Shown here piece after piece: positions 1 through 64,000 of a DNA stretch of 64,000 nt (positions are counted from its first letter, which is position 1; every line of letters starts with the position of its first letter). The notes under the pieces are model-generated. The model did not search any database and was not told where the DNA came from. It saw only the letters and a program-made list of their open reading frames with translations. The position numbers were made by a program, and so were the translations under genes. Where the stretch lies: NCBI RefSeq assembly GCF_900155735.1, contig NZ_LT707059.1:77347-141346 (forward strand), read 5' to 3'. This stretch comes from Intestinibacillus massiliensis (GTDB lineage: Bacteria; Bacillota; Clostridia; Oscillospirales; Butyricicoccaceae).

Positions 1-1026
1 GCAGACCTCGTGATCCGCGTGCCGCGCGGTACGGTGATCCGTGACCAGGCGACGGGGCAGGTCATCAAGGATCTGTCGGGCGACGAGCCGTTCGTCGTGG
101 CCAAGGGCGGCAACGGCGGCTGGGGTAATACGCATTTCGCCACGCCGACCCGCCAGGCCCCGCGCTTTGCCAAGCCGGGTCAGCCGGGGGTAGAGCGCGA
201 AATCGTGCTGGAACTGAAGCTCCTTGCAGACGTCGGTCTGGTCGGCTTCCCGAACGTCGGCAAGTCGACGCTGCTCAGCATGGTGTCCGCGGCGCGTCCC
301 AAGATCGCGAACTATCACTTTACGACGCTGGTGCCGAACCTCGGCGTGGTGCGCGTCGGCGAGGAGCAGTCCTTCGTCATGGCGGATATCCCGGGCATCA
401 TTGAGGGCGCTGCCGGGGGCGCGGGGCTGGGGCACGACTTCCTGCGCCATATCGACCGCTGCCGCCTACTGCTCCACCTGGTGGACGTATCGGGCAGCGA
501 GGGGCGCGACCCGGTGCAGGATGTCGAGACGATCAACGCCGAGCTTGCGGGCTACAGCGAATTCCTGGCGGCGCGTCCGCAGATCATCGTCGCGAATAAG
601 ACCGACCTGCTGGGGGACGACCGGGCGCCGGCCGAGCGCCTGCGCGCCTATGCCGCGGAGAAAGGCTTCGATTTCCTGGAGCTTTCCGCGGCGACCAATA
701 CCGGCGTGCAGGAGCTGATCCACAAAACATGGGACAGCCTGCAGGAGCTGCCGCCGGTGTTCGTGTACGAGCCTGAGTTCGTGGAGACCGAACCCGAGGT
801 TACGGAGCGCGACATCAAGGTCGAAAAGGTGGAGGATTACTTCGTCATCAGCGGCGCATGGGTGGACAAGCTCATGGGCAGCGTCAATACCGACGACTAT
901 GAATCCCGCATGTATATGGACCGCATGCTCAAGAACGCCGGCGTGTACGACCGGCTGGAGGAGCTGGGCGTCAACGAGGGCGATTTTGTCGTCATCGGCG
1001 AGATTGAATTCGAATACGTGCGCTGA
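1..1026 (+). CDS. obg: Obg GTPase, 3' part (5' end outside window)
   Basis: This is the conserved ribosome-associated GTPase Obg/CgtA, acting in 50S subunit maturation and stress or sporulation control. The frame is open from the first base, so the gene starts upstream of the window; an internal GTG at 10 is not the start. The remaining part shows the end of the glycine-rich Obg fold, then the G domain with P-loop GFPNVGKST, switch motif DIPGIIEGA, NKTD and SAA, and a C-terminal OCT domain ending near the stop. A strong intrinsic terminator follows directly. In Clostridia obg is often last in the rplU-rpmA-obg cluster, which would lie to the left. Confidence 0.96.
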   Translation, partial: ADLVIRVPRGTVIRDQATGQVIKDLSGDEPFVVAKGGNGGWGNTHFATPTRQAPRFAKPGQPGVEREIVLELKLLADVGLVGFPNVGKSTLLSMVSAARPKIANYHFTTLVPNLGVVRVGEEQSFVMADIPGIIEGAAGGAGLGHDFLRHIDRCRLLLHLVDVSGSEGRDPVQDVETINAELAGYSEFLAARPQIIVANKTDLLGDDRAPAERLRAYAAEKGFDFLELSAATNTGVQELIHKTWDSLQELPPVFVYEPEFVETEPEVTERDIKVEKVEDYFVISGAWVDKLMGSVNTDDYESRMYMDRMLKNAGVYDRLEELGVNEGDFVVIGEIEFEYVR

Positions 1027-1031
1027 CATGC

Positions 1032-1066
1032 AAAAAACCGTCCGGACATATCCGGGCGGTTTTTTT
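1032..1066 (+). terminator. Intrinsic terminator after obg
   Basis: A 9-bp stem (1038-1046 with 1051-1059) with a CATA loop is flanked by A and T runs, so it can work in both directions. It separates obg from the convergent PadR pair. Confidence 0.85.
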
Positions 1067-1388
1067 ATAGCATCCGCAGGTCGTGTACCAGCAGATAGGC
1101 GACATAGAAGATTGCAACCCAGAACGCGACCGTGATCGCAAGGTACAGCAGGAAAGGCCCCGCCCGGTGCTGGTCGTTCAGCGCCTGGCCGAGCGCGGCC
1201 GGGTCGCCCATGTTGCGCACCGCCTCGGCCTCGGCCTCCGCGTAGGGATAGCCGCGCTGCGCGGTCAGGTAGCAGATGCGGTCTTCAATGTGCCCGGCAA
1301 GCTCTGCGCGGATTTTCTTGCGGGAATACGGCCAGCGCACCTGCGCGCAGACGGTATCCAGGAAAAGTTCAGTCTTAGACGGGGCCAC
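1065..1388 (-). CDS. Small membrane protein with permease-prefix-like domain, PadR partner
   Basis: A roughly 107-residue protein with a cytosolic helical N-terminal part (AELAGHIEDRICYL, then an alternating AEAEA stretch and MGDPAALG) and one C-terminal membrane helix at about residues 80-102. This arrangement matches the permease-prefix/DUF1700-like proteins commonly encoded beside PadR regulators. It overlaps the 3' end of padR. The GTG at 1388 is chosen because GGGGGTG lies 6 nt upstream; GTG at 1397 is the alternative. Its function is unknown; pairing with PadR suggests the two are co-expressed and perhaps a membrane-stress module. Confidence 0.7.
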   Translation of the reverse strand: MAPSKTELFLDTVCAQVRWPYSRKKIRAELAGHIEDRICYLTAQRGYPYAEAEAEAVRNMGDPAALGQALNDQHRAGPFLLYLAITVAFWVAIFYVAYLLVHDLRML

Positions 1389-1716
1389 AGGCCTCACCCC
1401 CGACAACCTTGCCCATCTTCGCACAGAATAGCTGCCATTCCTGCCGCTTGCGGGACAGGGTGCGCACGCCTTGGCGGGTGAGCTTGTAGTATTTGCGCCG
1501 CCGGCCGGATTCCGACGCCGACTCATAGGAACGGATTTCCCCTTGGCGCTCCAGGCCGTGCAGGATCGGGTAGAGCGTGCCCTCGCTGAGGGAGAAGGTG
1601 TGATCCGAGCGCGTCTCGAGTTCGCGGATCATCTGGTAACCGTATTTGTCCCCGCCCTCCAGCAGGGCGAGCACCAGCAGGGTCATACTGCCTGGGAATT
1701 GCTGTTTTTCCTTCAT
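1375..1716 (-). CDS. PadR-family transcriptional regulator
   Basis: A 113-residue protein made almost entirely of a PadR winged helix: MTLLVLALLEGGDKYGYQ at the start, the YGYQMIRELE recognition helix and the LSEGTLYPILHGLERQGEI wing, then YYKLTRQG and a C-terminal dimerisation helix. PadR proteins are repressors that often control adjacent membrane proteins or exporters. The stop codon lies inside the next gene, indicating translational coupling. A sigma-A type promoter lies 50-80 bp upstream. Confidence 0.9.
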   Translation of the reverse strand: MKEKQQFPGSMTLLVLALLEGGDKYGYQMIRELETRSDHTFSLSEGTLYPILHGLERQGEIRSYESASESGRRRKYYKLTRQGVRTLSRKRQEWQLFCAKMGKVVGGEACGPV

Positions 1717-1762
1717 TCAGGATCGCCCCTTTCCGGCATGCCTCGGTTTTCTAGGTATTTTT

Positions 1763-1791
1763 AGTATACCCCTTGCGCGGGGGGCTGTCAA
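1763..1791 (-). promoter_or_regulatory. Sigma-A promoter for the padR operon
   Basis: On the minus strand TTGACA (1791-1786) and TATACT (1768-1763) are separated by 17 nt, and padR starts 47 bp downstream. The -10 sits within a short palindrome-like GGTAT...ATACC stretch that could be a PadR operator; that last point is inference. Confidence 0.7.
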
Positions 1792-1809
1792 ACCAAAGCG
1801 GCCGCCCGC

Positions 1810-2625
1810 TTAAGGGCGCGGCGGGATAAAATAGTCGCAGGCGCACGCGACCGCGCCTTCCTGCGCCGGGCAGGCGACAAAATCGACGGCGGGCAGCACG
1901 TCGGGGTGCGCGTCGCCCGGGCAGGCGGAATGCCCCGCGGTACTGAGGAGCTGCAGATCGTTCAGGTTGTCGCCGATGGCAAGCGTATCGGATAGCGGCA
2001 CGCCGAGCATGGCGCACAGCTTGCCCAGCGCCGCGCCCTTGTCGATCCCGGCGCGGTAGCAGTCGATATAGTTGTCATGGCTGCGGTGCCAGCGGTAGCG
2101 CGGGTCGGGATCGGCGGTGACGATTGGGAGCATGCGTTCCAGCTGCGCGATCGTGCCGTTCATGACGATTTTGCCGTTCGGCTCCGTCAGGACGGACTCG
2201 AAATCCGGCACCTCGGTGATTTCGTAGCCGAGCAGGCGCGCCTCGTTGCGCAGGATATCGGTCAGCATCGAGGTATAGAGGCGGCCGTGCTGCGAAATCA
2301 TAATCGGGACGCCGTAGCCCTTGTACCGGCGGTAGATGTCGCGCAGCGTGGCCACATCCATCACGCCGAGGGCGTCGTCGCGGTCCTGCGCCACGTCGTA
2401 AATGCCGCCGCCGCCCGAATGGATGATGTAGCGGGGCGCGTCCCAAAGGGAGAGGCGGTGCAGGGCGGGGCGCACGCCGTCCAGCTCGCGCCCGGTGGCA
2501 AAGACCAGCGTCACGCCTGCGTCCCGCAGCCGCGCAAGGCAGGCGCGGTCGCGGGATGTAATGTTTTCACGGTCATAAAACAGGGTGCCGTCCAGGTCGG
2601 TGGCAACCAGCGTAATCGGGTTCAT
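1810..2625 (-). CDS. HAD-superfamily phosphatase, Cof/type IIB
   Basis: A 271-residue HAD hydrolase. The N-terminus has the nucleophile motif DLDGTL (D10, D12), followed by the motif II region FATGR, the C2B cap with YIIHSGGG, the motif III region GIDKGAALGKL and the acid pair GDNLNDLQLL. This order is that of Cof-type sugar-phosphate/FMN phosphatases (YidA, YbiV, YcsE relatives). The substrate cannot be read from sequence. It is a single gene, transcribed away from the small exporter gene at 2787. Confidence 0.88.
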   Translation of the reverse strand: MNPITLVATDLDGTLFYDRENITSRDRACLARLRDAGVTLVFATGRELDGVRPALHRLSLWDAPRYIIHSGGGGIYDVAQDRDDALGVMDVATLRDIYRRYKGYGVPIMISQHGRLYTSMLTDILRNEARLLGYEITEVPDFESVLTEPNGKIVMNGTIAQLERMLPIVTADPDPRYRWHRSHDNYIDCYRAGIDKGAALGKLCAMLGVPLSDTLAIGDNLNDLQLLSTAGHSACPGDAHPDVLPAVDFVACPAQEGAVACACDYFIPPRP

Positions 2626-2786
2626 AAAAAGCTCCTTTGCAGTTGGACTTGTTCTATTTTAACGCAAATGATGCGATTTGTATACGCATACGGCACAGAT
2701 ACGAAAACTTTACAAAAATTTGCTTGACTTTGCAGGCAGTTTACGGTAGCATCAACCGTGAAAGGTTTTAGATAGGAGTTTGAGGA

Positions 2787-3275
2787 ATGCAGGCTTTTTT
2801 TGACTGGCTGCTGGGTGCGGGGCGCGAGGTAGCCGTTTTTATCATTTCCATGGTGCCGCTCGTCGAGCTGCGCGGTGCGGTGCCGCTGGGCACGGCGATC
2901 GGGATGCCGTGGGTGCAGGTGCTGCTGATCGCGCTGGCCGGCAATATCCTGCCGATCCCGTTTATCCTGCTGTTTGCGGAAAAACTGCTGGACTGGCTTG
3001 CCACGCTGCGGCCGTTCGCAGGCTTTGCCAACTGGTATAAGAACAAGCTGCTCCATAAGACGGACAGGGTCACGCGGTACGCCAATATCGGCCTGTTCCT
3101 ATTTGTCGCCATCCCGCTGCCCGGCACCGGCGCATGGTCGGGCGCGGCCATCGCGGCGCTGCTCAAGATGCCGGTGCGCAAGGCCTTCTTTTCGATCTCG
3201 CTCGGCGTGATTACGGCGGGCATCATTATGACGATCGCGTCGCAAGGCGTGGCGTTGGTTTCCGGCTTGCTTTGA
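2787..3275 (+). CDS. Small multidrug-export family membrane protein (COG2426)
   Basis: A 162-residue hydrophobic protein with about four membrane segments. It has the conserved early motif PLVELRGAVPLG and the mid-protein stretch ANIGLFLFVAIPLPGTGAWSG typical of the Sm_multidrug_ex family (PF06695, DedA-like topology with re-entrant loops). The family name reflects an early claim; the transported molecule is not established. The ATG follows GATAGGAG with good spacing. A bidirectional terminator follows. Confidence 0.85.
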   Translation: MQAFFDWLLGAGREVAVFIISMVPLVELRGAVPLGTAIGMPWVQVLLIALAGNILPIPFILLFAEKLLDWLATLRPFAGFANWYKNKLLHKTDRVTRYANIGLFLFVAIPLPGTGAWSGAAIAALLKMPVRKAFFSISLGVITAGIIMTIASQGVALVSGLL

Positions 3276-3281
3276 CGGCAT

Positions 3282-3317
3282 AAAAAACGTCTCCCAATAT
3301 TGGGAGACGTTTTTTTA
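3282..3317. terminator. Bidirectional intrinsic terminator
   Basis: A near-perfect hairpin (arms AAAAAACGTCTCCCA and TGGGAGACGTTTTTT) lies between two convergent genes and serves both. Confidence 0.92.
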
Positions 3318-4418
3318 TGCACGGGGGCTACGCTTGCGGAAAACCGCCTGCAGGTTGGAAGCGCCCTGGAAGGGCTGGCCGGTCATGAGCCAGCAAAGCG
3401 GCTTGATGCTTGCAAGCACGAAAGCCGCAAGCAGCGCGAGCGCGAGCGTCAAGACATAGAATACGCCCTGTTGCCAGACCGCAGTGAAGTGCTGGTCGAG
3501 CACATAGGTATGCAGCAGGGTGATGATGCGCGGGTGGGCAAGGTAGACGCAGAAGGACGCGCCGGAGAGCAGCGGCAGCAAGCGCCCGCGGGGCGGTTTG
3601 CCGTCCAGGTATTCCCGCGCGAGCAGGAAGACGGCGGCGGACAGCACCACAACGTAAACGGAAAGATAACTTTTAAACTGTTCGGAATATTCCTGCGCGC
3701 CCACGCTGCGTTTCCAGGTGCCCGCGATGATCACCGCGAGGTCGGCAAGCGCAATCACCCACAACGCTTTCTTGCTGACCGGGCGACGCAGGGTGGACAG
3801 GGCGTAGCCGAGCAGGAAGTAGCCCAGGAAGCCGCCCACCATTGTCAAATTAAAGGAGGCGTTGCCGTTAAGCAGCGGCGCATAGGCGGCGGGCAGCAGT
3901 TCGCGTACCGTTTTGACCACGCTGGAGAAAATAAACCACAGCGCGAGCGCGTAGCCAAGCAGCGAGGGGGAGCTTGCGTCCACAAGTTTTTTGAGCAGCG
4001 GGGACAGCAGGTAAATCGGGATCAGCGCGTAGATGAACCAATACGGCGTGATCACCGGCGACCCGGCGATGCCGCGCAGCATGCCTTTTGCAGTTTCCGG
4101 GCTTGCCTCCCAGACGGCGGCGCAGACCGCGATGAGTGACCATACGACAAACGGTACGAGGATACGGGGGAGGCGGCGCCGCAGCAGGTCGCGCGGGTCG
4201 GCCGTTTTGCTGCTGGAAAGCAGCAGCGCGCCGGAAATCATAAAGAAAACCGGTACGGCGATGGTGCATAGCGCGGTCAGCGCGTTGGATACATGCCAAA
4301 GCGCCATATGGTCGAATTGCCGCAGGGAAGGCGCGGCGGTATGCAGGTAAACCACGGCCAGCATGGACAGCACGCGCAGGACGTCCAGATATTGCCGCCG
4401 TGTCGTAGTTTGTGACAT
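3315..4418 (-). CDS. Acyltransferase-3 family membrane protein
   Basis: A 367-residue integral membrane O-acyltransferase (PF01757; WecH/OafA class). The early RRQYLDVLRVLSMLAVVYLH contains the R/H-containing catalytic region, and FFMISGALLL follows. About ten hydrophobic helices run to the end. Such enzymes acetylate surface polysaccharides or other cell-envelope sugars using cytosolic acyl-CoA. The start at 4418 is chosen because AGGAG lies 7-8 nt upstream; the longer open frame to 4544 lacks this and has no membrane segment. Acceptor unknown. Confidence 0.85.
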   Translation of the reverse strand: MSQTTTRRQYLDVLRVLSMLAVVYLHTAAPSLRQFDHMALWHVSNALTALCTIAVPVFFMISGALLLSSSKTADPRDLLRRRLPRILVPFVVWSLIAVCAAVWEASPETAKGMLRGIAGSPVITPYWFIYALIPIYLLSPLLKKLVDASSPSLLGYALALWFIFSSVVKTVRELLPAAYAPLLNGNASFNLTMVGGFLGYFLLGYALSTLRRPVSKKALWVIALADLAVIIAGTWKRSVGAQEYSEQFKSYLSVYVVVLSAAVFLLAREYLDGKPPRGRLLPLLSGASFCVYLAHPRIITLLHTYVLDQHFTAVWQQGVFYVLTLALALLAAFVLASIKPLCWLMTGQPFQGASNLQAVFRKRSPRA

Positions 4419-4779
4419 AACAAGCTCCTGTAATCGTATTTTTACGGCTATCGGACGCCGCATACGGCCGTGGATGCGCGCTGGGGGCATGGCCGGCAAT
4501 GCTATGATAGCATATTTTTGGAAGCCGTGCAATGTGCAATTCATTTTGCAGGGCGACAGGGCAGCTTAAACCTTGTGCCTAAGCGGCAGAGCCCGGGGCG
4601 GGCACAAAATAAAAATCAGATATTGTGCGATATAATAGCATTTTTTAATCTTGAATGATGTTCAGGATAGGAAAAAGTTAAGCTAAAACCCCTTGTTATT
4701 TGCCTGCGGGTATCGTAGTATGGTATCGAACCAAAGGAACCGGGTTTACAGATTAGGTTAAAATATGGGGAGGTGCGTT
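4419..4779. other. Intergenic region, lower G+C
   Basis: No gene is supported here. The stretch is AT-richer than its surroundings and must hold divergent promoters for the acyltransferase and for the small membrane protein gene. I see no structured RNA motif I recognise. Confidence 0.5.
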
Positions 4780-4974
4780 ATGAAACGGAATTTGTTTATG
4801 ACGCTGAGTGTTGTCGCGGCTTTGGCCTGCGCGGTGTTGATGGTATTGTTCGTGATTGCGTTAAGGACGATCCCGGACGTGCGGGCAATGGTATTTGCCT
4901 GCATCCTGCTTGGCGTCCCCGCGATGACCCTGCTGGCGCTGAGCGTTATCATGCATTACGTCGTACAAGAGTGA
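4780..4974 (+). CDS. Small two-helix membrane protein of unknown function
   Basis: A 64-residue protein that is basic at the N-terminus (MKRN) followed by two hydrophobic segments, about residues 6-26 and 36-58. GGGGAGG is located 6-9 nt before the ATG at 4780; the in-frame ATG at 4765 has no ribosome binding site. I do not recognise the family. It stands alone, followed by a hairpin terminator. Confidence 0.6.
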   Translation: MKRNLFMTLSVVAALACAVLMVLFVIALRTIPDVRAMVFACILLGVPAMTLLALSVIMHYVVQE

Positions 4975-5030
4975 CTGCGGGGATTGCCGCCCCGGTTTTA
5001 ACAGGCAGGAAACTGCATAGGGTAATAGGA

Positions 5031-5067
5031 AAACAGGCGCCCGCCGATTGCGGGGCCTGTTTTCTTT
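5031..5067 (+). terminator. Intrinsic terminator
   Basis: Arms AAACAGGC and GCCTGTTT enclose a C/G-rich inner stem, and a T run follows. Confidence 0.65.
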
Positions 5068-5229
5068 TTGTGCCCGCATGCAGGCCGGTAAAGTGGATAC
5101 GCTAAACGTAACCGGCGTTGGAGGGGCTACAAAAAGATTTAAGATTTGGCCTGGATTGACAATCTTCGCTGATCGCGTTATAGTGGATATGTATCTTGAT
5201 TGGCGGTGACGGACATAACGAGGAAAAAT

Positions 5230-6756
5230 ATGAAGAAGAAATTTGGCGGCATCCTGCAAGACCGTTTGCTGATCGGCGGCATCCTGCTGATCCTGCAAAT
5301 GGTGCTTATGGTGCTCTGCATTACATTTTTAAGCTCAAAGTGGTTTGTTCTGTACCGTGTCTTTGAAGTGCTCAGCATAATTATGGTGATCTGGCTCATC
5401 CGGAAGTATGACAACCCCGCCTACAAGATCGCGTGGATCATCGTAATCCTGCTGTTCCCACTGTTCGGCGGCATCTTCTACCTGTTCTGGGGCAATACGC
5501 CGGTGAACCGTGCGCGCACCATGCATAAGATTGAGAAGCTTGACCCGGATTACACGGATAAGCCGCTGACGCCGGCCACGGAGCGGCTGGAACACGTCAT
5601 GCCGCACTATGCGCGCCGCGCGCGGTATATTGAATCCATATGCGGCTGCCCGGCCTGGGGCGGTTCCCAGGCGGAGTATTTCCGCTCCGGCGAGGAACAG
5701 TTTGCGTCGATGAAGGTCGAGCTTGCCAAGGCGGAACGCTTTATCTTTATGGAGTATTTTATCCTGGAAGAGGGCGAGATGTGGAACACCATCCTGGATA
5801 TCCTGGTGCAGAAGGTGCAAGAGGGCGTTGACGTCCGGGTCATGTACGACGACGCGGGCTGCATCTCCAAGCTGCCGTGGAAGTATGACGATTACCTGTG
5901 CTCGCTCGGCATCCAGACGGTACGGTTCAATAAGTTTATTCCCACCCTGAACACGTACCTCAACAACCGCGACCACCGCAAAATATGCGTTATCGACGGC
6001 AACGTCGGCTATATGGGCGGTATTAACCTCGCGGATGAATACATCAACAAGACCGTGCGCTTCGGCTATTGGAAGGATACGGCGGTTCTGGTGCGCGGGG
6101 AAGCGGTCGCCAATATGACTGAAATGTTTTTGCAGCTTTGGCAGTTTTCTACCGGCAAATATGTGGGCGACCACGCGGCCTACCTGCCGACGGCGAGCTG
6201 GCCGTCGGACAGCTTCGTGCAGCCGTTCGGCGACAGCCCGATGGATAACTTCAATGTCAGCGAAACGGTCTATATGCAGATCGTCAACAACGCGCAGCGC
6301 TACGTCTATATCACGACGCCGTATCTGGTGCTCGATAATGAAATGCTCACCGCGCTTACGACGGCCGCGCAGAGCGGCGTAGACGTGCGCATCGTGACGC
6401 CCGGTATCCCGGACAAGCCGGCGGTTTACGCGGTCACGCGGTCGTTTTACCAGCAGCTCATCCGCGCGGGCGTAAAGATTTACGAATACCGGCCGGGTTT
6501 CATACACGCCAAAATGGTGGTTGCCGACGACGATGTTGCCGTCGTTGGTACGATCAATATGGATTTCCGCAGCTTTTTCCTGCACTTTGAGTGCGGCACC
6601 GTGTTTTACAGCGGCAATATCCCGCAGGCGGTGCGCATAGACGTGGAGGACTGCATCGCGCAGAGCCGCGAGATCGACGAGGAGTGGATCCGGCGCATGC
6701 CGTGGCCGCTTTCCATCGTCGCATCTATTTTACGGGTGTTTTCACCGCTCCTATAA
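5230..6756 (+). CDS. cls: Cardiolipin synthase
   Basis: A 508-residue membrane phospholipid synthase that condenses two phosphatidylglycerols to cardiolipin. Two N-terminal membrane helices precede a PLDNT segment (WIIVILLFPLFGGIFYLFWG). The two phospholipase D HKD motifs are clear: HRKICVIDG near residue 246 and HAKMVVADD near residue 428, each followed by the G-(G/T)-x-N motif (GYMGGINL, AVVGTINMD). The start at 5230 has CGAGGAAA upstream; a TTG ten codons earlier is less likely. Confidence 0.95.
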   Translation: MKKKFGGILQDRLLIGGILLILQMVLMVLCITFLSSKWFVLYRVFEVLSIIMVIWLIRKYDNPAYKIAWIIVILLFPLFGGIFYLFWGNTPVNRARTMHKIEKLDPDYTDKPLTPATERLEHVMPHYARRARYIESICGCPAWGGSQAEYFRSGEEQFASMKVELAKAERFIFMEYFILEEGEMWNTILDILVQKVQEGVDVRVMYDDAGCISKLPWKYDDYLCSLGIQTVRFNKFIPTLNTYLNNRDHRKICVIDGNVGYMGGINLADEYINKTVRFGYWKDTAVLVRGEAVANMTEMFLQLWQFSTGKYVGDHAAYLPTASWPSDSFVQPFGDSPMDNFNVSETVYMQIVNNAQRYVYITTPYLVLDNEMLTALTTAAQSGVDVRIVTPGIPDKPAVYAVTRSFYQQLIRAGVKIYEYRPGFIHAKMVVADDDVAVVGTINMDFRSFFLHFECGTVFYSGNIPQAVRIDVEDCIAQSREIDEEWIRRMPWPLSIVASILRVFSPLL

Positions 6757-6766
6757 GGGGAATGCC

Positions 6767-6802
6767 AAGCCGCCGGGCTGTTTTGTCCGGCGGCTTTCTT
6801 TT
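6767..6802 (+). terminator. Intrinsic terminator after cls
   Basis: Arms AAGCCGCCGG and CCGGCGGCTT with a T-rich tail end just 10 bp after the stop region of cls. Confidence 0.8.
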
Positions 6803-6913
6803 ATTAACGACTGAAATTGACCCCGGCACGGCAGACTTTTTTAGGCCGGGCTGCGTCTAATAAATGATGGACATCGAAAGTGCAGCACAGGAAAAAGAAG
6901 GGGGGCATGGCCC

Positions 6914-7414
6914 TTGAACCGGAAAAGGGATATGGAGGAACTTGTGAGCCGCCATATCGTGGAACAGACGGAGCGGCTCTACCGTCTTGCATACAGCTAT
7001 GTGAAAAACGAACAGGACGCGATGGATATTGTGCAGGACGCTGCATATAAGCTGCTGAAACACATTGACCGGATCGACAGTCCGGAACATATAGATACTT
7101 GGGTTTACCGCGTCACGATCAATACGGCGCTGGATTTTTTGCGGAAGCATAAGCGTACGCAGGTCGGCCTGCCTGAGCAGGAGCAGGGGCTGCCGGACGA
7201 TTACAGCCGTATTTACGTCGTGGAACTGCTGCAGACGCTCGACGAAAAGAGCAGGGCGGTCGTGGTGTTGCGCTTTTTTGAAGACCGCACATTGCAGCAG
7301 ATTGCGGACATCCTGCAGGAGAGCCTGAGCACGGTGAAATACAGGCTCTATAAAGGGCTCGGCCAGTTAAAGCAACAGATAGAACAGGAGGATCGCCATG
7401 GATCATGCCTATAA
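6914..7414 (+). CDS. ECF-type RNA polymerase sigma factor (SigV-like)
   Basis: A 166-residue extracytoplasmic-function sigma factor. Region 2 has RLAYSYVKNEQDAMDIVQD with the core-binding and -10 helix, and TWVYRVTINTALDFLRK. Region 4 has FFEDRTLQQIADILQESLSTVKYRL, the -35 recognition helix-turn-helix. The downstream gene overlaps it by 17 bp and looks like its anti-sigma factor of the RsiV type, so the pair should respond to cell-wall stress such as lysozyme. TTG at 6914 follows GGGGGG; ATG at 6932 is the alternative start. Confidence 0.85.
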   Translation: MNRKRDMEELVSRHIVEQTERLYRLAYSYVKNEQDAMDIVQDAAYKLLKHIDRIDSPEHIDTWVYRVTINTALDFLRKHKRTQVGLPEQEQGLPDDYSRIYVVELLQTLDEKSRAVVVLRFFEDRTLQQIADILQESLSTVKYRLYKGLGQLKQQIEQEDRHGSCL

Positions 7415-8294
7415 TAAGATGGAGGAGCTGCGCGAGGCGTACGAAAGCATCCCCGTGCCGCGCGCCTTGTCCGAACAGATGGAGGCGCTGGCGCGCCGGA
7501 AGCGCAACAGCCGGCGCGTACTGCAATATTGCAGGCGGGCTGTGGGCAGCGTGGCCGCAGCGGCGCTTGCGCTGGTGGTCGCGGCGAACGCCGGCCCGCA
7601 GGTTTCCGCATACCTTGCGGACATCCCGGTGATCGGCGCGTTTACACAGCTTGTGACTTTCCGGGATTTCCGGGAGCAGCAGGGGACGATGGAAGCGAAC
7701 ATCCAGACGCCGCATGCCGTTGGCCTGCAGGACGAGACCCTGCAGGCGCTGCTGAACGGGCGGTTTGACGCGTACGGGGAACAGCTCATTGAGCAATACC
7801 GCCAGGACGTCGAGGACACGATGGGCGGGCAGGCGTATATGGGGGTTGATTCCGGCTACAGCCTGATGCTGGAGGACGACCGGCTGCTGTGCGTCAACAT
7901 CCACACGGTATTGTCCGCGGGCAGTGCGCAGCAAATCGAACGGTACTACGTCGTAGACAAGCAGGCGGGGAAAATCCTATCCCTTGCGGACCTGTTCCAG
8001 GAGGATGCGGATTACGTAGGCGTGCTCAGCAAGCTGGTGCAGGGGCAGATGGAAAGGCAGGTGCAGCAGGACAACGAAAAAGCCTACGACGAGGATTTTT
8101 CCGAGATCAGCCCCACGCAGCCCTTTTACCTGAACCGGGCGCACGAGCTGGTGCTATCCTTTGATCAATACGAAGTTGCGCCCGGGTACATGGGCGCGGT
8201 GACCTTTACCATCCCGACCGGTGAAATCCGCAGCATCCTGAAGGACGGCAGCCCGGTCGGCACAGTGCCGGGTAAAACGGACGGGACACCATAA
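7398..8294 (+). CDS. RsiV-like anti-sigma factor with DUF3298 domain
   Basis: A 298-residue membrane protein: a short cytosolic N-terminal sigma-binding part, one membrane helix at about residues 48-70 (VGSVAAAALALVVAANA), then a long extracellular part ending in a DUF3298-type fold (YYVVDKQAGKILSLADLF, then YEVAPGYMGAVTFTIP). In Bacillus and Clostridioides, RsiV binds lysozyme and is then cut to release SigV. Here the gene starts inside the sigma gene, a typical sigma/anti-sigma overlap. Which signal it senses is inference from family. Confidence 0.8.
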   Translation: MDHAYNKMEELREAYESIPVPRALSEQMEALARRKRNSRRVLQYCRRAVGSVAAAALALVVAANAGPQVSAYLADIPVIGAFTQLVTFRDFREQQGTMEANIQTPHAVGLQDETLQALLNGRFDAYGEQLIEQYRQDVEDTMGGQAYMGVDSGYSLMLEDDRLLCVNIHTVLSAGSAQQIERYYVVDKQAGKILSLADLFQEDADYVGVLSKLVQGQMERQVQQDNEKAYDEDFSEISPTQPFYLNRAHELVLSFDQYEVAPGYMGAVTFTIPTGEIRSILKDGSPVGTVPGKTDGTP

Positions 8295-8323
8295 TACAGA
8301 GAAACGGTATAAAATCAGGCAAG

Positions 8324-8362
8324 GCCGCGTCCCCCTGCTTCGCAGGGGGACGCGGCTTTTTT
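8324..8362 (+). terminator. Intrinsic terminator
   Basis: A perfect 14-bp stem (GCCGCGTCCCCCTG / CAGGGGGACGCGGC) with loop CTTCG and six T follows the sigma/anti-sigma pair. Confidence 0.93.
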
Positions 8363-8437
8363 GCGCGCGGCCGGCCGCACCGGACAGGATCGGGGTTCAT
8401 AGGATGGCATATAGCGTTAGAAAGGAGATGGGACAAC

Positions 8438-9478
8438 ATGAACTCATCAAATGACCGGGAAGGCTACGCCGCGGATATGCCAGCTACGCCGCCCGAAGGG
8501 GAGGCCGCTGATTACGGGTACAATATGCCGGTAATCCCGCTGCCAAATCCCGGCGAAGGCGGGCCGGTGGATCCCGGAAACAACGGCAATGGCTCCAACG
8601 TACCTGTGATCCCGCTGCCGAACCCGGGCGAGGGTGGGCCGGTGGATCCCGGCAACGGCCCCAATTTCCCCGTGATCCCGCTGCCGAACCCGGGCGAAGG
8701 CGGGCCGGTGAATCCCGGCAATGGCTCCAACATACCGGTAATCCCGCTGCCGAACCCCGGGGAGGGCGGGCCGGTTGGGCCGATCATCACCGTACCGATC
8801 CAGCCGCAGCCGCCGTGCTTTTTCTGCGGCATGGGGCGTACCGGACGGGTACGCTTCCTCAATGCCGGCTATGGATATAACCCGTTCCGCGTCTATATCA
8901 ATAACCGTATCGTAGTGAACAACCTGGGTTATGCGCAGCTTACGCCCTATGGCCGCGTGTCGGGCGGGTTCCAGACCGTCACGGTGACTGGCCGCAACGG
9001 CTATGTATACCTGCAGAAGTCCATGCCCTTCCGTGCGGATGAAGTCTCGACCATTGCAATCATCAACACGGCCAGCGGCCTGGATCTGATCCAGATTTCT
9101 GATGTGCCCTGCAATACCCCGTTTAACTATTCCTGCTTCCGCGTAAGCAACCTCGCCTATAATAGCCGGCCGCTCGACGTTATCCTGGCGGACGGCCGCG
9201 TGGTTTACAGCGATGTGCGTTTTAAGGAGACCACGGCCTATAAGCGCATCCGGCCGGGTACGTATCAGTTCTACTTGGCGGAAACCGACCTGCGCCCGAT
9301 GCCGCGCACACAGGATATCGAGACCCTGGACGCCGACGTCGTCCAGTTCGAATCGTCCCGTTCGCTGGCGTCTTCCAGCTTTACGGTGCGCGCCAATTCC
9401 AATTATACGATGTATATCCTGAGCCGCGGCAATACGGCGGACGCAGTCCAGGTGATGATCGTCGAGGACCGCCGGTAA
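8438..9478 (+). CDS. DUF4397-domain protein with proline/glycine repeats
   Basis: A 346-residue protein without an obvious signal peptide. Residues about 30-113 are four copies of a P-V-I-P-L-P-N-P-G-E-G-G-P-V unit separated by glycine/asparagine linkers. Then comes CFFCG and a DUF4397-like beta domain (VRFLNAGYGYNPFRVYIN), with a second similar half (FRVSNLAYNSRPLDVILADG). DUF4397 proteins are secreted or envelope-associated; the repeat arm looks like an unstructured spacer. A spore-coat or surface role is possible but unproven. AAAGGAGATG precedes the ATG. Confidence 0.7.
   Translation: MNSSNDREGYAADMPATPPEGEAADYGYNMPVIPLPNPGEGGPVDPGNNGNGSNVPVIPLPNPGEGGPVDPGNGPNFPVIPLPNPGEGGPVNPGNGSNIPVIPLPNPGEGGPVGPIITVPIQPQPPCFFCGMGRTGRVRFLNAGYGYNPFRVYINNRIVVNNLGYAQLTPYGRVSGGFQTVTVTGRNGYVYLQKSMPFRADEVSTIAIINTASGLDLIQISDVPCNTPFNYSCFRVSNLAYNSRPLDVILADGRVVYSDVRFKETTAYKRIRPGTYQFYLAETDLRPMPRTQDIETLDADVVQFESSRSLASSSFTVRANSNYTMYILSRGNTADAVQVMIVEDRR
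8528..8776 (+). repeat. Four in-frame tandem repeats in the DUF4397 gene
   Basis: Four near-identical coding units, each containing the 14-residue PVIPLPNPGEGGPV core, are spaced 66-78 bp apart. Nucleotide identity is high enough for copy-number change by slippage. Confidence 0.9.
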
Positions 9479-9505
9479 AAACCCGTTTTACTAGCCCAGC
9501 GCCAA

Positions 9506-9533
9506 AGCCCCCGGGGATGCCCGGGGGCTTTTT
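9506..9533 (+). terminator. Intrinsic terminator
   Basis: A perfect 10-bp stem (AGCCCCCGGG / CCCGGGGGCT) with GATG loop and five T. Confidence 0.93.
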
Positions 9534-9598
9534 GATATATTCCCACCCCGCGCCGCATAGGATGGGGATGGAGAGGCAATCACGGCAAGGAGGCGCAA

Positions 9599-10138
9599 AT
9601 GAAAAGGACCCTTTGGGTGGCCGACCTGTTGCTGCTTACGGTGGCGGTAGGGCTGCTGGCCGCCGGCAAACCGCCTACGGCGGCAGGCCTGCCGGGAGAT
9701 ACGGATATGGCGGCGGGGCAGTTTTTTTGCGAGCTGCCGTTCCCGGCGGAGGCGCTGGGGGCACAGGGCGGTGACGGAAACGGACGGGCTGCCACGCATA
9801 CGCCCGCGGTATCCCGCGGCGGCCTGATGCGGCGGGATGACGCGATGACCTGCCTGGGCGATTTCCGCGTGACCTATTACTGTACCGGCGCCTGCTGCAA
9901 CGGCAAATGGAGCGGGCAGACCTCGACCGGCGCGCCGCCGCGGCCATGGCATACCATTGCGGTAGACCCATCGGTCATCCCGCTGGGGTCGCGCGTTTAT
10001 ATAGAGGGCAGCGGGACGTTCGTCGCGGAGGATGTAGGCAGCGCGATCAAGGGCAACCGGGTCGACGTGCTGGTGGGCGGCCATGGGGAGACCGAGGCGC
10101 TGGGCGTGGCGCACAAAAAAGTATATCTGGTACCGTGA
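9599..10138 (+). CDS. Secreted 3D-domain protein
   Basis: A 179-residue protein with an N-terminal signal/anchor (MKRTLWVADLLLLTVAVGLL). The C-terminal half is a 3D domain, the MltA-like double-psi barrel named after three aspartates: AVDPSVIPLGS, then AEDVGSAIKGNRVDVLV. Such domains occur in RpfB/YabE/YocH-type peptidoglycan enzymes and spore cortex-related proteins. The segment FRVTYYCTGACCNGKWSG matches the usual entry to the domain. AAGGAGG is placed 6 nt before the ATG. Enzymatic activity is inferred, not shown. Confidence 0.85.
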   Translation: MKRTLWVADLLLLTVAVGLLAAGKPPTAAGLPGDTDMAAGQFFCELPFPAEALGAQGGDGNGRAATHTPAVSRGGLMRRDDAMTCLGDFRVTYYCTGACCNGKWSGQTSTGAPPRPWHTIAVDPSVIPLGSRVYIEGSGTFVAEDVGSAIKGNRVDVLVGGHGETEALGVAHKKVYLVP

Positions 10139-10140
10139 CA

Positions 10141-10176
10141 AAAGGCCGCGGCGGGCTGGCTCCCGCCGCGGCCTTT
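10141..10176 (+). terminator. Intrinsic terminator
   Basis: Perfect arms AAAGGCCGCGGCGGG and CCCGCCGCGGCCTTT directly follow the 3D-domain gene. Confidence 0.88.
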
Positions 10177-10235
10177 CCATGGCCTGTGCGTGACAAAAAA
10201 ATAACCGGAAAATTGTGAAAAAATTATCAAGAAAC

Positions 10236-10300
10236 AGATTGACAATTAATTAACAAGAGCGTACAATAGAAGCATAAAGAGATTGACAAAACTTTAACAA
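10236..10300 (+). promoter_or_regulatory. Promoter and 21-bp direct repeats upstream of the hydroxyacyl-CoA dehydrogenase operon
   Basis: TTGACA (10239-10244), 17 nt, TACAAT (10262-10267) forms a good sigma-A promoter. A 21-bp sequence beginning AGATTGACAA and ending TAACAA occurs at 10236-10256 and again at 10280-10300, exactly 44 bp apart. The second copy contains another TTGACA but lacks a convincing -10, so the pair may be operators overlapping the promoter. Confidence 0.65.
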
Positions 10301-10339
10301 AATAAATTTCAGGCGCTTTACATTATTGGAGGGAGTACA

Positions 10340-11650
10340 TTGAATATCAACACAGTCACAGTCCTCGGCGCAAACGGCACGATGGGATGCAACATATCGG
10401 GTATCTTCGCATCCTTCGGCAATGCAAAGGTCTATATGGTCAGCCGCAGCATGGAAAAGGCGGAGGCCGCGGTCGCCAAGGCGGCGCAGTCCGTAAAGGC
10501 GGAAGCCGTCGAAAGCAACCTTATCCCATGCGATTATTCGATGCTGGAAAAATGCGTTGGGGAGTCTGACCTGATTTTTGAAAGCGTTGCAGAGACTTTT
10601 GACGCCAAGGAATCCATTATCGCCAAGATTGCGCCCTTTATTAAGAAAAAGACGCTGATCGCCACGGGTACTTCCGGCCTGTCCATTACGCGGCTGGCGG
10701 AAATGCTGCCGGAAGAACTGCGCCCGTATTTCTTCGGCATGCACTTTTTTAACCCGCCGTACAGCCTGACGCTGTGCGAGATCATCCCGTCGCTCTATAC
10801 GGAACACAAGGTCATCGAGTATATCAAGTGCTACGCGGCGCAGACGCTGGTACGCACGGTCGTCGAGATCCGCGACGACGCGGCTTTCCTCGGCAACCGT
10901 ATCGGCTTCCAGTTCATCAACGAGGCGCTGCAGTATGCCGAGCGGTACAAGGACTCGGGCGGCATCGACTATATCGACGCGATCCTGGGGCAGTTCACAG
11001 GCCGCAATATGGCGCCGATCAATACGGCAGACTTCGTCGGTTTGGACGTTTCCAAGGCCGTTGTGGACAATATCTATCAGAATACGGACGATTACGCGCA
11101 TGAGACATTCATTTTCCCGGAATACTGCTGCCGCCTGGTGCGGGAAGGCAAGCTGGGGCGCAAGACCGGCCAGGGGCTTTACAAGTCCATCAAGCGCGAG
11201 GACGGCCGCCGTATCACCTATGTATATGATATCGAGTCCGGCGAGTACCGCGACAAGATGACGTATTCCTTCCCGTTCTCCATCAAAATGATCGAGCACC
11301 TGAAAAACGGCGAATACAAGCGGGCGATGGACGTCTTAACCTCCAACCACTCGACGGAGGCGCAGATTTGCCTGTCCTTCCTGATCAAATATGTGCTGTA
11401 TTCCATTACGGCGGCGAAGCTGGTTTCCGACAGCGCGCACGCGGCGGATCACGTCATGGCCGCCGGCTTTGGCTGGGCGCCCCCGCTCTCCATTATTGAT
11501 GCGCTCGGCGGCAAATACGTATTTATGAAACTTGCAAAGGAACGCCTGGACCCCGCGCTGATTGCCAAAATCAACGTCGAGGAGACGATGGCCGGCATCC
11601 CGGCCGCGTCCACATACGATTTCCGCAGATACTTCAAGGGCAAGAAGTAA
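10340..11650 (+). CDS. 3-hydroxyacyl-CoA dehydrogenase family protein
   Basis: A 436-residue NAD-dependent dehydrogenase. The Rossmann fold carries GANGTMG near residue 10, then VSRSMEKAE. The catalytic region has [26 protein letters not shown] (the family histidine) and [17 protein letters not shown]-terminal dimerisation domain follows ([23 protein letters not shown]). It should oxidise 3-hydroxyacyl-CoA to 3-ketoacyl-CoA. The TTG start follows GGAGGGAG. The thiolase 19 bp downstream would use the product, so the two form a fatty-acid or carboxylate beta-oxidation/synthesis step. Chain length is unknown. Confidence 0.88.
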
Positions 11651-11669
11651 GGGGAGGAGAACGACAGTT

Positions 11670-12923
11670 ATGAATACAAATAAAGTTTATGTTTTGGGCG
11701 GCGCGCAGACGGATTTTGAGCGCAACTGGAGCAAAGAGGGCAAAAACGTCATCGCGCTGCTGCGCGAGGTCATCTCCGACGGCTGCTATGACGCCAGCCT
11801 GACCTATGCGCAGATCGAGCAGCTTAATAAGGAAAACCGCATCGGTTTTTTTGTGGGCAACTTCATCGCGGAATTGTATGCTAACCAGGGGCATCTGGGC
11901 GCGTTGCTGACCGAAGTCCATCCGGCGTTTTACGGCGTTCCCTCTGCGCGCTATGAGGCAGCCTGTGCTTCCGGTTCGGTCGCGCTCGACGCGGCGATTA
12001 CCAAGATCCGCAGCGGTGATTATGACGTTGCCATCGTGGTCGGCTGGGAAATGATGAAGACGGTCAGTTCCAAGGTCGGCGGCGATTACCTGGGGCGCGC
12101 GGCTTATTACGATAAGGAAGGCAAGGGCATTGACTTCCCATTCCCCAAGCTGTTCGGCCGCCTGGCGGACGCGTATATCGACCGCTACGGCGAGGAGGAC
12201 CGCTACATGTCCGCCCTGGCCTCGATTGCGGAAATCAACTATGAAAACGCCAAGCGCAACCCGAACGCGCAGACCCGTAAGTGGTTTATGAGCCGCGAAC
12301 AGGCTAACATGCGCGACACCGAAACCAATATGCTGGTCGGCGGCAAGCTAGCCGTGTCCGACTGCTCGCAGGTTACGGACGGGGCGGCAATGGTCGTCCT
12401 CTGCTCCGAAAAGTACAAGGAGGAGAGCGGGCTGAAGGGCCCGACGCCGGTCGTCAAAGGCTTTGGCCACCGCGTGGCGCCGATGCAGTTCTCCAAGAAG
12501 CTGGAGGAGAGCCGCGACATGGATTATATCCTGCCGTGGACGCGCCAGACCGTCGTGGACGCGTACTGCCGCGCCGGCGTCACGGTCAACGATATCGATT
12601 TCTTTGAGACGCACGACTGCTTTACTTCCAGCGAGTACGCCGCGATTTCCGCGTTCGGCATTACGGAGCCGGGCAAGGAGTATGAGGCGGTCGAAGACGG
12701 CGTGATTGCGTTCGACGGCACAAAGCCGATTAACCCTTCCGGCGGCCTGATCGGCTGCGGGCATCCCGTCGGCGCGTCGGGCGTGCGGATGTTCCTCGAC
12801 CTGTATAAGCAGATCGCCCATAAGGCGGGGGATTACCAACTGATCAAGGCCGATACGGGCTGCATGCTCAATATCGGCGGTTCCGCGACGACAAACTATG
12901 TTTTTGTCATGGGTCGCGAATAA
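11670..12923 (+). CDS. Thiolase family protein (acetyl-CoA acetyltransferase-like)
   Basis: A 417-residue thiolase. The nucleophilic cysteine is C99 in YEAACASGS. The second active-site region is [14 protein letters not shown], then [17 protein letters not shown], where the histidine and GHPxGASG loop lie, and [18 protein letters not shown] at the end. The HDCFT motif and divergent C-terminus resemble SCP2/SCPx-like thiolases rather than classic ThlA. The start at 11670 has GGGGAGGAG upstream. It is co-transcribed with the dehydrogenase; a terminator follows. Confidence 0.88.
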
Positions 12924-12964
12924 TCCAGCCCACTACTTTTCTTCTCACAATTTCCAAATAGGGG

Positions 12965-12998
12965 AAAGGCCCGCGGCAAATCCATGCCGCGGGCCTTT
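12965..12998 (+). terminator. Intrinsic terminator
   Basis: Perfect arms AAAGGCCCGCGGC and GCCGCGGGCCTTT follow the thiolase gene. Confidence 0.85.
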
Positions 12999-13101
12999 CC
13001 CTGCGTTGGTACCCTGCACAAAAAGGGGAAATTTCCATATAATAAATATGCGTGTATAGTATATGTTATGCGCAAGCAAATAACATCATGTGGAGGGTTA
13101 T

Positions 13102-13752
13102 ATGGAAAGCAAGGTGTACGGCTATGTCCGCGTTTCCAGTAAAGAGCAAAATGAAGACAGGCAGCTTGACGCGTTGCAGGAAAATGGGGTACCGCCGGAA
13201 CAGGTGTATGTGGATAAGCAGAGCGGGAAGGATTTTGCGCGGCCTGGCTACCGGCGCCTGCTGTCCCGGCTGCGGCGGGGAGACCTGCTGATCATCAAGA
13301 GCATCGACCGCCTTGGGCGCAATTATCAGGAAATCATGGAACAGTGGCGGGTTATTACAAAGGAAAAGCACGCGGACATCCGCGTGCTGGACATGCCCCT
13401 GCTGGACACAACGCTGAGCCGCGACCTGCTCGGCACTTTTATTTCCGACCTTGTGCTGCAGCTTCTTTCATTCGTTGCGGAAAATGAGCGCAACAGCATC
13501 CGGCAGCGGCAGGCCGAAGGCATTGCGGCAGCGCGGGCGCGCGGCGTCAAATTCGGCAGGCCGCGCAAGGATTTGCCGGTCCCGTTCGATACGGTGGCGC
13601 AGCGCTGGCAGCATAAGGAACTGCATATCAATGAGGCCGTGGAAATGCTGGGTATCTGCAAGAGCACCTTTTTCCGGTTACTGCGGGAGCAGCGGACAGG
13701 TTTCCCGGCGACGGTCTACCCGCCCCCATCACAACAGCAGGAACGCGCATAG
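13102..13752 (+). CDS. Small serine recombinase (resolvase/invertase type)
   Basis: A 216-residue resolvase-family protein. YGYVRVSSKEQNEDRQ has the catalytic serine, SIDRLGRNYQEI and the ENERNSIRQRQAEGI helix complete the catalytic domain, and a C-terminal helix-turn-helix (NEAVEMLGICKSTFFRLLRE) binds DNA. GGAGGG precedes the ATG at 13102. It ends 9 bp from the stop of the sigK 3' segment and faces it, so it lies outside the inserted element. I see no repeat pair it obviously acts on. It may be a chromosomal relic of another mobile element. Confidence 0.88.
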   Translation: MESKVYGYVRVSSKEQNEDRQLDALQENGVPPEQVYVDKQSGKDFARPGYRRLLSRLRRGDLLIIKSIDRLGRNYQEIMEQWRVITKEKHADIRVLDMPLLDTTLSRDLLGTFISDLVLQLLSFVAENERNSIRQRQAEGIAAARARGVKFGRPRKDLPVPFDTVAQRWQHKELHINEAVEMLGICKSTFFRLLREQRTGFPATVYPPPSQQQERA

Positions 13753-13761
13753 GACGGCGCG

Positions 13762-14262
13762 TCAGCTGTTGTATTTTTCAAACTCACGGCGCAGCTTTTC
13801 GACAGCTTTCTTCTCAATCCGACTGACATACGAGCGGGAGATCCCGCGCGCCTTGGCGATCTCGCGCTGTGTCAGCGGTTCGCTCCCATGCAGGCCGTAG
13901 CGCAGGGTAAGGATTTCTTTTTCCCGGTCGTCGAGGCAGCGGTCGATGAAGCGGTGCATTTGCGCGTAATGGTCGTTTTGTTCCACCTGAAGGAGCCCTT
14001 CGTCCTCGCAGCTGATAACGTCCATCAGCGCCAGTGAATTGCCGTCTGCGTCGGTGTCCAGCGCTTCGGACAGGGACACGTCTGAAGCGCTTTTTCGCGC
14101 TGCCCGGAAATGCATCAGGATTTCATTTTCGATGCAGCGTGCGGCGTATGTGGCGAGGCGCGTGCCCTTGTCGGGCTTATAGGTGCTGATCGCTTTGATC
14201 AGGCCGATCGTGCCGATGGAAATCAGGTCGTCCTGGTCGCAGGGCATGGCGTAGTATTTCTT
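13762..14262 (-). CDS. sigK: sigK 3' segment (sporulation sigma factor K, C-terminal part)
   Basis: This is the C-terminal part of mother-cell sigma factor K, separated from its start by the inserted element. It reads K-Y-Y-A-M-P-C-D then DLISIGTIGLIKAISTY and LATYAARCIENEILMHFRA (region 2), and ends with region 4, DDREKEILTLRYGLHG and REIAKARGISRSYVSRIEKKA. It has no start of its own in place; ATG at 14247 is internal. Joined at AAGAA to 26378-26176 it makes a 232-residue in-frame protein. In this state it lies downstream of, and overlaps by 40 bp, the recombinase gene on the same strand. Confidence 0.95.
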   Translation of the reverse strand, partial: KKYYAMPCDQDDLISIGTIGLIKAISTYKPDKGTRLATYAARCIENEILMHFRAARKSASDVSLSEALDTDADGNSLALMDVISCEDEGLLQVEQNDHYAQMHRFIDRCLDDREKEILTLRYGLHGSEPLTQREIAKARGISRSYVSRIEKKAVEKLRREFEKYNS

Positions 14263-15890
14263 AAACGGCTGAAACGAAAGGAGGAATTTTCCCGGTCAAA
14301 AACGACCCCATAGGGGCCGCCAAATTTCAGGTGGATGTCCAGATGTACTTCTTCGCGGGTAGAGCCTTTTTTGACCACGATGTGGTCTAAGATGGTGGTC
14401 ACCAGCTCGGAATTGATGCCGTTCTCGAAGGATAGCTCCTGTTCGAGAGCGGTGCGGATTTGCTCCAGCTGCTCCACAGAGCGCTTGCCCTTTTGCTCTT
14501 CCGCTTTCAGAAGCTCCAGCCGCTCCTCCAACCCTCTAATCTGCTCGTTGAAGCCGTCGTTTCGGCACTTGAACTCCTCGATGGTAATAGCCTCCGCCAT
14601 GCTCATCTCCAACAGACGGTCTTTTTTTGCGTGAATGGCGGACAAGTCCTCCTCGATCCGCAGAGTGTCCCGTCCATAGTCGTGCTCGTCGGGGACCGAC
14701 TGGATCACCTTCACCACCGCATCCACGATAGCCTGTTTATTCTGGGCCAGTTGGTCGAAGATGTGCGCCATGATCTGGTTCAGCTCTGTGGTGCGGAGCT
14801 GGGGCGCGGAGCAGGCCGCCCGGCCCCGGTTGCGGTAGACCCGGCACTGCCAGACCTCTTTCTCTCCCTTGGCGCTTTTTAGCACCTGCCGGTGGTAGCT
14901 GGTGCCATGCTCCTCACAGATGATCTTACCGCTGTATGGATAACGGTTGTGAAATTCGGCGGCGCTCTGGTGGGACATCATCTGCTCGCTGCGCCGTTTG
15001 TAGAGTGCGTTGGCCCGGTCCCACAGTTCCTCGGACACGATGGCCGGGATGGAGGGGTCCGGGTACATGACCCACTCGCTCTCGTCCAGGAAGACCTTCC
15101 GTTTGCTGCGGTAGTCCACCGTCTGGGACTTGTTGGCGCAGTACCAGCCCTTGTACTTTGGGTTGCAGAGGATGTGCCGGATGGTCAGTACGTTGAAGGC
15201 GTTGCCCTTCCGGCTGGTGAACCCCTCATCGAATAATGTCTGCGAGATGCGCCGTATGCCCATCTGCTGGTTGGCGTAGAGGTCGAAGATGCGGCGAATC
15301 ACTCGGGCCTCCTCCTCGTTGATGGTCAGTACGCAGTCTTTCTTATAATAGCCCCACAGCTTGTCGTTACCTAACACATGGCCATTTTTGATGGCCTGAC
15401 GAAAGCCGAACTTCAGCCGCTCGGAGAGCTTGCGCACCTCATCCTGAGCCACGCCGGCCATGACCACCAGACGGAATTCGCTGTCTGAATCCAGGGTGTT
15501 AATGTTGTCGTTCTGGAACAAAACCCCCACGTCGTGTTCCAGCAGCTCCTGGGTGTACTGGATGCTGTCCAGGGTGGAACGGGAAAAGCGGGATATTTCT
15601 TTCGTGATGATGAAGTCAAAGCGTCCCGCTTTGGCGTCCGAGATCATCCGATTGAAACTATCCCGCTTTTTGGTACTTGTCCCGCTGATCCCCTCGTCGA
15701 TATATCCCTCGACGTAGGTCCAGTTTGGCTTGCTCTGGATCAGCTCGGTATAATATTGTACCTGGTTTTCCAGGCTGTTGAGTTGTTCATCCTTATCTGT
15801 GGATACCCGCGCGTAGAATGTCACGCGCAATGGGAGGTCGAAGATGGACTTCCCGCTTCTCATCTCATTGCGTATTTTCAGTACATTCAT
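14223..15890 (-). CDS. Large serine recombinase of the sigK element (SpoIVCA-like)
   Basis: A 555-residue large serine recombinase that should excise the element in the mother cell. The catalytic domain has TFYARVSTDKDEQ (S30), ITKEISRFSRST and VVMAGVAQDEVRKLSERLKFGF. A recombinase domain (LWGYYKKDC, RIFDLYANQQMGIRRISQ) is followed by a zinc-ribbon region (IICEEHGTSYH, WQCRVYRNRGRAACSAP) and a coiled coil at about 420-500. The reading frame crosses the element end: the last 11 residues and the stop (14225-14223) come from sigK DNA. On excision the frame would instead run into the other element end and gain a 57-residue tail (about 601 residues). GGAGG precedes the ATG. Confidence 0.95.
   Translation of the reverse strand: MNVLKIRNEMRSGKSIFDLPLRVTFYARVSTDKDEQLNSLENQVQYYTELIQSKPNWTYVEGYIDEGISGTSTKKRDSFNRMISDAKAGRFDFIITKEISRFSRSTLDSIQYTQELLEHDVGVLFQNDNINTLDSDSEFRLVVMAGVAQDEVRKLSERLKFGFRQAIKNGHVLGNDKLWGYYKKDCVLTINEEEARVIRRIFDLYANQQMGIRRISQTLFDEGFTSRKGNAFNVLTIRHILCNPKYKGWYCANKSQTVDYRSKRKVFLDESEWVMYPDPSIPAIVSEELWDRANALYKRRSEQMMSHQSAAEFHNRYPYSGKIICEEHGTSYHRQVLKSAKGEKEVWQCRVYRNRGRAACSAPQLRTTELNQIMAHIFDQLAQNKQAIVDAVVKVIQSVPDEHDYGRDTLRIEEDLSAIHAKKDRLLEMSMAEAITIEEFKCRNDGFNEQIRGLEERLELLKAEEQKGKRSVEQLEQIRTALEQELSFENGINSELVTTILDHIVVKKGSTREEVHLDIHLKFGGPYGVVFDRENSSFRFSRLRNTTPCPATRTT
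14258..14283 (-). other. attL: element end at the sigK 3' side
   Basis: The core AAGAA is at 14262-14258 (minus sense). The element arm CTCCTTTCGTTTCAGCC is at 14283-14267, separated from the core by GTTT. It forms one half of the inverted-repeat attP rebuilt on excision. Chromosomal sequence ATACTACGCC follows the core. Confidence 0.88.
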
Positions 15891-16059
15891 GCCTGTTCGC
15901 CTCCTCTGTCAAGCACACAGGATACCGAAAAAGCTCCGGCAAGTCTATCACAGAATGCACCAAATCTTCCGCGTGAGAATAGGTGGATTTCGATATAAGG
16001 CCGAGGGAAAAAACGCGTCCCAGCAGGACGCTGACGACCTCTCTCTGTGCGCTCTCCAA
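15865..16059 (-). CDS. Small helical protein upstream of the recombinase
   Basis: A 64-residue open frame whose stop overlaps the recombinase start by 26 bp, so the two are probably translated together. It starts at TTG with AGAGGTGA 7 nt upstream and just downstream of a sigma-E-like promoter. It looks mostly helical (VVSVLLGRVFSLGLIS, then HAEDLVHSVIDLPELF). I do not recognise the family. Position suggests a recombinase accessory or directionality factor, which is only inference. Confidence 0.5.
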   Translation of the reverse strand: MESAQREVVSVLLGRVFSLGLISKSTYSHAEDLVHSVIDLPELFRYPVCLTEEANRHECTENTQ

Positions 16060-16079
16060 AATTGCATCACCTCTTTTTC

Positions 16080-16108
16080 AAAGTATGAGGGTGGGAACAC
16101 AAAAATGC
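16080..16108 (-). promoter_or_regulatory. Sigma-E-like (mother-cell) promoter for the recombinase operon
   Basis: On the minus strand GCATTTT (16108-16102) and CATACTTT (16087-16080) are separated by 14 nt. The Bacillus sigma-E consensus is roughly (G/T)(A/C)ATATT, 14 nt, CATACANT, giving 6/7 and 6 of 7 defined bases. Control of spoIVCA by sigma-E is known in B. subtilis; sigma-E use here is inference. Confidence 0.55.
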
Positions 16109-16130
16109 CGGGCGGCCAAGCCGTCCGGCA
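16101..16130 (-). terminator. Intrinsic terminator insulating the recombinase promoter
   Basis: Eleven-bp arms (16106-16116 with 16120-16130, one G.T pair) are followed on the minus strand by five T. It would stop leftward transcription coming from the insertion sequence. Its T run overlaps the -35 of the sigma-E-like promoter. Confidence 0.7.
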
Positions 16131-16177
16131 TAAAGATGTGGTATGATTATAGTATCAACGCGGAAAGGAGTGGTTTG

Positions 16178-17320
16178 ATGAAAAAGCGATTGACGCCAGA
16201 GGAAAAGCAGAGACTGGTAGCCCGTTACCAGTCTGGTGAACCGGTCAAGTCCTTGTGTGCGGAGGTGGGTGCGTCCAATGAGTGGATTGGACAATACCGG
16301 GAAACCAGGACCCTGAGCGGTCAGGTGATGACGCCGCGGGAGTTTGAGTTTCTCCGGCGGCGGGTACAGAAGTTGGAAGAGATGCTTACGGTATTAAAAA
16401 CAGCGGGTTGCACGGTGTCCGCACCCTTGCAGGAGAAGCTGAAGGAGCTGGAAAAGCTGTACGGGCAATTCAGCGTACACGTTTTGTGCGAGGCCATGGA
16501 GGTTTCCCGCGGTACCTTTTACAACTTCATGTTTCAAAGTAAGCCGGGAAATTCAGCCGCCGCCATGCGCCGTGAAGAGCTTCGGGTGCAGATTCGCGAT
16601 GTTTACGAGGAAAACAGGCAATTGTTTGGCGCGGGTAAGATTCGGGCCATATTGGTGGAACGTGGTCAAAGGGTCAGTCAGAAGCTGGTGGCGGAACTGA
16701 TGCGGGAGATGGGGCTTTCCAGTATCCGCGTCACCGCCAAGCGGGATTACGAGAGATTGCAGAGCTACGAGAAGAAAGCAAACATTTTAAAGCAGCAATT
16801 TCAAACGCAAGAGCCAAATCAGGTATGGGTCAGCGATGTGACTTGTTTTCGGCTGAAGGATCGATGGTTTTATATCTGTGTGATGATCGACTTGTTTTCC
16901 CGAAAAGTAGTCGCCTGTGGCATTTCGCAGAAAAACAGTACCCGGCTAATTACCACAACATTTAAACAAGCATTTGCGGAGCGAAGGCCAAAGAAGGGCC
17001 TGATTTTCCACAGCGACCAGGGGGCGCAGTATACCGCCTATGCTTTCCGCAAGCTCCTAAAGACGCTGGGGGTGACGCAATCATTTTCTAAACCGGGGAC
17101 GCCCCATGACAACGTCGTGGCGGAAGCCTTTTTTGCGTCCTTCAAAAAAGAAGAGCTATACCGAACCAATTATCATTCAGAAGCGGAGTTTCGACGGCGG
17201 GTCCTCGACTACATGGATTTCTATAATAACGGTCGACCGCATAGAACGTTGCATTACAAAACTCCCAACCGGGTTGAACAGGACTTTCAACTACATGATT
17301 TAGAAAGTAGCCGGAGCTGA
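16178..17320 (+). mobile_element. IS3-family insertion sequence transposase (single frame)
   Basis: A 380-residue transposase. An N-terminal helix-turn-helix (LTPEEKQRLVARYQSG, AEVGASNEWIGQYRE) is fused in one frame to an HTH_21-like segment and the rve integrase core. The DDE residues are in VWVSDVTC, FHSDQGAQYT and NVVAEAFFASFKKEELY. IS3 members usually need a frameshift between orfA and orfB; here the two parts are continuous. GGAAAGGAG precedes the ATG at 16178. I could not define terminal inverted repeats or a target duplication. It sits between the recombinase operon and the jet operon. Confidence 0.88.
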
Positions 17321-17695
17321 GGGTTCTAAAAACAGATTTTAATAGTTTCTTCTCTTAAAATGAGAGGAAGTGTCATCCGGACGTTCCGGAAACACGTGGA
17401 CAAAAAAGACCGCCGAACCCTTGTGCAAGAAGGATTCAGCGGCGCAAAGAGAGATGGAGCACAAACCAGATTCCGGAGTTCTTGTTGCGAAAAAGAAGCT
17501 ACGTCTAAACTTAAAAATGATTGCGCTTCATAGCACATACGGGTATAATAAAGTTGAAATAGGGAGAATACGGAAAAATCGGCCGAGTTCTTCCACCTAT
17601 TGTGTTGCCATTCGGCAGTACGTTTTGCTATTACGAATAATATAAGTGGAATGATTCCACCACCCGCGGAGAAATTCTTGGACGGAGGATTGGTA
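17321..17695. other. Region between the IS transposase and jetA
   Basis: No gene is supported. Several short open frames exist on both strands but lack ribosome binding sites and recognisable motifs. The right half contains the jet operon promoter and a 5' leader of about 140 nt. Confidence 0.5.
17521..17549 (+). promoter_or_regulatory. Probable vegetative promoter of jetABCD
   Basis: TTGCGC (17521-17526), 17 nt, TATAAT (17544-17549). This sigma-A-type promoter would express the defence operon in growing cells, unlike the sigma-E-like promoter of the recombinase. Confidence 0.6.
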
Positions 17696-19186
17696 ATGGC
17701 GTTTCATGCGGAACTTTTGGAAAATATCCCACAGACGCGGTACCTGTCGGCGGAGCATTATATACAGTATCGATCCATTATGCGGATATTTTATCTGGAA
17801 CACCAGCAGATGCACTACCAGATGGACAAAAATATGATCATCTCCCATCTCCGGGAAGAGGCAATCTTTGCCCAGTATACCCCCGAACAACTGAATGCCG
17901 ATTTGGATCAGTTGGTAAGCTGGAAAAATCTCACACCCATTCAAGACCCGCATAAAGTCTACACCGTCGCCGACTTTAAAAACCGACAGTTCCAGTACAT
18001 GATGACGCAGTCCGCTTTGGAAATAGAACGAATGACAATCACCTTGGAAAACCTCTTCACACGCACTGCCGGCCTCTCCTCCAGCGCGTTCCGCCGGATT
18101 CAGAGCGCTCTGCGTCAGGCAACTCATCTGGATGACATGTCATTGAAGGAAGTTAGCATATGGTGGCAGGATTTGCAGGAGGATTTTCAGCGTCTCAGTC
18201 AGAACTATCAGGATTATCTGCGTGAATTCTACAGTCCCAGTGCCGACCAACAGATGAAATCGACCGATTTTATCCTTTATAAGCAGCGGTTGATCCGCTA
18301 TTTGGAGGAGTTCATTCAAGAGCTTCAAAGCAGTTCCGCACAAATCGGCGCACTGCTGGAAGCCATTTCCCCCGCGCAGGCGCAGCACATCCTTGCAGTG
18401 GTTCATAAGAGTCAATTGGAAATTCCCCGCCCCAACTCACGGCACACACCCAATTGGGAGGCAGAACTCAAGATGCAGGATGCGGGAGTGTGGCAGTCGC
18501 TGGTCGGATGGTTTTCAGGGGAAAACGCCACCGCCAGACAGGTCATGGAGGTCACAAACGAAGTCATCCGGCGGGTAGTGCAGAATGCGTCGCTTCTGGT
18601 ACAGATGCAGAACATGGGCGTCAGCAACAAAGCGGAATTGCAGCATCTGCTGGGATTGTTTGCAAACTGCGAAACAATGGAGGAAGCACATCGGCTGTCA
18701 GCACTGGTATTTGGTGCCCAGAGCTGCCGACATTTTTACGTGAACGATGAAAAAAAGACGGAGCGAATTGACGTAAGTACGTATGAGGAAGAACCGCTGA
18801 AATATGCACTGGCGCCCAGAGTGCGCACCTATAAGCCTCGTATGGATCGGAGCGGATTTGCCGACAAGAGCGAGGAAAAAGCCGCCCAGCGTAAGCAAAT
18901 TCTGGAAGAGGCACAGCGGCTTCGCAGGCAGCTCATGGGGTATATCCACAACGGTAAGCTGGAGTTCGCCGCGCTTTCAGAGCCTGTACCGCCCGAGGCG
19001 CGGACAGTCCTGCTCTCCTGGGTCGCAATGGCGAATCTGAGCCCGGATCGGTGTGGACGCACGGAATATGGACAGCGCTTTACACTGCAAAAGAGCGGCG
19101 ATGAAACCTGTCAGATGCTTTGTACAGACGGGGTGCTGACGATGCCAAATTGCATCCTTCTCTTTGAGGAGACTGCCAATGTATGA
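17696..19186 (+). CDS. jetA: Wadjet protein JetA (DUF2397/TIGR02677-like)
   Basis: A 496-residue kleisin-like subunit of the Wadjet SMC complex. The N-terminal part (LENIPQTRYLSAEHYIQYRSIMRIFYLEHQ... region, with a winged-helix-like HLREEAIFAQYTPEQLNADL) matches the DUF2397 family, and long helices fill the middle. It bridges JetC heads and recruits JetB. GGAGG lies 7 nt before the ATG at 17696. It is the first gene of four overlapping or abutting genes in the order A-B-C-D. The family assignment is from motif recall; a profile search would settle the type. Confidence 0.85.
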   Translation: MAFHAELLENIPQTRYLSAEHYIQYRSIMRIFYLEHQQMHYQMDKNMIISHLREEAIFAQYTPEQLNADLDQLVSWKNLTPIQDPHKVYTVADFKNRQFQYMMTQSALEIERMTITLENLFTRTAGLSSSAFRRIQSALRQATHLDDMSLKEVSIWWQDLQEDFQRLSQNYQDYLREFYSPSADQQMKSTDFILYKQRLIRYLEEFIQELQSSSAQIGALLEAISPAQAQHILAVVHKSQLEIPRPNSRHTPNWEAELKMQDAGVWQSLVGWFSGENATARQVMEVTNEVIRRVVQNASLLVQMQNMGVSNKAELQHLLGLFANCETMEEAHRLSALVFGAQSCRHFYVNDEKKTERIDVSTYEEEPLKYALAPRVRTYKPRMDRSGFADKSEEKAAQRKQILEEAQRLRRQLMGYIHNGKLEFAALSEPVPPEARTVLLSWVAMANLSPDRCGRTEYGQRFTLQKSGDETCQMLCTDGVLTMPNCILLFEETANV

Positions 19187-20345
19187 GTTTCGCTATTTGC
19201 TGGATCGCTTTTGGGTCACACGAAATGAAAACAAAGAGCTTTATTTCAACGTGAAGCGCGCGCTACCCCAATATCGCAGATTTCTCAATGAGCAGCTTGG
19301 CTGGAACCTAGTGATCAACGAGTCCGTGGTCAAGCTGGAAAAAGTTCCGCCCAAGTCGATGCCCTGGATGGGCATCCAAGCGTTTCAAGATACGCTGGAC
19401 TACTGCCTTCTATGCGCCCTGCTGCTGTATTTATCTGATTTGGATGATGGGGAGCAGTTCTTGCTCTCCTATTTGACAGAGGCAATCGAACATTTTATGA
19501 CCCAATATCGTGCGGTTGACTGGACAAAGTTTCTCCATCGGAAAGCTCTGGTGCGGGTTCTTCGATATGCGCAGGAGATGGGGCTGCTCCTTGTGTATGA
19601 CGGCAACAGCGACGGCTTTGGTAGCGACCAAAATCAGGAGGTGCTCTACGAAAACACAGGGCTGTCCAGGCATTTTACGGTTCATTTTGGGCGTGATATT
19701 CTGCATTGCCAATCCATTGCGGACTTCGAGGCCTTTTCCTGGGAGGGTGATGAGGCCGAACGGGGACGGCAGCGGATTCACCGCGTCTATCAGCAGCTTA
19801 CCTTAGCCCCTGCATTTTACTGGTCGGAGGAGGAGCGGGGCGACTACGAGTACGTTAAGAATCAACGCGCATGGATCGCCCGAAACATGGGGGACGCGTT
19901 GAACGGAACTCTGGAGGTCTACAAAAACGGCGCCTTCTTTGTACTGGATGAAACACAGCGCTTTGGTATGGTGCATCCGCGGGATTTGGCGCTCTGCGAC
20001 GCCGTGCTTTTGCTCTGCGCACAGCTTCGGGAATGCGTACGACAGGGTGAATTCTCCCGAGAGCCGGATGATACGGTTCCATTGACGCCGCGAGAGTTTC
20101 GCCAACAGGTCAGCCAATGCCGTGGGCGGTACGGAAACGGCCTGGGCCGCCGCCTGCGGGAGGTATCCGACGAAGCGCTGTGTCAGGAGCTGACGACCTA
20201 TATGCGGGACTGGATGCTTTTGACTGAGCGCGGCGGTATGCTGTACCTCTGCCCCGCCGTGGCCAGATGGACCGGTAGCTTCCCTGCCAATTATCACGGA
20301 GAGATTGGAGATGAGTCGCTCGATGAACCGCTGGAGGATGCATAA
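19179..20345 (+). CDS. jetB: Wadjet protein JetB (DUF2398/TIGR02678-like)
   Basis: A 388-residue winged-helix (KITE-like) subunit. The start at 19179 overlaps the end of jetA (ATGTATGA). The order is an N-terminal helical region (YEFRYLLDRFWVTR), a mid-protein winged-helix part (VLRYAQEMGLLLVYDG), the family stretch EVLYENTGLSRHF, and a C-terminal VPLTPREFRQQV region. KITE subunits dimerise and bind the JetA kleisin and DNA. The first part of jetC overlaps its last 35 bp, consistent with fixed stoichiometry through translational coupling. Confidence 0.85.
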   Translation: MYEFRYLLDRFWVTRNENKELYFNVKRALPQYRRFLNEQLGWNLVINESVVKLEKVPPKSMPWMGIQAFQDTLDYCLLCALLLYLSDLDDGEQFLLSYLTEAIEHFMTQYRAVDWTKFLHRKALVRVLRYAQEMGLLLVYDGNSDGFGSDQNQEVLYENTGLSRHFTVHFGRDILHCQSIADFEAFSWEGDEAERGRQRIHRVYQQLTLAPAFYWSEEERGDYEYVKNQRAWIARNMGDALNGTLEVYKNGAFFVLDETQRFGMVHPRDLALCDAVLLLCAQLRECVRQGEFSREPDDTVPLTPREFRQQVSQCRGRYGNGLGRRLREVSDEALCQELTTYMRDWMLLTERGGMLYLCPAVARWTGSFPANYHGEIGDESLDEPLEDA

Positions 20346-23300
20346 ACTGGGGTTCCTGAATTTCTGGCTGTACGACAGAGAGGAATTTATCCTGGACAGC
20401 GGACACCTTCTTCTGCGGGGGGATAATGCTTCCGGGAAATCCATTACAACTCAGAGCTTTATCCCGTTTTTGCTGGACGGGAACAAAAGTCCTGAACGTC
20501 TGGATCCGTTCGGTTCCCGCGACCGTAAGATGGACTATTATCTTCTGGGGGACGGAGAGCATGAAGAGTCCACGGGTTATTTGTACCTGGAATTCAAAAA
20601 AGAGGGATTGGATGAGTACAGCACCATCGGGGTCGGTATGCGCGCCCAGAAGGGGAAGAACATTGACTTCTGGGGATTTTGCCTGTGCGACGGCAGACGG
20701 ATTCAAAAAGGCGGCGTGGAGTTGTACGAGACGCTGGGCAAGCAGCTTCTTCCTCTGAGCAAACAGAAGCTTAAAAACCTAATCAATGATGAAAATAACT
20801 GGGCCGAGAGTCCCAGTATTTATAAGCAGCTTGTGAATGACCGGATTTTCCGGTTTCGGGACGTTCGTCAGTACGAGCAGTTGATTCAACTACTTATCAA
20901 GGTACGCACGCCAAAGCTCTCCAAAGAGGCCTTTCGTCCCACGGCGGTAAAAGCCGTACTGAAGGATTCTCTGCGCGTGCTGACCGACGAAGATCTCTCC
21001 GCCATGGTTAGCACCATGGAGCGCATGGACGTTCTTGAGGATACGCTGCGGGATTATCAAACCGCGATGCGGGACGCGATGATCATTCGCAATGAGTATA
21101 CCCGCTACAACCAGTATATGCTGGGCAAGAAGGGGCAGGCCTACCTGGAGGCGCTGGAAAAGACTGTGCGGTTAAGCAACCAGGTAAATACGGAGCAGGA
21201 AACCTTAACGGCGCAGGAGGCGGAGATTACGGCCTGCGTACAGGTCAAGGAAGAGGCTGCGTCCCGGCTCGCACAGGCAAAGGCACAAAAGGAGGCTCTG
21301 GGTGAGGATGATCTCACCATCCAGCAAGAACGTCTGAAACGCGAGGAGGAGGATCTCAGGCGTTATCAGGAGCAGCTGGACGAGGGGACGGCGCGTGTGC
21401 AGAAGCTGCAAGAACAGATATACAGCCGGGAAGTCAAGCTCCGGGAGCTGACGCGGGCGGTGGAGGACATGCGCGCGGCGCTGCGTTCGGCGTTACGGGG
21501 GCTGGAAGCGCAGAATGCCATTTTGGAACTGGGTCCGGAGCACACGGATTACAGTTCGCGCCTCAAGTCGGAGCAGAACACCGACTTTGAATGTGTACAT
21601 ACCGCGCTCCAGCGGCGGAAGAAACAAATTTCAGAAACGCTATCCACCTTACGAAAACTTGAGCAAGCGAATGAGGCATACGATGCCGCCTGTCAGGCAT
21701 TGGATGAGGCCCGCACCGGGGAATCGGCAGCCCGCGTGACGCTGCGGGACGCGGAAACCCAAGAGCGGGAGGAGCGTGACCGCCTGATTGAGGGGATCGC
21801 ACACCGTCAAATTCTGAATGAAGAGCTCCTATTCTCGGAGGGCGAGCTCTTGGCTCTGCGGCAGGCTATCGCAAGATATGCTTCTCCCGCCGATTGGAGC
21901 GCTATCCGGGAAAAGATCGATGGCTGCACCTACCAAAAACGCACCGCTCTTGAAACTGCAAAGCTGGGGTTACAATCCGAGTTAAACGCGCTTCAAAAGG
22001 AGTGTGACGCACTTCGGCGGACTCAGAATCAGCTGCTTAACAACCCGGACCCCGTTCCTCTTCGCAACTCACAGATCGAGGCTACGCGTATCCAGCTCAC
22101 CATGCAGGGAATTCCCCACGCCGCATTTTATGAAACGGTGGATTTTTCTCCGGATCTGTCTCAGGAGGCACGCAATTTGCTGGAAGCACAGCTATCCGAC
22201 GCCGGTTTATTGGACGCTCTCATCGTCCCGGAGACGGCGCTTGTGCAAATTCAGGGGCTTCTCCGCCAATATCCGGACAGGTTTCTGCTCCCCGGCCCCC
22301 CCTCAGACGATCCGATCGCAGGTCTCCAGCCGGATGGTGACTCCCACTACCAGGAGATGGCAGCCGCCTGTTTGAGCAGTATTTCTCAATCTGATTTGAA
22401 CGCACATACCGCACTGCTGCCGGACGGGCGCTTCAAGTGCGGGATGATTAACGGTCACAGCCAAGCGGAGAAACCCGCCGGTTTTGTGGGCGCAGCGGCC
22501 CGCCGTGCAAACCGTGAGCGCCAATTACAGGCATTGGAACAGCAGCTGGCAGAAATGCAGGCAAAGCTGGACGAAAGGCATGCTGCTACGGTGGAATTGG
22601 AGCGGCGGCTGAACCTGCTGCGGGAGGAACGCGAGCACATGCCAACGGCCATCGACCTGGATCAGTCCCTGGAGATGCTCTCATCGGCCCGCAAAGCGTT
22701 GGTCGACGCAGAGGCCGCCGTACAAAAGTGCTCCAGCGCGGAGCAGACCGCAAAGCGCTTTGCCGCACAATTGGATCAGGAGTGCCGCACGCTGAGCCGC
22801 GGACTTCCATATGAAAGAGCCTCTGCGGCATACGAGGAGGCTCTGGACGCCGCAGAAGAATATCTGGTGCAGTTGACGGCTCTGTCGCAGACTGCCATGA
22901 AACTGGACTACTCTCGGCAGTCTCTGCTTGCATTGGAGGACAGCATTGCCGAACAGCGGGATCAGGCGGACGCACTACAAAAAACAAACCGCGGCACCAA
23001 ATCGCAGATCGAACGCGCGGATGCCGCCATACAGGAGATACAAGCCGTTCTAGATGCGCCCGAGAACCGGGAACGTGCAAAGCGGCTGGCGGAGCTTTCC
23101 GACGAGATCGAGCGTCAGCAGGAACGAGAACACTCGGCCGACAAGCGGACCGCCGTACTGAGCAGTCAGATCCAGAGTTCCCGCGACCAGCTTCAGCTCC
23201 GCCGTCAGGCATTCACGCAGGCCGTCATGGATGAGCAGGATTATGAGACCTATTTCTCCGAAGATTTGTCTCTGGGCTTACTCCCGCTTGACCGTGAAGC

Positions 23301-24369
23301 CGGCCTTGCCGCATGCGCCCGGGAGGCGCAGAGCAAAATTCAGGCGTCTGACCGCGAGCGTACACAGATGCAAATTGAAGATTCTCTGCGGAACAACTAT
23401 CAACAGCACAATAACTCTCTTTTAAGATATCAGCCCAAGATTGAACCTGTCTTTGAACCGCCGTCCCGGGAAACCATGCTGCGCCAGCGCCTGTGCATCA
23501 CGCTTCAGCGGGATGGGAAGGAGCTCTCCCTGCAGGAGTTCATCGCTCGGCTGCAAATGGATGTCGACATGACCACAACGCTGCTGGAAGAAAAAGATCG
23601 GGAGCTTTTTGAGGATATTCTAACCGAGACCATCAGCCATAAGCTGAGTGCGCGCATCAATGAAAGTCAGCAGTGGGCACAAGCCATGACGGCGCTGATG
23701 GGTACGCTGAAAACCTCCATGGGCCTGGTGTTCAGTCTGGACTGGAAAGCAAAAAAGGCGGAGGAAGCAGCGGAGCTGGATACCGCGCAATTGGTTCAGC
23801 TTCTGAGCAAAGACAGAGCCCTCTTAACTCCAGAAGATAGCAAACGTGTCTCCACTCATTTCCGTACCAAAGTAAAGAAAGCCCGTCAAAACGCGGCAGA
23901 GCAGGAATTGCAGACAAATTACGCCGACCTGATCCGTGAAGTGCTGGACTATCGGGATTGGTATGAGTTTCTTTTGTTCTATCAGCGGGACAGCGAGGGG
24001 AAAAAGGAGCTAACCGACCGGGTCTTCAACAAATTCAGCGGCGGTGAAAAAGCGATGGCCATGTATGTGCCGCTGTTTGCGGCAGTCTCGGCTCAGTATC
24101 AAAAGGGCGGCGAGAGCTGCCCCATGCTCCTGGCGCTGGATGAGGCCTTTGCCGGAGTGGATGACAGAAATATCAGCGCCATGTTTGAGCTGGTTCATGT
24201 GCTGGACTTTGATTACATCATGAATTCTCAAGCGCTTTGGGGCTGCTATGCCGGGGTGAAAAGTCTCGACATTGCGGAGCTTCACCGTCCGTCCAACGCG
24301 CAGGTCGTCACGATCCTGCGCTATCACTGGGATGGAACCGAGCGGGTTCTTATGGAGAACGCCACATGA
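20311..24369 (+). CDS. jetC: Wadjet SMC-like ATPase JetC (TIGR02680-like)
   Basis: A 1352-residue MukB/SMC-type ATPase that drives DNA loop extrusion. Walker A is GDNASGKS at residues 37-44. The long centre is two coiled-coil stretches around a hinge, rich in Glu, Gln and Ala. The ABC signature FSGGEKAMAMY lies near residue 1243, and Walker B MLLALDEA has D1277/E1278. This is the usual length for the family. The start at 20311 has GGAGAG at a fair distance; ATG at 20323 or 20338 is possible. In Wadjet, JetABC extrudes DNA until small circles stall it and JetD cuts. Confidence 0.9.
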   Translation: MSRSMNRWRMHKLGFLNFWLYDREEFILDSGHLLLRGDNASGKSITTQSFIPFLLDGNKSPERLDPFGSRDRKMDYYLLGDGEHEESTGYLYLEFKKEGLDEYSTIGVGMRAQKGKNIDFWGFCLCDGRRIQKGGVELYETLGKQLLPLSKQKLKNLINDENNWAESPSIYKQLVNDRIFRFRDVRQYEQLIQLLIKVRTPKLSKEAFRPTAVKAVLKDSLRVLTDEDLSAMVSTMERMDVLEDTLRDYQTAMRDAMIIRNEYTRYNQYMLGKKGQAYLEALEKTVRLSNQVNTEQETLTAQEAEITACVQVKEEAASRLAQAKAQKEALGEDDLTIQQERLKREEEDLRRYQEQLDEGTARVQKLQEQIYSREVKLRELTRAVEDMRAALRSALRGLEAQNAILELGPEHTDYSSRLKSEQNTDFECVHTALQRRKKQISETLSTLRKLEQANEAYDAACQALDEARTGESAARVTLRDAETQEREERDRLIEGIAHRQILNEELLFSEGELLALRQAIARYASPADWSAIREKIDGCTYQKRTALETAKLGLQSELNALQKECDALRRTQNQLLNNPDPVPLRNSQIEATRIQLTMQGIPHAAFYETVDFSPDLSQEARNLLEAQLSDAGLLDALIVPETALVQIQGLLRQYPDRFLLPGPPSDDPIAGLQPDGDSHYQEMAAACLSSISQSDLNAHTALLPDGRFKCGMINGHSQAEKPAGFVGAAARRANRERQLQALEQQLAEMQAKLDERHAATVELERRLNLLREEREHMPTAIDLDQSLEMLSSARKALVDAEAAVQKCSSAEQTAKRFAAQLDQECRTLSRGLPYERASAAYEEALDAAEEYLVQLTALSQTAMKLDYSRQSLLALEDSIAEQRDQADALQKTNRGTKSQIERADAAIQEIQAVLDAPENRERAKRLAELSDEIERQQEREHSADKRTAVLSSQIQSSRDQLQLRRQAFTQAVMDEQDYETYFSEDLSLGLLPLDREAGLAACAREAQSKIQASDRERTQMQIEDSLRNNYQQHNNSLLRYQPKIEPVFEPPSRETMLRQRLCITLQRDGKELSLQEFIARLQMDVDMTTTLLEEKDRELFEDILTETISHKLSARINESQQWAQAMTALMGTLKTSMGLVFSLDWKAKKAEEAAELDTAQLVQLLSKDRALLTPEDSKRVSTHFRTKVKKARQNAAEQELQTNYADLIREVLDYRDWYEFLLFYQRDSEGKKELTDRVFNKFSGGEKAMAMYVPLFAAVSAQYQKGGESCPMLLALDEAFAGVDDRNISAMFELVHVLDFDYIMNSQALWGCYAGVKSLDIAELHRPSNAQVVTILRYHWDGTERVLMENAT

Positions 24370-25640
24370 GCGGACAGATCAGCGAATGCGTTGCCTATTT
24401 TAAAAGTCGTCCGGGCTATCACCGCATTCTGGAGCAGATGTTAAAGAAATACAAAGCCTATGGCGGTCCCGTGGGGCAAGTCTCCATAGTCGATGCGACA
24501 GAGGAGGAGTGTGAGGCGGCGCAGGCCCTTTTCGGCAGGCCCTATGCCCCTCCTCTGCGTTTCAAGCTGCAGGCGTTCGACAATGCATTGCAGCAGACGA
24601 AATTCCAAGGCGTGACGTTGAAAAAGCTGTTGGAATCCTACTTCCATACAACAATACGGACAAAAAAAGAGATCCAACGTCAAGTCGAACTCGACTTTTC
24701 TGAGATGCTCACCCGCGTCTCGTCCGAAACGCAGAGCAGTGCCGGCCGTGATTGGCTCTCGCGCTTGGGTGATAAAAACGACGGTTACCAGCTCTTGCGA
24801 AAATCTATGGGTGATAGAACCGCAGAACCCGCGCTGCGTCAGGCATGCCGCGGTGTGGATTGGCTGGCGCTCCATCCAGGAGAAGTGGTTCGGCTGGCTG
24901 TGCTCAGCGCCCGTGCCACCTCGGACCCCCATGCACTGGACGGCGGCCGCCTTGCAGGAAAGCTTTTTCTGCACGCTCTGGCGGCTCTGGAAGGACGCGT
25001 GTTTTCGACCGTTGCAGAGGACCGGGATTCGCTGTATTATGAAGCTGGCATCCTCTGTGACAGCATCGCCAGCTCGGTGACCCAAGTCGGGTTGGTTTTA
25101 TGCGATGAAAATGGTGAACACCCGGCCTTTCGCGCATTTCGTGAGCGGCATGAGAGCTGTACGCTAACACTTATGAATCTTGCCGCACTCTCATCTGGGC
25201 ATAGCCCGTCCGGGCAGGCCTATCTGGTGGAAAACCAGATGGTATTCTCACAGCTCTGCGATCAGGCGAAGCGGTTTCACTCCCCTCTGATCTGCACCTC
25301 TGGTCAGCCGCAGGTGGCGGTATTGCGCCTTTTGGATCTTTTGGCGACGGCCGGAACACAGTTTTATTATTCCGGTGACTTTGACGGCGAAGGACTTTCC
25401 ATTGCGGCACGGCTCATGACCCGCTATCCAAAGCTGCTGCGAACATGGCACATGGCGCCGGAGGACTATGCACGAACTTGCCCGGAGGTCAACTTACCGG
25501 ACAGCCGTCTGCAGCCGCTGCGAACTCTGACGGATTTCCGGCTCACAGCCACAGCCGCTGCCATTTTGCATCAAAAGCGCGCCGGATATCAGGAATTGCT
25601 TCTGCCATCGCTGCTGGCGGATTTGACGGCAACTCCATAA
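24366..25640 (+). CDS. jetD: Wadjet nuclease JetD (DUF2399/TIGR02679-like, TOPRIM)
   Basis: A 424-residue protein that should cleave circular DNA once the JetABC motor has extruded it. The TOPRIM-like segment is VCTSGQP-type ICTSGQPQVAVLRLLD followed by YYSGDFDGEGLSIA near residue 337, where the acidic residues bind metal. The N-terminal domain (PGYHRILEQMLKKY) binds DNA. The ATG overlaps the jetC stop (ATGA). All catalytic-looking residues are present, so the operon appears intact. The DFD motif favours the type II (DUF2399) branch. Confidence 0.87.
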   Translation: MSGQISECVAYFKSRPGYHRILEQMLKKYKAYGGPVGQVSIVDATEEECEAAQALFGRPYAPPLRFKLQAFDNALQQTKFQGVTLKKLLESYFHTTIRTKKEIQRQVELDFSEMLTRVSSETQSSAGRDWLSRLGDKNDGYQLLRKSMGDRTAEPALRQACRGVDWLALHPGEVVRLAVLSARATSDPHALDGGRLAGKLFLHALAALEGRVFSTVAEDRDSLYYEAGILCDSIASSVTQVGLVLCDENGEHPAFRAFRERHESCTLTLMNLAALSSGHSPSGQAYLVENQMVFSQLCDQAKRFHSPLICTSGQPQVAVLRLLDLLATAGTQFYYSGDFDGEGLSIAARLMTRYPKLLRTWHMAPEDYARTCPEVNLPDSRLQPLRTLTDFRLTATAAAILHQKRAGYQELLLPSLLADLTATP

Positions 25641-25903
25641 CCTGTAAAAATCTCGGTCAGTGACACCGCTGCCGTGCTACTTCCCAGAAGCCCATTGTCC
25701 GACAGCACAAGTTCATCCAAATCGCCCCGTATTGCTGCCTGCATTGCCTGTGTGAGCCCCGCCAACGGAAATGTCGAATCCGTCTGAAGGACGGAACATC
25801 CAAGGACAGTATTTCCCAAAGCCATTTGACGCTCCAACAAAAATTTAATGTCAATTTGGTGGCGGCCATACAGCCAAACGCGCCTGCGCCCATTTTTCCT
25901 CAT
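25589..25903 (-). CDS. Degenerate resolvase-like small protein
   Basis: A 104-residue protein resembling only the N-terminal catalytic fold of serine recombinases. WLYGRHQIDIKF stands where YARVS is expected, so the serine is missing. QAAIRGDLDELVLSDNGLLGSS parallels the conserved D-R-L-G-R segment, and LTEIFTGYGVAVKSASSD the strand after it. The ATG has GGGGAGGC 8 nt upstream. It converges with jetD, overlapping its last 52 bp. A catalytically dead partner of the element recombinase (directionality or synapsis control) is possible; decay is equally possible. Confidence 0.55.
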   Translation of the reverse strand: MRKNGRRRVWLYGRHQIDIKFLLERQMALGNTVLGCSVLQTDSTFPLAGLTQAMQAAIRGDLDELVLSDNGLLGSSTAAVSLTEIFTGYGVAVKSASSDGRSNS

Positions 25904-25955
25904 ATTGCATGCCTCCCCACGATAGCAATCCTATTATGCTACAGATAGCATACGG

Positions 25956-25996
25956 AAAAAGCCGACTTTTGGAATTTATCCAAAAGTCGGCTTTTT
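25956..25996. terminator. Perfect 17-bp terminator hairpin near the right element end
   Basis: Arms AAAAAGCCGACTTTTGG (25956-25972) and CCAAAAGTCGGCTTTTT (25980-25996) are perfectly complementary with a 7-nt loop. In the integrated state nothing obvious ends here on the minus strand. In the excised circle the recombinase frame would stop at 26005-26003, 6 bp before it. Confidence 0.9.
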
Positions 25997-26157
25997 GGTG
26001 TGTCAGAGCGTCAACATCGCGGAATAGTGGTACTGCATTTCCCCTTGACAAATCCTGAATATCGCTTGTCCACTGGTCTTCCAGAAATTTTCTACTTTTG
26101 CTTTATCCCTAATCAAATCACGCAAAGCCGTATCAGTAAAGGCTTTGTGGGGTTTCT

Positions 26158-26180
26158 CTCCTTCCGCTTCATCCCTTCTT
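26158..26180 (-). other. attR: element end at the sigK 5' side
   Basis: The core AAGAA is at 26180-26176 (minus sense). The element arm GGATGAAGCGGAAGGAG is at 26174-26158. Its reverse complement matches the attL arm at 14 of 17 positions. Chromosomal CACATCGTC of sigK precedes the core. Confidence 0.88.
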
Positions 26181-26378
26181 GACGATGTGCGCCACCAGCC
26201 GCAGGTTGTGTTCGATCAGCTCGGTGCGGGCGTGCTCCTCCCCGTCGGCCAGCCGCCGGAGGCAATCCTGTTCCTCATCCGCGGACAGCGGACGGGGGAA
26301 GGTGCCACCGGAGGCCTGGGTCCGTAAAATGAAAAAGACGGCGCTGGCCAGCAGCGCCGCTGTCGCGGTAAAAATCAT
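26176..26378 (-). CDS. sigK: sigK 5' segment (pro-sigma-K N-terminal part)
   Basis: The start of sigK. The first ~28 residues are a hydrophobic pro-sequence (TATAALLASAVFFIL), then FPRPLSADEEQ and HARTELIEHNLRLVAHIVKK, which aligns with the Bacillus pro-sigma-K N-terminus. The pro-sequence implies membrane tethering and cleavage by a SpoIVFB-type protease, unlike C. difficile SigK which lacks one. In place, the frame runs into the element and stops after one extra glycine (69 residues), so this copy alone would be inactive. AGGCGGG precedes the ATG. Confidence 0.93.
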
Positions 26379-26584
26379 GTAAATCCCGCCTTTCCCGGAT
26401 AGACTGTGTTACATCCTATGCGTTTCAGGGGGTGCAGTTGCAAGTCCGGCGGGAAGATGCTGGATGTAATTTACAGAACTGTGTAAAAACAAGCCGCTTT
26501 TGTGAATTTGTAACTATGCCGTAACTGACGGGTGGTATAGTATTAATATAAGACAAGGATTGATGAAGGCGGAGGTGGAGGATT

Positions 26585-27013
26585 ATGTCATTAGCCCAGA
26601 AGAAAACCGTTGCCGAAGGGATGAAAACAATACAGATTTGTGTGGATGCCTATAAGGGCCGGGAAATGTCAGGGTTCGTGTACCATCAGACGATCGCGGG
26701 TGGCAGGCGTTTCGATAACCTGATGCAGCTCCTGCTGACGGTCGAACATATTTTAGAGGATATGGACTTCCCGCGCGCAATGAACGAGCGCCGCTCATTC
26801 AGCAAAAGTGCAGCGGTATTGTCCCAGGAAAACGCGGGGGACGAGCCCCGCACCGGCCGTCTGGCAACCTTTTTTGTACGCATGATGTTCCGGCAGAACG
26901 CCAGTTGGCAGGGGATGGTTACCTGGAGCGAGGGGGCGAGCGAAGAAACGTTCCGCAGTGCCTTGGAGCTTATATTCCTGATGGACAGCGCGCTAACTGC
27001 GGGAAAAGAGTGA
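26585..27013 (+). CDS. Conserved hypothetical protein beside sortase B
   Basis: A 142-residue soluble protein with no signal peptide. Its C-terminal part, GRLATFFVRMMFRQNASWQGMVTWSEG followed in sequence by FRSALELIFLMDSAL, resembles a short conserved module found in clostridial proteins of unknown function near class B sortases. The first half has FDNLMQLLLTVEHILED. AGGTGGAGG sits 8 nt before the ATG. The next gene starts 38 bp after its stop, so both are probably one operon. Function unknown. Confidence 0.65.
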   Translation: MSLAQKKTVAEGMKTIQICVDAYKGREMSGFVYHQTIAGGRRFDNLMQLLLTVEHILEDMDFPRAMNERRSFSKSAAVLSQENAGDEPRTGRLATFFVRMMFRQNASWQGMVTWSEGASEETFRSALELIFLMDSALTAGKE

Positions 27014-27051
27014 CCTAAGCCGTAGTGGCAGGCCGCACAGGGAGGGGTTTC

Positions 27052-27825
27052 ATGAAGCGGGAACGTATTCGCAAGGTGCTGCTGATCCTTTTGCTGCTTA
27101 TATTCATTGGCAGCGCAGCGATCCTTGCAGGTTATATTAAGCAGTATATGGACGCCCGTGCCCGGAATGACCAGGCGCAGGCCTTTGTGCATATGCAGAC
27201 GGAGCCACAGGCGGACGAACCGGAGCAGACGGAAGCAGACGTCCCGGCTGCGCCGCCGGTACCGCCGGAAGTGGATTTTGCATCGCTGCAAAAGATCAAC
27301 AGCGATATTTGTGCGTGGCTGTGGATGCCGGGCACGCAAATTACATATCCGATCCTGCATGGCAGCAACAACGAACGGTATTTGGACACGGCGTTTAACG
27401 GAGAACACAGCGTGTCCGGCAGCATCTTTATGGATGCGCGCAACAACGGGGATTTCAGCGATGAAAATACCATCATTTACGGCCACAACATGAAGGATCA
27501 TTCGATGTTTGGCACGCTGAAAAAATACCGCGACCAGGCATTTGCGGATGGGCATCGGCTCGTATATATCATTACGCCGGAAAAGACGCTGGTTTACCGC
27601 GTATTCGCCGTATATGATACGCAGGCCGTGGATCAATGCTATACCCGCAGCTTTGACGGCGCACAGGCGCGCACGGCGGAGATCGAGCGGGCGGCAAGGC
27701 GTTCCAACATCACGCCGGAAGTCGAACCCGCGCAGGTGGAACGGTACATCACATTATCGACCTGTACGGTCAGCGATGCAAATCGCTTGGTGTTGCAGGC
27801 GTATTTCTTGGAAGAGCAGGAATAG
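27052..27825 (+). CDS. srtB: Class B sortase
   Basis: A 257-residue membrane-anchored transpeptidase. One N-terminal helix (VLLILLLLIFIGSAAILAG) follows a basic start. The sortase B core begins at FASLQKINSDICAWLWMPG, has the catalytic histidine H145 in IYGHNMKDHSMFG and cysteine C238 in LSTCTVSD, with the arginine in the DANRLVLQA region. Sortase B enzymes anchor one or a few dedicated surface proteins. No candidate substrate with a sorting signal is nearby. GGGAGGGG precedes the ATG at 27052. Confidence 0.92.
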   Translation: MKRERIRKVLLILLLLIFIGSAAILAGYIKQYMDARARNDQAQAFVHMQTEPQADEPEQTEADVPAAPPVPPEVDFASLQKINSDICAWLWMPGTQITYPILHGSNNERYLDTAFNGEHSVSGSIFMDARNNGDFSDENTIIYGHNMKDHSMFGTLKKYRDQAFADGHRLVYIITPEKTLVYRVFAVYDTQAVDQCYTRSFDGAQARTAEIERAARRSNITPEVEPAQVERYITLSTCTVSDANRLVLQAYFLEEQE

Positions 27826-27826
27826 G

Positions 27827-27857
27827 AAAAGCCCGGTATCTGTATACCGGGCTTTTT
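27827..27857 (+). terminator. Intrinsic terminator after srtB
   Basis: Perfect arms AAAAGCCCGGTAT and ATACCGGGCTTTT with a short loop. Confidence 0.9.
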
Positions 27858-27913
27858 ATTATGGTTTTGGATGAGGGTAATAAAAAAGGACTTGGAAAAC
27901 TCCAAATCCTTTT

Positions 27914-27999
27914 TGGTGCAGATGGAGGGACTTGAACCCTCACGTCCTTGCGAACACTAGCACCTGAAGCTAGCGCGTCTGCCATTCCGCCACATCTGC
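27914..27999 (-). tRNA. tRNA-Leu (CAG)
   Basis: A class II tRNA with acceptor GCAGATG/CATCTGC, D-arm GGCGGAATGGCAGACGC, anticodon loop TTCAGGT, a long variable arm and T-arm GGTTCAAGTCC. The CCA end is encoded. It is transcribed with the next tRNA. Confidence 0.95.
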
Positions 28000-28021
28000 A
28001 TATTACATTTTTAAGTTTGAG

Positions 28022-28106
28022 TGGTGCGAGTGACGGGACTTGAACCCGTACGTCGATTGACACACGCCCCTCAAACGTGCCTGTCTACCAGTTCCAGCAC
28101 ACTCGC
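28022..28106 (-). tRNA. tRNA-Leu (GAG)
   Basis: A class II tRNA with acceptor GCGAGTG/CACTCGC, anticodon loop TTGAGGG (GAG), long variable arm and GGTTCAAGTCC T-loop. CCA is encoded. Confidence 0.95.
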
Positions 28107-28149
28107 ATATACACTTCTTTTTGCCGCTTCACTGTCAGCGACAATATGT

Positions 28150-28178
28150 ATTATATCTAATGCCCCTTAATTTGTCAA
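28150..28178 (-). promoter_or_regulatory. Promoter of the tRNA-Leu pair
   Basis: Consensus TTGACA (28178-28173), 17 nt, TATAAT (28155-28150) on the minus strand, about 45 bp before the first tRNA. Confidence 0.88.
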
Positions 28179-28282
28179 CGATTTTCCGCAAATTTTTCAA
28201 GGATTTTTCCATCTATGCGGAATTGATCGAATCGCACAAAAATCAAATACGGATTTAGTGTAGTTTTAAACATCTTGAAGTG

Positions 28283-28311
28283 TTGACAAATCAGGAATAG
28301 GAATGTATACT
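28283..28311 (+). promoter_or_regulatory. Promoter of rrf2 (and rubrerythrin)
   Basis: TTGACA (28283-28288), 17 nt, TATACT (28306-28311). The start codon of the Rrf2 gene is 33 bp downstream, so autoregulation by an operator in this stretch is plausible. Confidence 0.85.
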
Positions 28312-28343
28312 AAAAACGTAAACAAGAGACGGAGGGAACGCAA

Positions 28344-28742
28344 ATGAGAATCACACATGAAGCGGATTACGCCATTCGTGTGATGTATTGTCTGGCTGCT
28401 GCGGGCGAGCGCCTCAGCGCAAAGGATATTGCGGAGCAAACGGGCGTGACCTTGCGGTTTTCTTTAAAAATCCTGCGCAAGCTCATTCAAGATGACCTGA
28501 TTAAATCATTCAAAGGCGTCAGCGGCGGTTATATCCTTAACCACCCGGCAAACGAGATCAGCCTCGGCCAGATTATCGAATGTATCGACGGCCCGATTAT
28601 GATTAACCATTGCCTGAGCAACGAATTTGATTGCAGCAGGGTGACTCGCAAAAGCGAGTGCGACTTTCACAAGGTGTTTGGTTCGATCAATGCACACCTC
28701 CGCAAGGAGCTGTATAGTGTAACGCTCGACCAGTTTACCTGA
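28344..28742 (+). CDS. Rrf2-family transcriptional regulator (Fe-S type)
   Basis: A 132-residue winged-helix regulator: MRITHEADYAIRVMYCLA at the start, LSAKDIAEQTGVTLRFSLKILRKL as the recognition helix, and GVSGGYIL as the wing. Three cysteines in NHCLSNEFDCSRVTRKSEC sit where IscR/NsrR-type proteins bind an Fe-S cluster, suggesting redox or nitric oxide sensing. Rubrerythrin begins 50 bp downstream and is the likely target together with its own promoter. Confidence 0.9.
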   Translation: MRITHEADYAIRVMYCLAAAGERLSAKDIAEQTGVTLRFSLKILRKLIQDDLIKSFKGVSGGYILNHPANEISLGQIIECIDGPIMINHCLSNEFDCSRVTRKSECDFHKVFGSINAHLRKELYSVTLDQFT

Positions 28743-28792
28743 TACATGAAAAGAATTGATCCAAAAACTTAATTACACAGGAGGAAAATGTT

Positions 28793-29335
28793 ATGAAGAA
28801 GTTTGTATGCTCGATCTGCGGTTATGTTCACGAGGGCGATTCCGCCCCGGCTGAGTGCCCGGTTTGCCACGCCCCGGCGGATAAGTTCACCGAGCAGTCT
28901 GGCGAGCGCGTCTGGGCGGACGAGCACAAGGTTGGCGTAGCCCAGGGTGTCGACGAGGAGATCATCAAGGGCCTGCGCATGAACTTTGAGGGCGAGTGCA
29001 CCGAGGTTGGCATGTATCTGGCGATGAGCCGCGTTGCAATGCGCGAGGGCTATCCGGAGATCGGCATGTACTACAAGCAGGCTGCTTTTGAAGAGGCTGA
29101 GCACGCTGCCAAGTTCGCGGAGTTGCTGGGCGAGGTCGTCACCGATTCCACCAAGAAGAACCTCGAGCTGCGTGTCGATGCGGAATGCGGCGCAACCGCT
29201 GGTAAGAAGGAGCTCGCTGCCCTGGCAAAGAAGCTGAACCTCGATGCGATCCATGATACCGTTCATGAGATGGCAAAGGACGAAGCGAGACATGGCAAGG
29301 CTTTCGAGGGCCTGCTGAACCGTTACTTCGGCTAA
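28793..29335 (+). CDS. Reverse rubrerythrin
   Basis: A 180-residue peroxide-reducing protein of anaerobes. The rubredoxin domain comes first ([20 protein letters not shown], then VCHAP; two CxxC pairs bind iron), followed by the ferritin-like di-iron four-helix domain with glutamates in [15 protein letters not shown] and [16 protein letters not shown], and [14 protein letters not shown]. Having rubredoxin at the N-terminus defines the reverse type. AGGAGG precedes the ATG. It is preceded by the Rrf2 regulator and followed by a strong terminator. Confidence 0.94.
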
Positions 29336-29355
29336 TTCCATCCTATCATAGTATT

Positions 29356-29389
29356 AAAAAGGGGAACCGGAAATCCGGTTCCCCTTTTT
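29356..29389 (+). terminator. Intrinsic terminator after rubrerythrin
   Basis: Perfect arms AAAAAGGGGAACCGG and CCGGTTCCCCTTTTT with loop AAAT. Confidence 0.93.
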
Positions 29390-29500
29390 CGCATACCGTT
29401 ACGGGCTGCACCCGGCTCGGAGTTGGAAAGGCCCGCGGTTTGCCCATTCCTGCGCCCGATGCAGCAAGGGAAGGCGGCGCCCTCATGGGCGCCGCTTTTT

Positions 29501-31075
29501 TTAATCCGTAGCCGAGGCGGATTCACAATGCCTGTCGCCAGATGCGATATTTTCCGTTTCATAAAATTCGTCCGCCGTCTGTTCCAGCGCCTGATAAAAC
29601 TCACGGCTTGCGGCTTCATCCGGCTTTGTCAGCAGGCTGACGGCCACCATGCTCACGGTCGAGCCCAACATACCGATTGCACCGTACCAGGTGCCGCCGA
29701 TATCCCATACAAAATAGGTGGCGAGCACAAGCGCCGTCCCCAGCACCGCGGAAACGATGGCCGCCTGTTTGGTCGCGCGTTTCCAGTAGATGGCGAACAC
29801 CAGGATGGGGAAGAGGGGCATGACGATTGCAATGGCAAACATAATGAGCGTATAGATGAGCTGCGGCGGCCGCAGGGCGAGCAGCACGCTGATCCCGCCG
29901 ATGACGGCGATTGTGATACGGATCACCAGCATCTTTTTCTTTTCCGACAGTTCAATGCCCAGGGTGTGGTGGATGATGTCTTCATACACGATGGAACTGG
30001 ACACGAGCAGGAAGGAATCCGCAGTGGAAATGCCGACCGCGCTCGCGCCGATGAAGAACGCCAGCATCAGGAATACGGCAAGCTGCGGGTTGATATTCTG
30101 GATGACGTTATTGATCATATAGGGGATAATCAGCTCGGTATCGCCCTGGGCAAGCCCCGGCAGCAGGGCGATACCCACAAGGCCGATCACCATGGTGCCC
30201 GTCCACACGAACGCTTGCAAGACCGGCGTGAGCACCATCAGCTTACGCTGGGTGCGTAAGTCCTTGCCGGAATACCCGGAGCGCACGAATACATGCGGCA
30301 GCATAATCGTCCAGCCGATCGCACAGGACAGCGGATACCCCAGCCTAGAGCCGTAAGGCACCCAGCCGTCCGGCCCCGGATAGGAGAACCAGGCGTTCGT
30401 ATTTTCCCATATGGAGGACACCGCGCGGGAGAGCGAGCCGCCGAAGCCGATCAGCAGGCAGGCCGCCGCGATGACCCACAGCAGGGAAATGAACAGCAGC
30501 CCCTGGATCGTATCGGTCGTGGCGACCGATTTCATGCCGCCGATCATCACGTACAGGATAATGACGATGCCGACAATACAGATCACCGCGCGGTAGTCCA
30601 TCGCGCCGCCTGTCGCGACCCCGGCCGCCTGCCCGATCGAGACCAGCACGGAGGCGATATAGGGGAAGGAGGACACCAGGAAAATGAGAGACAGGATGAC
30701 GCGCAGCAGCGGGCTTTTGAAGCGGTCGTCATAAAAATCCGCGGGCGTGGTATAGCCGCGGGCATGGTTCAAAAGCCAGACCTTGTTCATGGTAAAGTGC
30801 GCCACGACCGGGAACAGGACGATATAGCTCAGTTCGGAAACCCAGTATCCCAGCCCGCCACGGTAATAGCCGCCTGGACCCGCGAAAAAGACCCAGGTGC
30901 TCATGAGCGAGGCGAGGTAGGTCATGACGAGCAGCGGCCACGGGATGGAGCCGCCGGCGGTTAAGAAGCCGCGTGCGCTGCGGTTTTTTTCTTTTATGTG
31001 TTCATAGCCGGCCACCACGAGCAGGAAGAGCAGGTAGGCCGCGAACGCGATCCAAATAGCGCTTTGATGTAACAA
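29501..31075 (-). CDS. Sodium:solute symporter family transporter
   Basis: A 524-residue SSS-family transporter with about 13 membrane helices. Family signs include FLTAGGSIPWPLLVMTYLAS, GYTTPADFYDDRF, YVMIGGMKSVATTDTIQG and FFIGASAVGISTADSFLLVSS near the sodium site. It is the last gene of a three-gene operon with the MttB-family methyltransferase and a small membrane protein. That context suggests import of a quaternary amine or other methyl donor, which is inference. A GC hairpin lies just past its stop. Confidence 0.88.
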   Translation of the reverse strand: MLHQSAIWIAFAAYLLFLLVVAGYEHIKEKNRSARGFLTAGGSIPWPLLVMTYLASLMSTWVFFAGPGGYYRGGLGYWVSELSYIVLFPVVAHFTMNKVWLLNHARGYTTPADFYDDRFKSPLLRVILSLIFLVSSFPYIASVLVSIGQAAGVATGGAMDYRAVICIVGIVIILYVMIGGMKSVATTDTIQGLLFISLLWVIAAACLLIGFGGSLSRAVSSIWENTNAWFSYPGPDGWVPYGSRLGYPLSCAIGWTIMLPHVFVRSGYSGKDLRTQRKLMVLTPVLQAFVWTGTMVIGLVGIALLPGLAQGDTELIIPYMINNVIQNINPQLAVFLMLAFFIGASAVGISTADSFLLVSSSIVYEDIIHHTLGIELSEKKKMLVIRITIAVIGGISVLLALRPPQLIYTLIMFAIAIVMPLFPILVFAIYWKRATKQAAIVSAVLGTALVLATYFVWDIGGTWYGAIGMLGSTVSMVAVSLLTKPDEAASREFYQALEQTADEFYETENIASGDRHCESASATD

Positions 31076-31087
31076 AATATGCCCCTC

Positions 31088-31291
31088 CTACTTCTTCTTT
31101 TTGAGCTTGTACCGGCGCAGCACCTTGAACAGCCCGGCATAGACGCAAATCCACAGGGGTAGGACGGTCAGCAGCGCGTGCACCAGAAGGCCGCGCGCAT
31201 CGCCGTAGGCGGGCACGCCGGGCAGGTTATAGAGTGCGAAAAAGAGGACGGTCAGCCCGAGCCAGATTTTTTCCGTCTTTGTTACTTTCAC
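31088..31291 (-). CDS. Small membrane protein partner of the symporter (DUF3311-like)
   Basis: A 67-residue protein with two membrane helices (IWLGLTVLFFALYNLPG and LLVHALLTVLPLWICVYAGLF) and a lysine-rich C-terminus. Small two-helix proteins of this kind are commonly encoded directly before SSS transporters (as with DUF997/DUF3311). The GTG at 31291 has AGGGGGCGG upstream. It starts 13 bp after the methyltransferase stop and ends 12 bp before the symporter start. Confidence 0.75.
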   Translation of the reverse strand: MKVTKTEKIWLGLTVLFFALYNLPGVPAYGDARGLLVHALLTVLPLWICVYAGLFKVLRRYKLKKKK

Positions 31292-31304
31292 AGGTACCGC
31301 CCCC

Positions 31305-32768
31305 TTACGATGTTTCGCGGCCGGTGCCGACGACCTCGCGCAGCCCCTGCGCAAGCGCGGCATCAATCGCCTGGGCACGCTCCTGCGGCAGTTCCAGCCG
31401 TTCCGGGTCGGCCATGATTTCTTGATACCGCGCGCGGACGCGGTCTTCCATGGTGGGGCAGCCCTGTTCCTGCCAGACCGGCACGCCGACGCGGCTGAAC
31501 AGCGCGGGGCGCGTCGTCTCGGCGTAATGGCGCAGGGTGTGGTCCGTCATGATAAAGCCGTCTGCAATCTCCTCCGGGTCGCCGGAAAGTTCTTCCCAGT
31601 CCAGGGTTTCGTCGTCGACCGTCAGGCCGCGGCGCAGGCGCTGCACCATGCCGAAGATCTCGTCGTCTGTAATCAGCGCGAGCGGGGACAGCGTTTTGGC
31701 GGTTTCCAGCTGCCCTGCGCCGCCCAGCACCGAAGCGCCGGAAAGCGCCAGCATATGCGCCAGGGAGGTGCGCTCGATCAGGTTTTGCCCGTCCAATGTC
31801 AGGCTGTCCGTGCCCGTGGCGTAGGTGTGCGCCGGGATGCCGTAGCCCTGCTCAAAGAACTGCATGCACAGCAGGCGGCCGAGCGTGGTCTCGGGCGCGG
31901 ACTGCAGGGTGTAGGTGGTCATCATGTCCATGGAAAACGGCAGCGGCGTGGCAATCACGGGCAGGCCGGGGTGCAGCAGCTCGAGCATGGCGATCTGCGC
32001 AAGCACTTCGGCGCAGCATACGAGCGCGGTGCCCTGCGCGGTGACGGGCGTGTTTGCGCCCGCGGTCGGCAGGGAACAGGGCTGCACCGGCAGGCCGGCT
32101 TCCGCGCAGCGGTAGATGATCTCCGCGTCCATGTGCTTAAAGGTAAGCAGCGGCACGCTGCAGGAGATGAAGCTGACGATCGGTTTTTCCCGCAGCTTGT
32201 CCGCCCCGCCCGCGGCCGCGGCGGCAAGCGTGATCAGGCTGCGCACGTTTTTGGCTTCGTAGGGCTGTACCCAGATGTGTTTTTTGGAAAATTTGAGGGC
32301 GCGTTCGAGGGTGCACAGGTCGACCGCCTCGGGCGGCACCTCGTCGCCGGAGACCGAGGGGAGCGCGCAGAAATCAATATTGGGGAGCGCGTTGATCAGC
32401 GTGAACCACGCGTCGGCCTCGTGCAGCCGGATCGCATGCGTATCCCCGTCCACCGTGCGAAAATTGGGCGCGCCGGTATTGGTGCGGGTATAAAAACCGC
32501 CGTCCGGCCGGGGGAACGGCAGGTCGTATTCCCCGGAAGGGGAGTATAGTGTAAACTGCCGCGGGACTTCGGCGACCGCGCGGCGCAGCACCTCGCGGGG
32601 GATGCGGACGCGGTTGCCGTCCACCAGGCAGCCGCGTTCGGCGAGTACGGCGCACAAAAGCTTATGGTCAATGGTAAAACCGCGCGTAGCGAGCAATTCT
32701 TCCGCGCGGTTTTTCATATGTTCCAGGGCGTCTGTACCCATTACAGCCGCATTTAACATTTTTTTCAT
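31305..32768 (-). CDS. MttB-family (trimethylamine methyltransferase-like) protein
   Basis: A 487-residue TIM-barrel protein of the MttB superfamily. Typical parts are HMKNRAEELLATRGFTI at the start, YTRTNTGAPNF, FCALPSVSGDEVP, VQPCSLPTAGANTPVT and ASVLGGAGQLETAKTLSPLA near the end. There is no in-frame amber codon, so it lacks pyrrolysine and belongs with the non-Pyl branch that includes glycine betaine and proline betaine demethylases. No corrinoid protein gene is adjacent. The linked symporter suggests use of an imported methylated amine. Confidence 0.88.
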   Translation of the reverse strand: MKKMLNAAVMGTDALEHMKNRAEELLATRGFTIDHKLLCAVLAERGCLVDGNRVRIPREVLRRAVAEVPRQFTLYSPSGEYDLPFPRPDGGFYTRTNTGAPNFRTVDGDTHAIRLHEADAWFTLINALPNIDFCALPSVSGDEVPPEAVDLCTLERALKFSKKHIWVQPYEAKNVRSLITLAAAAAGGADKLREKPIVSFISCSVPLLTFKHMDAEIIYRCAEAGLPVQPCSLPTAGANTPVTAQGTALVCCAEVLAQIAMLELLHPGLPVIATPLPFSMDMMTTYTLQSAPETTLGRLLCMQFFEQGYGIPAHTYATGTDSLTLDGQNLIERTSLAHMLALSGASVLGGAGQLETAKTLSPLALITDDEIFGMVQRLRRGLTVDDETLDWEELSGDPEEIADGFIMTDHTLRHYAETTRPALFSRVGVPVWQEQGCPTMEDRVRARYQEIMADPERLELPQERAQAIDAALAQGLREVVGTGRETS

Positions 32769-32800
32769 CCTTCCTGAGACGGTAACAGTCTTTCCCCGCT

Positions 32801-32830
32801 ATCATATACCATAAACTTGTCATATGTCAA
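32801..32830 (-). promoter_or_regulatory. Promoter of the MttB-transporter operon
   Basis: On the minus strand TTGACA (32830-32825) is followed after 16-18 nt by TATATGAT. The gene starts about 35 bp downstream. The rest of the 32769-33101 intergenic region holds no gene that I can support. Confidence 0.6.
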
Positions 32831-33101
32831 GACAGGCGGGGCGAAATCAGGCCGTTTCCGAAAAACGTCCTGAAACCCGCAATCATGGCGCTGTACCCGT
32901 ATAGCAGCGGGATGATACATTTTTGTTTTTGCAGTTGTGTTCTGCGGCGGGATCAGGTAAAATAAGTATAACATTCCAGATACATCGTCTTGTATGGGGA
33001 CAGATGTCCGGGTTGTTACATAAGCCCCATACCAATAACGGCGTGTAACCAGAAAAAGGGTGCGCGCCGGCGTACATGGGATTTCCGAAAGGGGGGACGG
33101 C

Positions 33102-35378
33102 ATGAATATCAGGCGGATCCGCAAGTGCCGTGCGCGCAAGGGCGGAACGGTGGCCGTGGCAGTGCCCGCCCCGGAAAATAGCTGGGACCTCAACATGCTG
33201 ACCAATAACTTGCCCGGCGGGATCATGTCCTGTGATGCGACGCCGGAACTGAACCTCATCCAATACAGCGATGGGTTTTTGACGCTGTTCGGATATTCGC
33301 GGGAGGAAATTGAAACCCGCTTTCACAACCGCTTCTCCGAGATGATCTGGCAGGAGGACATAGAAGCCACTTGGGCGGACGTCCGGCGGCAGATGGCAAA
33401 GGGCAATACCAAGCAGATTGAATACCGCGTGAAGCACAAGGATGGGCGCTTGATATCCGTCCTCGACCGTGGGCAGCTCATGATACAGGGCGGGAAGCCC
33501 GTCTTTTGCTGTATCCTGATCGATGAGACGGAGACCAAGCAGGCGCTTGAGGCGTTGCGCCTGAGCTTTGAGCGCTACCAAATCATCATGGATCAGACCA
33601 CGGACATTATATTTGAGTGGGATATTGGAAGCGATAGCCTGGTGCTTTCCCAGAACTGGAAGAAGAAATTCGGTTACCGGCCGGTTTGCAGCGAGATCAG
33701 TACCAGCTTGTTTTCCGCGCCGACGCACCTGCACCCGGACGACCTGCCGAAGATCCGCGAGGCCATGGAGCGCATTGCATCGTCCCCGGCATATGTCGAG
33801 GTGGAGTTCCGCATCATGAAGGACAGCGGCCAATATATTTGGTGCCGCGCGCGCGTCACGCCGCAGCAGGGCAGCGACGGGCGCATTACCAAGGCGATCG
33901 GCGTCATCGTAGACATTGATGAAGAAAAGCGTACGGCGCAGAATTTGCTGGCGCGGGCGGAGCGGGACACGCTGACCGGCCTTTATAACAAGGGCACGGC
34001 GCAGGCGCTCGCGGAGCGCTATATTTCCGAAGCGGACAGTGCGCACCTTTGCGCCTTTATGATCATCGATGTGGATGATTTTAAATATGTCAACGACGTA
34101 TTCGGCCATTTGAGCGGCGACGTAATGCTGTCGGACATCGGTGCGATGCTGCAAAAGATGTTCCGCGGCCATGACGTGCTGGGGCGTATCGGCGGGGATG
34201 AATTTGCCGTACTGATGCGAGACATTAGCGACATCGGCGCCATCCCGATCAAGGCACAGGACATTTTATATGCTTTTTCCCATTTACTCAACGCGCAGCA
34301 GGAGGGGTGCAACCTTTCCTGCAGCATCGGCATTTCCCTTGCCCCTGCCGACGGCATGGATTTTCAGACAATTTACCAAAAGGCGGATACCGCGCTCTAC
34401 CATGCAAAGATGAAGGGCAAAAACCAGTTTGCCTTCTACTCGCCAGAACTGCCTGTCCTGGGCGCACGGGAAGGGCGCGCCGGATATGGTACCGCCGTGA
34501 GCAAGACGATTGATTCCGAGCGGGAAGCCCCCAGTATCAAGGCGCAGCTCGCGGAATATGTATTCCATGTGCTGTACCAGTCGGAGGATATCATGTCCGC
34601 GATCCCGCCGATTTTAGAGATCGTCGGGCGGCAGTTTGATGTGAGCCGCGTCTATGTCTTCGAGGATAGCGCGGACGGTTCCTATTGCAATAATACCTAT
34701 GAATGGTGCAGCGCCGACTGCGAGCCGCAAAAGGACAACCTGCAGCAGGTTTCCTATGCCGAGCTGTTGGGCGATTACTATACCCTGTTTGACGAAAACG
34801 GCGTATTTTACTGCCGCGATGTCGGGCTCTTGCCCGCAAACCCGCGTGACATGCTGCAGGAGCAGGATATCAAGTCGTTGCTGCAATGTGCGATACGCGA
34901 TAACGGCCGGAACCGCGGCTTTGTCGGCTTCGATGAATGCCGTATGAACCGCTTTTGGACGCAGGAGCAAATCAGCGCGCTTTCCATGATTGCAGAGATC
35001 ATCAGCATTTTCCTGCTCAAAAGCCGTGCGCAAAGCCACACTTCGGAAATGCTGCAAAACCTGACGGCAATCCTGGATCACCAGGATAGCTGGATTTATG
35101 CGGTAGAAGCTGAAACGCACCGCATCCTGTATATGAACCGGAAAATGCAGGAGCTCCTGCCGTGCCTGGCGCCAGAAACCTGCTGTTATGAGGCGTTCTT
35201 TAAGCGGGGCGCGCCCTGTGAAAATTGCCCGCTCCGGGAAATGCGGGACGATGGGCAAGGCGGCGGCACGATGTTCAGTTATTTGCTGTCCCGTGAGGTG
35301 CGTATCCATATTGCAAAGGTACCGTGGTCTGGGGAGCATCAGGCATACCTGTTCTCCTGCTTTGATTTGCAAGGTTGA
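33102..35378 (+). CDS. PAS-GGDEF diguanylate cyclase
   Basis: A 758-residue soluble signalling protein making cyclic di-GMP. Two PAS domains (about residues 30-150 and 165-290) precede a GGDEF domain starting DTLTGLYNKG. The active-site loop GGDEF is at 364-368 and intact, and an inhibitory-site RxxD (RGHD, 355-358) sits exactly five residues before it, so product inhibition is expected. A GAF-like domain (about 490-650) and a C-terminal PAS-like part with a CxxC pair (APCENCPLREM) follow. No membrane helix. AGGGGGGACGG precedes the ATG. Confidence 0.88.
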   Translation: MNIRRIRKCRARKGGTVAVAVPAPENSWDLNMLTNNLPGGIMSCDATPELNLIQYSDGFLTLFGYSREEIETRFHNRFSEMIWQEDIEATWADVRRQMAKGNTKQIEYRVKHKDGRLISVLDRGQLMIQGGKPVFCCILIDETETKQALEALRLSFERYQIIMDQTTDIIFEWDIGSDSLVLSQNWKKKFGYRPVCSEISTSLFSAPTHLHPDDLPKIREAMERIASSPAYVEVEFRIMKDSGQYIWCRARVTPQQGSDGRITKAIGVIVDIDEEKRTAQNLLARAERDTLTGLYNKGTAQALAERYISEADSAHLCAFMIIDVDDFKYVNDVFGHLSGDVMLSDIGAMLQKMFRGHDVLGRIGGDEFAVLMRDISDIGAIPIKAQDILYAFSHLLNAQQEGCNLSCSIGISLAPADGMDFQTIYQKADTALYHAKMKGKNQFAFYSPELPVLGAREGRAGYGTAVSKTIDSEREAPSIKAQLAEYVFHVLYQSEDIMSAIPPILEIVGRQFDVSRVYVFEDSADGSYCNNTYEWCSADCEPQKDNLQQVSYAELLGDYYTLFDENGVFYCRDVGLLPANPRDMLQEQDIKSLLQCAIRDNGRNRGFVGFDECRMNRFWTQEQISALSMIAEIISIFLLKSRAQSHTSEMLQNLTAILDHQDSWIYAVEAETHRILYMNRKMQELLPCLAPETCCYEAFFKRGAPCENCPLREMRDDGQGGGTMFSYLLSREVRIHIAKVPWSGEHQAYLFSCFDLQG

Positions 35379-35407
35379 TGCATAGCATGCTTTTTCCAGC
35401 AATCCAC

Positions 35408-35436
35408 TTGATTTTTAAGGCCGGGTAGTTTATAAT
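35408..35436 (+). promoter_or_regulatory. Promoter of tRNA-Leu (CAA)
   Basis: TTGATT (35408-35413), 17 nt, TATAAT (35431-35436), 11 bp before the tRNA. Confidence 0.8.
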
Positions 35437-35447
35437 AAATCGTGCCT

Positions 35448-35534
35448 GCCGGTGTGATGGAATTGGTAGACGTAGTGGACTCAAAATCCACCGCTGGCAA
35501 CAGCGTACCGGTTCGAGTCCGGTCACCGGCACCA
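35448..35534 (+). tRNA. tRNA-Leu (CAA)
   Basis: A class II tRNA with acceptor GCCGGTG/CACCGGC, anticodon loop CTCAAAA, long variable arm and GGTTCGAGTCC T-loop, with encoded CCA. It is the third leucine tRNA in the window. Confidence 0.95.
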
Positions 35535-35536
35535 TA

Positions 35537-35573
35537 GGGAAGCCCCGTATTCAATTGGAATACGGGGCTTCCC
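35537..35573. terminator. Hairpin terminator after tRNA-Leu
   Basis: Perfect 16-bp arms GGGAAGCCCCGTATTC / GAATACGGGGCTTCCC; the T tract is weak. Confidence 0.7.
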
Positions 35574-35651
35574 TTATGTTTTATACCGAAGTACGGGTGA
35601 AAAGGATTTATAGTTTGCCCGGTACAAGGGCTTTTGCAGCTAAAAGATGAA

Positions 35652-35687
35652 AAGCCCCCTGCTGCAAAGTGCAACAGGAGGCTTTAG
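35652..35687 (-). terminator. Terminator ending the small-peptide array
   Basis: An imperfect hairpin (AAAGCCcCCTG...CAGGaGGCTTTA with inner TGCA/TGCA) with a T-rich minus-strand tail lies 41 bp beyond the stop of the last peptide gene. Confidence 0.65.
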
Positions 35688-35727
35688 TTCTGCGGCTGTT
35701 CCGTTCCCATATCTTCGATCCCCGTCC

Positions 35728-35817
35728 TTACTTCTTGATACGCTTAGACGGGATGCGGTTTGCCCTTAATTCCAACTCGCGGGCACTTACCAGGCCGTTA
35801 AAAAACTCTTTAAACAT
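35728..35817 (-). CDS. Tiny peptide gene, array copy 3 (29 residues)
   Basis: Encodes a 29-residue peptide beginning MFKEFFNGLVSARELELR and ending in basic SKRIKK. AAAGGGG lies 8 nt before the ATG. It is clearly homologous to the two preceding tiny genes: the K-E-F-F-x-G-L-V-S-A-R-E-L-E-L-R core is kept while the tails differ. Conservation of the protein despite synonymous changes argues that it is translated. I do not recognise the family. Confidence 0.7.
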   Translation of the reverse strand: MFKEFFNGLVSARELELRANRIPSKRIKK

Positions 35818-35846
35818 TTGAAATCCCCTTTCTGATCGAGATGGTT

Positions 35847-35936
35847 TTACTTTTTATTTTTATAGGCAGGTATCCTGGTGGAACGGAGTTCCAGCTCACG
35901 GGCACTTACCAGGCCGTTAAAAAATTCTTTCAACAT
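35847..35936 (-). CDS. Tiny peptide gene, array copy 2 (29 residues)
   Basis: Encodes a 29-residue peptide starting MLKEFFNGLVSARELELR with tail RIPAYKNKK. AAAGGGG lies upstream of the ATG. It shares its residues 3-18 with copy 3 exactly, using several different synonymous codons (for example GAG/GAA, CTG/TTG). It sits 29 bp upstream of copy 3 on the same strand. Function unknown. Confidence 0.7.
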   Translation of the reverse strand: MLKEFFNGLVSARELELRSTRIPAYKNKK

Positions 35937-35966
35937 TGTTCAAGACCCCTTTCGGATGACGTTGTT

Positions 35967-36059
35967 TTACTTCCTGCCCGTACGGGAAGGAACCCTGTTG
36001 ATGCGAAGTTCCAGTTCGCGTGCGCTGACGAGTCCACGGAAAAATTCCTTTACGTTCAT
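35967..36059 (-). CDS. Tiny peptide gene, array copy 1 (30 residues)
   Basis: Encodes a 30-residue peptide, MNVKEFFRGLVSARELELR with tail RVPSRTGRK. It has the best ribosome binding site of the three (AAAGGAGGG). It is the most divergent copy (one extra residue, Asn to Arg in the core). As the promoter-proximal gene it starts about 30 bp after a TATAAT-like -10 at 36094-36089. Function unknown. Confidence 0.7.
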   Translation of the reverse strand: MNVKEFFRGLVSARELELRINRVPSRTGRK

Positions 36060-36267
36060 GCTGTTTCCCTCCTTTCGTTCTTTGTGATATTATAATACCC
36101 TATGGTGCAACAAAATGCTAGAGTCGGAATTTATGAATATAGCACATAATAACACGTTGATTTATGTATATAATGACGACAAATGTAAAGAGGATTTAAA
36201 CAATATGTCCATAAAGTAAATGGAGTTTTAATATATTATGACGTGGAATAAAAAGGGATATAAGGCG
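36060..36267. other. AT-rich intergenic region upstream of the peptide array
   Basis: Much lower in G+C than its surroundings. It contains a TATAAT-like -10 for the peptide array on the minus strand (36094-36089) without a clear -35. I see no gene. Confidence 0.5.
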
Positions 36268-36311
36268 AAAGCCCCGTCAAACCACACAATCGTAGGTTTG
36301 ACGGGGCTTTT
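36268..36311. terminator. Terminator after murD
   Basis: Perfect 16-bp arms AAAGCCCCGTCAAACC / GGTTTGACGGGGCTTT lie 34 bp beyond the murD stop. Confidence 0.8.
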
Positions 36312-36344
36312 ATCGGTTTATCGGTTGAAAATGGGGCTGGGGGG

Positions 36345-37718
36345 TCAAAGCGCCTGCACCAGCGCGCGGAAGGTATCCCCGCGCTCAGCAAAGTTTTTAA
36401 AGGCGTCGAAGGATGCGCTGGCCGGGCTCATGATAACGACGTCGCCGGGGCGCGCGATGGCCGCGGCCTGCTTTACCGCGTCGGCAAGGTCGGCGGCACA
36501 ATGGATAGCGGGTTTTTCGCCGCTGTCCGCCTGTTCCACACAGGCTTGGATCTTAGGCGCGGTCGCGCCGGTCAGGATGAGCGATTTTACATGCTCGCAA
36601 ATCGGCAGCCCGAGCGCGTCGTAGGGGATGTGCTTGTCGTACCCGCCTGCGATCAGGATCACTTTTTCCGCAAAAGAGTTGAGCCCGGCAATCGTGCGGG
36701 ACGGGCTGGACGCAATGGAATCGTTGTAATATTTCACGCCGCCCTTTTCACGTACCAGCTCGATACGGTGCGGTACGCCGGGGAATTTGCGCGCTACCGC
36801 ACAGATGTCCTCGTCCGGGCACATGCCCTGTACAATCGCGGACGCCATCAGCATATTGGCCACATTGTGCATACCCGGGATACGGATCTCGTCCGCCGCG
36901 AGCAGCGCGCGGGAATTGCCCATATAGGACAGGTACAGCGTGCCGTCGTGCAGGAAGGCGCCGGTATCGACCGGACGCTGCATGGAGCACAGGGAAACGA
37001 CGCTGTTGTCCTCTGCGGGCAGGCGCATCGAGGTTTCGTCGTCCAGGTTCAGGATCAGGCGGTCGCCCGGCTGCTGGTGCATGTAGATATTGGTCTTTGC
37101 CAGCACGTATTCGTTGAAATCCTTGTGATAATCCAAATGGTTGGGGCTGAGGTTTGTGATAGCGGCAATGGCGGGGCTGCTTTTCATATCCATGAGCTGG
37201 AAGGAGGAAAGCTCTACGATTGCGATATCCCCCTCGCGCATCCGGGAGACGTTCGGCAGCAGCGGCGCGCCGATGTTCCCGCCCAAATGGCAGGTGCGGC
37301 CGGCATGCTTCAGCATCTCGTACACGAGCGTTGTGGTGGTCGTCTTGCCGTCGGAACCGGTGATACCGATAATCTGGCAGGGGCAGACCTCAAAAAACAG
37401 CTCCATCTCGCTGGTTACCACGCCGCCGCGCGCACGCGCGGCCTCGAGCGCCGGATGGTGCGGATGCAGGCCGGGGGTACGGAAAATGATATCTTCCGGC
37501 AGGGTTTCGAGATAGGACTCGCCCAGCACGGTTTCCACGCCCAGCGCGCACAGCGCCTCATACTGACCGCCCAGCGCTTCGGCCGTTTTTTTGTCGTGCA
37601 CGGTCACCGGCAGGCCGGCCTCCCGCAGCAGCCCGATGAGCGGCATGTTGCTGACGCCCGCGCCGATCACCGCAATCTGTTTTCCCTGTATATCCTGTAA
37701 GTACTGCCCGATATTCAT
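36345..37718 (-). CDS. murD: UDP-N-acetylmuramoyl-L-alanine--D-glutamate ligase
   Basis: A 457-residue cytosolic Mur ligase adding D-glutamate in peptidoglycan precursor synthesis. The N-terminal Rossmann-like domain has AVIGAGVSNMPL. The ATP-binding loop is GITGSDGKTTTTTL, followed by NIGAPLL, ELSSFQLMD and NLSPNHLDYH, and the C-terminal domain has FPGVPHRIE, YYNDSIASSPSRTI and MSPASASFDAFKNF. It stands alone here rather than inside a dcw cluster. Ribosome binding site GGAGGCGC lies before the ATG. Confidence 0.96.
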   Translation of the reverse strand: MNIGQYLQDIQGKQIAVIGAGVSNMPLIGLLREAGLPVTVHDKKTAEALGGQYEALCALGVETVLGESYLETLPEDIIFRTPGLHPHHPALEAARARGGVVTSEMELFFEVCPCQIIGITGSDGKTTTTTLVYEMLKHAGRTCHLGGNIGAPLLPNVSRMREGDIAIVELSSFQLMDMKSSPAIAAITNLSPNHLDYHKDFNEYVLAKTNIYMHQQPGDRLILNLDDETSMRLPAEDNSVVSLCSMQRPVDTGAFLHDGTLYLSYMGNSRALLAADEIRIPGMHNVANMLMASAIVQGMCPDEDICAVARKFPGVPHRIELVREKGGVKYYNDSIASSPSRTIAGLNSFAEKVILIAGGYDKHIPYDALGLPICEHVKSLILTGATAPKIQACVEQADSGEKPAIHCAADLADAVKQAAAIARPGDVVIMSPASASFDAFKNFAERGDTFRALVQAL

Positions 37719-37791
37719 AGAGCGCCTCCTAATAATACAATCAGTATCCTTTATTCTACACGCCTTTCAGATAATTTTCAAGGAATATGGT

Positions 37792-37820
37792 TTGACAAAA
37801 CACAGGATTTCCGTCATAAT
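37792..37820 (+). promoter_or_regulatory. Promoter of rnpB
   Basis: TTGACA (37792-37797), 17 nt, CATAAT (37815-37820), 7 bp before the RNA 5' end. Confidence 0.85.
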
Positions 37821-37827
37821 AAAGGGC

Positions 37828-38158
37828 ATGAGCAATTCAGGCGGTCGCGTGGCGCTTGCGCCATGAGGAAAGTCCGGGCTGCACAGGGCAAGGATAGCAG
37901 ATAACGTCTGCCGGGGGCGACCCTAGGAATAGTGCAACAGAGAAATACCGCCATAGCGATATGGTAAGGGTGGAAAGGCGAGGTAAGAGCTCACCGCGCC
38001 CCATGGTAACATGGGGGGCCTGTAAACTCTATCCGCAGCAACATCAACCGGGACCATGGCTTGCCCGGCCGTCCCGACCGATGGCTTGAGGCGCGCGGCG
38101 ACGCGCGTCCCAGATAGATGATCGCTCAATACAGAACCCGGCTTATAGAATTGCTCAT
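37828..38158 (+). ncRNA. rnpB: RNase P RNA
   Basis: The catalytic RNA of RNase P, which matures tRNA 5' ends. The outer stem is ATGAGCAATTC (37828-37838) with GAATTGCTCAT (38148-38158). Conserved blocks are GAGGAAAGTCCGGGCT, the P4 partner region GGGCAAGGATAGCAG, ACAGAGAAATACCGCC, GGTAAGGGTGGAAAGGCGAGGTAAGAGCTCACCG, and CAGATAGATGATCGC near the 3' end. Promoter and terminator are both present. Confidence 0.96.
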
Positions 38159-38164
38159 ACCATG

Positions 38165-38213
38165 AAAAAGCGCAAGGATACCGCCAGATTTGGCAGTGCC
38201 CTTGCGCTTTTAT
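38165..38213 (+). terminator. Terminator of rnpB
   Basis: Arms AAAAGCGCAAGG and CCTTGCGCTTTT with an inner hairpin and T tract. Confidence 0.88.
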
Positions 38214-38291
38214 TATAAAACGGAAACGACGGCGCGGGCGCCCCGAGGGAAGGGGCGCCCGCGCCGTTTGGCTTGGTTGGGTTAGGGGGTA

Positions 38292-39566
38292 TTATCGCGC
38301 GTGCTTGTCGTTATATTCGTGTACCGCGTGGAAAGCGGCCCAGATATTTTCCGCACGGGTATCGCCGACAATGTTGTGGATCGTGTTGAATACATAGCCG
38401 CCGCCCTTGGACAGGACGTCGAGGCGCTCGATAACCTGCGCCGCGACTTCGTCCGGTGTGCCGTTCGGCAGCATGCTCTGCGTGTCCACGCCGCCGCCCC
38501 AGAATACCAGCTTGTCGCCGTACTTTTCCTTGAGCATGTGCGCGTCCATACCTGCCGCGGAAAGCTGCACGGGGTTGATAATATCCATGCCCATGTCCAC
38601 GAAGTCGTCGAGCAGCTTGACCACGCAGCCGCAGGTATGGAAGAAGGTCTTCCACTGGGTATTCTGGTGCACCCAGTCGCAGACGCGCTTGTAATAGGGC
38701 TTATACAGCTCCTTGAACAGGTCGGAGGACATGAACTCCGCATTCTGCGTGCCGAAGTCCGTGCCGCTGATCCAGACGATCTGGATATTATCGCCGCATG
38801 CCTGCTTGTAGATTTCGAGGTTTTTGAGCATGAATTCGGTCTGCATCTCAAAGACCTCTTTGACATAGTCGGGATACAGGAGCTGCGCCATGCACCACTC
38901 GTCGAATTTGCGGATGCCCTTGGGGTGTTTTTCAAACGGCGCCGGGATCGCCCCCGAATCGCCGAAACCCGCGCCTGCGAGGTTGCCGATTACCGCATAA
39001 TCGGTCTCTGTATAAAGGCGGCGGGACTCCTGCTCGTAGTAACGCGCGGTTTCATCGCTCATAACGGAGAAAAAGTTCTCGAAATCCTCGCGCGGGGTCA
39101 GGTCGTCCTCGTCAAACTCGGGCGCGCGGTCGATGATATCGAAGAAATAGCCGCCGGAGGGCATGTAGATGGACGGCGGCGCGCTGCGGTCGCCCTGCGG
39201 GTACATTTTAATGCCGCCGTCCGGCAGCACATCCCACTCATTCCCGGCGTTGACCAGGGCGGGGGTGCCGTCGGGCATGGTAAATACCTTTTTTTCGCCG
39301 GTATAGGGAACGCCCAGGCTGTCCTCCGGATGGTTCATGCCGATAACGTCGGCTTTCATCATCTGGCGGACATCCTCGTCGACCACGCCGAGCATCTGGC
39401 AGATTTCAAAAACATCGATATCCTTTTTCGGCAGGCCAAGGTATTCGCGCAGGCGGGCCAGCGCGCAAACGCTGATGCCAGTCTGGCCGGTCGCGCCGAA
39501 ATCGATCGGCACGCGGTCGGGCTGCTGGTGGTTGATGGCGGCAAGCACTCTTTCCCGGGATGTCAT
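38292..39566 (-). CDS. Uroporphyrinogen decarboxylase-family protein (methyltransferase-like)
   Basis: A 424-residue URO-D-fold protein beginning MTSRERVLAAINHQQPDRVP, typical of the MtaA/CmuA-related branch rather than heme-pathway HemE. Later signs are WISGTDFGTQNAEFMS, FFHTCGCVVKLLDDFVDMG, where H-C-G-C could bind zinc for methyl transfer from a corrinoid, and NPVQLSAAGMD. No heme genes are adjacent. It is monocistronic. The substrate is unknown; a link with the distant MttB-family gene is possible but not shown by position. The stretch 39567-39897 upstream holds TATAAT for this gene at 39626-39621. Confidence 0.82.
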   Translation of the reverse strand: MTSRERVLAAINHQQPDRVPIDFGATGQTGISVCALARLREYLGLPKKDIDVFEICQMLGVVDEDVRQMMKADVIGMNHPEDSLGVPYTGEKKVFTMPDGTPALVNAGNEWDVLPDGGIKMYPQGDRSAPPSIYMPSGGYFFDIIDRAPEFDEDDLTPREDFENFFSVMSDETARYYEQESRRLYTETDYAVIGNLAGAGFGDSGAIPAPFEKHPKGIRKFDEWCMAQLLYPDYVKEVFEMQTEFMLKNLEIYKQACGDNIQIVWISGTDFGTQNAEFMSSDLFKELYKPYYKRVCDWVHQNTQWKTFFHTCGCVVKLLDDFVDMGMDIINPVQLSAAGMDAHMLKEKYGDKLVFWGGGVDTQSMLPNGTPDEVAAQVIERLDVLSKGGGYVFNTIHNIVGDTRAENIWAAFHAVHEYNDKHAR

Positions 39567-39897
39567 AGTCGGTTCCTCCCCTGAAACAAATCCGTTGTTT
39601 TGTTGTTTTATGATGGCTTAATTATAGGGGACGCGGGAAGGCAAAGGAAGAAGATTCTTTGCTAATATGTTTCGATAATTTGCTATGGCGAAATTTGGGG
39701 AGCGAAAGGGAGGGGTATCGCTTCTCCTGCATCAAAGCGGCGGGCTTCTGCGCAGTCCCGCCGCGCCATGGCGGTGTGGCGGCAGGGGGCGGGCGGATGC
39801 CTCGCCCCTGACTGGCATGGTTAAAAAAACGAAAACTGAGCATTTTAATATAGCCAATCGGGCGGTATACTGGGTGACATGACAGGAGGGAAAACGA
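39567..39897. other. Divergent intergenic region
   Basis: It separates the URO-D-family gene from the ECF S-component gene. It holds a TATAAT on the minus strand (39626-39621), a TATACT on the plus strand (39866-39871) and a GC-rich stem (GCGGCGGG/CCCGCCGC, 39742-39769). I recognise no riboswitch class and no gene. Confidence 0.5.
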
Positions 39898-40437
39898 ATG
39901 AAAGATACCAAAAAGCTCGTGGTCGCGGCGCTTTTCGCAGCGCTCACCTGCGTGACGACCATGGTGATAAAAATCCCCACGCCAACCATGGGATATATCC
40001 ACCCGGGCGACGGCATGGTGCTGCTGTGCGGCGCGCTGCTGGGGCCGGGGATCGGCGGGCTGGCGGCCGGGATCGGCTCCATGCTGGCAGACCTGTTTTC
40101 CGGGTACGTTTCCTATGCGTTCGGCACGCTGGTGATCAAGCTGCTGACGGCGGTTGCGGCGGGCATGCTTTACCGCGGCCTGCGCGGCAAAAACAGCGTG
40201 CGCATCGCTTTTGGCGGCCTGGTTGGCGAAGCCGTTATGGTGGGCGGCTACTACCTTTACGAAACCGGTATGACGATGGTTGCCGGCAGCGGCTTTGCCG
40301 CGGCTGCGACGGCGGCGGGCGCCGGGGTGATATTCAACATCGTGCAGGGCGCTTCCGGCATCCTGATCGCGCTGGTTTTGCTGCCCGTCCTGCAAAAGAT
40401 CCCGACCTTTCGCGCCTGGTCCGGGAAAACCGCATAA
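39898..40437 (+). CDS. ECF transporter S component
   Basis: A 179-residue substrate-capture membrane protein with about six helices. The family pattern is KLVVAALFAALTCVTTMV at the start, then the loop GYIHPGDGMVLLCGALLGP and GIGSMLADLFSGYVSYAFGT. It works with a shared EcfA-EcfA'-EcfT module encoded elsewhere to import a vitamin or precursor. The ligand cannot be told from sequence; no biosynthetic gene or riboswitch helps. AGGAGGG precedes the ATG. Confidence 0.85.
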   Translation: MKDTKKLVVAALFAALTCVTTMVIKIPTPTMGYIHPGDGMVLLCGALLGPGIGGLAAGIGSMLADLFSGYVSYAFGTLVIKLLTAVAAGMLYRGLRGKNSVRIAFGGLVGEAVMVGGYYLYETGMTMVAGSGFAAAATAAGAGVIFNIVQGASGILIALVLLPVLQKIPTFRAWSGKTA

Positions 40438-40448
40438 ATGACAGGGGA

Positions 40449-40480
40449 AAGCCCGCCGGGAAACCGGCGGGCTTCTGTTT
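40449..40480. terminator. Terminator between convergent genes
   Basis: Perfect arms AAGCCCGCCGG / CCGGCGGGCTT with loop GAAA. Confidence 0.85.
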
Positions 40481-41127
40481 TAAAATTCTTTGCGGCGGTA
40501 GATTTGGATGGACAGCAGCGCGGACACCGCATAGCAGGCAAGGCATACGACGAGCAGCAGCGCCGAAAAGGGGAGCAGGCGGCCAACCGCTTGCAGGGCG
40601 TCAAGCCCGTCAAACGGGTTCGATGTGCCGCTGCCCTTCAGGAAGAACAGCAGCAGGATCGGGAGCCAGACCACGGCAAGCAGGATGTACCGCCCTTTCG
40701 TCACGCCAAATTTGACGACCAGCGGCAGCATGATCGCAAGGAGCAGCAGCGCCACGGAGGTACATAGGAGCAGCATGGCAAACAGGGAAGGCAGGGATTC
40801 GCCGGGATACTGCAGGCAATACAGGACGCTCACCGCGCCGGAAAATACTAACAGGGCCAGGCCGAGCCCGGCGCAAAGCAAATACTTGCTCAGGATAACG
40901 CTGCTGCGGGAGATGGGCAGGGAGAGCGTCAGCTTATCCCAGCCGTAGGCGGTATCGTAGCTGAACAGGTTAAACGGTACGATCAGCCAGACCATCACCA
41001 GGAAGGTGCCCAGGAAGCTGACGTTTTGCGTGAATAGCGCGAGGGCGGCGAAGAATATGACCAATATCCCCATGGTCTTCGCGGATTGCAGCATATTCAG
41101 GAAGTCGGAACGCAGGATCGCTTTCAT
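40480..41127 (-). CDS. ABC-2 type transporter permease
   Basis: A 215-residue membrane protein with about six helices, of the ABC2_membrane_5-like type. The segment NLFSYDTAYGWDKLTLSLPISRSSVILSKY, read in two parts, is the usual first cytosolic loop (VPFNLFSYDTAYGWDKL; LPISRSSVILSKYLL). It is the last gene of a GntR-ATPase-permease operon and overlaps the ATPase stop (ATGA). YtrA-type operons export peptides or antibiotics in Bacillus; the substrate here is unknown. Confidence 0.83.
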   Translation of the reverse strand: MKAILRSDFLNMLQSAKTMGILVIFFAALALFTQNVSFLGTFLVMVWLIVPFNLFSYDTAYGWDKLTLSLPISRSSVILSKYLLCAGLGLALLVFSGAVSVLYCLQYPGESLPSLFAMLLLCTSVALLLLAIMLPLVVKFGVTKGRYILLAVVWLPILLLFFLKGSGTSNPFDGLDALQAVGRLLPFSALLLVVCLACYAVSALLSIQIYRRKEF

Positions 41128-41975
41128 TTATGATCACCTCTGGTAAAAAACAGCATGATTTGTTCGATGTTGACGGGTTCAAGCGTGTAGTTGCCGTGCA
41201 GGTGCTTGCGGCGCACGAGCGCTTCCGCGCCGTAAGCGCCGGTACGCGTTGCGACGATGGCGTCGGGGTCGAGGCCGGCCAGCGCCCCGGCCGGGCATTT
41301 GAGGATGCTGAGCGTATCCAGCAGCTCGTCGCGCCGCTCGGACAGCAGGATGCGCCCCTCATGGATAAAGGTGATATAGTCCGCGATCTTATCCAGGTCG
41401 CTGGTGATATGGGAGGAGATCAGCACGGAATGGTTTTCGTCCTGCAGGAACTCCCAAAATAGGTCGAGCACCTCGTCGCGCACGACCGGGTCAAGCCCGC
41501 TGGTCGGCTCGTCGAGCAGCAGCAGGCGCGCTTCATGCGAGAGTGCGGCCGCGATCGAAAGTTTCATGCGCATGCCCTTGGAATACTCCGAGATTTTTTT
41601 ACGTTCGTCGATTTTGAAGCGTTTGAGGTAATCGTAGAACTGTTCCGGGTGCCAGGCCGGATAGGCGCCCTGCAAAACGGCGTTGACATCCTTGGCGCGG
41701 TAAAATGCGGGAAAGGTGCTGTCCTCCAGCACGACGCCCAAAAGCTGCTTGATCTCCTGGTCGTGCTTGACGCTGTCCATCCCGAGGACGGTGACCGTGC
41801 CGCTGTCGTGCCGGATGAGGTTCAGCACCGCTTTGATCGTTGTGGATTTGCCCGCGCCGTTTTCGCCGATAAACCCCATCACGCAGCCTTGCGGCAGGGT
41901 AAAGGAAACCTGGTCGAGCGCAAAGCGTTCATACCGCTTGCAGAGATTTTTGATTTCAAGTGCGTTTTCCATCAT
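41124..41975 (-). CDS. ABC transporter ATP-binding protein
   Basis: A 283-residue nucleotide-binding subunit. Walker A is GENGAGKST near residue 39, the signature is EYSKGMRMKLSIAAAL, Walker B is LLLLDEPTSGLDP, and the switch is ISSHITSDLDKIADY. The C-terminal about 70 residues extend past the core as in YtrB-type exporters. Its start overlaps the stop of the GntR regulator (ATGA) and its stop overlaps the permease start, so all three are translationally coupled. Confidence 0.93.
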   Translation of the reverse strand: MMENALEIKNLCKRYERFALDQVSFTLPQGCVMGFIGENGAGKSTTIKAVLNLIRHDSGTVTVLGMDSVKHDQEIKQLLGVVLEDSTFPAFYRAKDVNAVLQGAYPAWHPEQFYDYLKRFKIDERKKISEYSKGMRMKLSIAAALSHEARLLLLDEPTSGLDPVVRDEVLDLFWEFLQDENHSVLISSHITSDLDKIADYITFIHEGRILLSERRDELLDTLSILKCPAGALAGLDPDAIVATRTGAYGAEALVRRKHLHGNYTLEPVNIEQIMLFFTRGDHK

Positions 41976-42349
41976 GATTCCTCCTGAAACAGGGTTGTGG
42001 CGATATCCAGAAATTCGGACAGGGTGAGCTGCCCGAGCCGTGCGGCGTCCACCGCCTTTTGCAGGTGCGTTTCAATGATACGGAGCTGCTCTTCCCGCAG
42101 CAATTCCGGGTTGCGTTCCGCAACGAAGCTGCCGCGCCCGGTCTGTGAATAAATATATCCGTCGTTTTCCAGTTCTTCATAGGCGCGTTTGGTGGTGATG
42201 ACACTGATGCGTAAATCCTTGGCAAGCGTGCGCATGGATGGCAGGGCGTCGCCGGGGCGCAGGCCGCCGGTCAGGATCAAGCCTTTGACCTGTGTTGCGA
42301 TCTGTTCGTAGATGGGCCGCCCGTCCGCATTGCTGATGATAAGGTCCAT
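41972..42349 (-). CDS. GntR-family regulator, YtrA type
   Basis: A 125-residue short GntR regulator. The winged helix begins IISNADGRPIYEQIATQVKGLI, with GDALPSMRTLAKDLRISVITTKRAYEELE (read in two parts) as the recognition helix and GYIYSQTGRGSFV as the wing. A short C-terminal helical dimerisation part follows, as in YtrA. AAGGAGG is 6 nt before the ATG. It probably represses its own operon through the inverted repeat that overlaps the promoter. Confidence 0.9.
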   Translation of the reverse strand: MDLIISNADGRPIYEQIATQVKGLILTGGLRPGDALPSMRTLAKDLRISVITTKRAYEELENDGYIYSQTGRGSFVAERNPELLREEQLRIIETHLQKAVDAARLGQLTLSEFLDIATTLFQEES

Positions 42350-42376
42350 GGGTGCCTCCTTGTGATCCGGTACAAT

Positions 42377-42417
42377 ATTGTATATACTCATTATACACAA
42401 TAGACACGATGCGTCAA
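42377..42417 (-). promoter_or_regulatory. Promoter with GntR/YtrA operator
   Basis: On the minus strand TTGACG (42417-42412), 16 nt, TATAAT (42395-42390). An inverted repeat ATTGTATAT/ATACACAAT (42377-42385 and 42393-42401, 8/9) covers the -10, the usual place for autorepression. Confidence 0.75.
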
Positions 42418-42471
42418 GGGGTTTTGCAGAAAAAGTTTTTATGGTACACTGGGTAATAGGAGGGGATCGGG

Positions 42472-43371
42472 ATGGAAGGATGTATGTTGTGCCCGCGCCG
42501 GTGCGGCGTCGACCGTGCGGCAGGGCAGCGCGGCTTCTGCGGCGCGGACAATACGGTACATGTGGCGCGCGCCGCGCTGCACCAATGGGAGGAACCCTGC
42601 CTGTCCGGCACACGCGGGGCGGGGACGGTATTCTTTTCGCACTGCACGCTGGGGTGCGTCTATTGCCAGAACCGCGCGATCAGCGGGCGGCAGGGGAGCG
42701 GCGTGCCGGTGGATGAAGCGCGGCTGGCGGCGATCTTTTTGGATTTGCAGCGGCAGGGAGCGCATAATATCGACCTGGTAACACCGGGGCACTATGCGCC
42801 GCACATCGCCCGCGCGCTGGGGCGGGCAAAAGCGGACGGGCTGCAAATCCCCGTCGTCTATAACTGCGGGGGGTATGAAGCGCTGGAAACCCTGCGGCTG
42901 CTGGACGGCCTGGTAGACGTTTACCTGCCGGATTTCAAATACTACAGCAGCTACTATGCCGCGCGGTATTCCGGCGCGGACGATTACTTTGAGGTGGCGT
43001 CCGACGCGGTCGCGGAGATGGTACGGCAGGCCGGCGCGCCGGTATTCGACGGGGAAGGGCTGCTCGTGCGCGGCGTGCTGGTACGGCACCTGATGCTGCC
43101 CGGGCTTGCCGGGGACACGGCGCAGGTGCTGCGCCATCTGGCGGGACGGTTTGGGGATCGGATCCTCGTCAGCCTGATGCGGCAGTATACGCCGTTCGGC
43201 ATGGAGCGGGACTACCCGGAGCTGGACCGCACGCTGACCGAGCGGGAATACGCCGATGCGGTCGAGATTTTTCAGGATTTGGGGCTTGCCGGGTACTTGC
43301 AGGAAGGCGAAGCAATCGGCGAAAGCTTTATCCCCACGTGGGACGGGACGGGGACAGCCCCGTCTTGCTAA
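42472..43371 (+). CDS. Radical SAM protein, PflX/COG1313 type
   Basis: A 299-residue iron-sulfur protein related to pyruvate formate-lyase activating enzymes. An N-terminal cysteine set (MLCPRRCGVDR, GFCGA) precedes the radical SAM motif HCTLGCVYCQN (CxxxCxxC), then NIDLVTPGHYAPHIARAL and VVYNCGGYE, PDFKYY and LVRHLMLPG. The target protein or molecule of this family is not established. It is divergently transcribed from the GntR operon, and a strong terminator follows. Confidence 0.88.
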   Translation: MEGCMLCPRRCGVDRAAGQRGFCGADNTVHVARAALHQWEEPCLSGTRGAGTVFFSHCTLGCVYCQNRAISGRQGSGVPVDEARLAAIFLDLQRQGAHNIDLVTPGHYAPHIARALGRAKADGLQIPVVYNCGGYEALETLRLLDGLVDVYLPDFKYYSSYYAARYSGADDYFEVASDAVAEMVRQAGAPVFDGEGLLVRGVLVRHLMLPGLAGDTAQVLRHLAGRFGDRILVSLMRQYTPFGMERDYPELDRTLTEREYADAVEIFQDLGLAGYLQEGEAIGESFIPTWDGTGTAPSC

Positions 43372-43387
43372 ACGCATCCGGGCATGC

Positions 43388-43429
43388 AAAAGGCGTGGGC
43401 TGTGTACATTACACAGCCCACGCCTTTTC
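43388..43429 (+). terminator. Intrinsic terminator
   Basis: Perfect 17-bp arms AAAAGGCGTGGGCTGTG / CACAGCCCACGCCTTTT. Confidence 0.9.
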
Positions 43430-43478
43430 AACGATAGGCGGTTGGTTTGCCCGCGGAGGGGGACGCGGGCGGAGGGGG

Positions 43479-45215
43479 TCAATGCGGTTTCAGCGAGGCG
43501 GGGGACAGCGGCCCGAACCCGGCGCTGCGCACGCAGTCCTGCCCGGCTTCCGTCAGCATAAAGTCCGCCATCTGGCGCGCAGGCGCGCCCGCGGGGGTAT
43601 CCGCGCGCAGCACAACATAGGTGTTGTTTGACAGCGGGTAAGAGCCGTCCGCAATGGTTTCATCGGTCGGCGCCACACCGTCGACCGCGAGCAGCTTGAG
43701 GTCGTGCGCGGTGCCGAGGACGGTGTCCGCATTCCAGAAGTAGTAGTAGATACTGTAGCCCAGGCCGTAGCCGCGCGGTTCCTGCGTTTCGGCGCTGATC
43801 ACGTCGGTCAGCACGCTTTGCATGGAAAGCGAAGTCGTTTCCGCGCGGATGGCGGGATGGATCTCGTGCCCGTCCAGGAAGTGGCGCTCCATCTGCGCAT
43901 GGCTGCCACTGTCGTTGTTGCGGCAATAGGGATAGAGCAGCGCGTCCGGGCCGCCGAGCGCGCTCCAGTTGCCGTATGCGTTGTCCACGTAAATAGAGCT
44001 GATCTGTTTGGAAGTAAGGCCGGTGGCGGGGTTGCCCACGTTGGTGAAAAAGACCATTGCATCATAGGCGATCGGGATCAGTTCCAACTCCACGCCCTTC
44101 TCCTTGGCCAGCGCGAGGATATCGCTCGCGGGATATACCGATGCGAACAGCATATCGACTTCGCCGTTAATCAGGCGCTCATAGGACGCATGGCTTTTGC
44201 TGTGTTTTGCCGGATACTGCGGATGGTGCGTGCCGTTGCGGAACAGGGCGCCGTAAACGGCATCGGTAAACGGATGGGTCGAGGTCGAGCCGTCGATGGA
44301 CGGCATCGCCTGGTCAAAGCCAAAGGCGCGCGCCGCCGCGGACGGGTAGCACGGACGGTTTTCCATATTGCGCCCCAGCAGCTCGGCGGCGTCCTCGCGG
44401 GTCGCAGGCTGCTGCGGGTGGGCGTAGTAGGAGACCAACGGCGCGCCCTCCTCATCCGTTTCGGTTTGGGAATATGCGTATGAGGTGATCTCGAATTCGG
44501 CATACGCAGGCCGCGCCCAGCCGGAAATGTCGTCCGCATCCTGGTACAGGGTACCGGGCGCGGCGTCCGGGTCGAGGCGTGCCATGCCGAGGCGCGCAAA
44601 CATGCGGGCGGCCATGGTCACGAGCTCTTCGCGGCTGACCAGCCGGCCGGGCGCAAAGGAAGTATCCGGGGCAACGATACCGTATTCCTTGGCCGTCGCG
44701 ACGGCGGGGGCGTACCAGGCGTCCGCGGGCACGTCGCGATAGCCCGATGCGGCGCCGTCCGCCATAGGCACGCCAAGCGCGCGCACCAGGATCGCGGCGG
44801 CTTCCGCGCGGGTGATAGGCTGGCCGGGCAGGGCTTCCCCCTTCCCGTTGCCGGTGATCACGCCGGTGCGGGATAACTCCATCAGCCAATGGAAGCGGTA
44901 AGAGGATTCGGCAGTGCTGTCTGTAAATTGCAGGCCTTCTGCCTGGTAGGCTTCGACCGGGCGGCCTTTCCATACGTCCGGTACCGTGCCGAAAACGCTG
45001 CCGTCATAGTAGAAGGAGAGCGGGACCGGGGCCTTATCGTCGGCGTAGCGGAGGCGCAGCATCTCCTGCTCGTGCCAACTCATATGAAGCCCGGCGTCCG
45101 GCGCGAGATCGACGCGCACCGTAGAAAACCCCTCGCCGGCAGCGAGCGCGCCAACAGACAGGCAGCCCAGGGCAAACAGGGCGGCAAACGCGCCGCGGAG
45201 CAATTTTTTCATCAT
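43479..45215 (-). CDS. SLH-domain protein fused to a PstS-like binding domain
   Basis: A roughly 578-residue secreted protein. A signal peptide (LLRGAFAALFALGCLSVGALA) precedes S-layer homology repeats with the ITRAEAAAILVRAL and VSREELVTMAARMF signatures plus TREDAAELLGR, then a periplasmic-binding fold like PstS (SIDGSTSTHPFTDAVY, VDMLFASVYP, YPLSNNTYVVLR). The STST motif matches the phosphate-binding loop. The fusion would hold a binding protein on the cell wall polymer. ATG 45215 has GGAGG 6 nt upstream; 45218 and 45212 are alternatives. Confidence 0.83.
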   Translation of the reverse strand: MMKKLLRGAFAALFALGCLSVGALAAGEGFSTVRVDLAPDAGLHMSWHEQEMLRLRYADDKAPVPLSFYYDGSVFGTVPDVWKGRPVEAYQAEGLQFTDSTAESSYRFHWLMELSRTGVITGNGKGEALPGQPITRAEAAAILVRALGVPMADGAASGYRDVPADAWYAPAVATAKEYGIVAPDTSFAPGRLVSREELVTMAARMFARLGMARLDPDAAPGTLYQDADDISGWARPAYAEFEITSYAYSQTETDEEGAPLVSYYAHPQQPATREDAAELLGRNMENRPCYPSAAARAFGFDQAMPSIDGSTSTHPFTDAVYGALFRNGTHHPQYPAKHSKSHASYERLINGEVDMLFASVYPASDILALAKEKGVELELIPIAYDAMVFFTNVGNPATGLTSKQISSIYVDNAYGNWSALGGPDALLYPYCRNNDSGSHAQMERHFLDGHEIHPAIRAETTSLSMQSVLTDVISAETQEPRGYGLGYSIYYYFWNADTVLGTAHDLKLLAVDGVAPTDETIADGSYPLSNNTYVVLRADTPAGAPARQMADFMLTEAGQDCVRSAGFGPLSPASLKPH

Positions 45216-45274
45216 CATGCACCTCCTTATCCTGATTTTATCATGCCGCGCACGAAGGGGGAAGTTACAATATA

Positions 45275-45308
45275 AAAAGCCCCGGAACCCATGGTTCCGG
45301 GGCTTTTA
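45275..45308. terminator. Terminator after dapB
   Basis: Perfect arms AAAAGCCCCGGAACC / GGTTCCGGGGCTTTT with a short loop. Confidence 0.9.
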
Positions 45309-45316
45309 GCCGCCGC

Positions 45317-46078
45317 TTACAGCGAGGCGATGACGTCCTGCATGTTATACAGGCCGGGCGCCTTGCAGGCGGCAAGGAACACCGCGGCGTTGACCGCGCC
45401 GACCGCGAAGACCTCGCGCGACTGGGCGCTGTGGCGGATTTCGATCACCTCGTCACGGCCGCAGAACAGCACGCTGTGTTCGCCGACGATCGTGCCGCCG
45501 CGCACGGCGGAAATGCCGATTTCGTGCGCCGGGCGTTTTTCGCGGCGCTCGTGGCGGTCGTATACGTATTCCGCCTCATACGGCAGGGACTCCTTGACCG
45601 CGTCCGCGAGCATAAGCGCGGTGCCGGAAGGGGCGTCCAGCTTCTGGTTGTGATGCTTTTCCACGATTTCGACGTCAAAGCCCTCGCCGAGCACCTTGGC
45701 GCATTTGCGCAGCAGGTCGAGCATCAGGTTGATGCCGAGCGACATATTGCCCGAACGGAAAACCGGGATTTCCGCAGAAGCGGCCGCGATGCGCGCAAGC
45801 TGCGCCTCGTCATGGCCGGTCGTGCAGATGACCACGGGGGTTTTGTTCTTCAGGCAGTAATCCAGCAGGGAATCGGTCGAAGAGACGTTGGAAAAGTCGA
45901 TGATCACGTCGCACGCGCCGGTGAACTCATGCGGGTCGGCATAGACCGGGAAATCCGCCAGCTTCTGCCCGGCAAGATCGAACCCGGCGACGATCTTCAC
46001 ATTGTCCTTATGCGCGCAGATGTCCGTGATGACGCGGCCCATGCGGCCATTACAGCCGGAAAGCGCAATTCTTAGCAT
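45317..46078 (-). CDS. dapB: 4-hydroxy-tetrahydrodipicolinate reductase
   Basis: A 253-residue NAD(P)H-dependent enzyme of lysine/diaminopimelate synthesis. Nucleotide-binding SGCNGRMGRVI begins the protein, then CDVIIDFSNVSSTD and VICTTGHDE. The catalytic/substrate region is VEKHHNQKLDAPSGTALMLAD. It is the last gene of asd-dapA-dapB. A hairpin (46109-46135) lies between it and dapA, which could tune its transcription or stabilise upstream mRNA. Confidence 0.96.
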   Translation of the reverse strand: MLRIALSGCNGRMGRVITDICAHKDNVKIVAGFDLAGQKLADFPVYADPHEFTGACDVIIDFSNVSSTDSLLDYCLKNKTPVVICTTGHDEAQLARIAAASAEIPVFRSGNMSLGINLMLDLLRKCAKVLGEGFDVEIVEKHHNQKLDAPSGTALMLADAVKESLPYEAEYVYDRHERREKRPAHEIGISAVRGGTIVGEHSVLFCGRDEVIEIRHSAQSREVFAVGAVNAAVFLAACKAPGLYNMQDVIASL

Positions 46079-46108
46079 TTTAAAACTCCTTGGCTTCCAA
46101 TAAGCACG

Positions 46109-46135
46109 CCCGCAGGGGCGGGATGCCCCTGCGGG
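46109..46135 (-). other. Hairpin between dapA and dapB
   Basis: Perfect 11-bp arms CCCGCAGGGGC / GCCCCTGCGGG with loop GGGAT-like spacer. No T run, so attenuator or RNA-processing structure rather than terminator. Confidence 0.6.
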
Positions 46136-46147
46136 ACGTACGGTTCG

Positions 46148-47038
46148 TTAAATCTTGCAGCCCGCGGCTTCCAGCTCGCGGCGGATAAACGCAATATGGT
46201 CTTCGCTGGGCTCGACAAGCGGCATGCGCAGGCCGCCGACGTCCCAGCCGAGCAGCTCCATTGCCTTCTTGACCGGGATGGGGTTGACCTCGCAGAAGAG
46301 GGCGTTGATCAGGTTATGCAGGCTGAGCTGCAGCTTGGCGGCCTCGGGGAAGTTGCTCGCGAGGCAAAGCTGGGTCAGGTCGTGCGTCACCTGCGGGGCG
46401 ACGTTCGACAGCACCGAAATGACGCCCTTGCCGCCGAGCGACATCAGCGGTACGATCTGGTCGTCGTTGCCGGACCAGACGTTGAGGTCGTCCCCGCACA
46501 TGGCCATGGTTTCCGCCAGCAGCGAGAAGTTGCCGGAAGCCGCCTTGAGGCCGTTGATGTTCGGGTGACGGGACAGCTCATACAGGGTCTCGGCCGTGAA
46601 GCTGATGCCGGTGCGGCTCGGGACGTTGTACAGGATGATCGGCAGGTCGGAGCAGTCCGCGATTTCGGTGAAATGCGCGACCAGGCCGCGCTGGGTGGTC
46701 TTGTTGTAATACGGGGTGACGGACAGGCCGCCGTCCGCGCCGCACTCCGCCGCGAACTTGGTCAGCGCAACGGCATAGTCGGTGTGGTTGGAGCCTACGC
46801 CCGCGACGACCGGCACGCGGTGGTCGACATATTCGCAGCACCAGGACAGCACGCGGCGGTGCTCCTCGTCGTGCAGCGCGGAAGCCTCGCCGGTGGTGCC
46901 GCAGACGATGATCGCGTCCGTGCCGTTGGCGATCTGGTGGTCGATGATCTTGCCGAACTCTTCATAATTGACTTCGCCGGTGGACTTGAAGGGCGTAATA
47001 ACCGCTACGCCGGCGCCGGTGAATACAGGCTTCTTCAT
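46148..47038 (-). CDS. dapA: 4-hydroxy-tetrahydrodipicolinate synthase
   Basis: A 296-residue aldolase-type TIM barrel condensing pyruvate with aspartate semialdehyde. Family marks are VAVITPFKSTGEVNYEEF, IVCGTTGEASALHDEEH, YYNKTTQRGLVAHF and LYNVPSRTG, and the Schiff-base lysine in GLKAASGNFS. It follows asd by 14 bp and supplies dipicolinate for spores as well as lysine. Feedback by lysine at the enzyme is family-dependent; the operon itself has a lysine riboswitch. Confidence 0.96.
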   Translation of the reverse strand: MKKPVFTGAGVAVITPFKSTGEVNYEEFGKIIDHQIANGTDAIIVCGTTGEASALHDEEHRRVLSWCCEYVDHRVPVVAGVGSNHTDYAVALTKFAAECGADGGLSVTPYYNKTTQRGLVAHFTEIADCSDLPIILYNVPSRTGISFTAETLYELSRHPNINGLKAASGNFSLLAETMAMCGDDLNVWSGNDDQIVPLMSLGGKGVISVLSNVAPQVTHDLTQLCLASNFPEAAKLQLSLHNLINALFCEVNPIPVKKAMELLGWDVGGLRMPLVEPSEDHIAFIRRELEAAGCKI

Positions 47039-47052
47039 AATAAGGGACCTCC

Positions 47053-48132
47053 TCAGTCAATGTAGCCTTCGGCGCACAGCAGCTCGGCCATCAGGACCGC
47101 GCCGCCCGCTGCGCCGCGCAGGGTGTTGTGGGACAGGCTGACAAATTTATAATCGTAAATCGAATCCTCGCGCAGGCGGCCGATGGAAACGCCCATGCCG
47201 CCTTCCAGGTCGCGGTCCAGGCGGGTCTGCGGGCGGTTGTCTTCTTCAAAATAAGTAAGGAAGTGCTTGGGCGCGGACGGCAGGTTCAGCTCCTGCGCGC
47301 GGCCGGAAAATCCCTTCCAGCGCTCGAGCATCTGCTCACGGGTCGGCTTCTTGGCGAACTTTACAAACACCGCCGCCATATGGCCGTCGGAGACCGGGAC
47401 GCGCAGGCACTGCGCGGTGATCTTCGGGGATACGGCGTTTTCGATGTGGTCGCCCGCGACGCGGCCCCAGACCTTCATCGGCTCCTTTTCGCTCTTTTCC
47501 TCTTCGCCGCCGATATACGGGATGACGTTGTCGAGCATTTCCGGCCAGGACTCGAAGGTCTTGCCCGCGCCGGAGATCGCCTGGTAGGTGCACACGGCGA
47601 CCTCGGTCGGCTCAAACTCCATCAGCGCGGTCAGCGCCGGGACGTAGCTCTGGATCGAGCAGTTGGATTTGACGGCGATAAAGCCGCGCTTGGTGCCCAG
47701 GCGCTTGCGCTGCGCGTGGATGACCTCCGCGTGCTGCGGGTTGATTTCCGGGATGATCATCGGCACGTCGGGGGTGAAGCGGTTTGCGGAGTTGTTGGAG
47801 CATACCGGGCACTCCAGCTTGGCGTAACGCTCCTCCAGCGCGCGGATTTCGTCTTTCTTCATATCGACGGCGCAGAAAATAAAGTCGACCTGGGAAGCAA
47901 GCTCCTCCGCGTCGGCGTCCGCGTCGAGCATAATCATATTTTTCATCTTTTCCGGCATCGGGGCGGCCATCTTCCAGCGGCCCTCGCAAGCCTCGGCGTA
48001 GGTCTTGCCCTTGTTACGCGCGCTTGCCGCGACTGCGACGACGTTAAACCACGGATGGTCCTGCAGGATAGTCGCAAAGCGCTGGCCAACCATACCGGTC
48101 GCGCCGACGATGCCTACGTTATACTGTTTCAT
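47053..48132 (-). CDS. asd: Aspartate-semialdehyde dehydrogenase
   Basis: A 359-residue NADPH-dependent enzyme making aspartate semialdehyde. NVGIVGATGMVGQRFATIL binds cofactor, the catalytic cysteine is in AVKSNCSIQSYVPAL, and GAGKTFESWPEML and RVPVSDGHMAAVFV follow. The length and these motifs fit the archaeal/fungal-type branch seen in many Clostridia rather than the E. coli type. It is the first gene after the lysine riboswitch. Confidence 0.95.
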   Translation of the reverse strand: MKQYNVGIVGATGMVGQRFATILQDHPWFNVVAVAASARNKGKTYAEACEGRWKMAAPMPEKMKNMIMLDADADAEELASQVDFIFCAVDMKKDEIRALEERYAKLECPVCSNNSANRFTPDVPMIIPEINPQHAEVIHAQRKRLGTKRGFIAVKSNCSIQSYVPALTALMEFEPTEVAVCTYQAISGAGKTFESWPEMLDNVIPYIGGEEEKSEKEPMKVWGRVAGDHIENAVSPKITAQCLRVPVSDGHMAAVFVKFAKKPTREQMLERWKGFSGRAQELNLPSAPKHFLTYFEEDNRPQTRLDRDLEGGMGVSIGRLREDSIYDYKFVSLSHNTLRGAAGGAVLMAELLCAEGYID

Positions 48133-48220
48133 GTCTCTATATTCCTCCTAAAAATATGAACTTGCCGCATATGAGCCCGCAGGATGCACGTTTGCGCGCG
48201 CTTCTGTGGAAATACGCCGG

Positions 48221-48252
48221 AAAAAGAAAAAACCGGTTGAAAAACCGGTTCC
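48221..48252 (-). terminator. Riboswitch-controlled terminator
   Basis: AACCGGTT occurs twice (48231-48238 and 48243-48250) and pairs with itself, followed on the minus strand by a T-rich run (TTTTTTCTTTTT). It lies between the lysine riboswitch and asd, so it is the likely off-switch. Confidence 0.8.
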
Positions 48253-48295
48253 AGCTATACTATAATAGATAGGAGCAGTCGCTCCGTATATTATC

Positions 48296-48468
48296 GTGAT
48301 AGCACTCCACCGGTTGTGCGGTGACAGACGGCGGGATCTTCTCCGGGCCATCCAGCACAGCCGTACGCGCACCGCCCCGGCTGGCTTCGGCGGTACTTCC
48401 CTTTCCCATCCGGTCGAAGGGGGTGCGCCCTCACGAACGGTACTGATGAAAACCGCGCCTCTATCCGT
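48296..48468 (-). promoter_or_regulatory. Lysine riboswitch (L box)
   Basis: On the minus strand the 5' P1 side GGATAGAGGCGCG is followed by CATCAGTA, then the conserved core AAGGGAAGTACCGCCGAAG, and closes with GTGGAGTGCTATC (GATAG/CTATC pairing). Together with a downstream terminator and asd-dapA-dapB this is the lysine aptamer; high lysine should reduce operon transcription. Confidence 0.88.
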
Positions 48469-48492
48469 TTATATATGTGTATTTCACTCCTT

Positions 48493-48521
48493 ATTTTAGA
48501 GTACGGTACCTTTTTTGTCAA
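48493..48521 (-). promoter_or_regulatory. Promoter of the lysine operon
   Basis: TTGACA (48521-48516), 17 nt, TAAAAT (48498-48493) on the minus strand, just upstream of the riboswitch. Confidence 0.85.
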
Positions 48522-48550
48522 TAGTGAGAAACGCAAAGGAGACATAAACC

Positions 48551-50137
48551 ATGAAACGCTTTTTGAGCATTGTGACGGGCGTATGCTTGGCCGCGTCGCT
48601 GCTTGCCGTCCCGGCCGCCGCGGCGGATGCGGGGGAGGCCGTGCGCGTCGGCCTGTATTACGGCTCGGCCGCGCTCGCCGCGCCCCAGCTCCAGAATTTT
48701 GAGGGCAGCGGCTATCAGGCCGGCTATTACGACGGCGGCGCCGTGTTCCACAGCCTTTACCCGATTTCCCAGGAAAAGGTCGTCATGCTGAAGGATGCAA
48801 ATTACATCCTGAATGCCGACAATACCTACGCGGAGGGGGTCTCGGGCGGCGCGGACACCGTGGGCGCGTACCATGTCCAGTTGCCCCAGAGCTACGATAC
48901 GGCGGATGCGGCGCGCGCTGCGGTGCAGGCGGCGGGCACGGGGGCCTTTGCCGCCTACCTAGGCGGCACCTATTATGTGCGTACCGGCCAGTACCCGTCC
49001 GCGGAAGCCGCCCAGGCGGCGGCCTCTGCGGCGGGCGGTTCGGTGGTCGGCGGCTCCGCGGCCGGCGTCACGGTGGTGGAAACCGGCACGGGCAACATCC
49101 TGTTCGAGTACGACAGCAACGGCATTTTCGCCATGGCGCCGCAGGGCAGCCACCCGCTGACCTGGTCGAAGGGGTTTAAGTACTACGGGAATTTCGCCTA
49201 TCCGCGCAAGGACGGCGGCAACCTTTCTGTTATAAACTATGTGCCGCTTGAGGATTATGTGAAAGGTGTTATCCCCTATGAAATGAGCCCGTCCTGGAAT
49301 GTCGAGGCGCTCAAGGCGCAGGCGGTGTGCGCGCGTTCCTTCGCGGTAAGCGGGGAGGGCAAACACGCGTCCCTCGGCTTTGACGTGTGCAACAGCACGG
49401 ACTGCCAGGTTTACAAGGGCGCGAACCAGGCGACCGCGAATTCCGATACCGCCGTCGACCAGACCGCGGGGCAGACGCTGTCCTATAACGGCAAGCCGGT
49501 GGTGGGCTACTACTTCGCGGCGGACGGCGGCGCGACGGAGGACGCGGCCAACGTCTGGGGCGGGGACTATGGCTACCTCAAGGGCGTCAAGGACCCCTAC
49601 GAGGATACAGAAAAGGCGCAGAACGCAATCTGGACGGTCACGATGACCGCCGCGCAGGTCGGGGACAAGCTTAAGGCCGCCGGCTACCAGGTCGGCACGG
49701 TGGCGGACGTGCGGGTATCGGAAACGACCGATATGGGCAATGTGCTCAAAGTCACGGTGACCGACACCGCGGGCAAGAGCGTGACGATCGAAAAGGCCAA
49801 GACCCGCTCGGTCTTCGGCCTCAACAGCCAGCGTTACAGCGTGACGGGCAACGCCGCAAGCGGCGGTTCCGCGTCCACGGCGGCGACGGAGGGGCTGGGC
49901 GGCAATATCCTGGGCGGCGCGAAGGCGGCGTTTACCGGCGGGAAGCTCTCTGGCGGCACGCCGTCCGGCAGCGCGGCGCCCGGCGCGGTTTCCACCAGCT
50001 TCACCTTTTCCGGCCGCGGCTGGGGGCACCATGTCGGCATGAGCCAGTACGGTGCGAAGGCCATGGCGGAACAGGGCAAAAAGTACGATGAAATTTTAAA
50101 ATTCTACTACACCGGCATTGAAATTGCCGGGCAGTGA
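48551..50137 (+). CDS. Secreted SpoIID/LytB-domain protein
   Basis: A 528-residue exported protein. The signal peptide is MKRFLSIVTGVCLAASLLAV followed by AAA sites. A SPOR-like segment (YVRTGQYPSAEAAQAAASA) lies near 140, and the SpoIID/LytB domain follows with PLEDYVKGVIPYEMSPSWN, ALKAQAVCARSFAV, CNSTDCQVYKGA and a C-terminal GRGWGHHVGMSQYGAKAMA. SpoIID itself is a lytic transglycosylase for engulfment; this longer protein with a low-complexity Gly/Ala/Ser insert may act on peptidoglycan in other settings. Its stop is 60 bp from queA. Confidence 0.87.
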   Translation: MKRFLSIVTGVCLAASLLAVPAAAADAGEAVRVGLYYGSAALAAPQLQNFEGSGYQAGYYDGGAVFHSLYPISQEKVVMLKDANYILNADNTYAEGVSGGADTVGAYHVQLPQSYDTADAARAAVQAAGTGAFAAYLGGTYYVRTGQYPSAEAAQAAASAAGGSVVGGSAAGVTVVETGTGNILFEYDSNGIFAMAPQGSHPLTWSKGFKYYGNFAYPRKDGGNLSVINYVPLEDYVKGVIPYEMSPSWNVEALKAQAVCARSFAVSGEGKHASLGFDVCNSTDCQVYKGANQATANSDTAVDQTAGQTLSYNGKPVVGYYFAADGGATEDAANVWGGDYGYLKGVKDPYEDTEKAQNAIWTVTMTAAQVGDKLKAAGYQVGTVADVRVSETTDMGNVLKVTVTDTAGKSVTIEKAKTRSVFGLNSQRYSVTGNAASGGSASTAATEGLGGNILGGAKAAFTGGKLSGGTPSGSAAPGAVSTSFTFSGRGWGHHVGMSQYGAKAMAEQGKKYDEILKFYYTGIEIAGQ

Positions 50138-50197
50138 CGACGATAAGACAAAAAGGAGGCAGCGTGGGTGCCCGGCATGGGTACCCACGCCTTTGTA

Positions 50198-51229
50198 ATG
50201 AAAAAAAGCGATTTTTATTTTGACCTGCCGGAGCGCCTGATTGCCCAGCACCCGCTGGACCAGCGCGACGCGTCGCGCCTGCTGGTGCTGGACCGCGCTG
50301 CGGGCGGCGGCGTGGCCCACCGCCACTTTACCGACCTGCTGGATTACCTGCAGCCCGGCGACACGCTGGTGATGAACAATTCCCGCGTAATTCCGGCGCG
50401 CCTGATGGGCGCGGCCGAGGGGCGCACGGCGCCGATTGAGGTAGTGCTGCTGACCGACAAGGGGGAGGGCGTTTGGGAGTGCCTGACGCGCCCTGGGAAA
50501 AAGACCCGCGTGGGGACCAAGCTGTCCTTCGGGGGCGGCCTGCTGACAGGCGAGGTCGAGGCAGTCGAGCCGGAAAGCGGCAACCGCATGATCCGTTTCC
50601 ATTATGAAGGCGTGTTCCTGGAGCTGCTTGAAAAGCTGGGCACCATGCCCCTGCCGCCGTATATCAAGGAAAAGCTGGACGACCAGGAGCGCTATCAGAC
50701 GGTGTATTCCAAGACCCCCGGTTCGGCGGCGGCGCCGACCGCGGGCCTGCATTTTACAAAAGGGCTGTTGCAAAAAATTGCGGACAAGGGCGTAAACCTC
50801 GCCTATGTGACGCTGCACGTCGGCCTTGGCACGTTCCGCCCGGTAAAGGAAGACGAGATTACCGACCACAAGATGCATTCCGAGTTCTACATGATGGACG
50901 AGGATACGGCGGCGCTGATCAACCGCACCAGGGACGCCGGGCACGATGTTTTTGCGGTCGGCACGACAGCCTGCCGCACGCTTGAGACCATTGCCGACGA
51001 TGCGGGGCGCGTGCGCGCGCAGTCCGGCTGGACGGATATCTTTATTTATCCGGGCTACCGCTTCAAACTGGTCGACCATCTGATTACGAACTTCCACCTG
51101 CCGGAATCCACGCTGATGATGCTGATTTCGGCATTTGCAAGCCGCGAAACCATTATGGCGGCCTACGGGGAGGCAATCCGGGAGGGATACCGCTTCTTTT
51201 CCTTTGGCGATTCGATGCTGATCTTATAA
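50198..51229 (+). CDS. queA: S-adenosylmethionine:tRNA ribosyltransferase-isomerase
   Basis: A 343-residue enzyme adding the epoxycyclopentane part of queuosine to tRNA. Typical segments are [25 protein letters not shown], split here as [14 protein letters not shown] and [11 protein letters not shown], then [19 protein letters not shown] and [13 protein letters not shown], and [16 protein letters not shown] at the end. Homology supports ATG at 50198. However a good ribosome site (AAGGAGG) fits GTG at 50168, and a hairpin lies between. Pairs with tgt, which lies beyond the kinase gene. Confidence 0.94.
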
Positions 51230-51246
51230 AAGCAGGGCCTTAAAAG

Positions 51247-51282
51247 GGCGACGCAGGATGCACTGCGCCGCCCGTTTTTTAC
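51247..51282 (+). terminator. Intrinsic terminator after queA
   Basis: Stem GGGCGACGCAG with CTGCGCCGCCC (one mismatch), then six T. Confidence 0.75.
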
Positions 51283-51402
51283 ATTGGCAGGCGTTTTGTC
51301 ACTTTTGGCAGGCGTTGGTGGAATTAGGGCGCGATGTATGATATAATAACACCATCATTATTTTGCACCTGTTTTTAGGGGCGTGAAAGGAGGCATCAGG
51401 CC

Positions 51403-54400
51403 GTGGATGAGCAAAAAATACGGCGTTTTGCCAGCGAATTATTGCATAAACACTATAGTGGCAACGATGTGGAAGCTGTCATTGCATCCTTTGCGCCTGA
51501 TATCACCTGGATCGGCGCGGGGGAAGGGCAGCAGGCGGCCGGCTATGCGGAAACCGCCGCGTTTTTCCGCCGTTTCCGCGGGGTGCTGCCGAAGTGCCGC
51601 ATATGGGATGAAACATTTACGGTTTCCAAACTTGGCGGCGGCCTGTATTTATGCATGGGCGTGTTTTGGGTCGCGGTGGACGACCCTGCGACCGGGCTGC
51701 TGGAGGCGCACCAGCGTGTCACTTACATCTTCCGCGAGGCCGGCGGGCGGCTGGAATGCGTCCATATCCACAATTCCAACCCGTACCGAGACCTGGAGGG
51801 GGACGAGCTGTTCCCGGAAAAGGCGGCGCACCGCAACGCCGACTATTTACAGAAGCGCATCGCCGAGATGGAGGATACGCTGCGCCAGAAGAATGCGGCC
51901 ATGGTGGAAGCGGTGCAGGCGCAGAAGCAGGTATACGAGGAACTGGCGCAGGCAAACCGCCAGATGCAGGTCATCCTGCAGGCGATCAAGGGCGGCCTGA
52001 AGATCAGCCGGGACGACGAAAACTTTTCCTATGCCTATGTCAGCGAAGAGCTGTGCGCGCTGTTCGGCTATACGCGCGATGAATTTATGAAGGCTACAGG
52101 CGGTACGGCGGTCGGCGCGGTCTACCCGCCGGATTTGCCGCGTGTGCTCGGGGAATGCGACAAGGCTTTTGCAAACGGGGGCGTGGAGTATGCGATCAAA
52201 TACCGCGTGCGCTGCAAGGACGGCTCGCTGAAGTGGATCATCGACAGCGGGAAAAAGGTGCGGGAGCCGGAAGGCGTGACCATTATCAACAGCATCTATC
52301 TTGACGTGACCGAAATTGAACAGGCCAACCAGAAGATCGCCGAGCAAAAGGAGTACCTGGACAGCATCTACAGTTCGATCCTGTGCGGCATTGTGCAGTA
52401 CCAGCTAGACGGCGGCGCGTTCACTTCCGTCAAAATGAACAATGAGGCGCTGAAAATGCTTGGATACGCCTCGGAAAGCGAGTGTTTTGCACTGGGGGTG
52501 GAGGCGTTTTACAGCCGTATCCATGAGCGCGACCGCAACCGGGTCCGGCAGGAGCTTGCGCGCCTGCATGAGCCGGGCAGCAGCTTCCACGACGAATACC
52601 AGATCTGCCGGCCGGATGGCGGCACGATCTGGGTATATGGCACGACCGAGCGTATCTGTGCAGCGGACGGGGATACCGCGATCCAGCGTATCATGATCGA
52701 TATCACGGACAAGAAGGAACTGGAGCTTGCGCTGGAGGAGGAGCGGCAGCGCTTCCGCGTCGCGGTCGAGAGCACGCCCGTGGTGGTGTTTGAATACGAC
52801 CTGGAGAATGACCGGTACACGGCGTATGGTACGCTGGAGCAGGGCGTGGAAAAGCATAACGTGGAGCTGGCGCAGACGCAATACCTTGCGCAGCATATGG
52901 AAGAACAGGTCCGCGCGCCATTCCAGAAGGGCTTCCGCCGCCTGCTGGAAGGGGATAACGGGAACCAGATGGAGCTGCAGATGGCGCCGTATTACGGTAG
53001 CGCGGACACGGTGTGGGCGCGCGTGACGATCACGCGCGTGCCGGACCGCAAGGGCGCGTTGCGGCGCATCATCGGCAAGATTTCCAATATCCAGTCGGAA
53101 AAGGAAAAGGAATTTGCGCTGCAGGAGGCGCACAGCCGGGACAGCCTGACCGGCCTTTACAATAAAGAAACCGGCGTCCGCATGGTGAGGGAGTACCTGG
53201 AAAACAAGCGCCCGGACGAGGTCTGTGGCCTCATGCTGCTGGATATGGACGACTTCCGGTCGATCAACCAGGAGGAGGGGCATGTGTTCGCAGACGCCGT
53301 CCTGCAGGAGGTCGCGGACGTGCTACGTGCCGAAACCGGGGAGGATGATATCCGGATCCGGCTCGGCGGCGACGAATTTATGCTGTTCCTCAAGGGTTGC
53401 AACAAGGCGCGCGCCACTGTGCTCGGCCCGCGGATTGCCGCGCAGGTGCATGGGCTGCTGCTCACCTCGCAAAAGGCGGTTTCCGTTTCCGTCAGCATCG
53501 GCATGTGCGTGACCGAAGTTGTCGAGGATTACAGCGGCCTGTACCGCTGCGCGGAAAGCACGCTCAAATACGTCAAGGCGCACGGCAAGGGGCGCGCCGC
53601 GTGCTACCTGGACACCTCGAACGAGCTGGGCGTGATGCTGACCGACCTATATACGGACAGGCATCCCGTAAACGCGATCGAGCGGCAGGCCGCATCGCGC
53701 AGTACCGACCTTGTCTCCTTTGCGCTGGAACTGCTGGACAAGTCAAAAAACCTGGACGACGCGGTTACGCTGTTGCTCTCGCGCGTGGGCAAGGCGTACG
53801 GCCTGGGGCGTGTGACGTTGCTTGAAGTCGACCCCGAATTCCTCACCTGCCGCTTCAGCTACCAGTGGGCGCAGAATAAGGCCGACTTACGCATGGGTGA
53901 AGTGGTCTATATCACACAGGAAGAGTACCGTGCAACTGCGGAACAGTATGACGCGGAGGGGCTTTCCAGCCGCGCGATGGCCGGGCACCCGTCCCGGTTT
54001 GCCGCCGCCCTGCACGCTTCTATCTGGAACCACGGCGCCTTTGTGGGTTCCCTGGGCTTTGAACGGGAACAGGCAGGCTATGAATGGAGCGAGGAAGAAC
54101 GCAAGCTGCTCAAGGAGCTGGTGCGGATTATCCCATCCTTTATCATGAAGGCGCGCGCCGACGCGGTCAGCAAGGCCAAGACCGATTTCCTGTCGCGCAT
54201 GTCGCACGAGCTGCGCACGCCGATGAACGCGATCTCCGGCATGACGGTGATTGCGGAAAACGCGCTGGACGACAAGCAGAAGGCGATGGAATGCCTGCAT
54301 AAGATTGAAAGGGCCAACGCCTATCTGTTAGAGCTGATCAACGATATCCTGGATATGTCGCGCATTGAAAGCGGCAAAATGGAGCTCAACCTCGAGAATG

Positions 54401-55365
54401 CCGATCTGGCGCAAATGCTGCAAAGCCTGATGGACATGCTGCGCCCCCAGGCGGAAGCCAAGGGGGTTGCCCTGCGGGTGGAAAACGGCTACAAGGAAAA
54501 CCGCCGCGTCGTCGCGGACATGCTGCGGCTCAACCAGGTGCTGGTGAACATCATCGGGAATGCGATCAAATTCACGCCTTCCGGCGGCCGGATAGACGTG
54601 CGGCTGGAACAGGTGCGGATGCGCCCACAGGACATCACGCTCCGTTTCTCCGTACAGGATACCGGCATCGGCATTGGGGAAGAGGCGAAGGAACGCATTT
54701 TTAATGCTTTTGAGCAGGAGAAGTGCAGCACGGCCGCGGAATACGGCGGCACCGGGCTGGGGCTGTCGATTTCGAGCCGCATCGTACAGATGATGGGCGG
54801 CAAGCTCGCGGTGGACAGCGAAACGGGCAAGGGTTCGGTGTTCTATTTTACGCTGACATTCCCGTACGCGCCCGACCAGGCTGCTGTGGAGCCGCAGCCG
54901 GCGAAGGAAGGTCTGTGCGACCTGCACGGCCGCCGGGTGCTGCTGGTAGAGGATAACGATCTGAACCGTGAAATAGCCGAGGAAATCCTTGGCATGAACG
55001 GGATGGTGGTCGAAACCGCGGTGGACGGGCTGCAAGCGGTCCATAAATTTGAAGAAAGCGAGCCGGGCTATTACGATGCGATCCTCATGGATATCCGCAT
55101 GCCGGTCATGGACGGGCTGGAGGCTACCCGGCGCATCCGTACGCTCGGCAAGGCGGATTCGCGCAACGTGCCGGTCATCGCAATGACGGCAAACGCTTTT
55201 GACGAGGATACGCGGCGTTCCATGGACAGCGGCATGGACGGGCATCTGTCCAAGCCTATCGAGGTCAGCCGCCTGCTGGAGATGCTGGGGGACTGCATGC
55301 TGCGCCGCGATCAGGCCGCAGCAAGAGGATCACACCAAAACACAGAGAGGGAATTATGGAAGTAG
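51403..55365 (+). CDS. Giant hybrid histidine kinase with GGDEF domain
   Basis: A 1320-residue soluble signalling protein. Order: SnoaL-like/DUF4440-type N-terminal domain (about 1-140), coiled coil, three PAS domains (about 190-310, 315-440, 450-570), GGDEF domain (SLTGLYNKETG; GGDEF intact at 655-659), GAF-like domain (about 760-910), HisKA (FLSRMSHELRTPMNAI, H935), HATPase_c (NIIGNAIKFT, DTGIGIG, GTGLGLSIS) and REC (LLVEDNDLN, phosphoacceptor D1230 in LMDIRMPVMDG). Both c-di-GMP and phosphotransfer chemistry appear possible. GTG start after AAAGGAGGCA. Its stop overlaps the tgt start by 10 bp. Confidence 0.88.
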   Translation: MDEQKIRRFASELLHKHYSGNDVEAVIASFAPDITWIGAGEGQQAAGYAETAAFFRRFRGVLPKCRIWDETFTVSKLGGGLYLCMGVFWVAVDDPATGLLEAHQRVTYIFREAGGRLECVHIHNSNPYRDLEGDELFPEKAAHRNADYLQKRIAEMEDTLRQKNAAMVEAVQAQKQVYEELAQANRQMQVILQAIKGGLKISRDDENFSYAYVSEELCALFGYTRDEFMKATGGTAVGAVYPPDLPRVLGECDKAFANGGVEYAIKYRVRCKDGSLKWIIDSGKKVREPEGVTIINSIYLDVTEIEQANQKIAEQKEYLDSIYSSILCGIVQYQLDGGAFTSVKMNNEALKMLGYASESECFALGVEAFYSRIHERDRNRVRQELARLHEPGSSFHDEYQICRPDGGTIWVYGTTERICAADGDTAIQRIMIDITDKKELELALEEERQRFRVAVESTPVVVFEYDLENDRYTAYGTLEQGVEKHNVELAQTQYLAQHMEEQVRAPFQKGFRRLLEGDNGNQMELQMAPYYGSADTVWARVTITRVPDRKGALRRIIGKISNIQSEKEKEFALQEAHSRDSLTGLYNKETGVRMVREYLENKRPDEVCGLMLLDMDDFRSINQEEGHVFADAVLQEVADVLRAETGEDDIRIRLGGDEFMLFLKGCNKARATVLGPRIAAQVHGLLLTSQKAVSVSVSIGMCVTEVVEDYSGLYRCAESTLKYVKAHGKGRAACYLDTSNELGVMLTDLYTDRHPVNAIERQAASRSTDLVSFALELLDKSKNLDDAVTLLLSRVGKAYGLGRVTLLEVDPEFLTCRFSYQWAQNKADLRMGEVVYITQEEYRATAEQYDAEGLSSRAMAGHPSRFAAALHASIWNHGAFVGSLGFEREQAGYEWSEEERKLLKELVRIIPSFIMKARADAVSKAKTDFLSRMSHELRTPMNAISGMTVIAENALDDKQKAMECLHKIERANAYLLELINDILDMSRIESGKMELNLENADLAQMLQSLMDMLRPQAEAKGVALRVENGYKENRRVVADMLRLNQVLVNIIGNAIKFTPSGGRIDVRLEQVRMRPQDITLRFSVQDTGIGIGEEAKERIFNAFEQEKCSTAAEYGGTGLGLSISSRIVQMMGGKLAVDSETGKGSVFYFTLTFPYAPDQAAVEPQPAKEGLCDLHGRRVLLVEDNDLNREIAEEILGMNGMVVETAVDGLQAVHKFEESEPGYYDAILMDIRMPVMDGLEATRRIRTLGKADSRNVPVIAMTANAFDEDTRRSMDSGMDGHLSKPIEVSRLLEMLGDCMLRRDQAAARGSHQNTERELWK

Positions 55366-56498
55366 GAAACTTTGAGATTTTAAAAACAGAGGGCGCCGCC
55401 CGCCGCGGCGTGTTCCAAACCGCGCACGGCACGGTGCAGACGCCGGTGTTTATGAATGTCGGCACAGCTGGCGCGATCAAGGGGGCGGTCGACGCGTTCG
55501 ACCTCAAGGCGCTCGGCTGCCAGGTCGAACTGTCCAACACCTACCATCTCCATGTGCGCCCGGGCGACCAAATCGTGCGGCAGATGGGCGGCTTGCACCG
55601 CTTTATGCGCTGGGACGGCCCCATGCTGACCGATTCGGGCGGGTTCCAGGTGTTCTCCCTGTCGGAACTGCGCAAGATCAAGGAAGAAGGCGTGTACTTC
55701 AATTCCCATGTGGACGGCCGTAAGATCTTCATGGGGCCGGAGGAGAGCATGCGCATCCAGTCCAACCTGGGTTCGGATATCGCAATGGCGTTCGACGAGT
55801 GCATCGAGAACCCCGCGCCGTACGAATACGTCGTGGATTCCTGCGCGCGCACGACACGCTGGCTGCAGCGCTGCAAAACCGAGCTTGCGCGCCTGAACGC
55901 GCTGCCCGGCACGGTGAACCCGCATCAAATGCTGTTCGGCATTAACCAGGGCGGCACCTACGACGACCTGCGCATCCGGCACATGGAGGAGATCGCGGCG
56001 CTCGACCTGCCGGGTTACGCGGTCGGCGGGCTGGCGGTCGGCGAGAGTACGGACGTGATGTACCACATCCTCGACGTGGTCATCCCGCACGCGCCGGTGC
56101 ATAAGCCGCGTTACCTGATGGGGGTCGGCACGCCGTCCAATATCATCGAGGGCGTGGCGCGCGGCGTGGATTTCTTCGACTGTGTCATGCCGACCCGCAA
56201 CGCGCGGCACGGGCACCTGTTCACCTGGGGCGGGATTATGAATATCCAAAACGCCAAATACCAGACCGACGACCGCCCGATCGAGGAAGGCTGCGGCTGC
56301 CCGGCCTGCCGCTCCTTCAGCCGGGCATATATCCGCCACCTGCTCAAGGCGGGGGAGATGCTTTCGCAGCGCCTGCTGGTGATGCACAACCTGTGGTTCT
56401 ATAACCACCTGATGGAACGCATCCGCGCGGCGCTTGAGGCGGGCACCTTCGCACAGTTCCAGGAGGAATACAGCGAAAAGCTCGCAAAAAGGATATAA
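55356..56498 (+). CDS. tgt: Queuine tRNA-ribosyltransferase
   Basis: A 380-residue enzyme exchanging guanine-34 for preQ1 in tRNAs with GUN anticodons. Key parts are LSNTYHLHVRPGD, MLTDSGGFQVFSL with the catalytic-site aspartate and GGF motif, AMAFDECIENPA, GGLAVGES, DCVMPTRNARHG with the nucleophile region, and a zinc site CGCPACRSFSRAY ... LVMHN. It overlaps the kinase gene by 10 bp, so translation may be coupled. A hairpin terminator follows. Confidence 0.96.
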   Translation: MEVGNFEILKTEGAARRGVFQTAHGTVQTPVFMNVGTAGAIKGAVDAFDLKALGCQVELSNTYHLHVRPGDQIVRQMGGLHRFMRWDGPMLTDSGGFQVFSLSELRKIKEEGVYFNSHVDGRKIFMGPEESMRIQSNLGSDIAMAFDECIENPAPYEYVVDSCARTTRWLQRCKTELARLNALPGTVNPHQMLFGINQGGTYDDLRIRHMEEIAALDLPGYAVGGLAVGESTDVMYHILDVVIPHAPVHKPRYLMGVGTPSNIIEGVARGVDFFDCVMPTRNARHGHLFTWGGIMNIQNAKYQTDDRPIEEGCGCPACRSFSRAYIRHLLKAGEMLSQRLLVMHNLWFYNHLMERIRAALEAGTFAQFQEEYSEKLAKRI

Positions 56499-56510
56499 GG
56501 CAGACGGTTC

Positions 56511-56539
56511 AGGCGGCGCCCATCCGGCGCCGCCTTTTG
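56511..56539 (+). terminator. Intrinsic terminator after tgt
   Basis: Perfect arms GGCGGCGCC / GGCGCCGCC and four T. Confidence 0.8.
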
Positions 56540-56605
56540 CATGTTCCGCCCGCACCCGGCATACAGTAGAGGGAAGCTGTGTGCGGGAAAGGAAGGGCGG
56601 CGCTT

Positions 56606-58174
56606 GTGAGGCTGGACAAACGGACATTTTTATACAGCGCGGCGGTGCTGGCCTGCTCCAATATCGGGCTGCAGGTGCTGGGGTTCCTGTACCGGATCGC
56701 GCTGTCCCGGCTGGCCGGGGCGGAGGGGCTGGGCGTATACCGCCTGGTGTTTTCGGTATATATCGTGATCAATTCCTTCTGCCTGTCGGGCGTCACGATG
56801 GCGTGCTCGCGCCTCGGCGCGGCCAAGCTCGCGCAGGGGAAACCGGAGCAGCTGCGCGCGCTGATGCGTATCGCGACCGGCGTATTCCTGTGTATTTTTA
56901 CGCTGTGTGCCGCGGTCATTGTGCCGTTCCACGACTATATCGCGCACAATTTGCTCGGGGATGACCGCACCGCCGCTGCGCTGCCCATCATGCTTATCTG
57001 CCTGTTTTTGACCGGGTTTGAGAATATCATCAAGGCGCTGTTTTTAGGCACCGGGCGGGTGCAGTATGCCGCCGCTTCGGAAACAGGGGAGCAGGTCATC
57101 CGCATGCTGGCGGTCGTCGCGCTGCTGGCGGCGTTCGGCAAGGGGGACTATGGGCGCATCGCCGCGCTGATCATGCTCGGCATGGCGCTGTCGGAATGCT
57201 TCAGCGCGGGGTTCCTCGGCGTGCTGTACCGCAAGCATATCGCCTGCCATGGGCGCGGCAAGGTCAAGGCGGACGCAGGCCTGCTTTCCGGCACGCTGGA
57301 TATCGCGGTGCCGCTGTCGCTCGCCGCGGTGGCGAGCAATATCGTGTCATCGGCCAGCGCCGTGATCCTGCCGGCGCGGCTGGTGTGCGCCGGGCTGACG
57401 CGCAGCGGCGCCCTGTCCGCGCTCGGCGTGGTATCCGGCATGGCCGGGCCGCTGATTACGCTGCCGGTCGCGCTGGTGGGCGCGGTATCCGCCGTGCTGG
57501 TGCCCAGTATCACGGCGGCGCAGGCGCGCGGGGATTTGCGCCGCGTCTGTGCACTGACCGATAAGACGCTGGCCGTCACCGGCCTGATCGGCATCCCGGC
57601 GACCGCCGCGATCGTGCCGCTTTCCCCCGCGCTCGCCCGTATCTTTTTCGGGCAGGCCATCCCGCTGCCGTATATGGCGCTGCTTGGCCTGTCGGCGGTA
57701 TTCAGCTATTACCAGATGATGACGGCCAGCCTGCTCAACGGCATCGGTGAGCAGCGGCGCGCCGTCGTGGCGGCGGTCTGCGGCGAGGTGCTGCAGCTCG
57801 GCCTGACCTGGTATCTTGCCGCCAAGCCCGGGCTGCAGATTTACGGCTACCTGATCAGCATGGTGGTCAGCCCGCTGCCGGTTTCCATTGCCAACCTGTG
57901 GGGCATTTTGCGCAAGACCGGCCTGCGCGTGCGCCTGTTCCACACGTTCGGCGCGCCCGTCCTGTGCGGGGCGACGGTGTTTTTATGGGTGCGCGTCTTC
58001 TATGGGTATTTCCTCGGCGTGTTCGGCAGCCAGTGGAGCGCGGTGCTGCTCGCGGCGGGCGGCGCGCTGGCGCTGTACCTCGGGTTGCTGCACCTGCTTG
58101 GGATCCGGATAATGTCCTATATTTCCAGCCGCATGGCACAGCCGGGGCGGCTTGGGCTTTTCGGCTTTTTGTGA
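56606..58174 (+). CDS. SpoVB/MVF-type polysaccharide flippase
   Basis: A 522-residue membrane protein with about 14 helices of the MOP superfamily. NIGLQVLGFLYRIALSRLAGAEGLGVYRL (split: IGLQVLGFLYRIALSR and AGAEGLGVYRL) matches the SpoVB/YtgP opening, and TASLLNGIGEQRRAVV and YLAAKPGLQIYGYLIS follow the Wzx/SpoVB pattern. SpoVB is needed for cortex synthesis; other members export lipid-linked sugars. GTG at 56606 with AAGGAAGGG upstream. Confidence 0.85.
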   Translation: MRLDKRTFLYSAAVLACSNIGLQVLGFLYRIALSRLAGAEGLGVYRLVFSVYIVINSFCLSGVTMACSRLGAAKLAQGKPEQLRALMRIATGVFLCIFTLCAAVIVPFHDYIAHNLLGDDRTAAALPIMLICLFLTGFENIIKALFLGTGRVQYAAASETGEQVIRMLAVVALLAAFGKGDYGRIAALIMLGMALSECFSAGFLGVLYRKHIACHGRGKVKADAGLLSGTLDIAVPLSLAAVASNIVSSASAVILPARLVCAGLTRSGALSALGVVSGMAGPLITLPVALVGAVSAVLVPSITAAQARGDLRRVCALTDKTLAVTGLIGIPATAAIVPLSPALARIFFGQAIPLPYMALLGLSAVFSYYQMMTASLLNGIGEQRRAVVAAVCGEVLQLGLTWYLAAKPGLQIYGYLISMVVSPLPVSIANLWGILRKTGLRVRLFHTFGAPVLCGATVFLWVRVFYGYFLGVFGSQWSAVLLAAGGALALYLGLLHLLGIRIMSYISSRMAQPGRLGLFGFL

Positions 58175-58184
58175 AAATTTACAC

Positions 58185-58213
58185 TTGACAATCCGCCGCA
58201 ATTGGCATAAGAT
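58185..58213 (+). promoter_or_regulatory. Promoter of the T-box trpXYZ unit
   Basis: TTGACA (58185-58190), 17 nt, TAAGAT (58208-58213). Confidence 0.78.
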
Positions 58214-58227
58214 AAAACACGTTCAAA

Positions 58228-58496
58228 CCGATGACTGAGAAAAGTACGCAGGATACGGAAGCGCAAAGAGAGCCGCGGATGGTGGGATCGCGGCGGCGGA
58301 CGGCTTGCGGAATGGCCTCAGGAGGGCGCCCTGAACAGCTTCCCGGCGGGAGGCTTTAGTAGGAGGCGACGGTATCCGGCCGTTATGACGGGAAGCGCAT
58401 GTTAGTGCGTTGCTGAGTGAACCATTTTTGGTTAATTTGGGTGGTACCGCAGGAGATTTTTTAGCTCTTGTCCCATGGTTGGGACGAGGGCTTTTT
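58228..58496 (+). promoter_or_regulatory. T-box leader, tryptophan specifier
   Basis: Stem I is closed by CTGAG (58235-58239) with CTCAG, has the AGTA motif, AGAGAG and the apical GGATGGTGGGATC, and its 3' side reads GGAATGGCC with specifier TGG at 58313-58315 (Trp). The T-box GGGTGGTACCGC is at 58439-58450. The terminator stem AGCTCTTGTCCCA / TGGGACGAGGGCT with T run ends at 58496. Uncharged tRNA-Trp should turn on the transporter genes. Confidence 0.88.
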
Positions 58497-58600
58497 CTTT
58501 TGCGCAAAAGGGGGTATCCTGATGCTATATGGCTGGTGGCGCTGCGCCGCAATGATGATGGATGATACAAATAACTACTGTGAAAAGGGGAAAACATACC

Positions 58601-59632
58601 ATGAAAAACATGTTTAAGAAAATTGCCGCGCTGTCCCTCGCAGCGCTCACCATGGCCGGCGCGCTCGCGGGCTGCGGCGGTACGGCCGCCCAGGACGCCA
58701 CGGCATCCCAGCCCGGCCAGCCGCTTGCGGGCAAGGAAATGTACACGATCGGCTTGACCCAGTTTGCCGAGCACCCGTCGCTGGATAACTGCCGCGAGGG
58801 CTTTATCGAGGGGCTGGCCGAGGAGGGCTTTGTCGAGGGGGAAAACGTTACATTCGAGTATAAGAATTCCCAGACCGACCCTTCCATCAGCCAGCAGATC
58901 GCGACCCAGTTCGTATCCTCCAAGGTCGATATGATCGGCGCGGTCGCGACGCCTGCGGCGCAGGCCGCGTTTAACGCCGCACAGACCGCCGGCATCCCGG
59001 TCGTCTATGTCGCGGTCTCCGACCCGGTAGGCGCGCAGCTCGTCGGGGAGGATGGCAAGAGCGGCAAGGCGGTCACCGGCGTTTCCGACCTGATCCCGGC
59101 GGAAAAGCAGCTGGAACTGATCCGCTCGTTCCTGCCGGACGCCAAGAAGATCGGCATCCTGTATTCGACGAGCGAAGCCAACTCCAAGGCGCAGCTGCAG
59201 CTTTATAAGGATGCGGCGGCGCAGTATGGCTTTGAGATCGTAGAGAGCGGCATTTCCACGACCGCGGACGTGGCGCTCGCGGCGGACGCGCTGGCCGCAA
59301 AGGTCGATTGCTTCACAAACCTGACGGACAACACGGTCGTTTCCGCGCTGCCGACGCTGCTTGACAAGGCCGGGAAGGCCGGTATCCCGGTATTCGGTTC
59401 CGAGGTTGAGCAGGTTAAAAACGGCTGCCTGGCGTCGGAGGGCATCGACTATGTCGCGCTGGGCAAGCAGGCCGGCAAGATGGCCGCGCGCGTGCTAAAC
59501 GGCGAGGATATTACCAAAATGCCCTATGAGACGGTGACCGAGTACAGCGCCGACGTCAATACGACGACGCTCGCGCAGCTCGGCCTGGCCATGCCGGAAG
59601 GGGTTGCAAAGTCCGCGACCCTGCATGAGTAA
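58601..59632 (+). CDS. trpX: Tryptophan ABC transporter, substrate-binding lipoprotein
   Basis: A 343-residue lipoprotein with lipobox LAGC (C25) after a classic signal peptide. The mature part is a PBP_like (ABC sugar/TrpX-type) fold: IGLTQFAEHPSLDNCREGF, GLAEEGFVEGENVTFEYKN, VAVSDPVGAQLV and VFGSEVEQVKNG. The Trp T-box upstream and the following permease and ATPase fit the trpXYZ system known from Firmicutes. Ribosome site AAAGGGGAAAA. Confidence 0.9.
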   Translation: MKNMFKKIAALSLAALTMAGALAGCGGTAAQDATASQPGQPLAGKEMYTIGLTQFAEHPSLDNCREGFIEGLAEEGFVEGENVTFEYKNSQTDPSISQQIATQFVSSKVDMIGAVATPAAQAAFNAAQTAGIPVVYVAVSDPVGAQLVGEDGKSGKAVTGVSDLIPAEKQLELIRSFLPDAKKIGILYSTSEANSKAQLQLYKDAAAQYGFEIVESGISTTADVALAADALAAKVDCFTNLTDNTVVSALPTLLDKAGKAGIPVFGSEVEQVKNGCLASEGIDYVALGKQAGKMAARVLNGEDITKMPYETVTEYSADVNTTTLAQLGLAMPEGVAKSATLHE

Positions 59633-59708
59633 AGAAATATGACCCGCAGGGAAAGCCCCTCCGCCGCCGGCGGGGAGGTTTTCCCGCGTTTGAAAGGAGC
59701 GTGCACCC

Positions 59709-60590
59709 ATGTCCGTCAGCCTGATTGTCGGCATATTTGAACAGGGCTTTATCTTCGCGCTGATGGCGCTCGGCGTATATATCACTTACCGTATCCTGGA
59801 TTTCCCCGACCTGTCCGTCGACGGCACGTTCCCGCTCGGGGCGGCGATTACGGCGGCGCTCATCACACGGGGCATGGACCCCTGGCTGACGCTCCTGGTG
59901 GCCACGCTCGCGGGCGCGGCGGCCGGTGTGGTCACCGGGCTGATCCATGTGAAAATCGGCGTCAAAGACCTGCTGAGCGGCATTATCACCATGACCGGAC
60001 TGTATTCGGTCAACCTGATGATCGCGGGTTCGCCCAACCTGCCGATTTTTAATTATGACAATATCTTCACCTCCGGCCTCGGCGGCGTGCTGGAAGGGAT
60101 CGTGCCGGGCTTCGGTACGGTACTCCTCGCGCTGCTCCTTGCGGTGGCCTGCAAATACCTGATGGACTGGTACCTGGGTACGAAGTCCGGGCTGCTGCTG
60201 CGCGCGGTCGGCGACAACAAGCTGTTCGTCACCTATTTGGGACGCGACGAGGGCTTTGTCAAGATCGTCGGCCTTGCGATCGCGAACGCGCTTGCGGCGC
60301 TCTCCGGCGCGGTGCTGTGCCAGCAGCAGCGGGTGTTCGACATCTCCTCCGGCACGGGCACGATCGTCATGGGGCTTGCAATGGTCATTATCGGCACCAA
60401 CCTGTTCCGGAGGAGCCGCCTGCGCCCGACCGCCATGGTGCTGATCGGCGCGATCCTGTACCGCGCGGTCATCGCCATCGTGCTGTTCCTCGGCATCAAC
60501 CCGAACTTTATGAAGCTGGTCATGGCGCTGCTGCTTCTGCTGATTTTGGCCTATACGCACAGGAAGAAGGGGGGCGCGCGCCGTGCTTGA
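59709..60590 (+). CDS. trpY: Tryptophan ABC transporter permease
   Basis: A 293-residue permease with about eight to nine helices of the BPD_transp_2 (LivH-like) type. ITYRILDFPDLSVDGTFPLGA is the conserved opening, with SGIITMTGLYSVNLMIAG, LLLRAVGDNKLFV and LGLAIANALAALSGAVLCQQQ-type VGLAIANALAALSGAVL later. AAAGGAG precedes the ATG. The ATPase gene starts 8 bp before its stop. Confidence 0.92.
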   Translation: MSVSLIVGIFEQGFIFALMALGVYITYRILDFPDLSVDGTFPLGAAITAALITRGMDPWLTLLVATLAGAAAGVVTGLIHVKIGVKDLLSGIITMTGLYSVNLMIAGSPNLPIFNYDNIFTSGLGGVLEGIVPGFGTVLLALLLAVACKYLMDWYLGTKSGLLLRAVGDNKLFVTYLGRDEGFVKIVGLAIANALAALSGAVLCQQQRVFDISSGTGTIVMGLAMVIIGTNLFRRSRLRPTAMVLIGAILYRAVIAIVLFLGINPNFMKLVMALLLLLILAYTHRKKGGARRA

Positions 60591-61356
60591 GCTGCAAAAG
60601 ATCGTTAAAAACTACAATGCGGGCACGGTCAACGAGATGTGCCTGTTCGACGGGTTTGACCTGTCGATTGAAAAGGGCGAGTTTGTATCGGTGGTCGGCT
60701 CGAACGGCTCGGGCAAGACCTCCATGCTCAATATCATCTGCGGCTCCATCCCGGTGGACGGCGGCCGCATCCTGCTCGAGGGCAAGGACATTACCCGGCA
60801 TACCGAGTACGCGCGCGCGAAATATATCGGCCGCGTATTCCAAAACCCGGCGGCAGGCACCTGCCCGTCGCTCACGATCTATGAAAACATGTCGCTCGCG
60901 GACAATAAGAGCGGCCTGTTTGGGCTGTCGCGCGGCGTGAACAAGCGCCGGTATGAGGCGTATCGCGAGCTGCTCGCCGGGATCGGGCTTGGGCTGGAGG
61001 ACAAGATGGAGACCAAGGTCGGCGTGCTGTCCGGCGGGCAGCGGCAGGCCATGGCGCTCATTATGAGCACGCTGACGCCGATTGATTTCCTGATCCTCGA
61101 CGAGCATACCGCGGCGCTCGACCCTAAGACAGCGGATACCATTATGCGGCTCACCGACAGGATCGTGCGGGAGAAGGGCGTGACCACGGTCATGGTCACG
61201 CACAACCTGCGCTATGCGGTCGAGTACGGCTCCCGCCTGGTCATGATGCATGAGGGGCGCGCGATCCTCGACAAGTCGGGCGAAGAAAAGAAGGGTACGA
61301 CGGTCGATGAGATCTTGCAGCTTTTTACGGAAATCTCTATCGAATGCGGCAACTAA
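60583..61356 (+). CDS. trpZ: Tryptophan ABC transporter ATP-binding protein
   Basis: A 257-residue nucleotide-binding subunit. Walker A GSNGSGKTS, signature VLSGGQRQAMALIM, Walker B FLILDEHTAALDP and switch VTHNLRYAVEYGSRL are complete. The H in LDEHTAALDP is usual for this subfamily. It overlaps trpY by 8 bp. It powers uptake of tryptophan under T-box control. Confidence 0.93.
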   Translation: MLELQKIVKNYNAGTVNEMCLFDGFDLSIEKGEFVSVVGSNGSGKTSMLNIICGSIPVDGGRILLEGKDITRHTEYARAKYIGRVFQNPAAGTCPSLTIYENMSLADNKSGLFGLSRGVNKRRYEAYRELLAGIGLGLEDKMETKVGVLSGGQRQAMALIMSTLTPIDFLILDEHTAALDPKTADTIMRLTDRIVREKGVTTVMVTHNLRYAVEYGSRLVMMHEGRAILDKSGEEKKGTTVDEILQLFTEISIECGN

Positions 61357-61365
61357 AACAGTGTG

Positions 61366-61402
61366 ACGCCCCGGGGAAAGGATTCCCCGGGGCGTTTTTT
61401 TG
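61366..61402 (+). terminator. Intrinsic terminator after trpXYZ
   Basis: Arms CGCCCCGGGG / CCCCGGGGCG with loop AAAGGATT and seven T. Confidence 0.92.
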
Positions 61403-61489
61403 TTGTAACCGGCGCGCGAGATACCGGACAGGCACCGCGGCATATACTGCTTAGGAAGGATATCGTTCATCATGCGTTAGGAGGAAAAG

Positions 61490-62176
61490 ATGGCAAAAGT
61501 ATTTATCGGCGTTGGGCACGGCGGGAAGGACAGCGGTGCGGTCGCAAACGGCCTTGTGGAGAAGGACCTTGCGCTGTCTATGGCGCTGTACTGCAAGGCG
61601 GAACTGGTACGCCACGGCGTCGGCGTCAAGATGAGCCGGGAGCGCGACGAGGACGACCGCCTGAGCGAGGAGATCCGTGAGTGCAACGCCTATAACCCCG
61701 ATGTGGCGGTCGACGTGCATATCAATTCGGGCGGCGGCGACGGCTTTGAGGTTTTCCACTCGCGTTACGGCGGCGTTGGCAAAACGCTGGCGAAGAATAT
61801 TGAGGAAGAGGTCAAGAAGATCGGCCAGAACAGCCGCGGCCTTAAAATCCGCGTCAATGACGAGGGGCGCGACTATTTCGGGTTTATCCGCGAGACCAAG
61901 TGCCCCGCGGTCATCCTGGAAGCGGGCTTTATTGACTCCGAGGACCGGAAGATTTTCGACGAGCCGGATGAGCAGCGGCGCTTCGGCGTGGCGTACGCCA
62001 AGGGGATCCTGCGCACGCTCGGCATTGCCTGGCGGCCGGATAACGACAGCACGGTACAGGCGGCGATTGACATCATCCGCAAGAAGGCCGGGCTGGAACA
62101 GCAGACGATCGACTATTTGCTGGCATACCGTTATGCGAAGGACCTTGTCATCAAGCTGGCCGCTGCGATGGAATAG
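61490..62176 (+). CDS. N-acetylmuramoyl-L-alanine amidase (Amidase_3)
   Basis: A 228-residue zinc amidase cleaving peptidoglycan. FIGVGHGGKDSGAVANGLVEKDLAL supplies the first zinc histidine and the glutamate (GHGGKDSG; EKDLAL), DVAVDVHINSGGGDGFEV the second histidine, and CPAVILEAGFIDSEDRK the catalytic glutamate. The last about 50 residues look helical, perhaps wall-binding. No signal peptide is visible, so export or phage-type lysis entry is unclear. GGAGGAAAAG precedes the ATG. Confidence 0.9.
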   Translation: MAKVFIGVGHGGKDSGAVANGLVEKDLALSMALYCKAELVRHGVGVKMSRERDEDDRLSEEIRECNAYNPDVAVDVHINSGGGDGFEVFHSRYGGVGKTLAKNIEEEVKKIGQNSRGLKIRVNDEGRDYFGFIRETKCPAVILEAGFIDSEDRKIFDEPDEQRRFGVAYAKGILRTLGIAWRPDNDSTVQAAIDIIRKKAGLEQQTIDYLLAYRYAKDLVIKLAAAME

Positions 62177-62236
62177 ACAAAAAGCCCGCAGGATGTTATA
62201 CTGTTAGCACAGTAAACGGAAGGGATTCAAAAGATT

Positions 62237-63397
62237 ATGAAGCTGGAATTATGCTGCCCGACGCTGTTTGGGCTGGAGGGCATCGTCGCAGACGAGCTGC
62301 GTTTCGAGGGGAAGCTCGACACGGTGCGCGCCGAAAATGGGCGCGTTTTTTTCTCGGGCGACGAGCGCACGCTCGCTTGGGCAAACCTTAACCTGCGCTG
62401 CGCGGAGCGCGTGCTGGTACACCTGGGTTCGTTCCCGGCGGCCAGCTTTGATATGCTCTTTGAGGGGGTGCGCGCACTGCCATGGGAGGACTTTATCCCG
62501 GTGGACGGCGCGTTCCCCGTCAAGGGGCACAGCTTGAATTCCGCGCTGCACTCCATCCCGGACTGCCAGCGTATTATCAAAAAGGCGGCCGTGCAGCGGC
62601 TGGCGCAGGCGTACGGCGCGGCCTGGTTTGAAGAGACCGGCGCGCGCTACCAGATCCAGTTTGCGATCATGAACGACCGCGCGGAGCTATATCTCGACAC
62701 TTCGGGCGCGGGGCTCCATAAGCGGGGTTACCGTGCGAACGCCAACCTTGCGCCGCTGCGCGAGACGCTTGCCGCGGCCATGGTCAAGCTGGCGCGGTGG
62801 CGCGGGCGCGACGCCTTTTTGGACCCGTTCTGCGGCTCGGGCACCATCCCGATCGAGGCCGCCCTCATCGCAATGCGGCGCGCGCCCGGCTTGCTGCGCA
62901 CGTTCGATGCGGAAAAGTGGACGTGTTTTGACGCGGGCATCTGGAAGGACGTGCGGGAGGAGGCGGTCGCGCGCATCCTGCCGGACACGGCCTTTGAAAT
63001 AAACGGCAGCGACATCGACCCGGAAAACGTGCGCCTGTCCGTGGACAATGCGCGCAAGGCGGGCGTACTACAAACGGTCCGCTTCGACCAGGCGGACGCC
63101 ACCCGCATAACATATGCCGGGCGGGAGGGCGTGCTGCTCGCAAACCCGCCGTACGGCGAGCGATTGCTGGACTTGCAGTCCGCGGAGCGGCTGTATGGGG
63201 CGTTTGGCCGCGCGTCCGCCGGTACGGCGCTGCGGCAGTATATCATCAGCTCCGACCCGGCGTTCGAGCGCTTTTACGGCCGCAAGGCGGATAAAAGGCG
63301 CAAGCTGTACAACGGCATGATCAAGTGCGACCTGTATATGTATTTTAAGCCTGACGGGGCGAAAAAGCAGCCGCAAGAGCCGGGTGCTAAGAAGTGA
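62237..63397 (+). CDS. THUMP-domain RNA methyltransferase (RlmL/YpsC type)
   Basis: A 386-residue SAM-dependent rRNA guanine-N2 methyltransferase-like protein. The N-terminal THUMP domain (CPTLFGLEGIVADELRF, YQIQFAIMNDRAELYLDTSG) precedes the Rossmann-fold methylase with LDPFCGSGTIPIEAALIA for SAM and VLLANPPYGERL as the NPPY catalytic motif, ending YKGMIKC-like LYNGMIKCDLYMYF. The name fits YpsC/RlmL. GGAAGGGAT precedes the ATG. Confidence 0.92.
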   Translation: MKLELCCPTLFGLEGIVADELRFEGKLDTVRAENGRVFFSGDERTLAWANLNLRCAERVLVHLGSFPAASFDMLFEGVRALPWEDFIPVDGAFPVKGHSLNSALHSIPDCQRIIKKAAVQRLAQAYGAAWFEETGARYQIQFAIMNDRAELYLDTSGAGLHKRGYRANANLAPLRETLAAAMVKLARWRGRDAFLDPFCGSGTIPIEAALIAMRRAPGLLRTFDAEKWTCFDAGIWKDVREEAVARILPDTAFEINGSDIDPENVRLSVDNARKAGVLQTVRFDQADATRITYAGREGVLLANPPYGERLLDLQSAERLYGAFGRASAGTALRQYIISSDPAFERFYGRKADKRRKLYNGMIKCDLYMYFKPDGAKKQPQEPGAKK

Positions 63398-63516
63398 AAG
63401 CCGGCAGATACGCTGTAAAAGGGAGATTGCACGAGAATTTGAAAGCATTTGGGTGCTAATCTTTGGAATTCATAAAAAATTCATAAAATCCATGCTAAAA
63501 TCTCCAAAAAATATCT

Positions 63517-63909
<393 letters not shown>

Positions 63910-63984
63910 AGCCGGCTTCTGCTTGAGGGAGGCGGAATCCCTCATCCCGATCATCTTTATGTAAAATAGGAGGAAATAACCATT

Positions 63985-64000
63985 ATGGCAAAGCAGATCA
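63985..64000 (+). CDS. groEL: Chaperonin GroEL, 5' end only
   Basis: Only M-A-K-Q-I and one base are in the window. AGGAGG 12 nt upstream and the position after groES support the call. Confidence 0.85.

What the first reader, a model, noticed from the sequence alone, without database searches (positions are those of the whole stretch)
17696..25640. A complete Wadjet (jetABCD) defence operon is cargo of a developmentally excised sigK element
All four genes are intact and tightly overlapped, with Walker motifs in JetC and TOPRIM-like acidic residues in JetD. I know of skin elements mostly as degraded prophages or small recombinase-bearing islands; a full anti-plasmid system inside one is, to my knowledge, undescribed. 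It means the germline (forespore) keeps plasmid defence while the mother cell discards it when sigma-K is needed. The site in an essential sporulation gene would also fix the defence system in the lineage, since imprecise loss costs sporulation.
Basis: partly seen in the sequence, partly recalled or inferred. Interest (0 to 1): 0.92.

Follow-up and report, generated by a model that had tools for sequence, protein, structure and literature searches.

The report
Plasmid-defence operon inside excisable sigK element
A complete type II Wadjet anti-plasmid operon sits inside an 11.9-kb DNA element that splits the sporulation gene sigK and carries the recombinase and matching ends needed to cut itself out; such elements, and other defence cargo in them, were known, but Wadjet cargo was not found described, and it raises the testable idea that the system would destroy its own excised circle.

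Summary
Window 17696-25640 is a complete type II Wadjet operon (full-length JetA2/B2/C2/D2 profile matches; JetC homologous to a solved JetC). It lies inside an 11,918-bp element that splits the genome's only sigK. I located the ends: a 2-bp AA core in the first Lys codon of LVAHIV-KK-YY (minus strand 26180-26179 and 14262-14261), flanked by 20-bp dyad arms. Joining at the core restores a full SigK (290 bits, over cut-off); 15 intact relatives have the same motif. The large serine recombinase belongs to a family that targets this codon across many Oscillospiraceae, in both orientations, with heterogeneous cargo. Two other such elements carry defence genes (AbiLi/AbiLii; a type III restriction enzyme), and a published sigK element (Bacillus cereus biovar anthracis) carries type I R-M. 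So defence in a sporulation-gene element is precedented; Wadjet there seems new. That the site fixes the defence in the lineage is not supported: relatives have empty sites, cargo turns over, and recombinase similarity does not follow host similarity. Excision, its timing and Wadjet activity are inferred. Most novel open reading: Wadjet cuts small circles, so it should destroy its own excised circle.

The parts
14263..26180 (.). sigK-intervening element, 11,918 bp between the two AA cores
   Evidence: attL/attR alignment over many loci, dyad test, empty sites in relatives
26158..26192 (-). attL: end of the sigK 5' part, core AA at 26180-26179, P' arm GAAGGGATGAAGCGGAAGGA
14249..14282 (-). attR: P arm TCCTTTCGTTTCAGCCGTTT, core AA at 14262-14261, then the sigK 3' part
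26179..26378 (-). sigK 5' part (frame runs on to a stop at 26169 inside the element)
   Evidence: NCBIfam SigK positions 2-67, 4.9e-17
13762..14262 (-). sigK 3' part
   Evidence: NCBIfam SigK positions 66-226, 3e-61
14223..15890 (-). large serine recombinase, 555 aa, last codons inside sigK
   Evidence: Pfam Resolvase, Recombinase, Zn_ribbon_recom; up to 87-88% identical relatives at the same codon
15865..16059 (-). small ORF (64 aa, TTG start) overlapping the recombinase start; candidate directionality or accessory factor, by position only
   Evidence: found in 58 sequences of the element set, alignment A5; two predicted helices
16178..17320 (+). IS3-family transposase, single copy in the genome
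   Evidence: NF033516 6.6e-94
17696..19186 (+). jetA (DUF2397)
   Evidence: PADLOC JetA2 2.2e-172
19179..20345 (+). jetB (DUF2398)
   Evidence: PADLOC JetB2 6e-134
20323..24369 (+). jetC (SMC-like ATPase)
   Evidence: PADLOC JetC2 E=0; PDB 9qe0 JetC 1.2e-168
24366..25640 (+). jetD (DUF3323/DUF2399, TOPRIM-like nuclease)
   Evidence: PADLOC JetD2 2.4e-133, Pfam
25589..25903 (-). small convergent gene overlapping the jetD end; faintly resolvase-like by eye, without a catalytic Ser; unnamed
   Evidence: 47% identical homologue in the same place beside the related G023 Wadjet; no family match

Best explanation
The window holds a sigK-intervening element without recognised phage genes, whose large serine recombinase targets the first Lys codon of the HIV-KK-YY motif (about codon 67). 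Shown by sequence: a 2-bp AA core with 20-bp dyad arms at the two ends, a full SigK on joining, and an empty site in relatives. Inferred: in the mother cell the recombinase, with a directionality factor (perhaps the small ORF encoded with it), excises an 11.9-kb circle so that sigma-K can be made, while vegetative cells and the forespore keep the element. The cargo is a complete type II Wadjet module, taken up as a unit with its small convergent neighbour gene. In vegetative cells it should act as any Wadjet: JetABC extrudes DNA loops and, on closed circles below roughly 50-100 kb, triggers cleavage by JetD. The sigK location serves the element (a conserved site whose interruption is harmless because excision is programmed) more than the defence system; cargo is exchangeable between elements.
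For: Type II Wadjet by full-length profiles and PDB homology. Core AA in 46 of 47 attL and 59 of 60 attR ends, dyad centred on that core (mean 13.3 of 20 matches over 24 pairs against 6.2 in shuffles; 15 of 20 here, P about 1.5e-4). 15 intact relatives read KKYY at the site. Joined SigK scores 290 bits, cut-off 252. Most of 80 recombinase relatives abut sigK at the same codon. Shared DNA is confined to the two ends. The related Wadjet of G023 sits elsewhere in its chromosome with the same small neighbour gene. Excision of sigK insertions in sporulation is shown for other species (PMC10745906, PMC5025042); a type II Wadjet cleaves circular DNA in vitro (PMC12647877).
Against: No excision, timing or restriction data for this organism. 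The directionality factor is not identified. The IS3 copy shows that the element takes insertions, so loss of activity in some part cannot be excluded. Only one genome carries this combination.
Confidence: 0.82

Rival explanations
1. The element no longer excises: sigK is permanently broken, the strain cannot make sigma-K, and Wadjet sits in an ordinary genomic island.
For: IS3 insertion in the element; no excision data.
Against: Recombinase, both att sites and both sigK parts are intact and in frame on joining; SpoIVA present over its cut-off.
Confidence: 0.1
2. The Wadjet operon was placed between the sigK parts by misassembly of a metagenome or draft contig.
For: The genome is in 34 contigs with 2.7% estimated contamination, and a transposase lies next to the operon.
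Against: The IS is single copy, the contig runs on for at least 141 kb, and the DNA beyond jetD matches the sigK-side end of other elements.
Confidence: 0.03
3. The sigK position is adaptive for the defence itself: programmed loss in the mother cell, or locking to an essential gene, is what keeps Wadjet there.
Against: Relatives have empty sites; most cargo of sister elements is not defence by the merged profile scans; cargo is swapped; other type II Wadjets of the order and class are not in sigK elements as far as resolved.
Confidence: 0.08

Closest known systems
Island IV, sigK insertion of Bacillus cereus biovar anthracis (PMC10745906)
   Same: Non-prophage element in sigK at almost the same place (nt 195), encodes a serine recombinase next to sigK and a defence system (type I R-M); excision shown
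   Different: 22 kb, other recombinase position (next to the 5' part), other repeats; cargo is R-M, not Wadjet
gin element in gerE of B. cereus ATCC 10987 (PMC5595907)
   Same: Non-phage element interrupting a sporulation gene, with serine recombinase and R-M cargo
   Different: Other gene, three recombinases, directionality factor GirX known
skin of B. subtilis and skinCd of Clostridioides difficile (PMC5025042)
   Same: Interrupt sigK, excised by a serine recombinase in the mother cell
   Different: Prophage-like, other insertion sites; no Wadjet reported
Type II Wadjet (for example Neobacillus vireti nvJET, PMC12647877; JetC of PDB 9qe0)
   Same: All four proteins full length with the type II domain set and motifs
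   Different: Here inside an excisable element; extra small convergent gene at the jetD end, shared with G023

Membership tests
Wadjet type II | jetA-jetB-jetC-jetD in order with type II profiles | tested here: met
Wadjet type II | SMC ATPase motifs in JetC and TOPRIM-like motif in JetD | tested here: met
   read from the translation; SbcC_Walker_B match; 9qe0 homology
Wadjet type II | Restriction of small circular plasmids | not testable with these tools
   needs a transformation or cleavage assay
sigK-intervening (skin-type) element | Splits sigK so that precise joining restores the reading frame | tested here: met
sigK-intervening (skin-type) element | Encodes a serine recombinase next to sigK and has matching recombination sites at both ends | tested here: met
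sigK-intervening (skin-type) element | Empty site in relatives | tested here: met
   15 intact relatives, one of the same genus
sigK-intervening (skin-type) element | Excision in the mother cell during sporulation | not testable with these tools
   needs sporulating cultures
sigK-intervening (skin-type) element | Recombination directionality factor | tested here: inconclusive
   a conserved small ORF overlaps the recombinase start; function unknown
Prophage (as many skin elements are) | Phage structural or packaging genes | tested here: not met
   coding space is filled by the recombinase, a small ORF, IS3, jetABCD and one small gene; PHROGs was not run

The most novel reading that the evidence does not exclude
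The excised 11.9-kb circle is itself a Wadjet substrate. Wadjet recognises small closed circles regardless of sequence, so in the mother cell JetABCD would linearise the circle that encodes it. That would make excision irreversible (no reintegration into sigK) and make spontaneous excision in growing cells a dead end for the element, unless the circle is protected or Wadjet is off at that time.
Probability: 0.3. Interest if true: 0.75.

Novelty: new variant of a known kind. Interest (0 to 1): 0.58.

Why it matters
It joins two well-studied things in a way I found in no paper held: a developmentally excised element, and a defence system whose target is exactly the kind of molecule that excision makes. 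It makes a direct test possible: does a Wadjet-bearing element restrict its own circular form? The comparison also outlines a large family of codon-67 sigK elements in Oscillospiraceae (not described in the papers held, to my knowledge) with swappable cargo, some of it defence, and shows genomes in which sigK is split in three by two different recombinases, so that two excisions would be needed for sigma-K.

Tried and rejected
First junction guess (HIVKKFKKYY, crossover just before TTTAAG) was rejected: attL and attR share no dinucleotide there, and intact relatives read HIVKKYY. JetC in IMG/VR viral contigs: no match to the patterns. The recombinase in viral contigs: 18 relatives, one clearly at sigK (L130), none with Jet genes. 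Structure of the small gene beside jetD: single-sequence model useless (pLDDT 38), so not searched. Wider occurrence of that gene: one weak hit besides the window in 391 class genomes, so its link to Wadjet rests on two loci. PDB match for JetD by sequence: none meaningful. The PADLOC survey of cargo is partial: merged scans list only 25 families, and only some hits were pinned to a locus; hits not pinned (Cas3, DRT reverse transcriptases, PDC-S01, spbK) are not claimed. Sigma-70 promoter and terminator scans gave nothing clear.

Full report
1. Observation. The four genes at 17696-25640 are a complete type II Wadjet operon. PADLOC models of JetA2, JetB2, JetC2 and JetD2 match end to end; NCBIfam TIGR02677, TIGR02678, TIGR02680 and TIGR02679 are all over cut-off; JetC is homologous over its whole length to the JetC of PDB 9qe0 (1.2e-168). 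Reading frames overlap (19179/19186, 20323/20345, 24366/24369), and the ATPase and TOPRIM-like motifs are intact.

2. The element. On either side lie the 5' and 3' parts of sigK, the only sigK in the genome (the stronger hit there covers positions 17-225 and fits sigE). A large serine recombinase (14223-15890) is at the 3' sigK side, its last codons inside sigK. Aligning the ends of this element with those of its relatives gave the half-sites. Intact sigK of 15 relatives, one of the same genus, reads VAH-[I/V][V/I]-KK-YY here, which places the crossover in the first Lys codon. The core is AA in 46 of 47 attL and 59 of 60 attR ends; the exceptions come from one locus (L043) where another sigma gene was picked up. 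The arms form a dyad centred on that core: mean 13.3 of 20 matches over 24 pairs (two of them duplicate records) against 6.2 in shuffles, and 15 of 20 here. Excision would remove 11,918 bp and give a 232-aa SigK scoring 290 bits (cut-off 252).

3. The family. 80 relatives of the recombinase were read from genome contigs, mostly Oscillospiraceae; most abut a sigK piece at the same codon, in either orientation. Recombinase identity to the window reaches 87% while sigK identity stays near 58-60%, with no positive correlation (Spearman -0.24, p 0.17): the elements appear to move between hosts. A small ORF overlapping the recombinase start is found in 58 sequences and is my candidate for a directionality or accessory factor, by position only. 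Shared DNA is confined to the recombinase end and, in two loci, about 100-130 bp at the other end. Cargo is nearly all different: 327 clusters from 425 proteins, much of it not defence (S-layer proteins, metabolic enzymes). Defence cargo pinned to a locus: AbiLi plus AbiLii in the complete element of L022 and a type III restriction enzyme in L079 (the far end of that element was not reached). None of the 80 loci has jet genes in the stretch read.

4. Where the Wadjet came from. Type II JetC is rare: 6 of 394 genomes of the order and 13 of 391 of the class, the window's own counted in both. In the other 17 genomes sigK is intact and elsewhere, not found, or on other contigs; cases with sigK broken or partial on other contigs (G389, G768, G819) cannot be fully resolved. 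In one (G622) a distant Wadjet lies directly downstream of an intact sigK, possibly chance. The closest relative (G023: JetA 70%, JetB 68%, JetC 60%, JetD 54%) lies between housekeeping genes (topA, dprA and an rRNA-methyltransferase-like gene on one side, lysS and greA on the other, by reading the translations), without this recombinase in the 20 kb read, and has the same small convergent gene at the jetD end. So jetABCD plus that gene look like a cassette taken up by the element.

5. How it most likely works. Shown by sequence: the parts, the site, the restored gene, the empty site. From published work: sigK insertions with serine recombinases are excised in sporulation (PMC10745906; PMC5025042); gin needs the small factor GirX for excision (PMC5595907); Wadjet cleaves circular DNA below about 50-100 kb (PMC10586767); a type II complex cleaves circles in vitro (PMC12647877). 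Inferred: all growing cells and forespores keep the defence; mother cells lose it without fitness meaning of their own, because they lyse. The idea that the site fixes the defence is weak, because precise loss is costless and relatives are empty at this codon.

6. Known versus new. Defence cargo in a sporulation-gene element is known (type I R-M in sigK at nt 195; R-M in gerE). Wadjet in one was found in no paper held. I rate it a new variant of a known kind. The reading most worth testing is self-restriction of the excised circle.

7. Limits. No expression, excision or restriction data. One genome carries this combination. The directionality factor, timing and Wadjet activity are inferred. 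The defence survey of the family is partial, and most papers of subscription journals are not in the library.

Noticed in passing
L058:5388-18283; also L086; further loci with sigK cut near codon 114 (for example L013, L014, L021, L027, L039, L041, L045, L068): sigK is split in three: a codon-67 element and a second element near codon 114 with a different large serine recombinase (about 570 aa in L058), so two excisions would be needed to rebuild sigma-K.
   Followed up: partly
G049 (same genus), C1:194044-272815: Its sigK is uninterrupted at codon 67 but the two parts meet near codon 114 about 78 kb apart, a much larger insertion of unknown content.
   Followed up: no
L022:6839-12081: A small complete codon-67 sigK element carrying AbiLi and AbiLii genes, a second defence-bearing member of the same recombinase family.
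   Followed up: partly
window 25589-25903 and L126:5893-6192: A small gene convergent with and overlapping jetD is conserved (47% identity) beside two related Wadjet operons in different genera; it could be an extra Wadjet-associated component.
   Followed up: partly
L164:3155-12331 (G622): A distant type II Wadjet operon lies directly downstream of an intact sigK on the same strand, with a broken subtilisin-like gene between; could be chance.
   Followed up: no
codon-67 loci: The same recombinase family inserts in both orientations relative to sigK (next to the 3' part or next to the 5' part), although the inferred AA core is not symmetric; how orientation is decided is unexplained.
   Followed up: no
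window 26110-26160 (-); L022:7060-7100: A hairpin just inside the sigK-side end keeps its form while its sequence differs between elements; possibly a terminator for sigK 5' transcription (by eye).
   Followed up: no
window 13090-13752 (+): A second, small resolvase gene lies directly outside the element, downstream of the sigK 3' part and convergent with it.
   Followed up: no
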